Assembly (NCBI GenBank): GCA_947589435.1
Contig: CANQBI010000018.1
Location: 1-32,486 of the forward strand
From: an uncultured Bacilli bacterium
GTDB taxonomy: Bacteria > Bacillota_I > Bacilli_A > RF39 > UBA660
Direction of reading: 5' to 3'
DNA length: 32,486 nucleotides
How positions within the stretch are numbered: position 1 is the first letter of the stretch; every line of letters starts with the position of its first letter. Below the pieces are notes generated by a model. That model saw nothing but the letters and a program-made list of their open reading frames with translations, was not told the origin of the DNA and did not search any database. The position numbers were made by a program, and so were the translations under genes. Shown in pieces: positions 1 through 32,486 of this stretch.

Positions 1-1
1 C

Positions 2-1054
2 AAAGTTGGTAAGGCAAACGATAATATGCAAGATGCCCATGAAGGTATCAGACCAACAAGTATTTTAAGAACTCCTGATAGTGTTAAAGCTTACCTAAGT
101 CAAGATGAATATAAATTATATAAACTTATTTATATTAGAAGTTTAGCTTCCCTAATGGCAGATGCGAAAGTAAAAGCCACGACCGTTATCTTTGAAAATA
201 ATGATTATTTATTTAAAACAACGGGTAGTGTTTTAACTTTTGATGGTTATTTAAAAGTTTATAAAGAATATGAAGATACCGAAGATAAAATTTTACCAAA
301 CTTTAAGGATTATAAAAGTAATGTAGTGGTGGCTTCCTCAATCAACAAATACCAACACTTTACGAAACCTGCTAATCGTTATACGGAAAGTAGTTTAATT
401 AAGGAACTGGAAAGTTTAGGTATTGGGCGTCCTTCAACATATGCCACCATTATTAGTACTATTAAAGATCATGATTATGTTAAAGTGGAAGATAAGAAAT
501 TTGTGCCAACGGAAATGGGTATGGAAACAACGGATAAACTTCAAGAATACTTTAGTGATATTATCAATGTTAAATATACCGCAAATATGGAAAAAGATTT
601 AGATGATATTGCCGAAGCTAAAAAAGATAATATTAAAGTTTTACATGAATTTTATGATAAATTTGCTCCGATTATGGATGATGCTTTAAAGAATATGGAG
701 AAAAAAGCTCCAGTATCTATTGGGGAAGCTTGTCCGGAATGTGGAGGAGACCTTGTTATTAGAAAAGGGAAATTTGGGGAATTTGTGGCTTGTTCTAACT
801 ATCCTAAATGTAAATACATTAAAAAGGCGGAAAAAGAAAAGAAAGAAGTTACCAAAGTGGCTGAATGTCCTAAATGTCATAAAGATATAATTGAAAGAAG
901 AACTAAAAGAGGAAAAATCTTTTATGGATGTTCTGGTTATCCTAAATGTGATTATGCTACTTGGTATAAACCAACGGGAGATGTTTGTCCTAAATGTGGT
1001 AATTTAATGGTTAATAAAAACAATAATGTTATTTGTGAAGAATGTGATAAATAG
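2..1054 (+). CDS. topA: DNA topoisomerase I, C-terminal part (5' end outside window)
   Basis: Type IA topoisomerase, which relaxes negatively supercoiled DNA. The reading frame is already open at base 2, so the gene is cut by the window edge; the ATG at 26 is internal. Seen: NMQDAHEGIRPT, the family motif in the last part of the catalytic core, then ESSLIKELESLGIGRPSTYA, also a topA signature. The C-terminus carries three Cys4 zinc ribbons (CPECGG...CSNYPKC, CPKCHK...CSGYPKC, CPKCGN...CEEC). The active-site tyrosine lies upstream of the window. The gene is followed by an intrinsic terminator that overlaps the stop codon. The identification is secure from these motifs. Confidence 0.97.
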   Translation, partial: KVGKANDNMQDAHEGIRPTSILRTPDSVKAYLSQDEYKLYKLIYIRSLASLMADAKVKATTVIFENNDYLFKTTGSVLTFDGYLKVYKEYEDTEDKILPNFKDYKSNVVVASSINKYQHFTKPANRYTESSLIKELESLGIGRPSTYATIISTIKDHDYVKVEDKKFVPTEMGMETTDKLQEYFSDIINVKYTANMEKDLDDIAEAKKDNIKVLHEFYDKFAPIMDDALKNMEKKAPVSIGEACPECGGDLVIRKGKFGEFVACSNYPKCKYIKKAEKEKKEVTKVAECPKCHKDIIERRTKRGKIFYGCSGYPKCDYATWYKPTGDVCPKCGNLMVNKNNNVICEECDK

Positions 1055-1080
1055 TTTATTAATTTAAACTATTTTTTCTT
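1049..1080 (+). terminator. Rho-independent terminator of topA
   Basis: Perfect 10-bp stem (1049-1058 with 1065-1074), 6-nt loop TTAATT and a T-rich tail to 1080. The left arm overlaps the topA TAG stop. Confidence 0.85.
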
Positions 1081-1107
1081 GCAATCTAAAATAAATAGCA
1101 CTATAAT
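1079..1107 (+). promoter_or_regulatory. Sigma-A promoter for the helical-repeat protein
   Basis: -35 TTGCAA (1079-1084), 17-bp spacer, -10 TATAAT (1102-1107). The TTG at 1079 is therefore a -35 element and cannot be the start codon of the downstream gene, which decides for the ATG at 1139. Confidence 0.8.
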
Positions 1108-1138
1108 ATTAGGGCTTAAAAGAAAAGAGATAATAATT

Positions 1139-2395
1139 ATGAAAAAAAGTGTTTTAAAAAAGTTATTAAAGAAAATGCAAGAGAAGAATATTTCTTTAGA
1201 TGTAGTGGATAATTTTTTAGCTGTAGATGAAAGTATTTTATCTTTTGTGGCTAAAACTGATTATGATAATATTGAAGATATTATTTCGATTGTCGATAAT
1301 CTAAATTATTATAATGTCAGTAGTATAGATATAATTGCCTCCCTAGATAGTTATGTTTATGCGGAAGATTATCAAAGAAAATTTATTTATAATTATTTAA
1401 CTTCTAGTATACCTGCTAAAGGTAAATTTACTCTTGATGGCTTAAATATTTTAAAAGAGTGTCCCAATGAAATTTCTTCAAAAAGTGCTTTAAATATTTT
1501 ACTTAATAATAATTTAATAAATAAAAAAATTAATCTATCTTTAGCAAAAGTTATGATTAATGCCGAAACTAAAGAAAAAGTAGAATATATTGAAAATTTA
1601 TTTATGGGTAGAGAAATAATTAATACGGAAGATATTTTAAAAAGTGCCTCTATAATTGCGGATTCTCCAAGTAATTTTAATGCGCGTTATGCCTTTTTAC
1701 TTTTAAATAATCATAATTTAAAAGAAGCAGGTAAACATTATGAAGCTGCTAAATTAATTAATATGGCTCCGAATGAATTTAATGCAAGATATGCTTCCAC
1801 TATTTTAAAACATTATGCCTGTGTTAATTCTGATTTTGCTTTTGCAGGAGCTAAAATAATTATTGCCTCTTCCGAAGTATATCAAGCTCATTATGCGGAA
1901 GAGTTATTATCTAGTTCCAAGATAGAAGATTTAGAAGACCGTTTACTTAGTGCTTATATCCTTACGAAAACTAAAAATAACATTGAGACGTCTTATGTTT
2001 ATAAACTACATATTACGGAATACTTCTTAAGAAATAATTTAGCTTACATATTATCTTCTTTAATTGTTAATAAGAATATAGATAAAAATATTCCAAAACT
2101 AAAAGAAGTTATTGATACGGAATTAAAATTAAATATCTTAAAAGAAGAAATTGAAAAGATAATTAAACCTTTAGAAAATACATCTCCTTTAGAATATGAA
2201 GAAGGAATAAAAATATTTAATAATATCTTAGAGCTAGTCTTTGATACTAATTTAAATATTACTTCAATGGAAGAAGATTTAAATCAAAATAGTTTCTATA
2301 CGGAATACAACACAGAAATAGATAGTATCGATAGCGAAGAAGTAAAAGTCGAAGAAGTAAGAAAAAGAGTTTTAAAAAGAAGGGAAGAGATTTAA
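1139..2395 (+). CDS. Helical-repeat protein of unknown function
   Basis: I do not recognise a named family. The product is 418 aa, soluble, without signal peptide or membrane segment. It contains a repeated element of about 33-35 residues, clearest as NARYAFLLLNNHN (about residue 181), NARYASTILKHY (about 216) and QAHYAEELLSSS (about 249), with weaker copies earlier (SALNILLNNN). The pattern suggests paired alpha-helices stacking into a solenoid used for protein binding. The last 60 residues are acidic and probably disordered. The start is the ATG at 1139, preceded by AAAGAGA and by a consensus promoter at 1079-1107; the frame is open further up but begins inside that promoter. Monocistronic. 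Function unknown. Confidence 0.8.
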   Translation: MKKSVLKKLLKKMQEKNISLDVVDNFLAVDESILSFVAKTDYDNIEDIISIVDNLNYYNVSSIDIIASLDSYVYAEDYQRKFIYNYLTSSIPAKGKFTLDGLNILKECPNEISSKSALNILLNNNLINKKINLSLAKVMINAETKEKVEYIENLFMGREIINTEDILKSASIIADSPSNFNARYAFLLLNNHNLKEAGKHYEAAKLINMAPNEFNARYASTILKHYACVNSDFAFAGAKIIIASSEVYQAHYAEELLSSSKIEDLEDRLLSAYILTKTKNNIETSYVYKLHITEYFLRNNLAYILSSLIVNKNIDKNIPKLKEVIDTELKLNILKEEIEKIIKPLENTSPLEYEEGIKIFNNILELVFDTNLNITSMEEDLNQNSFYTEYNTEIDSIDSEEVKVEEVRKRVLKRREEI

Positions 2396-2446
2396 TGTTT
2401 CTTCCTTTTATAATACAATCATTTTACAAATAGAATTAATTACCAC

Positions 2447-2475
2447 TTAACTAGTATTCTAGTTTTTGATATAAT
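2447..2475 (+). promoter_or_regulatory. Promoter of the 2491-4881 operon
   Basis: -35 TTAACT (2447-2452), 17-bp spacer, -10 TATAAT (2470-2475). A short inverted repeat (AACTAG...CTAGTT, 2449-2464) overlaps the -35 and may be an operator. An AGGTGG ribosome site follows at 2482-2487. Confidence 0.65.
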
Positions 2476-2490
2476 GATATTAGGTGGATA

Positions 2491-3084
2491 ATGAAAAAGA
2501 AATTATTTAAAAATAAAATTCAAATGATTACTTATATTATCTTATACATAATTTGTATAGGTTTATTTGTATTGATTGGGAATATTGAAGTTAAAAATAA
2601 TTCTTTAACTGAATCCTTAAAATTTAGTAATATTTATAAAAATGTTCCTCAAGATAATTTATATGTATTCGCTAATGCTACGGATGTTTTAAATATTGTA
2701 AACGGTAGAAGTGGGGTTGTCTTGTTTGGATTTCCTCAAAATAAATATACGAGTTATTATGCGGAATATTTAGATTTAATGGGTAAAGAAGTTGGTCTTG
2801 ATAAAATATATTATTATAATTTTTTAAATGACCGTGATGAATCTAATGGCACTTATGAAACGATAGTCAAAAACTTAGGAGTTTATACCCCAACTTTAGA
2901 TGAAGGAGTAAGTGATATTATGGCTCCGACGATTTTAGTAGTTAAAGATGGTAATGTTTTACTTTATTATGATGAAGTATCTATTAATAAAGGAAATATT
3001 ACTCCAGATGTTTATTTTACCGAAAATAAAAATGCGGAAATAAAAGAACTATTAAAATCGGTTTTAGAAGAGTATGTTAAGTAG
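2491..3084 (+). CDS. Membrane-anchored thioredoxin-fold-like protein lacking CXXC
   Basis: 197 aa with one N-terminal membrane segment (about residues 11-27), then an extracytoplasmic domain. The core reads like thioredoxin: a beta strand (SGVVLFGFP), a helix, and a cis-proline strand pair (MAPTILVVKDGNVLLYYDE), the usual PT-hhhh-KDG of the fold. The position of the redox pair is FPQNKYTSYY, with no cysteine, so disulfide chemistry is not expected. It resembles thioredoxin-like bacteriocin-accessory proteins; this is inference from fold pattern. It is the first gene of a run with the next protein (7-nt gap), frr and a small membrane protein. AGGTGG ribosome site 3 nt before the ATG. Confidence 0.7.
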   Translation: MKKKLFKNKIQMITYIILYIICIGLFVLIGNIEVKNNSLTESLKFSNIYKNVPQDNLYVFANATDVLNIVNGRSGVVLFGFPQNKYTSYYAEYLDLMGKEVGLDKIYYYNFLNDRDESNGTYETIVKNLGVYTPTLDEGVSDIMAPTILVVKDGNVLLYYDEVSINKGNITPDVYFTENKNAEIKELLKSVLEEYVK

Positions 3085-3091
3085 GTGAACT

Positions 3092-3853
3092 ATGGAAGAG
3101 AATTTTAAAAATAAATTTGGCTTTTTCGCTTTTGTCTTAATTGTTATAGGGCTTGCTGTTGGAGGTTATTTCTATATGGATTATACCATTAAAGATGTAA
3201 AGACAGGAAGTAAAAAAGAAGAAAAAGTCATAACTGATTATAAAATTGATAAAGATAAAGATTTTATCTATTATAAAGATGAAGAAACAATTAGTGAAGA
3301 AGGGGAAATTTATTATAAGAATGTGGTTATTAATTTAAGTACCCAAGAAGTTTTAAATGAACTTTTAGAAAAAGAAAATAAAATATATAAAGATAATATT
3401 AAATATCGAAGTGATGTAAGTATTCCTACCGAAGAAATAGTTAATTATGATTATGATAATTTATATTCTTTAACTTTTAGAGAATATAAAGATTATACTT
3501 ATAATAATTATGTTAGTTTACTGGTTAATGATTTTTCTTTCTCTTGTTTTGATGATATAACATTTAAAGATACTAAAGCTTATGTCTTTGATACGAAAAC
3601 AGGAAAAAGTTTAACGGAAGAAGAAATTTTAAGTATTTATAGTTTAAGTATGGATGATGTTAAAAATAAGATGCGAGAGTATTTAACCGGTAAACAATCC
3701 ACTGTGGATGGGACAGAAGTTATTAAAATAGATGAGACAGTTAATAATTTAGATAATTATAGTATTTATATTAATGAATTTGGTCATTTATACATTACAT
3801 ATCTTGTCAAAACGACGCAAGTAGATTATAATGAGAATATGGAGGTTAAATAA
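3092..3853 (+). CDS. Membrane-anchored extracellular protein, possibly DUF3298/RsiV-like
   Basis: 253 aa, one N-terminal membrane anchor (about residues 10-30) followed by a charged linker and an extracytoplasmic domain. The order of elements (YKNVVINLSTQEV, SLTFREYKDYTYNNYVSLLV, YVFDTKTGKSLTEEEIL, and a strand NEFGHLYITYLV near the end) recalls the DUF4163/DUF3298 module of RsiV and PdaC, in which a 'D..TGk.l...di' turn is typical. I consider that assignment tentative. Its stop codon overlaps the frr start (TAATG), so translational coupling is likely. GTAGGTGA ribosome site upstream. Confidence 0.7.
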   Translation: MEENFKNKFGFFAFVLIVIGLAVGGYFYMDYTIKDVKTGSKKEEKVITDYKIDKDKDFIYYKDEETISEEGEIYYKNVVINLSTQEVLNELLEKENKIYKDNIKYRSDVSIPTEEIVNYDYDNLYSLTFREYKDYTYNNYVSLLVNDFSFSCFDDITFKDTKAYVFDTKTGKSLTEEEILSIYSLSMDDVKNKMREYLTGKQSTVDGTEVIKIDETVNNLDNYSIYINEFGHLYITYLVKTTQVDYNENMEVK

Positions 3854-4386
3854 TGGATTTAAATACCGAAGTGAAAATGCAAAAAGCCATTGAGGCTTTA
3901 GATACTAAAATGACCAGTATTAGGGCCGGAAGGGCCAATCCTTCAATGCTTAATGGTTTAATGGTCGAATACTATGGCAGTATGACTCCGATTAATAGTA
4001 TTGCGAATATTACCGTTCCCGAAGCTAAACAATTATTTATTAAACCATTTGATAGAAGTGCTCTTAAAAATATTGAGAAAGCGATTAATGAATCTAATTT
4101 AGGAATTGCTCCCAATAATAATGGGGAAATGATTATTTTAACTATTCCAGAACTTACGGAAGATAGAAGAAGAGAATATGTTAAAATGGCTAAGTCATTA
4201 GGAGAAGAAGCTAAAATTGCTTTAAGAAATATAAGACAAGAAGATAATGATAAGATTAAAAAGGAAGAACTTCCGGAAGATGAAGAAAAATTATATTTAG
4301 AAGATGTTCAAGAATTAATTAATAAATATAATAAAATAGTTGATGAAAAAGTTAAAGAAAAAGAAGAAGAATTAATGAAGATATAA
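3853..4386 (+). CDS. frr: Ribosome recycling factor
   Basis: Splits post-termination ribosomes together with EF-G. The family pattern is complete over 177 aa, slightly short of the usual 185: an N-terminal helix with TKMTSIRAGRANPSMLNGL, the domain II strand region VEYYGSMTPINSIANITVPEAKQLFIKPFD, and the C-terminal helices with LTEDRRREYVKMAKSLGEEAKIALRNIRQE. The start ATG at 3853 shares its A with the upstream TAA stop and has GGAGG at 3841-3845. The neighbourhood is unusual: no pyrH, tsf or uppS; it is embedded behind two envelope proteins. Confidence 0.97.
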   Translation: MDLNTEVKMQKAIEALDTKMTSIRAGRANPSMLNGLMVEYYGSMTPINSIANITVPEAKQLFIKPFDRSALKNIEKAINESNLGIAPNNNGEMIILTIPELTEDRRREYVKMAKSLGEEAKIALRNIRQEDNDKIKKEELPEDEEKLYLEDVQELINKYNKIVDEKVKEKEEELMKI

Positions 4387-4404
4387 AAAAGGGTTGATGA
4401 AAAA

Positions 4405-4881
4405 ATGAATAAAAAGGATGAAGTGAAAGTAAAGGATAAGAAGTTTCATTTAGCATTAATAGTGTCGTGTTATTTAATGTTAGATGTTATAGTCTTGTTT
4501 ATTCTTTGTTTATTAGAAGTGTTTTTCAAAGTAAATCATGATATACTTTTAATTGCTAGTATGATTATTGAAGTATTTATGATGATGATTGTACTTTATA
4601 AAGGAAATATTAGGTCAGCAATTATATTTTATATATTGCTCTTAGTATCTCCAGCCTTCTTAGTAGTGCTTGCTAATTGTATGCACTTTATAACGGATGC
4701 TGACCCATTTACCCCAATAGTATTATTGTTATTTAGAACTGGTTATAATTTAAAAGGGGTACTACTTGGTAAATTTATAAGAATGATATTATTCTTTAGA
4801 ATACCAGCATTAATTACTTTACTTATTTATTCATTAAACTACTATATTAAATATTTAACTAGAAAGAGAAAGGCTGCTTAA
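4405..4881 (+). CDS. Small multi-pass membrane protein, unknown function
   Basis: 158 aa with about four hydrophobic helices (near residues 15-37, 43-60, 68-90 and 125-148) between basic ends (MNKKDEVKVKDKK and TRKRKAA). No family recognised. Start ATG at 4405; the ribosome site is a weak AAGGG about 11 nt upstream. It lies 18 nt behind frr, and an intrinsic terminator overlaps its stop, so it is the last gene of this run. Confidence 0.7.
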   Translation: MNKKDEVKVKDKKFHLALIVSCYLMLDVIVLFILCLLEVFFKVNHDILLIASMIIEVFMMMIVLYKGNIRSAIIFYILLLVSPAFLVVLANCMHFITDADPFTPIVLLLFRTGYNLKGVLLGKFIRMILFFRIPALITLLIYSLNYYIKYLTRKRKAA

Positions 4882-4895
4882 AGCCTTTTTATTTT
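4869..4895 (+). terminator. Rho-independent terminator of the frr run
   Basis: Stem AAAGGCT (4869-4875) with AGCCTTT (4882-4888), loop GCTTAA, followed by TTTTTATTTT. Overlaps the stop codon of the preceding gene. Confidence 0.85.
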
Positions 4896-4914
4896 GAGAA
4901 TAATATTAATATAT

Positions 4915-4937
4915 ATTTTACAAAGTATATGTAAAAT
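4915..4937. promoter_or_regulatory. 8-bp inverted repeat upstream of the duplicated promoter
   Basis: ATTTTACA (4915-4922) and TGTAAAAT (4930-4937), 7-nt gap. It lies just before the duplicated promoter-operator and has no T-run, so an operator is more likely than a terminator. Confidence 0.4.
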
Positions 4938-4942
4938 TTTCG

Positions 4943-5020
4943 TTAGTTTATTGTTCCAATAAACTAAATATTATATAATATTTAGTTTATTGTTCCAATA
5001 AACTAAATATTATATAATAT
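4943..5020 (+). promoter_or_regulatory. Perfectly duplicated 39-bp promoter-operator
   Basis: Two identical 39-bp units (4943-4981, 4982-5020). Each unit holds a perfect 11-bp inverted repeat with spacer TTC and, 17 bp beyond a TTGTTC hexamer, a TATAAT -10 (4974-4979 and 5013-5018). The TTGTTC (4951-4956 and 4990-4995) forms the centre of the palindrome, so a bound repressor would cover the -35. The -10 also lies in a palindrome (AATATTATATAATATT). As a result 4966-4992 and 4996-5022 form a 27-bp perfect inverted repeat. The two promoters point at the secreted protein gene at 5046. Confidence 0.7.
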
Positions 5021-5045
5021 TTGTAGAAAAGGTAGGGAAATACAA

Positions 5046-5795
5046 ATGAATGAAAATAATAACAATGAATTTGAAAATGAAAATGAAGTAAAACAAGAAC
5101 CAAATAATAAACCAAATTTTGATGATTTTAGTTATGGTAAAAATGCTAAGAAAGCTTTAATACCAATGTTTGTAGGCTTATTTACAATGGTGTTACTTAC
5201 GGTAGGAGCAACATGGGCATATTATAATGTAACAATTTCAGGCAGTGCATCTTCTACATCAGTAGGTACTACAATGGGTGCACAAAATGTTGTTACAATA
5301 TCTGGCGGAAAGGGAACTTTGGCACTTAATTTGAGTGCAGAGAATATGTCACAAACTACTGCTGGTAGTAGTGGTAAAGTTTGGTATGCCTCTGCAAATG
5401 GTACTCCTAGTGATGCTAAATATGAAGCAAATGTAGCTACTGCTACGTTAACAACAGGTCAATCTGCTACTTGTACATATACATTAAAGATTACTAACAC
5501 AAATAAAACTTTATATACAGCATATCAAACATTACAAAATAAAGCACTTGGTGAGATTGTATTAACAGTTGATGGCGTTGACTATGATTTATCTAAAGCA
5601 GATACAGATCTTTCTGCAATATTTGGCAATGGTTTAACTATAACAAATAAATCTATTACTTTAAATAGTGGTACAAATAAAACGAAAAATATTATGGCAA
5701 GTTTTAAATTTACAAATACCGCAAAGGACCAATCCTCACTTGCAGGTAAGGGTATGGCTCTTACGGTATCAACGGAGGCATGGAATTGTAAATAA
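5046..5795 (+). CDS. SipW/TasA-like secreted protein, paralogue 1
   Basis: 249 aa. An acidic, Asn-rich cytoplasmic leader of about 35 residues precedes one hydrophobic helix ending in GATWAYYN, the hallmark of SipW-cognate (TasA/CalY-like) signal peptides. The mature part is Ser/Thr/Gly/Asn-rich and beta-strand-like, with two cysteines (TCTYTL, and AWNCK at the very end) that could form a disulfide. A dedicated signal peptidase is not in the window. It shares order and motifs (leader, WAY, TCxYT, KDQS, final Cys) with the next gene, so the two are paralogues. In this family such proteins form fibres or surface layers; that role here is inference. Ribosome site AAAGGTAGGG at 5028-5037; expressed from the duplicated promoter. 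Confidence 0.8.
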   Translation: MNENNNNEFENENEVKQEPNNKPNFDDFSYGKNAKKALIPMFVGLFTMVLLTVGATWAYYNVTISGSASSTSVGTTMGAQNVVTISGGKGTLALNLSAENMSQTTAGSSGKVWYASANGTPSDAKYEANVATATLTTGQSATCTYTLKITNTNKTLYTAYQTLQNKALGEIVLTVDGVDYDLSKADTDLSAIFGNGLTITNKSITLNSGTNKTKNIMASFKFTNTAKDQSSLAGKGMALTVSTEAWNCK

Positions 5796-5803
5796 TCAAA
5801 ATA

Positions 5804-5830
5804 AGCAGGGATAATCAAATTATTCCTGTT
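5804..5830 (+). terminator. Hairpin between the two TasA-like genes
   Basis: CAGGGATAAT (5806-5815), loop CAA, ATTATTCCTG (5819-5828): 10 bp with one G-T pair. The tail is weak (TTTAAAC), so termination may be partial. Confidence 0.6.
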
Positions 5831-5869
5831 TAAACAAATAACGTTTATTTTTAAAAATATTTTAAAAAT

Positions 5870-5904
5870 ATATGTTGTACATATCGTATAAAATAATTTA
5901 TAAT
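5870..5904 (+). promoter_or_regulatory. Promoter with operator palindrome over the -35
   Basis: -35 TTGTAC (5875-5880), 18-bp spacer, -10 TATAAT (5899-5904). The -35 is inside the inverted repeat ATATGT-TGT-ACATAT (5870-5884). The geometry matches the promoters of the paralogue at 5046, although the sequence of the arms differs. Confidence 0.6.
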
Positions 5905-5936
5905 ATAGATATATAGTATAGAAAGTTGGTATATTT

Positions 5937-6614
5937 ATGAATAATAATGATAGAATAGGTGATGCAAAAAAAGCATTAGTTCCTGCGCTTGTTGCTGTTA
6001 TTGTATTAATTGGTTTAGTAGTAGGAGCAACATGGGCTTATTTTACAGTTAAAGTTGATAATAAAGTGACTCAAACAACTGCATCAGCAAATACTCCAGA
6101 AATTCCGTTAGTAACGTTAAATGGAGGAGTAAGTAAATTATCTATGAGTTTAACAGCAGATGATATGGCAAGTGCAAACCAAAAAACTTATTATGCTGGT
6201 GAAAATGGTAAGGTTGAATCTCAAATTGCTCCTACTATTGCGACGGTTACATTAGATAAAGATAAGATAAATACTTATACTTGCAGTTATACAATTACCG
6301 CAAAGGTTTCAGCAGAAAATGAGTCATTAATTAGTGCATATACTTCTAAATCAGCAACTAATACTGGAGAACTTATTTTAAAATTAAATAATCAATCTTA
6401 CGATTTAGCTAATACTTCCCATAATACTGCGATATTAAGTGATTCAGGTTTATCTTATAGTGGTACTATCGAGGTTAAACCTAGTGTACCAACTAATTTA
6501 ACAGCACAACTTAGTTTAGCTAATAATAATAAAGATCAATCATTTCTTGCCAACACTTCAGCAATAATTAATATAAGTGCAAAGATAACAACTTGTAATC
6601 TAAAAACATCTTAG
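5937..6614 (+). CDS. SipW/TasA-like secreted protein, paralogue 2
   Basis: 225 aa. The leader is short (KKALVPAL), followed by a hydrophobic helix ending in GATWAYF, the SipW-type signal peptide. The mature part has the same elements as the gene at 5046: NGGVSKLSMSLTADDMA, YTCSYTITAKV, ELILKLNNQSYDLANT, NNKDQSFLA, and a terminal TTCNLKTS with the second cysteine. Predicted secreted, beta-rich and repetitive in composition. It has its own promoter. The ribosome site is weak (GAAAGTTGG). No partner genes (SipW, export) are visible. Role as fibre or matrix protein is inferred from the signal peptide class. Confidence 0.8.
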   Translation: MNNNDRIGDAKKALVPALVAVIVLIGLVVGATWAYFTVKVDNKVTQTTASANTPEIPLVTLNGGVSKLSMSLTADDMASANQKTYYAGENGKVESQIAPTIATVTLDKDKINTYTCSYTITAKVSAENESLISAYTSKSATNTGELILKLNNQSYDLANTSHNTAILSDSGLSYSGTIEVKPSVPTNLTAQLSLANNNKDQSFLANTSAIINISAKITTCNLKTS

Positions 6615-6623
6615 TAAAATATA

Positions 6624-6652
6624 TTGACAATTTCTTAATTTCTATGTATATT
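6624..6652 (+). promoter_or_regulatory. Promoter of the AbiF leader and gene
   Basis: -35 TTGACA (6624-6629), 17-bp spacer, -10 TATATT (6647-6652). Predicted RNA start near 6659, giving a leader of about 90 nt that contains a terminator-like hairpin. Confidence 0.8.
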
Positions 6653-6658
6653 AGTATA

Positions 6659-6736
6659 TAGAAAAGGACAAGAGGTTAGAAAGAATAATTAATTGAAGAC
6701 ATGGGATAGGTTGTATATCTTATGTCTTTTTCTTTT
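6659..6736 (+). ncRNA. Leader RNA ending in an attenuator hairpin before abiF
   Basis: From the predicted RNA start to a long hairpin, 6696-6708 pairing with 6716-6728 (13 bp, two G-U), loop GGTTGTA, then TTTTTCTTTT. The T-run ends right at the AGGAGG ribosome site of abiF (6737-6742). Most transcripts would thus stop as a RNA of about 75 nt, and read-through would give abiF mRNA. The leader is purine-rich (GAAAAGGACAAGAGGTTAGA). It may be an attenuator or a further small RNA of the module. Confidence 0.6.
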
Positions 6737-6750
6737 AGGAGGAATTCATT

Positions 6751-7608
6751 ATAAAAGAAGCTAAAACTAATGAAGAATTAATTAATCACTTAATAACCAA
6801 AGGTGTCAAAGTTAAAAATAAGAAGAAAGCTCTTAAACTATTAGAGAGATATTCTTATTATGCCATTGTAAATACTTATAAAGATGTTTTTAAAGTAAAA
6901 GGGAAATATATTAATGGGGTTACTTTTGAAGAAATATATGCTTTATATGAGTTTGATAAAAATATTAAAGCAATATTTTTAAAATATACTTTAGAGATAG
7001 AATTAATTATTAAAGCTTTATTGGCCAATACGATATCAGAAAAGTATGGAGTAAAGGATTATTTAAAAACAAGTAATTTTGATTCTAAGGCAGATTTAGA
7101 AGAAATTAAAAAGTTAAGAAATAAAATTAATAAAGCAATTAAAAATAATTATGGTAAACACGAAGCAATTACTCATTATAAAGATAAATATGGATTTATT
7201 CCTCCTTTTGTTTTAGTAAAAGTATTAACTTTTGGGGAAATAAGTAAATACTATGGTTTATTAAAACAAAGTGATAGACAAAAGATAAGTAAGTATTTTA
7301 AGTTGTCGGATAAAGAGTTGAGGCAAATGCTTTTGAATATTACTCTTGTGCGCAATTTATGTGCCCACAGTAATAGACTTTATACGTATAGAAGTAGATT
7401 CTTTGTGAATGTGGATAAGCCAAATAGAAATTATCGAGAGTATATAAAATCAACTGATTTATATATGATTACTAAATGTATGGAAATATTATTAGATGCT
7501 AAAAGTTATAATAAATTATTAAAAGATTTTGAAAAAGAAATTAAGAAACTTAGTAAAAAATTAAAATGTATAGATATAAATAAAATTTTAAATATGATGG
7601 GATTTTAA
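6751..7608 (+). CDS. abiF: AbiF/AbiD (Abi_2) family HEPN protein, non-AUG start
   Basis: Abortive-infection protein, a candidate HEPN RNase toxin. The frame is open from 6748 and the family pattern runs through it: KTNEELINHLITKGVKV, the YYAIVNTY region, NGVTFEEIYALYEFDKNIK, LTFGEISKYYGLL, and the HEPN motif RNLCAH (R201-x4-H206, bases 7351-7368) followed by SNRLYTYR. There is no ATG or GTG before 7021. The TTG at 7021 would remove the first third of the domain. AGGAGG (6737-6742) sits 8 nt before an ATA (6751) and 5 nt before an ATT (6748), so translation probably begins at ATA or ATT; length about 285 aa. This may be a mutated ATG. Two tandem ncRNAs follow. Confidence 0.85.
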   Translation: MKEAKTNEELINHLITKGVKVKNKKKALKLLERYSYYAIVNTYKDVFKVKGKYINGVTFEEIYALYEFDKNIKAIFLKYTLEIELIIKALLANTISEKYGVKDYLKTSNFDSKADLEEIKKLRNKINKAIKNNYGKHEAITHYKDKYGFIPPFVLVKVLTFGEISKYYGLLKQSDRQKISKYFKLSDKELRQMLLNITLVRNLCAHSNRLYTYRSRFFVNVDKPNRNYREYIKSTDLYMITKCMEILLDAKSYNKLLKDFEKEIKKLSKKLKCIDINKILNMMGF

Positions 7609-7610
7609 GT

Positions 7611-7629
7611 AAATAATAATTATTTTTTT
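7611..7629 (+). terminator. Weak AT-only terminator after abiF
   Basis: AAATAATAATTATTTTTTT: a short A/T stem with seven T. Too weak to be sure. Confidence 0.35.
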
Positions 7630-7692
7630 GCATATAATATTAATGAAATTAATAAAAATGTTCAATTTTATTAAAAAATGTTACAAAAATGA

Positions 7693-7720
7693 TTGACATT
7701 TTCAATAAATTGGGTATAAT
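7693..7720 (+). promoter_or_regulatory. Promoter of AbiF-linked ncRNA 1
   Basis: TTGACA (7693-7698), 16-bp spacer, TATAAT (7715-7720): full consensus hexamers. Confidence 0.9.
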
Positions 7721-7727
7721 TAAATTA

Positions 7728-7799
7728 ATTGGTACTTAGGAAACTTTCGAAGCCTTAAGTCGTCGAATACTTGGCACTTCGGTGCTGGGTATTTTTTTT
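7728..7799 (+). ncRNA. AbiF-linked structured ncRNA, copy 1
   Basis: About 70 nt. The 5' stem-loop pairs ACTTAGG (7734-7740) with CCTTAAGT (7753-7760, one bulge), enclosing AAA and a small CTT-TCG-AAG hairpin. The 3' hairpin (7766-7793) has 12 bp closed by a C(UUCG)G tetraloop and ends in eight T, so it is also the terminator. 31 nt (7732-7762) are identical to copy 2. No ORF. Own consensus promoter. By position and form it is the candidate RNA antitoxin of AbiF; recent work has described AbiF proteins paired with neighbouring ncRNAs and proposed them as ancestors of Cas13. The pairing here is inferred. Confidence 0.85.
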
Positions 7800-7830
7800 A
7801 TAAAAAATTTCACAAATGTATCAAATGTGC

Positions 7831-7858
7831 TTGACACATATTATAAAATGAGTATAAT
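7831..7858 (+). promoter_or_regulatory. Promoter of AbiF-linked ncRNA 2
   Basis: TTGACA (7831-7836), 16-bp spacer, TATAAT (7853-7858). Same hexamers and spacing as the promoter of copy 1, but the spacer sequences differ. Confidence 0.9.
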
Positions 7859-7865
7859 TATAAAT

Positions 7866-7940
7866 GAGCAGTACTTAGGAAACTTTCGAAGCCTTAAGTC
7901 GACCGGGTTACTGGCACTTCGGTGCTGGGCTCTTTTTTTT
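7866..7940 (+). ncRNA. AbiF-linked structured ncRNA, copy 2
   Basis: Same architecture as copy 1: identical 31 nt at 7871-7901, a variable linker of about 10 nt, then the TGGCAC-TTCG-GTGCTG terminator hairpin and eight T (7933-7940). The base of the 3' stem differs from copy 1 on both sides (copy 1 AATAC with GGTATT; copy 2 GGG with GCTC), which keeps pairing. That compensatory change supports an RNA that is selected for its fold. Confidence 0.85.
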
Positions 7941-8019
7941 AATATTTATTTTACAATTTAATGTACTTTAAGATAGTTTAAATAAGTTATTTATGATATA
8001 TTATTTATAGGTGGTAGTA

Positions 8020-8679
8020 ATGGTTTTAGTAATAATTATTATACTTATATGTTTATTTTTAATATTTATAATGTTTAAATCATATAAAGAAAATGAATTT
8101 AATATGTTTGGTTATAATTTGGGTAAATATTTACTTAGACCTATTTTTAAGTTATATTACCCTTATAAAGTTATTAATAAATTAAAAGTACCAGAGAATG
8201 GTCCGGTTATCTTTTGTTGTAATCATATTCATTTTATGGACCAATTCTTAACGGTTATAGAATCAAAAAGACCTATTCATTATTTAGCGAAAAATGAATA
8301 TTTTTTAAGTAAGAAAACTAAATGGTTTTTTGCGGGAACTGGTTGTATTCCGGTTAATCGGAGTATTCATGATGAAAATGCTAAAGATAAGGCTAGAGAA
8401 GTTTTAGATAAAGGATTATGTTTAGGAATATTCCCAGAAGGAACTAGAAATAAAACGAAAAAAATATTATTGCCTTTTAAATTTGGGGCCGTATCTTTAG
8501 CGAAAGAAAAGAATGCATATATAATTCCTATCGGAATTACAGGTCATTATAAGTTTAGAACAAAAGATTTAAGAGTAAACTATGGAGAGGCTTATAAAAT
8601 AGAAAGTGATGACTTAGAAAAAGAAAATAAAAAGTTAGAAGATAAAGTTTTAAGTTTAATAAAAGAGGCGAAGAAATGA
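8020..8679 (+). CDS. plsC: 1-acyl-sn-glycerol-3-phosphate acyltransferase
   Basis: Makes phosphatidic acid from lysophosphatidic acid at the membrane. 219 aa with an N-terminal membrane helix. Family motifs: block I NHIHFMDQ (H-x4-D), block II region TGCIPVNRS, block III FPEGTRNK, block IV IIPIGITG. The frame also opens with GTG at 8011, but AGGTGG (8009-8014) lies over that codon and is correctly spaced for the ATG at 8020. The TGA stop overlaps the murF ATG (ATGA), so plsC, murF and ddl form a coupled operon. Confidence 0.93.
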   Translation: MVLVIIIILICLFLIFIMFKSYKENEFNMFGYNLGKYLLRPIFKLYYPYKVINKLKVPENGPVIFCCNHIHFMDQFLTVIESKRPIHYLAKNEYFLSKKTKWFFAGTGCIPVNRSIHDENAKDKAREVLDKGLCLGIFPEGTRNKTKKILLPFKFGAVSLAKEKNAYIIPIGITGHYKFRTKDLRVNYGEAYKIESDDLEKENKKLEDKVLSLIKEAKK

Positions 8680-10058
8680 ATATTTATTTAAAAGATTTAG
8701 TAAGAGTATCGGAGGGTATTTTAATTAAAGGAGATAATGCTACTTTAATTAATTCTTTTTCGATTGATACGAGAACTTTAAAAAAGGGGGAAGTTTATTT
8801 AGGTATTAAGGGTAGTATAGTAGATGGTAATACTTTTTATAAAGAGGCCATTACAAAGGGTGCTAGTGGGTGTATTTTAGATAAAAATACAGATGTTGAT
8901 AGGGAATTTTTAAAAGATAAAGATGTTTTTATCTTACTTGTGGATGATGTAATTTTATCTTTACAACAAATTGCTACTTATAAAAGAAGTAGGTTAAATA
9001 TTCCAGTTGTGGCTATCACAGGTAGTGTGGGTAAAACGAGCACTAAAGATATGGTAGCAAGTGTTTTAAGTACCAAATATAAAGTTTTAAAAACCGAAGG
9101 AAACTTAAATAATCATTTAGGACTTCCTTTAACGATTATGAAATATTTAGATGAAGATATTATGGTTTTAGAAATGGGAATGAATAACTTAGGAGAGATA
9201 AGAGTTCTATCCAATATTGCGAAACCCACTTTAAGTGTTATTACGAATATTGGAACCTCACATATTGGTAATTTAGGATCAAGAGAAAATATTTTAAAAG
9301 CTAAACTAGAAATCCTAGAGGGTATGGATGAAAAAGTTTTAGTTATTAATAATGATAATGATTTGTTACATAACTTAAAGATAGATGGGAAAATTATTAC
9401 TTATGGAATTAATAATAAAAGTGATTATAATGCCTATGATATTAAATATAATTTAGATAATTTAACTTATAAAATTAATTTATTAGATTGTACCGAAGAA
9501 ATTAAAATAAATGTACCAACAGAAAGTTTTGTGTTAAATAGTTTAGGTGCTTTAAGTGTGGGAATGTATTATGATATAGAGATAGATAAAATAAAAGAAG
9601 GATTAGAGACCTTTAAATTATCAAGTAATAGAATGGAAATAGAAAAGATAAATAATATAACATTTATTAAAGATTATTATAATGCGAGTGTAGATTCTAT
9701 TAATAGTACTCTTAGTTATTTAAGTAATTTAAAGGGAAGAAAGATAGCCGTTTTAGGGGATATGTTAGAATTAGGAAAGTACTCTAAAAGTTTACACGAA
9801 ATGGTTGGTAAGAGTGTATATGAAAAAGGAATAGACATTTTAATTACGGTAGGTAATGATGCTAAGTATATTGCGGATGAAGCTTTAAAATTAGGCTTTA
9901 ATAAAAATAATATTTTTACATATATTCATAATAGAGAAGCTTCTTTAAAACTATTATCAATATTAGAGAGTGGTGATATAGTTTTACTTAAAGCTTCTCA
10001 TGGAATGAATTTTAAAGAGATTTATTCCTTAGTAAAGGATGGTTTAAAAAATATTTGA
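8676..10058 (+). CDS. murF: UDP-MurNAc-tripeptide--D-Ala-D-Ala ligase
   Basis: Last cytoplasmic step of peptidoglycan precursor synthesis. 460 aa, usual length. Seen: the N-terminal substrate domain with SIDTRTLKKGEVYLGIKG, the Mur P-loop GSVGKTS (residues 116-122), TEGNLNNHLGLPLT, MVLEMGMNNLGEI, the C-domain IKDYYNASVDS (the DxYNA/NP motif) and AVLGDMLELGKYS. ATG overlaps the plsC stop (ATGA), and its own TGA overlaps the TTG start of ddl. Confidence 0.97.
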   Translation: MNIYLKDLVRVSEGILIKGDNATLINSFSIDTRTLKKGEVYLGIKGSIVDGNTFYKEAITKGASGCILDKNTDVDREFLKDKDVFILLVDDVILSLQQIATYKRSRLNIPVVAITGSVGKTSTKDMVASVLSTKYKVLKTEGNLNNHLGLPLTIMKYLDEDIMVLEMGMNNLGEIRVLSNIAKPTLSVITNIGTSHIGNLGSRENILKAKLEILEGMDEKVLVINNDNDLLHNLKIDGKIITYGINNKSDYNAYDIKYNLDNLTYKINLLDCTEEIKINVPTESFVLNSLGALSVGMYYDIEIDKIKEGLETFKLSSNRMEIEKINNITFIKDYYNASVDSINSTLSYLSNLKGRKIAVLGDMLELGKYSKSLHEMVGKSVYEKGIDILITVGNDAKYIADEALKLGFNKNNIFTYIHNREASLKLLSILESGDIVLLKASHGMNFKEIYSLVKDGLKNI

Positions 10059-11101
10059 AAATAGCTATTTTCTTTGGCGGACAAAGTAATGAACATGATG
10101 TTTCGATTGCTTCAGGAACAAGTGTTATCTACAACATTGATAAGGAAAAGTATCAAGTGTATCCCATTTACATAAGTAAAGAGGGAAAGTTTTATCTTTA
10201 TGAAAAAGACATTTATAAAATAAAACCTTTAAAAGTAGGGGCTAAACTAAACAATTTAAAAGAAATTGAAAATATTTTAGAATACTTACAAGATATTGAT
10301 GTATGCATTCCTATTTTACATGGCAAATATGGGGAAGATGGAAGTATTCAAGGATTATTTAAATTATTAAATAAAAAGTATGTGGGGTGTGATATCTTAT
10401 CATCTTCTATTTGTATGGATAAAGTAACTACCAAAATGCTTTTAGAGGGTATTGGTATTAAAGTGACTCCCTATTTATATATTAAGAAAAATGGTCATAA
10501 ATATCTTTATTTTGATTCTAACTTTAATAGTTACTTACTAAGTAAAAGTGAACTTTTAAAACTTGTTAAAGAAAAAATAGGTTATCCTTTATTTGTAAAA
10601 GCCTCTAGTTCGGGTTCTTCCATTGGCACATTTAAAGTAGAGGATGCCTCTAGTTTAATATCTTCTATTACGGAAGCAAGTTTAATTGATGAAAAAATAT
10701 TAATTGAAAAAAATATTGAAGGAAGAGAACTAGAAATAGGACTTCTTGGTAATGATGAAGTTATTTGTAGTCCGGTGGGGGAAATAAAGGCAAGTGATAC
10801 TTATTATTCTTATAAAGCTAAATATAATGATAAAAATTCGCAAACATACTTAGCTAGTTTAAATTTAAAAACTTTAAATGAAATAAAAGATATTGCTAAA
10901 AGAGCTTACATGGCTTGTAGTTGTAAAGGGTTATCGAGAGTTGATTTCTTTTTAGAAAGTAAGAGTAATGAGCTAATTTTAAATGAAATAAATACCATGC
11001 CTGGATTTACCAGTATTAGTATGTATCCCGAGTTATTTATGATGTATGGTTATGATTATAAAACTTTAATTGATAAACTAATAATGCTTTCCTTAAGTTA
11101 G
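10055..11101 (+). CDS. ddl: D-alanine--D-alanine ligase
   Basis: Supplies D-Ala-D-Ala to MurF, whose gene is directly upstream. 348 aa. Seen: IFFGGQSNEHDVSIASG at the N-terminus, HGKYGEDGSIQG, the serine-rich ATP-grasp loop SSGSSIGT, and the magnesium site NEINTMPGF. The start is TTG at 10055 in a 4-bp overlap with the murF stop (TTGA); no ATG is near, and the first residues KIAIFFGG are needed for the fold. The order murF-ddl is the reverse of the common ddl-murF. The conserved tyrosine region (YYSYKAKY) suggests the D-Ala type rather than D-Lac. Confidence 0.97.
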   Translation: MKIAIFFGGQSNEHDVSIASGTSVIYNIDKEKYQVYPIYISKEGKFYLYEKDIYKIKPLKVGAKLNNLKEIENILEYLQDIDVCIPILHGKYGEDGSIQGLFKLLNKKYVGCDILSSSICMDKVTTKMLLEGIGIKVTPYLYIKKNGHKYLYFDSNFNSYLLSKSELLKLVKEKIGYPLFVKASSSGSSIGTFKVEDASSLISSITEASLIDEKILIEKNIEGRELEIGLLGNDEVICSPVGEIKASDTYYSYKAKYNDKNSQTYLASLNLKTLNEIKDIAKRAYMACSCKGLSRVDFFLESKSNELILNEINTMPGFTSISMYPELFMMYGYDYKTLIDKLIMLSLS

Positions 11102-11123
11102 ATGATAATTATCATCTTTTTTT
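11100..11123 (+). terminator. Terminator of the plsC-murF-ddl operon
   Basis: GATGAT-AATT-ATCATC stem directly at the ddl stop, followed by TTTTTTT. Confidence 0.85.
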
Positions 11124-11145
11124 AATTAAATTTTTACCTTTCATC

Positions 11146-11174
11146 TTGCGGTAAATATCTTCTTATGGTAATAT
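11146..11174 (+). promoter_or_regulatory. Possible promoter of the phosphodiester glycosidase operon
   Basis: TTGCGG (11146-11151), 17 bp, TAATAT (11169-11174). Only a partial match to consensus. Confidence 0.4.
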
Positions 11175-11209
11175 TTTAGTAGAGTAAAAGTAGTAAGGAT
11201 GAAGTAGTG

Positions 11210-12250
11210 ATGAAGTTTATTAAAGGACTAGGTAAATTTTTTAGTTTTATAGGTGTTTTTTTAGTTTTTTTATTGGTTACGATATATAGTATTGGTCTTA
11301 TTTTTTGTTATGGACCATCTGTTCATGCTCGAAATTTATTTGTCACAACTCTTTTGGAAACGGGCCAAATGAAGTTTATGGTTAAACTTTTTGCAAGCAA
11401 CAAATTAGTGCAAAAAATTGTTAATGATAATAGTATGGCGGCATTTACCGAAGAAGTAGATGAAGATTTAATCAATATGGAAAGTGAACTTGATAAAGAT
11501 GGCATTGAGTTAGTGGAAATTGCGGGTTCTACTTATATGGCCAAGATGATTATTGTAAATGATCCTGCAAGAGTAAAACTCGCGACCATTTATGATGGTT
11601 CTTGGAAAGAATATGGCGTAACTTTAGATAAACTCGTTACAAGTGCCGATGCCTTTGCGGGCATTAATGGAGGTTTGTATTATTCCGATAGTAATAAAGG
11701 AGGAAGACCTTTAGGTTTAGTAGTTAAAGAGGGTGTAATTGAATACAATAATCCAACTGGGATAAGAGGACTTCATTTAGTGGGGTTTAATGAAGATAAT
11801 TTACTTAAGATAATTGATTTAAGTGGTAAAAATGAAAGTGAAGTCGAAAATGTAATAAAGACGGAAAAAATAAGAGATGCGGTCGCTTTTCAAGAAGAAG
11901 CAAGTGATGCGAATAACCATTTTGTTAAATTAATTATTAATGGTGAGGAAAGAGAAGTTATTGGGTCTGGTTCCGGGGCTAATCCGAGAACCGCGATTGG
12001 TCAAAGAAGTGATGGAGCTGTCTTACTATTAGTTACGGATGGAAGAGGTGCTAATGGCCATTTAGGGGCTACGGCTTCGGATTTAATTGAGATAATGAGT
12101 GAATATGGAGCTGTAAATGCGGCGAATATTGATGGAGGATCATCTTCCTCAATGTATTATGATGGCAAATATGAAATGACTTCAGTAACTTTCTATTATG
12201 CTAATTCATCATGGCGTCTTCCTACTGGTTTTGTAGTCGAAAAGAGGTAG
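11210..12250 (+). CDS. Membrane-anchored phosphodiester glycosidase (NAGPA family)
   Basis: 346 aa with an N-terminal membrane anchor (about residues 10-32). The C-terminal two thirds match the phosphodiester glycosidase domain (PF09992, NAGPA): AFAGINGGLYYSD, PLGLVVKEGVIEYN, PRTAIGQRSDGAVLLLVTDGR, and NAANIDGGSSSSMYYDGKY near the end. Family members remove or process sugar-phosphodiester groups; in Gram-positives they act outside the membrane on cell-wall or exopolysaccharide material. Start ATG at 11210 (a GTG at 11207 is 3 nt upstream); AAGGAT ribosome site. Followed after 3 nt by the next gene, so one operon with GT2-GtrA and PAP2. Confidence 0.9.
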   Translation: MKFIKGLGKFFSFIGVFLVFLLVTIYSIGLIFCYGPSVHARNLFVTTLLETGQMKFMVKLFASNKLVQKIVNDNSMAAFTEEVDEDLINMESELDKDGIELVEIAGSTYMAKMIIVNDPARVKLATIYDGSWKEYGVTLDKLVTSADAFAGINGGLYYSDSNKGGRPLGLVVKEGVIEYNNPTGIRGLHLVGFNEDNLLKIIDLSGKNESEVENVIKTEKIRDAVAFQEEASDANNHFVKLIINGEEREVIGSGSGANPRTAIGQRSDGAVLLLVTDGRGANGHLGATASDLIEIMSEYGAVNAANIDGGSSSSMYYDGKYEMTSVTFYYANSSWRLPTGFVVEKR

Positions 12251-12253
12251 TTT

Positions 12254-13390
12254 ATGAGGAAATTAAGAAGAAAATGGCAAAGATTAAGTATGTATAAAAA
12301 ATCTTTAATTTTATTTAGTTTATTACTAGTCTCTTTTAGTTTTTTAATCCTTACATATGTATATAATAGTATGGTTATTTATGAACGTAATTTAGTTGAT
12401 AATTATATTAAGTATGTGGCCGAGAAAGGAGTCCTTTCTAGCGAGGTTAAAAGTGATGCTTTTAAAATAAGTCCTTATGAAAAAGATAATGCTAGTATTA
12501 AAGATGGGTTAACTAAACTATTTAATACCGATTTAAAAATTAAGAAAAATGGCCAAGAAAGTACCGATAATATTTTTGCTTATAATTTATATAATGAAGA
12601 TACTTTAATTGGCACCGTTAAATTGAAAAGTAAAGATACTTATAAAAGAATGGCTATCTTAACGATTAATGAATGGAATGTGGAAGATGCTACCTTTAAT
12701 CTTGATAATGGTATTTATAATTATGAAATAACCGTACCCGCAAATTATACCGTTATTGTAAATGGTAAAACTTTAGGTAGTGATATCTTAACAAAAAGTG
12801 GGGATGTCCCAACTTTAGAAAGATTAACGGAATATGTGGAAATTGAAAAAAGTAATACTTATACTTTAAATAATTTAGTTTATAAACCCAAAATTGTTAT
12901 TCAAGATGAAAAAAATGAGGAAGTGGAATATAAAATAGATGACAATAAAATAGTAATTGCCAAAGAATTTAAAACTTATAAAACTTTAGATGATGCTAAA
13001 CAATTTATCAAAGATGATTTTGATATATTAACTCTTGCGGAAAATTATAGTTTATTCTTAACTGATGATTTAAAGGGTAGTTATCATGGATTTGATAAGT
13101 TAATGTCTTATTTAATTAAAGATTCATATATGTATAATATGGCTTATACTTGGGCTCACGGAGTAGACATTACTTTTGTTAGTTCCCATTATTTAAAAAA
13201 TCCCATCTTTACTAATGAAGAAGTAAAGAATATAATAGTTTATAATGATGTGGCATTTAGTGCCGAAGTTTATTTAGAAAAGAATATGATGGTAAGTGGT
13301 AAACTAAGACAAGATATTATGCATGATAGATTATATTTTGTTTACTATGATGGGGGTTATAAACTAGTGAATATGGAAGCAGTTAAGTAA
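12254..13390 (+). CDS. Membrane-anchored extracellular protein, TcaA-like in part
   Basis: 378 aa. Basic N-terminus, one membrane helix (about residues 17-37), then an extracytoplasmic region. A middle segment YEITVPANYTVIVNGKTLG resembles the 'vPa...V.iNGk.v' strands of TcaA/YvbJ-type proteins, and the C-terminal 130 residues (DILTLAENYSLFL... to KLVNMEA) look like an NTF2-like alpha+beta domain. The assignment is tentative. It lies 3 nt behind the glycosidase gene and 13 nt before the glycosyltransferase, suggesting a role in surface-polymer handling. GAGGTAG ribosome site. Confidence 0.75.
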   Translation: MRKLRRKWQRLSMYKKSLILFSLLLVSFSFLILTYVYNSMVIYERNLVDNYIKYVAEKGVLSSEVKSDAFKISPYEKDNASIKDGLTKLFNTDLKIKKNGQESTDNIFAYNLYNEDTLIGTVKLKSKDTYKRMAILTINEWNVEDATFNLDNGIYNYEITVPANYTVIVNGKTLGSDILTKSGDVPTLERLTEYVEIEKSNTYTLNNLVYKPKIVIQDEKNEEVEYKIDDNKIVIAKEFKTYKTLDDAKQFIKDDFDILTLAENYSLFLTDDLKGSYHGFDKLMSYLIKDSYMYNMAYTWAHGVDITFVSSHYLKNPIFTNEEVKNIIVYNDVAFSAEVYLEKNMMVSGKLRQDIMHDRLYFVYYDGGYKLVNMEAVK

Positions 13391-13403
13391 GAGGTGAATT
13401 AGT

Positions 13404-14441
13404 TTGAAAAATATTTTTATCGTCGTTCCTACTTTAAATCCTGATGAAGCTATTATGCAAAAATTCATTAAAGAATTACATAAGAAGTTTAACCATATTT
13501 TAGTAGTTAATGATGGTAGTAAAAAAGGGCATGATGCTTTCTTTAAAAAGTTAGAAAATGATGGCATTGTGGTTTTAAAACATTATAAAAATTTAGGAAA
13601 AGGAAGAGCTTTAAAGAATGCTTTTAATTATCTTTTAAATGAATATAAAGATATCGAGGGTGTTGTTACTTGTGATTCCGATGGCCAACATAGTGTGAAA
13701 GATATTGAAAATATTGCAAAGATTACTCTTAAAAATCCGGATAGTCTTATTCTAGGAGTTCGTAATTTTGCTAAAGAAAATGTACCTAAAAAGAGTAAAT
13801 TTGGCAATGTTATCACGCGTAATATTTTTAAAATTTTTATTGGTTTATCTATAAGTGATACCCAAACAGGTTTAAGAGGTTTAAGTAAAAAGTTAATGGA
13901 AGATTTTATGGATGTTTCCGGAGAACGTTATGAATATGAAACGAATATGTTAATTTTAACTAAAGATAAAAATATTCCGATTAAAGAAGTCAGAATTGAA
14001 ACTATTTATTTAAATAGTAATGCTAATAGTCATTTTAATCCTTTAATGGATTCCATTATGATTTATCGGTTATTTGTTAAATATTTTTTAGCGGCTTTTT
14101 CTTCCTTCTTATTAGATATCGTTTTATTTGGAAGTATCCTAGGTATTTTAAAAATTAATTCCCGGATTTTAGCGGCCACTATTTTAGCTAGAGTAGTATC
14201 ATCTATTTATAATTATTTAATTAATTCCAATTTAATATTTAAAAATATGAATATAATGACTCTAGTTAAATATTATATATTAGTCATTATTCAAATGTTT
14301 ATCAGTGGTTGTTTTGTTACCTATTTATTTAATTTATTACATTTAAATGTTATTTTAATTAAAGTAATAGTGGATTTCTTCCTTATGATTATTAATTTAA
14401 ATATTCAAAGGGAATATGTATTTAAGGACGGTTCTAAATGA
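13404..14441 (+). CDS. GT2 glycosyltransferase fused to GtrA membrane domain
   Basis: 345 aa. Residues 1-200 are a family 2 glycosyltransferase of the polyprenyl-phosphate type: IFIVVPTLNPDE, ILVVNDGS, NLGKGRALKNAFN, TCDSDGQHSVKDI (the DxD-type metal site), and SDTQTGLRGL. Residues about 225-345 form four membrane helices of the GtrA type (FVKYFLAAFSSFLLDIVLFG, ARVVSSIYNYLINSNLIFK). Such fusions make and flip lipid-linked sugars for wall polymers. Start is TTG at 13404 with GAGGTGA at 13391-13397. The 3' end overlaps the PAP2 ATG by 4 nt (ATGA). Confidence 0.92.
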   Translation: MKNIFIVVPTLNPDEAIMQKFIKELHKKFNHILVVNDGSKKGHDAFFKKLENDGIVVLKHYKNLGKGRALKNAFNYLLNEYKDIEGVVTCDSDGQHSVKDIENIAKITLKNPDSLILGVRNFAKENVPKKSKFGNVITRNIFKIFIGLSISDTQTGLRGLSKKLMEDFMDVSGERYEYETNMLILTKDKNIPIKEVRIETIYLNSNANSHFNPLMDSIMIYRLFVKYFLAAFSSFLLDIVLFGSILGILKINSRILAATILARVVSSIYNYLINSNLIFKNMNIMTLVKYYILVIIQMFISGCFVTYLFNLLHLNVILIKVIVDFFLMIINLNIQREYVFKDGSK

Positions 14442-15046
14442 AAAAGAAAATAAGTGTTAGTATTTTATTAATTATGTTTATTATTTTATCCATTTTTGTT
14501 TATTTAGATAATTTACAAGTTGTAGATACCTTTATTTTTAATGTGGTATTTAAAATGCGATGTGATGTTATGACAAATATATTTAAAACTATTACCTTTT
14601 TTGGGAGCACTATTTTTATGGTTATGGCTTGTCTTATCTTTGTCGTTTATTTTTTAATAAGAAAACAAAAAGATAAATCTATTATTATTGGTAGTACTTT
14701 AGTAGTATCCACCATTATTAATAATGTCATCAAAGTAATTATTAGAAGATCTAGACCCGATGTAGTGGCTTTAGCAGTGGAAAAAAGTTTTTCTTATCCG
14801 AGTGGTCATATGATGGCATCGGTAACTTTTTATGGAATCCTATTTTATTTAGTTTTAAAAAGTGATTTAAAAAAGGGTATAAAAATTCCTTTAGAAATTC
14901 TTTTATTTATCTTACCTATCCTTATTGGTTTAAGCAGAATATACTTAGGAGTACACTATCCAAGTGATGTAGTGGGAGCCCTTCTTATGTCAACAAGTAT
15001 AGTATTAGTTACGACAATTATTATTGATAAAAAGGGGAATATATAG
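14438..15046 (+). CDS. PAP2-family membrane phosphatase
   Basis: 202 aa, about six membrane helices. The three phosphatase motifs are intact: KVIIRRSRP (K..RP, to residue 107), YPSGHM (PSGH 121-124) and SRIYLGVHYPSD (SR 166-167, H173, D177). It likely dephosphorylates undecaprenyl pyrophosphate or a lipid phosphate, which fits recycling of the lipid carrier used by the coupled GT2-GtrA protein. Coupled to that gene by an ATGA overlap. Confidence 0.92.
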   Translation: MKKKISVSILLIMFIILSIFVYLDNLQVVDTFIFNVVFKMRCDVMTNIFKTITFFGSTIFMVMACLIFVVYFLIRKQKDKSIIIGSTLVVSTIINNVIKVIIRRSRPDVVALAVEKSFSYPSGHMMASVTFYGILFYLVLKSDLKKGIKIPLEILLFILPILIGLSRIYLGVHYPSDVVGALLMSTSIVLVTTIIIDKKGNI

Positions 15047-15073
15047 TAAAATAAATAAAGAATTGGTGATTAT

Positions 15074-15940
15074 ATGAGAAAATTAAAAATTATCTTAATA
15101 GCAAGTTTAATTTTACTTTTAACTTGTGGTTGTGATATAAAAAATAAAGTTTTAGAAAATGCGACAATCTATACAACTGTCTATCCCGTTAAATACATTG
15201 TCAATTATTTATATGGGGAAGATAGTACGATTGAAAGTATATATCCTAATGGGGTAGATTTAGAAAATTATACTTTAACCGAAAAACAAATTGATACTTA
15301 TTCTAAAGGGGATTTATTTGTTTATGTCGGTTTAGGTAGTGAAAAAGAAATTGCGAAATCATTTTTAAATAAAAATAATGATTTACTAATTATTGATGCT
15401 ACTTATGGTTTATCCGTATCCGAAAATATTTTGGAACTTTGGCTTGCTCCGAATAACTTTTTAATGCTTTGTAAAAACATTAAAAATTCTTTAAATGAAT
15501 ATTTAGATAATAGTTTAAAGGTAGATGCTGTTAATAAGTTATATGATGAGTTATATGCTTCCGTTTCTTGGGTGGATGCCGAACTTAGAAATATCGCGAG
15601 AGAAGCTAAAGAAAACAATAATAATACTTTAGTGGTAACAAATAGAACTTTTAAATATTTAGAAAATTATGGTTTTGAAGTAATTGTTTTAGAAGATTTA
15701 GAAGAACTAAATGCCGAGAAGACTTTAACTGATTTAAAAAATAATTTTAAAAATGGGAAATATAATGCGATTTTAAAATTAAGTAGTGAAGAGGGAAGCG
15801 AACTTGAAAAAGAATTAGTGGATAGATATAGTGCCCAAGAGATTAATATTAACGATATGATTACTAATAGTACAACTTCTGATTATATTGAAATTCAATA
15901 TGAAAATATAGCCACATTAAGAAATTTATTAATAGATTAG
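15074..15940 (+). CDS. TroA/ZnuA-fold lipoprotein without histidine ligands
   Basis: 288 aa. A signal peptide ends in LLLTCGCD, a slightly irregular lipobox. The body follows the metal-binding TroA/ZnuA plan: TIYTTVYPVKYIVNYLYGED, SIYPNGVDLENYTLTEKQI, GDLFVYVGLGSEKEI, ILELWLAPNNFLML, and a C-lobe with TLVVTNRTFKYLENYGFEVIVLED. In zinc and manganese transporters the second and fourth segments carry the ligand histidines (PHxY/F and DPHxWLDP); here they read VDLENY and ILELWLAP. The whole protein contains no histidine. No ABC permease or ATPase gene is nearby. It is therefore probably not a classic Zn/Mn receptor. Confidence 0.85.
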   Translation: MRKLKIILIASLILLLTCGCDIKNKVLENATIYTTVYPVKYIVNYLYGEDSTIESIYPNGVDLENYTLTEKQIDTYSKGDLFVYVGLGSEKEIAKSFLNKNNDLLIIDATYGLSVSENILELWLAPNNFLMLCKNIKNSLNEYLDNSLKVDAVNKLYDELYASVSWVDAELRNIAREAKENNNNTLVVTNRTFKYLENYGFEVIVLEDLEELNAEKTLTDLKNNFKNGKYNAILKLSSEEGSELEKELVDRYSAQEININDMITNSTTSDYIEIQYENIATLRNLLID

Positions 15941-15982
15941 TATAAATTTGCAAATTTTAGGTCATACTTATATTGTTTATAA

Positions 15983-16012
15983 TTGACTTAAGGGGAGTAC
16001 TTGTGTTAAACT
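15983..16012 (+). promoter_or_regulatory. Promoter of tRNA-Ser
   Basis: TTGACT (15983-15988), 18 bp, TAAACT (16007-16012) with an extended TGT before the -10. Confidence 0.55.
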
Positions 16013-16031
16013 ATAGAAGTATTCTTGGTAT

Positions 16032-16122
16032 GGAGTAGTACTCAAGAGGCTGAAGAGGCGCCCCTGCTAAGGGTGTAGGACGGGTAACTGTCGCGAGAGT
16101 TCAAATCTCTCCTGCTCCGCCA
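16032..16122 (+). tRNA. tRNA-Ser (anticodon GCU), CCA encoded
   Basis: 91 nt with the long variable arm of tRNA-Ser. Acceptor GGAGTAG (16032-16038) pairs with CTGCTCC (16112-16118); discriminator G; CCA at 16120-16122. The anticodon stem is CGCCC/GGGTG, with loop CTGCTAA and anticodon GCT at 16066-16068 (codons AGC/AGU). The T-arm is GAGAG-TTCAAAT-CTCTC. It stands at the left border of the accessory stretch. Confidence 0.95.
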
Positions 16123-16133
16123 TATTGTAATTT

Positions 16134-16155
16134 AACCCCAATAATGGGGTTTTAT
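16134..16155 (+). terminator. Terminator of tRNA-Ser
   Basis: AACCCCA-ATAA-TGGGGTT, 7 bp, followed by TTTATT. Confidence 0.85.
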
Positions 16156-16160
16156 TATGC

Positions 16161-16190
16161 AAAAAAACAGTTATCAATAAATGATAACCG
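16161..16190 (-). terminator. Terminator of the three-repeat RNA
   Basis: On the minus strand, GTTATCA/TGATAAC with a 5-nt loop, followed by seven T (plus-strand A at 16161-16167). Confidence 0.85.
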
Positions 16191-16370
16191 TCATAAATGT
16201 CCTACTTAAAGGACCAATGTCCGACAATGAACTTAACAAGTCCTTGTCCCCTTTAATGTCCTACTTAAAGGACCAATGTCTGACAACGAACCTAAAAGGC
16301 CCTTGTCTTCAAAAATTGTCCTACTTAAAGGACCCATGTCTGACAACGAACTTAACAAGCCCTTGTCTTC
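16191..16370 (-). ncRNA. RNA of three 60-nt tandem repeats behind the PemK-like gene
   Basis: Three contiguous units of exactly 60 bp (16370-16311, 16310-16251, 16250-16191), read on the minus strand, with no spacers. Each unit folds as GACAA...UUGUC around a mini-hairpin, then GGUCCU-UUAAGU-AGGAC. The mini-hairpin co-varies: CUU/AAG in units 1 and 3 becomes CCU/AGG in unit 2. The array has its own promoter and terminator and no credible ORF. A repeated RNA next to a MazF-fold toxin is the plan of type III toxin-antitoxin systems (ToxIN, TenpIN, CptIN), although there the repeats precede the toxin. Function inferred. Confidence 0.85.
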
Positions 16371-16377
16371 TAATAGC

Positions 16378-16406
16378 ATTGTATCATATCACACACATTA
16401 AGTCAA
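16378..16406 (-). promoter_or_regulatory. Promoter of the three-repeat RNA
   Basis: Minus strand: TTGACT (16406-16401), 17 bp, TACAAT (16383-16378) with TGA just before it (extended -10). The -35 overlaps the T-run of the preceding RNA. Confidence 0.85.
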
Positions 16407-16407
16407 T

Positions 16408-16519
16408 AAAAAATGAATATCATTAAAGATATTCATTTGGTGTCCGCAAGGGACAAAATCTGATTTATTTCTAAATCGATATGGGGCTCGTAAAGAGCCA
16501 AATATGTAATTAAATTACA
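16408..16519 (-). ncRNA. Five-hairpin ncRNA directly behind the PemK-like gene
   Basis: About 110 nt on the minus strand. Hairpins in order: 16520-16504 (ATGTAA/TTACAT), 16499-16485 (GGCTC/GAGCC), 16477-16462 (GATTTA/TAAATC), 16455-16441 (TGTCC/GGACA), and the terminator 16438-16411 (11-bp perfect stem) followed by TTTTTT. Its promoter starts 4 nt from the toxin stop codon. No ORF. A string of simple hairpins joined by short linkers suggests a designed structured RNA; I do not recognise the family. Confidence 0.7.
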
Positions 16520-16524
16520 TTATA

Positions 16525-16553
16525 TTTATATCATATTTTATATAAGATGTCAA
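16525..16553 (-). promoter_or_regulatory. Promoter of the five-hairpin ncRNA
   Basis: Minus strand: TTGACA (16553-16548), 17 bp, TATAAA (16530-16525), TGA before the -10. Confidence 0.8.
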
Positions 16554-16556
16554 ACA

Positions 16557-17075
16557 TTATTTTTGATATGTGAACATTTTTATTAAATTGTCATCAATTT
16601 TATTTAAAACAGATTTATCACAAATACATTTATTTTGGTTTAATGGTATTCTGTTTTTACTTATTGTTTTTATTTGCGATAGATTTGCATAAGAGTCTAA
16701 TTTGCAATTTGATGGAGTAGGATATACATTGTTTAATAATTTACCTAATAGTAATCTATTTTTTCCTTTTTTTGAAGTGAGAGGAATTACTGTAATGCAA
16801 TCTGAGTAAATACTATCATTTTTTGTAATAACAATTGCATAGTGTATAAAACTTAATTCTGCTCCAATGTTTATTCCAAAATCAACTTTAATTAGTTGTC
16901 CTCTCATATATTTTTTATAAGTTACTTTATTTGATTTAGTTTCTTTTAAAAATAAATTACTTTCTTTTTCTAACCAATTATCTAAGGTATTAAATTTTTC
17001 AATACCACTTTTATTTACTTTTTTAAAATTTTCACAAGCCAAATCAATCTTACTTGTTTCAGTATTAATATTCAT
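16557..17075 (-). CDS. PemK/MazF-like RNase toxin with N-terminal extension
   Basis: 172 aa. Residues 1-56 are a helical, charged extension. From residue 57 the PemK/MazF pattern follows: MRGQLIKVDFGINIGAE, a strand HYAIVITKND, CITVIPLTSKK (98-103 PLTSKK), LLLGKL, SYANLSQIKTISKNRI (S..QI.TISK.RI), and a final helix. The family cleaves RNA at specific sequences. No protein antitoxin gene precedes it, contrary to usual mazEF order. Two promoter-driven structured ncRNAs follow on the same strand, suggesting RNA control. ToxN and TenpN, the type III toxins, share this fold and length. Ribosome site AAGGAAAA. The promoter lies within palindromes, suggesting autoregulation. Confidence 0.85.
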   Translation of the reverse strand: MNINTETSKIDLACENFKKVNKSGIEKFNTLDNWLEKESNLFLKETKSNKVTYKKYMRGQLIKVDFGINIGAELSFIHYAIVITKNDSIYSDCITVIPLTSKKGKNRLLLGKLLNNVYPTPSNCKLDSYANLSQIKTISKNRIPLNQNKCICDKSVLNKIDDNLIKMFTYQK

Positions 17076-17106
17076 TTTTCCTTCTTTCTATTTTTGTGGA
17101 GGCTTG

Positions 17107-17163
17107 TGTACTTTTTAGTACAAATTGATTATAACATACAAACATATATATGCGCAAGCATAT
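17107..17163 (-). promoter_or_regulatory. Promoter and palindromes of the PemK-like gene
   Basis: Minus strand: -10 TATAAT (17133-17128) and TTGCGC (17157-17152) 18 bp upstream. The -35 lies in ATATGC-GCAA-GCATAT (17148-17163). In the leader, TTGTACT-AAAA-AGTACA (about 17107-17123) forms a hairpin or second operator. Confidence 0.55.
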
Positions 17164-17221
17164 TTTCGTGTTTTTTTAAAATTTATTTTATTTGTAAAAA
17201 AAACACTTTAAAAGTATTGAA

Positions 17222-17479
17222 ATGAAATTAATATCTTATTATAATGAAATTGTTATGTATTATAGGATATATGCATTAGGTAGAATAAGTGGATGGGATA
17301 AAATAGGTCAAGCGTATAGTGATGAGGGTTTGGGTAAAATAATTGACATAGTAAATCCTAATCAATATTGTACAGTATTAGTTGTTAAGCACGATGATGT
17401 ACTTAATGCTGATATACCTGGTCCAGTCATTCAATTAGAAAAACCTATACAAAGGAAAAGGAAAAAGAGACAATATTAG
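17222..17479 (+). CDS. Small protein of unknown function (85 aa), start uncertain
   Basis: A hydrophilic small protein with a core LGRISGWDKIGQAYSDEGLGKIIDIVNPNQYCTVLVV and a basic tail QRKRKKRQY. No family recognised. The ATG at 17222 lacks a ribosome site, and a second ATG at 17255 also has none. It is divergent from the PemK-like gene and shares a long terminator with the convergent regulator gene. Possibly part of the toxin locus; coding status is only moderately supported. Confidence 0.45.
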   Translation: MKLISYYNEIVMYYRIYALGRISGWDKIGQAYSDEGLGKIIDIVNPNQYCTVLVVKHDDVLNADIPGPVIQLEKPIQRKRKKRQY

Positions 17480-17495
17480 TTTCTTTTTCCTTTTT
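17455..17495. terminator. Bidirectional terminator
   Basis: About 16 bp of A/G- against T/C-rich stem (17455-17470 with 17480-17495), 9-nt loop. It overlaps the end of the 85-aa ORF and serves the convergent regulator gene as well. Confidence 0.7.
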
Positions 17496-17735
17496 CTAAT
17501 TTCTTTTATATTCAAAAATATCCGTGATGTCACATTCTAAATAATCACACATCCTAGCAAGAACAGTTATGTCTATTCTTGCTAAGTCTCCAGTCATAAG
17601 TTTTTTAATTACTTTAAAATCAGTATTAGTATCACGCATTAATTTATTTATACTAATATTTTTCTTTTTAAGTATGTCTTCTAGTTTAAAATAATATTTT
17701 CCATTTTCAATTTTAATATAATTAACATTATTCAT
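17496..17735 (-). CDS. Cro/C1-type helix-turn-helix regulator
   Basis: 79 aa, one HTH_XRE/YozG-like domain: KLEDILKKKNISINKLMRDTNTDFKVIKKLMTGDLARIDITVLARMCDYLECDITDIFEY. The helix-turn-helix lies at about residues 27-50, and the CDYLECDITDIF tail is typical of this small family. No extra domains. It may control the toxin/ncRNA locus or the adjacent surface-protein operon. A -10 TATAAT is at 17769-17764 (minus); the ribosome site is GGGG about 10 nt from the ATG. Confidence 0.92.
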   Translation of the reverse strand: MNNVNYIKIENGKYYFKLEDILKKKNISINKLMRDTNTDFKVIKKLMTGDLARIDITVLARMCDYLECDITDIFEYKRN

Positions 17736-17912
17736 TGTCTAACCCCATATAATTTATTTTAGCATTATAAAATATTAATAAAAATTGGTGGTTTACCCAT
17801 TGGATAATCAGCCAATATTCTAAAAATATTTATTATGTTAAGATTATTTTGAAAATAGAAAAATTTTTTATATGTTTTTTATATTAGGTATTTTAAACAC
17901 AAGAGGTGGGAT

Positions 17913-18611
17913 ATGATAAAAGAAAAACTAGACAATAAAACTTTAAAGAAAATATTATTTGGAATAATTATATTAATTCTTATAACTTTAATAAGTATCG
18001 CTATTAAAGATACTCATGCTTATTATAATAGTGAAATAGGACCAATTCCAATATTCACTGGTAAAGTAGGAAACTTTGCTGGTGAAGGAGAAAGTGTAAA
18101 AACAGGACCGCTTACAGATAAAGATACAGATGTAAATATAATTTTTTATACTCAAATGCCTGATAATCCCGATAAATATAAAGAAAGTAAATATGTACCA
18201 GCAAGTGGGTACGAATTAAATCATGAAAAATCAAATTGTTATCCAGCAACAGGAGGAGATGCAACTTATAAAGGTAATCAAGATAGTAGTTATTATACTA
18301 TACAAGAAGATGGAACTGTTCATATTGAATATGATGAGACAAAACCAACACAAGTAGTATGTCGATTATATTATGATAGAGATAAACTATCAGATGTAAT
18401 TATCTATGCTTATATAGAAGATAGCATGGGAGACAAAAAATATAATGACAAAACTTATAAATTAAATAATCAAGTACCAAGTGGTTACAATATGACGACT
18501 TATGAGTGTAAAAGTAAAACGGCAAATACAAAATTTACTTATGATACTGATGGATTTCATATAGATACTATAGGACCAGATACATGTTATGCCTATTTTA
18601 GTAAAAGTTAG
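17913..18611 (+). CDS. Secreted surface protein with SipW-like signal
   Basis: 232 aa. N-terminal hydrophobic helix (about residues 12-31) followed by DTHAYYNSE, reminiscent of the WAY/AYF end of SipW-type signals. The mature part is Tyr/Asp/Lys-rich and beta-like, with four cysteines in pairs (KSNCYP, QVVCRLYY, TYECKSK, DTCYAYF). The ending DTCYAYF recurs in the pseudopilin-like protein at 28354 (DRCYAYF), so these share a small extracellular module. No known function. AGAGGTGG ribosome site; the next gene begins about 11 nt later (operon). Confidence 0.75.
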   Translation: MIKEKLDNKTLKKILFGIIILILITLISIAIKDTHAYYNSEIGPIPIFTGKVGNFAGEGESVKTGPLTDKDTDVNIIFYTQMPDNPDKYKESKYVPASGYELNHEKSNCYPATGGDATYKGNQDSSYYTIQEDGTVHIEYDETKPTQVVCRLYYDRDKLSDVIIYAYIEDSMGDKKYNDKTYKLNNQVPSGYNMTTYECKSKTANTKFTYDTDGFHIDTIGPDTCYAYFSKS

Positions 18612-18622
18612 GAGTGAAAATA

Positions 18623-19789
18623 ATGAAAAGAAAGATATTAATTAGCTTAATAACAATATCTATATTATTGGAAGGAGTATTTATTTATCATTTGTTTAGT
18701 CCAACAAATAATAAAGAATTAGAAGAAGTAAATACTAAAGATTTATCAAGCAATGATAAATCTTTAGCAATAATGGTTCAAAATGAAGATGATAGCTGGG
18801 AAGAAGCAAAAGATAGAAGTAAATGGCCAAGCAAAGAAGATTACGGCTATATGGGAGCAGAATGTACTGATAGCGATGGAGCAAAAATAGATGTATCTAC
18901 TATTTTAAAGTTTGATTTAAATACATATCATGCCACAATAGATACTAAAAATAGTATTTATTGCACCTTATATTTTGCTAAAGGAAAACCATTATTACAA
19001 GCACTAGAAGAGACCAAAGGAACATCATTAAATTTATCTACAGTGGTAGATGGAATGTATAGATATAATGGAGCCTCAACCATTGTAAATAATAACTATA
19101 TATGTTTTGGAACAACTGACAAAGAAGAATGCTTAAATAAACCAGATACATATATGTATCGAATAATAGGGATAACAAGTGAGGATGATAATACAATAGG
19201 ATTAAAAAAAGACCAACTAAAGATAATAAAGGCAATCCCATCATCAGAAAACCAAGTGTGGGGTAGTGATTTTAAAAGCGATACAAAATGGGATTCATCA
19301 AAAGTAAAAACGGATTTAACATCATGGTACAATACAAATATAAAAAACAAACAGCCAAATGGAGCATATTGGGATAGTATGGTAACAAGTCAAAAATGGT
19401 ATAATGCTGACCAAAAAAGTAATCCAGGAAATGTAGAACTAAAAACAAGTCAAAGCGCAGCAAGTAAAGTTGCATTAATGTATGCATCAGACTTTAAAAA
19501 TGCTGGTGCTGGTACAAATTGTTGGCTTTTTATAAAAAACGGATGGAGCGGAAATCTTGTTCCAGCATTTGGTGAATTGACGTTAACTAGATATGGCTAT
19601 TACGATGGTGGTGACGCCTGGACATACTATGCGTGGTATGTGAGCCCGAGTGCCGTTCTGGATTGGGGTTATATAGACATTGAGTATTCGGTTCGCCCAG
19701 TCTTCTACCTTCAATCCGCAATAAATTTAACAGGTACAGGAAAATCGGATAATCCGTTTAGAATTAGAAGTATGAATAATGTTTCATAA
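18623..19789 (+). CDS. Surface protein with C-terminal variable-type domain
   Basis: 388 aa. N-terminal membrane anchor or signal (about residues 4-24), a spacer with a cysteine-bearing module (GAECTDSDG...YCTLYFAKG), then a domain of about 240 residues: YICFGTTDKEECLN, YRIIGIT, LKIIKAIP, KSDTKWDSSKVKTDLTSWYN, ALMYASDF, NCWLF, RYG...AWYV, VRPVFYLQSAINLTGTG. This lectin-fold-like domain is common in gut Firmicutes surface proteins, and similar ends are targets of diversity-generating retroelements. The part between RYG and VRPVFYL (19589-19712) is GC-richer than its surroundings and has a homologous cassette 250 bp downstream. Start ATG 18623 with AGGAG at 18610-18614. Confidence 0.8.
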   Translation: MKRKILISLITISILLEGVFIYHLFSPTNNKELEEVNTKDLSSNDKSLAIMVQNEDDSWEEAKDRSKWPSKEDYGYMGAECTDSDGAKIDVSTILKFDLNTYHATIDTKNSIYCTLYFAKGKPLLQALEETKGTSLNLSTVVDGMYRYNGASTIVNNNYICFGTTDKEECLNKPDTYMYRIIGITSEDDNTIGLKKDQLKIIKAIPSSENQVWGSDFKSDTKWDSSKVKTDLTSWYNTNIKNKQPNGAYWDSMVTSQKWYNADQKSNPGNVELKTSQSAASKVALMYASDFKNAGAGTNCWLFIKNGWSGNLVPAFGELTLTRYGYYDGGDAWTYYAWYVSPSAVLDWGYIDIEYSVRPVFYLQSAINLTGTGKSDNPFRIRSMNNVS

Positions 19790-19811
19790 ATAATAAAACA
19801 AATAGTATAAT
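19783..19811 (+). promoter_or_regulatory. Possible promoter of the template-like cassette
   Basis: TTCATA (19783-19788), 17 bp, TATAAT (19806-19811). Confidence 0.45.
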
Positions 19812-19817
19812 ATAGAT

Positions 19818-20090
19818 AGGTAATCTTGATATAAGTGTTAGGTATGGCCTCAACAACAGCAATTATTGGGCGTGGTATGTGAATTCGGATGGCTCCTTGG
19901 GCTGGAATAATTACAATGTGAACAATACGCTTGCGGTTCGCCTTAAGCCTTCTATAACTTGAATGAATATATGGCTATGGCTATATACTAGGGAAGATAG
20001 AAGACAAAGATTATCTAAGACTTTTAGTCTAAATTAAAAACGGAGATGATATATTTTACGAAATATATCTATTACTCCGTTATTTTTTAT
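19818..20090 (+). other. Untranslated adenine-rich cassette homologous to the variable domain
   Basis: No start codon or ORF upstream, but bases 19840-19962 align with the 3' part of the preceding gene: AGGTATGGC (19840-19848; gene 19589-19597), an identical 13-mer GCGTGGTATGTGA (19870-19882; gene 19631-19643), and CGGTTCGCC (19934-19942; gene 19689-19697). Between these anchors the cassette encodes NNSNYW and NNYNVNNT, i.e. many AAC/AAT codons, as in diversity-generating retroelement template repeats. Lengths differ by in-frame steps (-12 and +6 nt) and the end is frame-broken, so it is not the direct template of this gene. A promoter precedes it and a terminator (20039-20087) follows. No reverse transcriptase in the window. 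Alternatives: silent conversion cassette or pseudogene tail. Confidence 0.6.
20039..20087 (+). terminator. Large terminator hairpin after the cassette
   Basis: AACGGAG (20039-20045) with CTCCGTT (20075-20081), an inner stem around TGATATATTT-TACG-AAATATATCTA, then ATTTTTTATTT. Confidence 0.75.
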
Positions 20091-20266
20091 TTGCAATATA
20101 TTTACATTTGTCATTTACTTATTAATTTACATAATTTTTTCTTGAAAAATGTCAAATTTTACGCATAAAAAAATTTTTTAAAGAAATTTGCCTCTAAAAA
20201 AAGGAAATTCGATATTTTTTTACAATATTAATAGTGAAGGGAGAGAAAAGTCAAAACTTAAAAATT

Positions 20267-20824
20267 ATGCAAACAAAAGAAAAATTAAAAAGTTATACCA
20301 ACATAAAAGAAGCCATTGAAGATTATGTTAAAGAAATTAAAAATAATTTTAAACCATGTGTTGTAATTAGAACTCACAAAAAGGAAGATTATACTAATGA
20401 ATTACAAACGACAATTTATAATAAAGCTAAGGAGGAATTTAAAAAGATTGGTAAAAACATCTTTTTAAATAATGGTGAAGAAATCTATGTATCTAACAGT
20501 GATATTAAAGAAAGCGTTGCTAAGATTGTTAGAAGTGATTATCAAAAGCAATTACTAACAGAACATTTAGAATTGTTTTCTAAATTAGATAAGATAATTG
20601 AAAATGGTAAATTGGTAACTAGTGCTTGTGAAACAAAGAATAGATGGCAAAATCAAAAATGGGATTATTATATAACTCCAATAAAAATTAATGGTCAAAA
20701 ATATATTGTGGAATTTGATACGGCAATTAAGTCTGAGGATAATAAAAAACATTTTCGCATTCAAAGAATATTTAAATTACAAGACATAAAAAAACAAACT
20801 GTTCCGACCGGTATGGTTGAGTAA
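20267..20824 (+). CDS. Possible BECR-fold (RelE/barnase-like) nuclease, start uncertain
   Basis: About 185 aa, basic, soluble. N-terminal part: YTNIKEAIEDYVKEIK...CVVIRTHKK. The C-terminal half (VRSDYQKQLLTEHLELFSKLDKII... WDYYITPIKINGQKYIVEFDTAI...HFRIQRIF) recalls phage barnase-EndoU-colicin-RelE (PBECR) domains, with a helix followed by an antiparallel sheet 'Y.....I.ingk.Y.V.fd'. I regard this as a tentative fold match. Start: the ATG at 20267 has no close ribosome site (AAGGGAGAG is about 22 nt upstream); a GTG at 20234 is in frame but would follow a TACAAT -10 by only 7 nt. Three structured RNAs converge on its 3' end, one overlapping its last 12 codons. Confidence 0.7.
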   Translation: MQTKEKLKSYTNIKEAIEDYVKEIKNNFKPCVVIRTHKKEDYTNELQTTIYNKAKEEFKKIGKNIFLNNGEEIYVSNSDIKESVAKIVRSDYQKQLLTEHLELFSKLDKIIENGKLVTSACETKNRWQNQKWDYYITPIKINGQKYIVEFDTAIKSEDNKKHFRIQRIFKLQDIKKQTVPTGMVE

Positions 20825-20863
20825 TCAACTATTAGACCGGTTTTAGGAACAATTTGTTTTCTA
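20788..20863 (-). ncRNA. Hairpin RNA C of the three-RNA array
   Basis: About 75 nt, minus strand. A perfect 14-bp outer stem (AAACAAATTGTTCC with GGAACAGTTTGTTT), an inner stem ACCGGT/ACCGGT, and an apical hairpin GTTGA-TTAC-TCAAC, ending in seven T (plus A 20788-20794). It is antisense to the last codons and stop of the gene at 20267-20824. Same three-storey fold as RNAs A and B with different stem sequences. Confidence 0.85.
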
Positions 20864-20869
20864 TAAATA

Positions 20870-20898
20870 ATAATACCATAAATGATACGTATTGTCAA
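20870..20898 (-). promoter_or_regulatory. Promoter of RNA C
   Basis: Minus strand TTGACA (20898-20893), 17 bp, TATTAT (20875-20870), TGG before the -10 (extended). Confidence 0.9.
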
Positions 20899-20915
20899 CA
20901 AGAAAATTGACTTGC

Positions 20916-20986
20916 AAAAAAACAGGTTGCTGCGACCGTTCTTCTGAATAAATCAGCGAGTCGGTTTGCAAAACAACCTGTTTCTA
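20916..20986 (-). ncRNA. Hairpin RNA B of the three-RNA array
   Basis: About 70 nt, minus strand. Outer stem AAACAGGTTG with CAACCTGTTT (10 bp) plus TGC/GCA, inner stem ACCG/CGGT, apical hairpin CTGA-TTTAT-TCAG, then seven T (plus A 20916-20922). Confidence 0.85.
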
Positions 20987-20991
20987 TATCA

Positions 20992-21020
20992 ATTGTATCA
21001 TAAAAGAAGTGCTATATCAA
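20992..21020 (-). promoter_or_regulatory. Promoter of RNA B
   Basis: Minus strand TTGATA (21020-21015), 17 bp, TACAAT (20997-20992), TGA before the -10. Confidence 0.85.
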
Positions 21021-21023
21021 TAT

Positions 21024-21096
21024 AAAAAACGGAGCACTTCGACCGGCAGGGTTGTATAACAACTCGATCTCCGGTTTTTGAAATGCTTCGTTTCTA
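21024..21096 (-). ncRNA. Hairpin RNA A of the three-RNA array
   Basis: About 73 nt, minus strand. Outer stem AAACGAAGCATTTC with GAAGTGCTCCGTTT (13 of 14 positions pair), inner stem ACCGG/CCGGT, apical hairpin GTTG-TTATA-CAAC, then six T (plus A 21024-21029). Confidence 0.85.
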
Positions 21097-21102
21097 CAAA
21101 TA

Positions 21103-21131
21103 ACAATATCATAAAAGATACGTATTGTCAA
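21103..21131 (-). promoter_or_regulatory. Promoter of RNA A
   Basis: Minus strand TTGACA (21131-21126), 17 bp, TATTGT (21108-21103), TGA before the -10. The -35 and first spacer bases are identical to the promoter of RNA C (TTGACAATACGTATC). Confidence 0.85.
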
Positions 21132-21213
21132 CATAAATAAAACGAGTAAATTATTTTTAAGTTTTTTAAAAATTTTATAGTCTTTTTAAAAGTAATAAGG
21201 TATAATAAAAACT

Positions 21214-23409
21214 ATGAAGTTAATTGGTAAAATAAAAAGTACAATTTTTTATAATGAAACAAATGGGTATTTAGTTGCTCTTTTTAAAGTTAGTAAAAAT
21301 TCTTTGGTAGATAAAGAAATCTTAAAGAAAAGTATTACGATAACAGGTAATTTTTTAGATTTAAAATTAGAAACTAATGTGGAAATTGAAGGGGAATTTA
21401 TTAATCATGAAAAGTTTGGTAAACAATTTAATGTTAAAAGTTATGAATATATTTTACCAAAAGAAAATGATGATATAGTTGAGTTTTTAAGTAGTAGTTT
21501 TGTTAAAGGTTGTGGGAAAAAAACGGCCTTAAAAATAGTGGAAGTTTATGGTAGTGATAGTTTAAATATTATTAAAGAAAATAAATTTGCTTTAGATAAT
21601 ATCGAAGGTATGACGGATGTTAAAAGAGATAAGATATATGAATCACTTGTTAATTATTCTAAAACATCTGATATTATTTTGAAATTAAAAAACTTAGGTT
21701 TTTCGATTGAAGAAGCTGGCAGAATTTATAGTAAATATAAAGAGAATATTAAAGATATCGTGGATAACAATATTTATTTATTAAATGAAATAATTGATTT
21801 TAAAAGACTGGATAATATATTTTTAAATAATTATAGTGATAAGTATGATAAAAGAAGAGTTAAAGCTTGTACTCTTGAAGTAATGAAAATGATTTCTTTA
21901 AATAGAGGAGATATTTATTATGAAAAAGAAGTTGTTTTTGAATATTTAATGCGCATCTTTAGTATTGGTATTGATTATGAACTTTTTAATAGTTATTTAG
22001 AGGAATTAGAAAATGAAATGTTTATAGTTATAGATAATAATAAAGTTTATTTAGGGGAGTATTATGCATCCGAAAAAGATATTAGTGAGTTATTATATAA
22101 AATAAGTGATAAAAAAATTAAAAAAATAGATTATAGTGAAAAGATTAAGAAGTTAGAAGAAAAGTTAAAGATAACTTATAATGATGATCAAAAGAGGGCG
22201 ATTAGTGAAGCCTTAAATAATAATATAACCATTATAAGTGGGGGACCGGGAACTGGTAAAACTACGATTATTAATGCGATAGTTAAATTATATATTGAAA
22301 CTAATAGATTAAGTAATTTAGAAGTAATTGAACAAATTGCCCTTTTGGCTCCAACGGGGAGAGCTAGTAAAAAGATGAGTACCTCAACAGGACTTCCCGC
22401 CTCTACTATCCATAGGTATTTAAAATGGAATAAAGATTTAAATGCCTTTGGCATAAATGAGAACAATAAAAATTTTCAAAAATTAATTATTGTGGATGAA
22501 GTAAGTATGATTGATTCCATGCTTTTAGCATCCTTACTTAAAGGCTTACATAGTTATGTGAAACTTATTTTAGTCGGAGATGCTTTTCAACTTCCTTCAG
22601 TATCAGCAGGTCTTGTTTTACAAGATTTAATCGATAGTGATTTATTTAACTTTGTTCCTTTAGAATATATTTATCGTCAAAGTGATAATTCTTATATTCC
22701 ATATTTAGCCAGAGAAATCAAAAATAAAGATTTGAGTGAAAGTTTTACTCTAAAAAAAGATGATTATAATTTTTTAGTAACCGATACTCATAGTATTTCC
22801 AAAACAATTAAAAAGATTGTCGAAGAAGGTCTTAAAAAAGGTTATGATGAAAACCGATTACAAGTCTTGTGTCCGATGTATAAGGGTGAAAATGGCATTG
22901 ATAATTTAAACCAAATTTTAGCGAAAGTCTTTAATCCAGACCGAGGACAAAGAACCATTACATATGGGGATGTCGTATATAGGGAAGGTGATAAAGTATT
23001 GCAACTTGCGAATAACGCGGATAATTTTGTTTTTAATGGGGATATTGGTTTTATTAAAAGTATTGCCACGATTGGAAGTCCTTATAAAAAAGAAGTTGTA
23101 ACGATTGATTTTGATGGTAATTTAGTCATGTATAATAAAAAAGATTTAAAAAACATTAAACATGCTTATGCCATATCAATCCATAAAAGTCAAGGTAGTG
23201 AATTTGACCATGTTATTATGCCCATTTGTTATCAATTTGCTCCGATGCTTTATAATAAAATATTATATACGGGCGTAAGTAGGGCAAAAAAAAGTTTAAT
23301 TATTATTGGCGATGCAGCGGCCTTCTATAAAGGGGTATTTAATGATTATAGTACCTACAGAAAAACCACTTTAAAAGAAAGATTATTAGAGACTTTTATA
23401 CATAATTAA
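21214..23409 (+). CDS. recD2: ATP-dependent RecD-like DNA helicase
   Basis: 731 aa, the usual length of RecD2, a 5'-3' superfamily 1B helicase acting without RecBC in DNA repair. Seen: N-terminal OB-like domain (GKIKSTIFYNETNGYLVALF, ITGNFLDLKLETNVEIEGEF), helix-hairpin-helix segments (SSFVKGCGKKTALKIVEVYG), Walker A GGPGTGKT (343-350), motif II DEVSMID, LVGDAFQLPSV, YRQ, and the C-terminal UvrD_C_2 motif YAISIHKSQGSEFDHV followed by YTGVSRAKKSLIIIG. A TATAAT sits at 21201-21206, only 7 nt before the ATG at 21214, so the mRNA may have almost no leader. Confidence 0.96.
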   Translation: MKLIGKIKSTIFYNETNGYLVALFKVSKNSLVDKEILKKSITITGNFLDLKLETNVEIEGEFINHEKFGKQFNVKSYEYILPKENDDIVEFLSSSFVKGCGKKTALKIVEVYGSDSLNIIKENKFALDNIEGMTDVKRDKIYESLVNYSKTSDIILKLKNLGFSIEEAGRIYSKYKENIKDIVDNNIYLLNEIIDFKRLDNIFLNNYSDKYDKRRVKACTLEVMKMISLNRGDIYYEKEVVFEYLMRIFSIGIDYELFNSYLEELENEMFIVIDNNKVYLGEYYASEKDISELLYKISDKKIKKIDYSEKIKKLEEKLKITYNDDQKRAISEALNNNITIISGGPGTGKTTIINAIVKLYIETNRLSNLEVIEQIALLAPTGRASKKMSTSTGLPASTIHRYLKWNKDLNAFGINENNKNFQKLIIVDEVSMIDSMLLASLLKGLHSYVKLILVGDAFQLPSVSAGLVLQDLIDSDLFNFVPLEYIYRQSDNSYIPYLAREIKNKDLSESFTLKKDDYNFLVTDTHSISKTIKKIVEEGLKKGYDENRLQVLCPMYKGENGIDNLNQILAKVFNPDRGQRTITYGDVVYREGDKVLQLANNADNFVFNGDIGFIKSIATIGSPYKKEVVTIDFDGNLVMYNKKDLKNIKHAYAISIHKSQGSEFDHVIMPICYQFAPMLYNKILYTGVSRAKKSLIIIGDAAAFYKGVFNDYSTYRKTTLKERLLETFIHN

Positions 23410-23444
23410 AAATATTTATTCCATACTAACTATAGAGGTGGATA

Positions 23445-23592
23445 ATGAAAAAAATGAGTTTAATAGTTCCAATTGCTCTTGGTGGTGTTATGGGAATGGG
23501 AGCTTATATTTTAATGAATCAAAATACCAAAAGTTAAAGCTGATAAACTAATTAATAATTTATTAGATAAAGCTAATGATATGACAAAGTAA
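23445..23592 (+). pseudogene. Small membrane protein with a single-base frame break
   Basis: Starts ATG 23445 with GAGGTGG upstream. It encodes a hydrophobic N-terminus (MKKMSLIVPIALGGVMGMGA) and stops at 23537 after 30 codons. If one A of the AAAA run near 23530 is skipped, the frame continues as KVKADKLINNLLDKANDMTK and ends at 23592, giving a 48-aa protein of a plausible membrane-plus-amphipathic-helix form. Thus either an indel mutation, a sequence error in a homopolymer, or a frameshift site. A terminator follows directly. Family not recognised. Confidence 0.6.
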
Positions 23593-23614
23593 GCACAAAA
23601 AGTGCTTATTTTTG
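23590..23614 (+). terminator. Terminator after the frame-broken small gene
   Basis: AAGCAC-AAAAA-GTGCTT followed by ATTTTTG. Confidence 0.8.
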
Positions 23615-23683
23615 TCTAATATAATTAAATTTAATAGTTTATTAAATATTATTATAGTATAATTGTAATAGAGGTGATGATTT

Positions 23684-24808
23684 GTGAAAGGCAAATTAGA
23701 AAAAGATATTAATACTAATGATGTTAATGAAGTTTTATCTTTAACTAAAAAAATCTTAAAAATTCTTTATTTTGTTTTTATTGCTTGTTTAATTTTAGCC
23801 GTTATTATTGCGATTAAGCAACTTAAAATAATGCCTATTTTTACAGATTTATTAAAAGTTATTAGTCCGTTCTTTATTGGTTTTGTCATTGCTTGGCTTT
23901 TAAGACCAATAACTATTAAGGTAAGTCAAAAGATTAAAAATAATACTTTAAGTGCCATAATGGTATTTTCTGCTTTTGTTTTAATCTTATTTGGCATAAT
24001 GTATATTTTTATTCCAACTGTTTATAACGAAGTAAATGAGTTAGTTGGTTTAATTCCAGGATTTGTCGAAAGTATTACGCAAAATATTAATAATCTCTTT
24101 AAAAGCTTAGCCGAGAATGGTTTAAATTTAGGGGATTTCCAAGCCAAATTATTAAGTGAAATTACCACTTTTGGTACGGATTTTGCGAAAACTTTACCAA
24201 ATACCATTATTAATTTTATTGTGGGTCTATTTAGTGGAGTTGGAACATTTTTAATGAGTTTAATTATCGGTATTTATCTTTTAATTGATTATGATAATAT
24301 CGGTGAACATATTAAAAAGTTAATTCCGAATAAATTTAAAAAAGATGTCATTAATCTTTCAAATAGGATGGGTACGGAGGTTAGAAAATGTGTTAATGGA
24401 ACTTTCTTAGTAGCCTTAGTCGTTCTTATATGTGATTCCATTGGTTTTGCTTTAGTAGGTTTAAATGCTCCCATATTATTTGGTTTATTTTGTGGACTTA
24501 CCGATTTAATACCTTTTATTGGACCATATATTGGCGGAGCAGCCGCGGTTATTGTGGGTCTTACCCAATCTCCATTAATAGGTATTGGAACGCTTATTAT
24601 TTGTGTCATTGTTCAAATATTTGAAAATTATATTTTACAACCAATTATTATGAGTAAAGCTAGTCAAACACATCCGGTGGCTATTATTATTGCCCTTCTA
24701 GTCTTTGGTCATTTCTTTGGTATCATCGGTATGATTTTAGCGGCCCCAATCTTGACAATTGCAAGAGTATTATATACATTTACAAAAGAAAAACTAGAAA
24801 ATAAGTAA
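23684..24808 (+). CDS. AI-2E family transporter (membrane permease)
   Basis: 374 aa polytopic membrane protein of PF01594: two N-terminal helices (ILYFVFIACLILAVIIAI, VISPFFIGFVIAWLLRPI), a pair after KNNTLSAIMVFSAF, a long loop with amphipathic helices (VNELVGLIPGF...), then LIIGIYLLIDYD and the family-typical end ILFGLFCGLTDLIPFIGPYIGGAAAVIVGL and LQPIIMSKASQTHPVAIIIALLVFGHFFGIIGMILAAP. Members export varied substrates or sodium; the name does not prove AI-2 transport. Start GTG 23684 with GAGGTGAT; -10 TATAAT at 23658-23663. Confidence 0.93.
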   Translation: MKGKLEKDINTNDVNEVLSLTKKILKILYFVFIACLILAVIIAIKQLKIMPIFTDLLKVISPFFIGFVIAWLLRPITIKVSQKIKNNTLSAIMVFSAFVLILFGIMYIFIPTVYNEVNELVGLIPGFVESITQNINNLFKSLAENGLNLGDFQAKLLSEITTFGTDFAKTLPNTIINFIVGLFSGVGTFLMSLIIGIYLLIDYDNIGEHIKKLIPNKFKKDVINLSNRMGTEVRKCVNGTFLVALVVLICDSIGFALVGLNAPILFGLFCGLTDLIPFIGPYIGGAAAVIVGLTQSPLIGIGTLIICVIVQIFENYILQPIIMSKASQTHPVAIIIALLVFGHFFGIIGMILAAPILTIARVLYTFTKEKLENK

Positions 24809-24832
24809 AAAGTATGATATATTAATTTTGTA

Positions 24833-25020
24833 ATCAATGCGAAAAGATGTTATTTAAGACATTTTTAAAGAGAGTTAGTGGTTGGTGAAAACTAATAAAT
24901 GGTTTAAATAATTGCTCCTTTTTAAGATTAATCGGTAAAATAAATCGTTAACAATTAAATAAGTAAAACAAAGGATGGTACCGTCTATATAGACTCCTTT
25001 TAGTACCATTCTTTTTATTT
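24833..25020 (+). promoter_or_regulatory. T-box riboswitch, alanine specifier
   Basis: Tandem T-box elements are all seen: AAAGATG-type start near 24843, AGAGAG then GGTTGGTG (24880-24887), specifier GCT (24914-24916, Ala) facing CCTTTTTAAG of the Stem I 3' side, the T-box core AAAGGATGGTACC (24970-24982), and a terminator formed by GGATGGTAC with GTACCATTC followed by TTTTTATTTT. Uncharged tRNA-Ala would stabilise the antiterminator and allow expression of the kinase gene and alaS. Confidence 0.93.
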
Positions 25021-25041
25021 TAATAAGAAAGGAAGAGGAAA

Positions 25042-25566
25042 ATGCGAATATTTTTAATTGCTGGTAAAGCGGGAAGTGGTAAAGGAGAGGTAGCTAAATT
25101 AATTAAAGAATACTATATTTATAAGTTACAAAGTTGTGTTATTACGGAATATAGTAAGAATTTAAAATTGCTTGCTCAAGAGTTATCTGATTGGGATGGG
25201 AACCCTAATACGAAACCAAGAAAGTATTTACAAGAACTTGGAGATAAAATAAGAGAAATTGATTCTAAATACTTTATTCGTCACATTCTTGATGATTTAA
25301 AAATCTATGAAACAATGACGGATAATGTTGTCGTATGTGGGGCGAGATTCCCTGAAGAAATTGAAGATATAAAACTAAACTATGATAATGTTTATGTTAT
25401 TTGTGTCGAAAATCAATTTAGTAAAAGTAATTTAACGCTTGAAGAACAAGCGCATATATCAGAAACGGCCTTAGATTCTTATGCGGAATTTGATTATATT
25501 GTGGCAAATGATGATATAAGTGTTTTAAAAGATAAAATATTTAAATATTTGGAAGGATTAGAATAA
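25042..25566 (+). CDS. P-loop NTPase, (deoxy)nucleotide-kinase-like
   Basis: 174 aa. Walker A at the N-terminus: IAGKAGSGKGEVAKLI. Further: KYLQELGDKIREIDSKYFIRHIL, VVVCGARFPEEIEDI, VYVICVEN. The pattern resembles dNMP kinase and dephospho-CoA-kinase-like small kinases; the exact substrate cannot be read. It sits between the alanine T-box and alaS and overlaps the alaS ATG (TAATG), so it is induced together with alaS under alanine starvation. Ribosome site AGGAAGAGG. Confidence 0.85.
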   Translation: MRIFLIAGKAGSGKGEVAKLIKEYYIYKLQSCVITEYSKNLKLLAQELSDWDGNPNTKPRKYLQELGDKIREIDSKYFIRHILDDLKIYETMTDNVVVCGARFPEEIEDIKLNYDNVYVICVENQFSKSNLTLEEQAHISETALDSYAEFDYIVANDDISVLKDKIFKYLEGLE

Positions 25567-27347
25567 TGAAAAAATTAACAGCCGAAAATTTAAGGGAAAT
25601 GTATTTAAAATTTTTTGAAAGTAAAGGACATAAAATAATTGAATCAGCTTCCATTATTCCGGAAAATGATCCAACTGTTTTATTTACAACAGCCGGGATG
25701 CATCCTTTAGTTCCTTATTTACTCGGAACTAATCATCCTAGTGGTAAAAGACTTACCGATGTTCAAAAATGTATTAGAACTAGTGATATTGATGAAGTTG
25801 GAGATGCTTCTCACTTAACATTTTTTGAAATGCTTGGTAATTGGAGTTTAGGTGATTACTTTAAGGAAGACGCCATCAAATTTAGCTTTGAATTCTTAAC
25901 TAGTGAAGATTATTTAGGTATTCCGAAAGATAAATTATATTTTTCTGTTTTTGGAGGAGACGATGATGCTCCAAGAGATAATGAATCATATAATATTTGG
26001 AAAAGTTTAGGAGTTGAGGAAAGTCATTTATTCTTCTTGCCTAAAGAAAATAACTTCTGGATTTTAGGTAGTGGTATTGGTCCATGTGGCCCGGATACGG
26101 AAATGTTCTATGACACGGGAAAACCGGCTTGTGGACCAGATTGTAGTCCGGCTTGTGATTGTGGTAAATACTTAGAAATTTGGAACGATGTTTTTATGGA
26201 ATACTACAAAAGTGAAGATGGTAATTTAACGAAATTAAAACAACAAAATGTGGATACAGGTATGGGCTTAGAAAGAACTATTACGGTTTTAAATAATTTA
26301 GAAAGTGTTTATGATTCTGATATCTTCAAAAGAATTAAAGAAAAATTAGAAGAATTATCCGGACTTAAATATGAAGATAATAAAAAATCATTTAGAATTA
26401 TTATGGACCATGTTCGTACTAGTACCTTTATTCTAGGAGATGACCATGGTATTACGCCAAGTAACATTGGAGCCGGTTATGTCTTAAGAAGACTTTTAAG
26501 AAGAGCCATTAGACATTTAAGAAAATTAAATATTAATGAAAATGTTTTAAAAGAACTAGCTAATCTTTATATTGAAGACTACCAAGAAATATATTCCGAA
26601 CTAACTAGAAATAAAGAAGCAATATTTAGAGAATTAGATAAAGAATATGATAAGTTTAGTAAAACCATTAAAGATGGGGAAAGATTATTTTATAAGACTA
26701 TTAAGCATTTAGAAGGAGATACCCTAAAAGGAGAAGATGCTTTCAAATTGTTTGATACTTTTGGTTTTCCCATTGAAATGACCGAAGAACTAGCAGCTGA
26801 AAATAACTTAAAAGTGGATATTGAAGGATTCAAAAAATGCTTTAAAGAACATCAAGATAAATCAAGAACTATTGATGCTGGTTCATTTAAAGGAGGTCTT
26901 GCGGATACTTCTGAAGAGTCAACGAAATATCATACTTTAGCTCACCTTCTTCTTGCCACTTTACAAGAAATTTATGGTAAAGATGTTATTCAAAAAGGAT
27001 GTAATATAACTAGTGAAAGAATTCGTTTTGATTTTAACTGTGACCATAAACTTACGGATGAAGAAAAGGCGAGAATTGAAAATAGAGTTAATGAAATGAT
27101 TAAAACTAATACGCCGGTTACTTGGAAAGAAATGTCTTATGAAGATGCGAAAAAAGAGGGCGCTCATGGAACATTTGAAAATAAATATGGTAGTTTAGTA
27201 AAAGTTTATACCATTGGTAATTTATCTAAAGAAATTTGTGGGGGACCTCATGTCGAAAATACCGGAGTACTTGGGCATTTTAGAATTACGAAAGAAGAAT
27301 CATCAAGTGCTGGTGTAAGAAGAATTAAAGGAGTTTTAGAAGATTAA
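25566..27347 (+). CDS. alaS: Alanyl-tRNA synthetase, short form without C-Ala domain
   Basis: 593 aa, against about 870 in most bacteria. The catalytic core is present (FESKGHKIIESASIIPENDPTVLFTTAGM, FFEMLGNWSLGDYF, GMGLERT), with a cysteine cluster insert (ACGPDCSPACDCGKY), and the editing domain is present with its zinc motifs (YHTLAHLLLATLQ and ICGGPHVENTGVLGHF). The protein ends right after the editing domain (SAGVRRIKGVLED), so the oligomerisation/C-Ala part is absent; the stop is followed by a terminator, so this is a true short form and not a frameshift. Controlled by the T-box upstream. Confidence 0.96.
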   Translation: MKKLTAENLREMYLKFFESKGHKIIESASIIPENDPTVLFTTAGMHPLVPYLLGTNHPSGKRLTDVQKCIRTSDIDEVGDASHLTFFEMLGNWSLGDYFKEDAIKFSFEFLTSEDYLGIPKDKLYFSVFGGDDDAPRDNESYNIWKSLGVEESHLFFLPKENNFWILGSGIGPCGPDTEMFYDTGKPACGPDCSPACDCGKYLEIWNDVFMEYYKSEDGNLTKLKQQNVDTGMGLERTITVLNNLESVYDSDIFKRIKEKLEELSGLKYEDNKKSFRIIMDHVRTSTFILGDDHGITPSNIGAGYVLRRLLRRAIRHLRKLNINENVLKELANLYIEDYQEIYSELTRNKEAIFRELDKEYDKFSKTIKDGERLFYKTIKHLEGDTLKGEDAFKLFDTFGFPIEMTEELAAENNLKVDIEGFKKCFKEHQDKSRTIDAGSFKGGLADTSEESTKYHTLAHLLLATLQEIYGKDVIQKGCNITSERIRFDFNCDHKLTDEEKARIENRVNEMIKTNTPVTWKEMSYEDAKKEGAHGTFENKYGSLVKVYTIGNLSKEICGGPHVENTGVLGHFRITKEESSSAGVRRIKGVLED

Positions 27348-27359
27348 AACTTCTTTTTT
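27329..27359 (+). repeat. 31-bp repeat, copy 1: alaS 3' end with terminator
   Basis: Includes the last codons of alaS and the hairpin AGAAG-ATTAAAA-CTTCT with a T-run. Identical to 27680-27710. Confidence 0.85.
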
Positions 27360-27370
27360 AGTATAATTTC

Positions 27371-27399
27371 TTGATTTTCTATTTTTTATACCATATAAT
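27371..27399 (+). promoter_or_regulatory. Promoter of the 81-aa gene
   Basis: TTGATT (27371-27376), 17 bp, TATAAT (27394-27399). Confidence 0.75.
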
Positions 27400-27420
27400 A
27401 AATACAAAGGAGAAAAAAAC

Positions 27421-27666
27421 ATGAATAAAGCAAGTGGTTCAATCCATTTAGATAGTTTAGGGGCAACACCAGATTATAGTGATTTTGATGGACGTGATAC
27501 TAGAAGAAGATATTATGACCCTTTGTCTTATTGTGCCAATAGTGATTTATTTCAAAGACCAAGTAAATTGTGGGGACAAAGAACATTATCTGATGAAGAA
27601 TACGAGCGTCAAGCAGATGATATGAAAAGATTTTGTGGTGGGCCAGTACGAAAAAGAGAGCGCTAA
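27421..27666 (+). CDS. Hypothetical 81-aa hydrophilic protein
   Basis: Not recognised. Rich in Arg, Asp and Tyr (GRDTRRRYYDPLSYC, SKLWGQRTLSDEEYERQADDMKRFCGG), two cysteines, no membrane segment; the composition differs from the Lys/Ile/Asn-rich neighbours. A good promoter and AAAGGAG ribosome site support expression. It lies between two copies of a 31-bp alaS-end/terminator repeat, suggesting it was inserted or arose with a local duplication. Confidence 0.7.
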   Translation: MNKASGSIHLDSLGATPDYSDFDGRDTRRRYYDPLSYCANSDLFQRPSKLWGQRTLSDEEYERQADDMKRFCGGPVRKRER

Positions 27667-27679
27667 TTTAGAAATTTTT

Positions 27680-27710
27680 AGGAGTTTTAGAAGATTAAAA
27701 CTTCTTTTTT
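27680..27710 (+). repeat. 31-bp repeat, copy 2: terminator after the 81-aa gene
   Basis: Identical to the end of alaS (27329-27359) and acts as a terminator here (hairpin plus TTTTTTT). Confidence 0.85.
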
Positions 27711-27778
27711 TAATATAGTTCCTAAACTTGTCAAAAGTTTTAGGATAAGTTATAATTAATAATAGGGAAGTGGCATAG

Positions 27779-28351
27779 ATGAAAAGAAATGGTTTTGTTT
27801 TTATTGAAACAATTATTGCTATTGTCGTTTTAACAGGTTCTTTGCTTTTAATCTATTCTTCTTTTACGCACTTATATGAAAGTGAAAAGGTAAGAGTTTA
27901 TTATGATGATGCTGCTTTTATTTATCGAACCCATTATTTAAGAGATAAAATAACTTCTTTAAATATTATGCCTATTATAAGAGATTTAGAAAATAATGAA
28001 GATGTTTATTTTCATGTAATTGGTATGGATACGAAAGATTTGTTTTTAGGTTATGAAAGCGAAGGAGCTTTTGTGAGTCAAATGATTCAAGATTTTGCTG
28101 TTAAACAAATGATTATATTAAAAAACAATAAAATAGATAATTTAAAAAAATGTAGTGCTAGTTGTAGTTTAGATAAAGAATGCTTAGAATTTGAAGATTG
28201 TAATTATTTATATTTAACTTTAGATGAAGATTTTATTAATTATTTAAAGACTATTTATGTGGAAGATTCATCAGCCTATATTTTTGCAGTTTCTTATCAT
28301 CCTTGTGAAAATAGTCATTGTCAAAATTTTTATAGTTGGGTAAGTGTGTAA
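27779..28351 (+). CDS. Pseudopilin-like protein 1
   Basis: 190 aa. A class III (type IV pilin) signal: KRNG|FVFIETIIAIVVLTGSLL, with glycine before the cut and glutamate at +5, then a hydrophobic helix of about 20 residues. The rest is an extracellular domain with a cysteine cluster (KKCSASCSLDKECLEFEDCNY and HPCENSHC). First of three consecutive genes with pilin-like N-termini. No prepilin peptidase, assembly ATPase or platform protein is in the window. Function in adhesion, DNA uptake or secretion is inferred. Confidence 0.8.
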   Translation: MKRNGFVFIETIIAIVVLTGSLLLIYSSFTHLYESEKVRVYYDDAAFIYRTHYLRDKITSLNIMPIIRDLENNEDVYFHVIGMDTKDLFLGYESEGAFVSQMIQDFAVKQMIILKNNKIDNLKKCSASCSLDKECLEFEDCNYLYLTLDEDFINYLKTIYVEDSSAYIFAVSYHPCENSHCQNFYSWVSV

Positions 28352-28353
28352 TT

Positions 28354-28719
28354 ATGAAGAAAAATGGTTTTATTTCAACATCTCTAATTTATACTTTCTT
28401 TATTATCTTTTTAACCCTTTTAGTTTTTGTTATCTCATCTTATTCGAAAACTAGGTTTTTACTAAATGAGTATAAAGATAAAATTAAAGAGGAATTTTCG
28501 GATATTAATACTTTAGATGTTAATTTATATTTTAAAGTTTGGAACGAAGAGACTAAAGAATATGAAATCGAATATAATATGCCTAAAGAGGGGTATATTT
28601 TTGATAATAATTTAAGTTATTGTGAAAAAGGGTCTACATTAAGTATGGAAGATGGGCGCGTTATTGTTGATACCATAAAAAAAGACCGTTGTTATGCCTA
28701 TTTTAATCTAGATCACTAG
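28354..28719 (+). CDS. Pseudopilin-like or type II-anchored surface protein 2
   Basis: 121 aa. N-terminus KKNG|FISTSLIYTFFIIFLTLLVFVI looks like a pilin signal but lacks glutamate at +5 (serine instead), so it may be a minor or degenerate pilin. C-terminal module LSYCEKGSTLSMEDGRVIVDTIKKDRCYAYF, two cysteines, shared in form with the end of the surface protein at 17913. The ATG at 28354 is 2 nt after the previous stop; an upstream in-frame start at 28336 lies inside the previous gene and is less likely. Confidence 0.75.
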   Translation: MKKNGFISTSLIYTFFIIFLTLLVFVISSYSKTRFLLNEYKDKIKEEFSDINTLDVNLYFKVWNEETKEYEIEYNMPKEGYIFDNNLSYCEKGSTLSMEDGRVIVDTIKKDRCYAYFNLDH

Positions 28720-28728
28720 GAGGTTTTT

Positions 28729-29337
28729 ATGTTAAATAATAAAGGAATGTCTTTAATGGAAATACTGGTAAGTATTATTTTAATAAGTGTCGTATTAGTG
28801 TTCTTATTTGAACTTTTAATTGATTTAAAAAATGAATCCAAGAATAATGATTATGCTTCAAATAACCAAATCAATAGAATGGAAATAATTTATAATTTAG
28901 AAAATGAATTAAATAAATATCGTTTAGTCGGCCTAAAAGATGAATCAACTTCGGATAATTTAGTTTTGGACTTCTATTATGATGTTGAAGGAAAAGAAGT
29001 TAAAACTACTTTAGAAACTTTAAAAGAAGATAATACTTATTTAATGCGTTACAGGGGAATTGATAATAAATTTACTTATAAAATGCAAGGAGCAGAAGTA
29101 AATCCTTGTGCATATTTCACCTCTTATATAGATGAAGATACATCTAATTATTACTTTAAATTAAATATCTTTGTTTATAGTGACCCATATCATGAAAGAA
29201 ATAATTTAGGATTTAATAATGCTTTAGATGATATTGAAATAAGTTATATGGGTAATTCTAATAATTTAAGAAAAGATGAAGAATACTTAACCGCCCATAA
29301 TTATACTAATGAGAAAGTAGGAGCCTGTTCCAATTAA
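28729..29337 (+). CDS. Pseudopilin-like protein 3
   Basis: 202 aa. Signal NNKG|MSLMEILVSIILISVVLVFLF with glutamate at +5, a standard prepilin site. The extracellular part ends in KVGACSN. AGGAGG-type ribosome site (GGAGG at 28719-28723). Its last 51 nt overlap the convergent ylbJ-like gene. Confidence 0.8.
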   Translation: MLNNKGMSLMEILVSIILISVVLVFLFELLIDLKNESKNNDYASNNQINRMEIIYNLENELNKYRLVGLKDESTSDNLVLDFYYDVEGKEVKTTLETLKEDNTYLMRYRGIDNKFTYKMQGAEVNPCAYFTSYIDEDTSNYYFKLNIFVYSDPYHERNNLGFNNALDDIEISYMGNSNNLRKDEEYLTAHNYTNEKVGACSN

Positions 29338-30216
29338 AATTTGATAAAGTCTTCCTTTAAAAAAGTTTTGGTATTTAATTTGGGTATCATTTAATATTTC
29401 TAAGATTTGGGTATGAATGGACATACCAGCAAAAGAGATAATCAAAATAGCTAATATCTCTTTTTTTAAACTAAGTAAATGGAGTAGAGGTAAACTATTT
29501 AAAGAAGTACTAATTTCTAAAATACCTTTTAAAATTATTTTCCCCATTAAAGAAAGATTTAATAAATTTTCGAAGATTGTACTGATAATTAAATAAAAAA
29601 TAATGGAACCTAAAATCATTAAAAGAGTATCCATACTTTTTTTAATCGCATTAGGAATAATAGTTAAAAGGTTATAGTTATTATTTTCATTCTCATTTAA
29701 TATTATTTTGTTATAGTTATTTTTACCTCTTACAAGTAACCCAATTAAGACATTACTTAAATAAAGGGTAATAATTATTTTTAAAGTAATAAAGTTATTA
29801 AAACTTAATCTTAGAATAGTATATAAAAATAAAGGATTAGGAAAGTAAGTATAATAAATAAGTTTATTGGCGTCCTCTAGGGTAATTTGCATGTTACTTA
29901 GCATTTCTTTTAAGATGTAAGCATTAGAGGGTGTTCCACTAAATAAAGATAGAATAAAGGCTAAAGAGGCAGAGCCAGAGGTATGAAATAGATTATTAAA
30001 ACTGGGACCAATTAATTTATTAAGTAAAGATAAAGCATTAGTCTTAATAATTATTTCATTTAAAATAAACATAATAAAAAGAGATGGAAATACTTTAGTA
30101 AGCCAAAGACTTGTCGCTTTAACGACCACGCTACCTAGTAAATAATTATATTTAAAGGCTAAAATTAAAAAGAATATAAATAAAAATATTAGCAAAACTT
30201 TTTTTAAATTATTCAT
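29287..30216 (-). CDS. ylbJ: YlbJ-like membrane protein (nucleoside-recognition/GATE domain)
   Basis: 309 aa, about eight membrane helices. Family pattern: LWLTKVFPSLFIMFILNEII, GPSFNNLFHTSGSASLAFILSLFSGTPSNAYILKEML, YTYFPNPLFLY, and late SFAGMSIHTQIL. In Bacillus YlbJ is a sporulation membrane protein of the same superfamily as SpmA/B; there it is close to ylbL, as here (divergent). No other sporulation genes are in the window, so the role is uncertain. Ribosome site GGAG 9 nt before the ATG; 3' end overlaps the pilin-like gene. Confidence 0.85.
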   Translation of the reverse strand: MNNLKKVLLIFLFIFFLILAFKYNYLLGSVVVKATSLWLTKVFPSLFIMFILNEIIIKTNALSLLNKLIGPSFNNLFHTSGSASLAFILSLFSGTPSNAYILKEMLSNMQITLEDANKLIYYTYFPNPLFLYTILRLSFNNFITLKIIITLYLSNVLIGLLVRGKNNYNKIILNENENNNYNLLTIIPNAIKKSMDTLLMILGSIIFYLIISTIFENLLNLSLMGKIILKGILEISTSLNSLPLLHLLSLKKEILAILIISFAGMSIHTQILEILNDTQIKYQNFFKGRLYQILIGTGSYFLISIIMGG

Positions 30217-30240
30217 AAAAATACTCCAAAGTGCTATAAT
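30212..30240 (+). promoter_or_regulatory. Promoter of the Lon/PDZ protease gene
   Basis: TTCATA (30212-30217), 17 bp, TATAAT (30235-30240) with an extended TGC before the -10; AGGTGAT ribosome site follows. Confidence 0.7.
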
Positions 30241-30256
30241 AGATTAGGTGATATAA

Positions 30257-31264
30257 ATGATTAATAAATTATATGAGAATATTAAGAGTTTTTTTAAAGA
30301 AAACTATAAATTTTTATTATTTTTAATTTGTTTAATTTTATTTTTAACTTATGAATTTCCTTATATAATATATAAAACTGGAGGCACGATTCCTTTAAGT
30401 GAAAGAGTCGAAGTCGAAAAGAAATACGAAGAAGAAGGAACACTTTCGATGAGTTATGTAACCGCTAGTAAAGGAACTATTCCTTTTATCTTGCTTTCTT
30501 TTGTTCTTCCAGATTGGGATTTAGTACCTTTGAGTGATGTAACTACCAGTGGTTCATATGATAATGTTATTGAAGTAGGACGGGAATATATGGATGAAGG
30601 TATTGATAATGCGATTATCTCGGCCTTTAAATTATCAAGTTATAAAATCGATATTACCAAAACCATTAATAAAGTTATATATTTGAGTGAAGAAGCAAAG
30701 ACTAACATTAAAATAGGAGATGAAATTATTAGTGTTAATGATAGAAATATTGGAAGTATTACCGAATTACAAGAATATATCAATACTTTAAAAGAAAATG
30801 ATAAAGTAAGTATTAAAGTATTAAATGATGGAAAGTCTTATGAAAGAGAAGCCACCATTTATAAAGCCGAAGATGATACTTTAAAAATAGGGATTGCTTT
30901 TCATACTACTTATGAATATAAAACCGAAATACCGGTTTCGGTTAAAATGAAAAACAGTGAATCTGGTTCTAGTGGTAGTTTTATGATGAGTTTGGCTATT
31001 TATAATGCTCTAACGGAAGAAGATATTACAAAAGGTTTAGATATTGTGGGAACAGGCTCTATTACTAGTGATGGCGTAATTGAAGAAATTGGGGGCGTTA
31101 AATACAAAATTCTAGGAGCCGAAAAAAGGCATGCCGATATCTTCTTTTGTCCTGAAGAAAACTATGAAGAAGCTAAAAAAGTAAAAGATGAACGTCATTT
31201 AAAAATTGATGTTGTAAAGGTCCATACTTTAGAAGAAGCCATTAATTATTTAAAAAATAAATAA
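30257..31264 (+). CDS. ylbL: Membrane-anchored PDZ-Lon serine protease (YlbL/SepM family)
   Basis: 335 aa. N-terminal membrane helix (about residues 17-38), PDZ domain at about 140-205 (IKIGDEIISVNDRNIGSITELQEYI), and a Lon proteolytic domain at about 225-335: SGSSGSFMMSLAIYNALTEED with the catalytic serine near 238-239, GTGSITSDGVIEEIGGVKYKILGA with the lysine near 284. The family works outside the membrane; SepM processes a pheromone and YlbL takes part in checkpoint recovery. Divergent from ylbJ. Confidence 0.92.
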   Translation: MINKLYENIKSFFKENYKFLLFLICLILFLTYEFPYIIYKTGGTIPLSERVEVEKKYEEEGTLSMSYVTASKGTIPFILLSFVLPDWDLVPLSDVTTSGSYDNVIEVGREYMDEGIDNAIISAFKLSSYKIDITKTINKVIYLSEEAKTNIKIGDEIISVNDRNIGSITELQEYINTLKENDKVSIKVLNDGKSYEREATIYKAEDDTLKIGIAFHTTYEYKTEIPVSVKMKNSESGSSGSFMMSLAIYNALTEEDITKGLDIVGTGSITSDGVIEEIGGVKYKILGAEKRHADIFFCPEENYEEAKKVKDERHLKIDVVKVHTLEEAINYLKNK

Positions 31265-31302
31265 GATATGGTAAAATAAATTAAGAATAGTAAGAGGTAT
31301 TA

Positions 31303-32094
31303 ATGAAGAAAGTATTATTTGTAATTATTCCTTTAATATTATTTATATCTTTATTTTTAGGACTAAGTAGAAATCCTAAAGTTTTTAATACCCAAAATAC
31401 TTTGGCTATTTATATTAAAGAAAATGGAGAATACATTCCTTATAAAGGTAATGATTTTAAAATAGATGGTTATCACTTAAATTATAATGATACAGTGTGT
31501 TACGATAAAGAAAATAAGGTTTTAGAAAATACGACCGATTATTTAGAAGAAACCACTACAGGGATTAGACTTAAAAGTGATATTACAATATCTTGTAAAT
31601 TATATTTTACAAATGATGATAATGTTAGTTCTAAATTCTACCTAAAAGAAGTAGGTAATAATAAATATACAAATACTCTAAAAAATAATTATTATTTAAA
31701 ATTAGAAGAAACTTTAACTTCTTATTGTCTAACAGAAGAGACAAATGAAAGTTCTTGTATTTGGCAAAATATCAATAATCAAGAAATAAATGGTAGTTAT
31801 GAATTTCAAAATAATAATTATGGTTTAAAAGAAGTATCTATTTATGTTAAAGATGCCACGGAAAATAGTATTTTATATGCCAAAGATAGTATTTATTATG
31901 ATAATATCTCCCCTTTATGTGGCGATATAACTATAAATGATTCTGCGCAAGAACTTGTAAGTGGGACGGTTACTTGTCTTGATAAGGAAAGTGGTTGTGT
32001 AAGTGATTTAATTTCTTTTAGTGATATATCTTTAAATACAGAAGTCAAAATCCAAGATTTAGCCGGGAATGAAAATAGTTGTCTAATTAAATAA
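31303..32094 (+). CDS. Secreted or anchored surface protein with Ig-like end
   Basis: 263 aa. Signal or anchor helix (about residues 2-20), then an extracellular part with paired cysteines. The C-terminal 70 residues (SPLCGDITI... VSGTVTCLDKESGC... VKIQDLAGNENSC) resemble bacterial Ig-like repeats with the 'D.aGN' motif. No sortase signal. Role unknown. Ribosome site AGAGGT. Confidence 0.7.
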   Translation: MKKVLFVIIPLILFISLFLGLSRNPKVFNTQNTLAIYIKENGEYIPYKGNDFKIDGYHLNYNDTVCYDKENKVLENTTDYLEETTTGIRLKSDITISCKLYFTNDDNVSSKFYLKEVGNNKYTNTLKNNYYLKLEETLTSYCLTEETNESSCIWQNINNQEINGSYEFQNNNYGLKEVSIYVKDATENSILYAKDSIYYDNISPLCGDITINDSAQELVSGTVTCLDKESGCVSDLISFSDISLNTEVKIQDLAGNENSCLIK

Positions 32095-32195
32095 AAATAA
32101 TTTATATTTATAATTTTTTACTTTGGTTATTTATATATTGATGGTCATATTTTAGATTTTTTGATATTCTTAAAATATGAAAGTAGTGTGATTTT

Positions 32196-32360
32196 ATGAA
32201 TAGTGGAGCTATACTTTTCTTTAGAATAGGTATTATTATTGTTTTTTTAATTTTAATGTTATTGCTTTCGACAATTATATTAGGCTTGTTCTTTTCTTTG
32301 ATTTTACATTTTATGAATAAGTTTGGTATATCTTTTAACTTTATTACATATAGAAAATAA
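32196..32360 (+). CDS. Small hydrophobic membrane protein (54 aa)
   Basis: ATG 32196 to TAA 32360. MNSGAILFFRIGIIIVFLIL begins a long hydrophobic stretch of one or two helices, ending in a short basic tail FITYRK. The ribosome site is weak. A terminator follows directly, which supports a real gene. No family recognised. Confidence 0.5.
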   Translation: MNSGAILFFRIGIIIVFLILMLLLSTIILGLFFSLILHFMNKFGISFNFITYRK

Positions 32361-32367
32361 TTTATTA

Positions 32368-32390
32368 AAAGGACTTAACAAGTCTTTTTT
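32368..32390 (+). terminator. Terminator after the 54-aa gene
   Basis: AAAGGACTT-AAC-AAGTCTTTT (one G-T), followed by TTTT. Confidence 0.75.
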
Positions 32391-32395
32391 ATTCT

Positions 32396-32423
32396 AAATA
32401 AAAAAGAGTAATGAATACTCTTT
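32396..32423 (-). terminator. Terminator of the tRNA-Glu transcript
   Basis: Minus strand AAAGAGTA-TTCAT-TACTCTTT followed by TTTTATT (plus 32403-32423). Confidence 0.8.
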
Positions 32424-32433
32424 AATTGCTTAA

Positions 32434-32486
32434 TGGTGACCCGTACGGGATTTGAACCCATGAATGCATGCGTGAAAGGCATGTGT
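32434..32486 (-). tRNA. tRNA-Glu (anticodon UUC), 5' part outside window
   Basis: Minus strand. CCA at 32436-32434, discriminator A, acceptor 3' half ACGGGTC, T-arm ATGGG-TTCAAAT-CCCGT, anticodon stem CATGC/GCATG with loop CTTTCAC, so anticodon TTC. Truncated by the window edge. Confidence 0.88.

Follow-up and report, generated by a model that had tools for sequence, protein, structure and literature searches.

Does an abiF gene that is followed by two small RNA genes form, together with them, an RNA-based toxin–antitoxin module, and if so, how are the two parts kept in balance? The question is raised by a locus in a stretch of 32,486 nucleotides from an uncultured Bacilli bacterium, referred to below as ‘the window’. 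An initial annotation, made from the letters alone, proposed such a module. After profile searches, structure prediction and comparison with related genomes, we consider a toxin–antitoxin or abortive-infection module of the AbiF kind the probable answer (roughly 0.8). Part of the interest of an AbiF protein and its RNA lies in the proposal that AbiF is the ancestor of Cas13 (PMC12737573).

The protein is a plain member of the Abi_2 family, and the Abi_2 pattern and intact R-x4-H motif first noticed by eye are both borne out. It matches the Pfam family Abi_2 (PF07751) with E=3.6e-43 and 148.4 bits, above the gathering score (cut-off 25.6), and the PADLOC AbiD profile with 1.1e-57. Its HEPN motif reads RNLCAH, the R, N and H of which are invariant in 38 homologues. 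An AlphaFold2 (AF2) model with a pLDDT of 93.3 gave one clear match in Foldseek, PbAbiF–ncRNA (8vz6; E=1.6e-11), and VIA-align superimposed the two over 265 of 285 residues with a Z of 22.9 and an rmsd of 2.3. At protein level, then, the predicted fold is like that of PbAbiF in the PbAbiF–AbiFr structure (PDB 8vz6, PMC12737573), with the HEPN residues in place, at a sequence identity of ~21–22%. Cas13d chains come next in VIA-align (Z 7.5–8.9), and at high Z the AbiF-like folds found there were limited to 8vz6 and Cas13. The order, 8vz6 and then Cas13d, is suggestive of the AbiF–Cas13 link, with which it fits, although helical folds can reach the Z values of Cas13d by chance. A search of IMG/VR returned 5 distant AbiF relatives (26–38% identity) and none that was close, and the Abi_2 proteins in phage and plasmid records were all distant from the AbiF of the window. 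The features of the locus are collected in Table 1.

Table 1. Coordinates of the abiF gene, the two RNA genes and their signals in the window
Feature	Position	Strand	Source
abiF promoter, TTGACA-17-TATATT, 11/12	6624..6652	+	promoter scan
Leader hairpin and U-run, terminator-like attenuator (putative)	6695..6735, hairpin 6695-6729	+	hairpin scan
Shine-Dalgarno AGGAGG, 8 nt 5' of AUA	6737..6742	+	sequence
abiF (Abi_2, HEPN), 285 codons, AUA start	6751..7608	+	Pfam, PADLOC, fold, comparison
HEPN catalytic motif RNLCAH	7351..7368	+	alignment of homologues
CATATAATATTAATGAA, vestige of a -10-like element found ahead of the downstream RNA copy in relatives; no motif directly after	7631..7647	+	
RNA gene 1 promoter, TTGACA-16-TATAAT, 12/12	7693..7720	+	promoter scan
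RNA motif copy 1	7732..7761	+	repeat search, covariance model R1
RNA gene 1 terminator, UUCG loop	7765..7799, hairpin 7765-7794	+	hairpin scan, folding
RNA gene 2 promoter, TTGACA-16-TATAAT, 12/12	7831..7858	+	promoter scan
RNA motif copy 2	7871..7900	+	repeat search, covariance model R1
RNA gene 2 terminator, UUCG loop	7911..7939, hairpin 7911-7928	+	hairpin scan, folding

The two RNA genes downstream of abiF were described from the start as having consensus promoters, and these, perfect sigma-70 promoters, are indeed the best two among the 17 promoter-like sites of the region. The 31 identical nucleotides said to be common to both RNAs were also recovered (7732–7762 and 7871–7901), and consist of a 30-nt motif plus one base. 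Terminator-like hairpins number three in the region, one of them (in the abiF leader) absent from the initial annotation, against 0.2 expected from shuffles, and the predicted transcripts of both genes are ~70–75 nt long. The base of the UUCG-capped terminator stem had been thought to co-vary between the copies. This holds in part: the base pairs well in unit 1 (GAAUAC/GUAUUU) and weakly in unit 2, and it is the upper stem that is compensatory across related units (GGCAC/GUGCU, GGCGU/AUGCU). Unit 1 folds as motif hairpin plus terminator with z = -2.4. Unit 2 as a whole, in which the motif hairpin is still present, folds no better than shuffles (z = 0.29), so that the case for structure rests on comparison and not on folding energy.

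The motif begins with G followed by U or C, continues into a 7-bp outer stem that encloses the core AAA-CUU-NNG-AAG-C, and ends with a C that pairs with the first G. AAA forms a bulge on the 5' side, CUU and AAG form an inner stem, and the C of the core is a 1-nt bulge on the 3' side. In 22 distinct copies, standard pairs occupy all of the pair cells (242/242), and six of eight outer pairs have changes on both sides. None of 500 shuffles reached the covariation score, and slid controls were at most 56% paired. The covariation agrees in a larger set of 150 copies, 39 of them distinct, in which the 7-bp outer stem is 100% paired; this alignment was made to the model and so is biased towards it, although, the motif being gapless, the alignment is trivial. 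The core is almost invariant, and the sequence of the stem varies, even where two copies share a locus. This is what we would expect if the protein reads the core and the stem needs only to pair. In RCd22, the antitoxin RNA of a Clostridioides difficile AbiF, mutations that restored the stem kept antitoxin activity (PMC12373285).

A link to the published abiF RNA family of Rfam, RF03085, found no support. Over 6600–8020, Rfam at E<=10 returned sub-threshold matches alone, far below gathering scores, and RF03085 itself had no match in the window at E<=10. At E<=0.001 it was found in none of 145 genomes of the same taxonomic family, where no control genome matched either; the model does find RCd22 of phiC2. 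Like the motif described here, that of RF03085 is a short hairpin with an asymmetric internal loop, situated beside abiF genes, but it has a 6-bp outer stem, a 1-nt 5' bulge, an AGC/GCU inner stem and a 6-nt 3' bulge. The window motif differs in its 7-bp stem, in its AAA bulge, which is on the 5' and not the 3' side, in its CUU/AAG inner stem, and in its invariant bases. The RNA is thus of a class absent from Rfam, although it may already figure in work on the evolution of AbiF published in Cell in 2025. Having a further putative antitoxin RNA, of another structure and with a near-invariant core, permits a direct test of the RNA features that AbiF proteins read.

A covariance model built from the motif copies (R1) matches 45 of the 145 family genomes and 120 of 385 genomes of the order. 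In a sample of 392 genomes from the phylum, it matches five genomes of the window's family and, outside that family, only two, both in its class. One of these two (G686, locus L202) encodes a divergent AbiF, with RNACAH as its motif, and then, in the manner of the window, an RNA that has a promoter and a terminator to itself; in the other (locus L200), the R1 match accompanies a decayed abiF.

To see how the RNA is placed with respect to the gene, we compared 80 homologous loci from public assemblies, mostly of uncultured gut Bacilli (rabbit, goat, roe deer and chicken) and including Candidatus Onthousia; all genomes compared are metagenome assemblies. The closest abiF homologues, in the same family, have the same RNA element beside the gene, and the R1 motif occurs at 79 of the 80 loci. 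The broader claim, that the gene belongs with AbiF proteins having adjacent ncRNA antitoxins, on the branch of the presumed Cas13 ancestor, draws support from this linkage, from the covariation, and from the family and predicted fold of the protein. Typically, relatives carry one copy on each side of abiF rather than two in tandem downstream: 71 of 80 loci have exactly one motif 49–68 nt before the start codon and one 16–38 nt after the stop. The leader copy has a promoter upstream and leads without a linker into a U-run, so that hairpin and U-run could together serve as a terminator. A conserved TATAAT-like element stands ahead of the downstream copy, after which a separate terminator hairpin is common. 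Three genomes (G362, G280 and G139) have four to six motif copies each, and larger arrays are possible in them.

The window and three other loci, L101 (98% identical), L102 (88%) and L103 (76%), make up a small variant clade, all members of which lack the leader copy. The leader hairpin that occupies its site (AAGACAU..AUGUCUU) is found in the window, L101 (in two copies), L102 and L103, with few differences and with pairing kept. In the window, L101 and L103, the RNA is encoded by stand-alone genes, each with its own promoter and terminator. In L102, abiF has no RNA beside it, and the sole RNA found in that genome is a solo copy (L194) on another contig. L101 is at the same chromosomal site as the window, with the same downstream gene, and comprises two abiF genes and five RNA units. 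Positions 6615–7944 of the window align at 96.6% with its second abiF gene and first two units, and positions 7670–8700 with its later units and flank. Judged from these alignments, the two loci are expanded and contracted forms of one tandem array, and the change could have run in either direction. We regard the two-sided architecture, the solo RNAs described below, and a clade with uncoupled RNA genes and an AUA-started toxin, as new features.

The usual position of the leader copy, upstream of the start codon and ahead of a U-run, and the terminator-like form of its stem, suggest another explanation, namely that the motif acts chiefly in cis: AbiF would bind its own leader and control termination, a form of autoregulation, and the RNA would not be an antitoxin acting in trans. 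We think this unlikely. In the window, L101 and L103, a leader copy is lacking and the RNA is encoded in free-standing genes; most other relatives have a second copy beyond the stop codon; and solo copies persist where there is no abiF at all. Moreover, the two roles are compatible, and they coexist in RCd22 (PMC12373285).

How abiF is translated is less obvious. There is no ATG, GTG or TTG near its Shine-Dalgarno sequence, a point absent from the initial annotation; the first, a TTG at 7021, comes 90 codons in, and a stop just 5' of the Shine-Dalgarno closes the frame ahead of the AUA. We place the start at this AUA (6751), with AUU at 6748 as a less likely alternative. The want of a standard start, and the presence of decayed abiF copies among the relatives, might be taken to mean that the gene is dead, its start codon lost and its antitoxin RNAs surviving beside it. 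That is very improbable, and we have rejected it on start codon conservation, Shine-Dalgarno spacing and dN/dS. The AUA is kept in the window, L101 (both genes), L102 and L103, at 76–98% protein identity and at a near-constant distance from a strong Shine-Dalgarno; other relatives begin with AUG or UUG, except that L163, of a separate lineage, has AUA too. Furthermore, dN/dS over codons 2–93 is 0.06–0.09 in the pairs window/L102, window/L103 and L102/L103 (dS 0.19–0.59), and this stretch before the first standard start, being under strong purifying selection, must therefore be translated. In Staphylococcus aureus, AUA and AUU starts yield ~10% of the output of AUG or, in a second medium, up to 30% (PMC13009471), which makes a translational brake on abiF a plausible role for AUA here. 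A conserved AUA start would be an unusual brake for a toxin gene.

Returning to the toxin–antitoxin module, the sequences establish its anatomy, the linkage of RNA and gene, the covariation, the conserved AUA and the purifying selection, and we infer binding, inhibition, toxicity, trigger and attenuation. Most likely, by analogy with RCd22–AbiF and PbAbiF, the RNAs bind AbiF and block its RNase activity. AbiF would be a HEPN RNase, probably a homodimer. Each ~70-nt RNA, made from its own strong promoter, would present one motif, and AbiF would bind the AAA/C internal loop and the CUU-NNG-AAG mini-hairpin within the outer stem, and so be held inactive. Three features would keep the RNA in excess: its genes are present in two copies and have strong promoters, a terminator in the leader would restrict transcription of abiF, and the AUA start would lower the translation of abiF. 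Were RNA synthesis or stability to fall (e.g. on phage infection), AbiF would be set free to cut RNA, and growth would stop. Counted against the module are the mismatch to RF03085, the absence of an adjacent RNA in L102, the leader position of the motif in most relatives (which would suit an attenuator acting purely in cis as well), the fold of unit 2, and the reliance on metagenome assemblies.

The nearest parallel is AbiF–RCd22 of the Clostridioides difficile phages phi027 and phiC2 (PMC12373285), in which AbiF arrests growth and RCd22 binds it directly, neutralising it both in cis and in trans. The two systems have in common an Abi_2 HEPN protein, a small RNA with short stem-loop motifs, a sigma-A promoter, a terminator that limits abiF expression, and two motifs per toxin. 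RCd22, however, is a single upstream transcript with two RF03085 motifs, whereas the window has two separate RNA genes downstream and an abiF that starts with AUA. In PbAbiF, one RNA is bound per monomer (PMC12737573), which would fit the two RNA copies of the window. Type III toxin–antitoxin systems (ToxIN, TenpNI and CptNI) likewise pair a toxic protein with a small antitoxin RNA in repeats, transcription of the toxin being limited by a terminator, and a repeated small-RNA gene adjoins the toxin gene here too (two copies in the window; 79/80 loci). Their toxin fold differs from that of HEPN AbiF, a structural difference stated in PMC12373285, and their antitoxin RNA lies 5' of the toxin in one unit, with the terminator between; the RNAs of the window are downstream and have their own promoters. 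Most relatives, unlike the window, do have a leader copy with a U-run.

With Cas13, the effector of type VI CRISPR, the likeness is one of HEPN fold, and the window has no spacer array. That the RNAs are guide-like, primitive crRNAs with the 9–10-nt linker between motif and terminator as a targeting spacer, is hardly credible and we have rejected it. In its favour are the proposed descent of Cas13 from AbiF (PMC12737573), the rank of Cas13d as the best fold match behind 8vz6, and the short arrays that the units form. But a repeat with a variable spacer of roughly fixed length is not what is found: the linker (9–11 nt) varies freely among paralogous units, forms the base of the terminator stem in unit 1, and is absent from leader copies, which enter the U-run directly. 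A role of the linker in specificity, about which the initial annotation asked, is not supported either.

Copies of R1 also occur in genomes that have only a distant, ‘core’ Abi_2. We compared the flanks of 18 such orphan copies, and of the one from the L102 genome, with those of 90 full loci. Nine of these solo RNAs have a leader-type 5' flank (with promoter) and a downstream-type 3' flank (with terminator), abiF being missing from between; the reciprocal combination occurs in none of the 19. Of the others, four are leader-type on both sides, five have only a leader-type 5' flank that is recognisable, and one, beside an abiF remnant, is downstream-type on both sides. Three solos (L090, L093 and L094) occupy a site where other genomes have full loci: a match to full loci of ~1 kb or longer extends upstream of them, around ppdK, and in L093 and L094 the match resumes further downstream. 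The simplest reading is that abiF was deleted by recombination between the flanking RNA copies, the product of which would possess the leader promoter, the motif and the downstream terminator. In any single case an assembly artefact is possible, but several of the solos are diverged in sequence from all known full loci. If the assembly is complete there, the solo copy of the L102 genome (L194) would fit antitoxin action in trans.

We suggest, tentatively, that flanking RNA copies are a safe exit, recombination between them removing the toxin and leaving a complete antitoxin gene. Solos, comparable to solo LTRs, might then shield the cells that carry them from related AbiF toxins, or act on an AbiF from another locus, as in the L102 genome; the clade of the window might represent a second solution, with toxin and antitoxin uncoupled and the toxin damped by AUA. 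The flanking architecture and the solos thus raise a testable question, how a toxin can be lost without self-poisoning, and the solos make it testable, too, whether an antitoxin RNA on its own gives protection from incoming modules.

Loci with abiF or a solo RNA lie 3' of the end of ppdK in 14 of 101 cases (L138, L144, L148, L155, L172, L174, L179, L086, L089, L090, L093, L094, L095 and L039), and so does L200. Short repeats resembling the end of ppdK recur further downstream in several loci, and the 3' end of ppdK is likely to be an insertion hotspot with attachment-like repeats. At L170, L120, L128, L129 and L162, abiF has internal stops and the flanking RNA motif is intact.

Abi_2 matches were found in 136 of the 145 family genomes. 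The core Abi_2 (~31–40% identity) occurs in nearly every one of them, including the window's (G000:C46, loci L002 and L041) and those of relatives L028–L037. It is directly 5' of a gene for an HtrA/trypsin-like protease in most of the loci inspected by eye, with no RNA motif nearby, and looks like a vertically inherited, housekeeping Abi_2. The genome of the window (G000, 1.44 Mb) has five Abi_2 genes in all (contigs C46, C15, C32, C40 and C18). A third, degenerate copy of the motif, without the G-C closing pair and bulged U, lies on the minus strand of contig C40 at 4027–4054 (L039), between a further Abi_2 gene and the operon of an ABC transporter. In the window itself, directly 5' of abiF, positions 5046–5795 and 5937–6614 encode two paralogous proteins whose N-terminal transmembrane segment is followed by a ‘GATWAY’ stretch and which, by eye, are TasA/camelysin-like.
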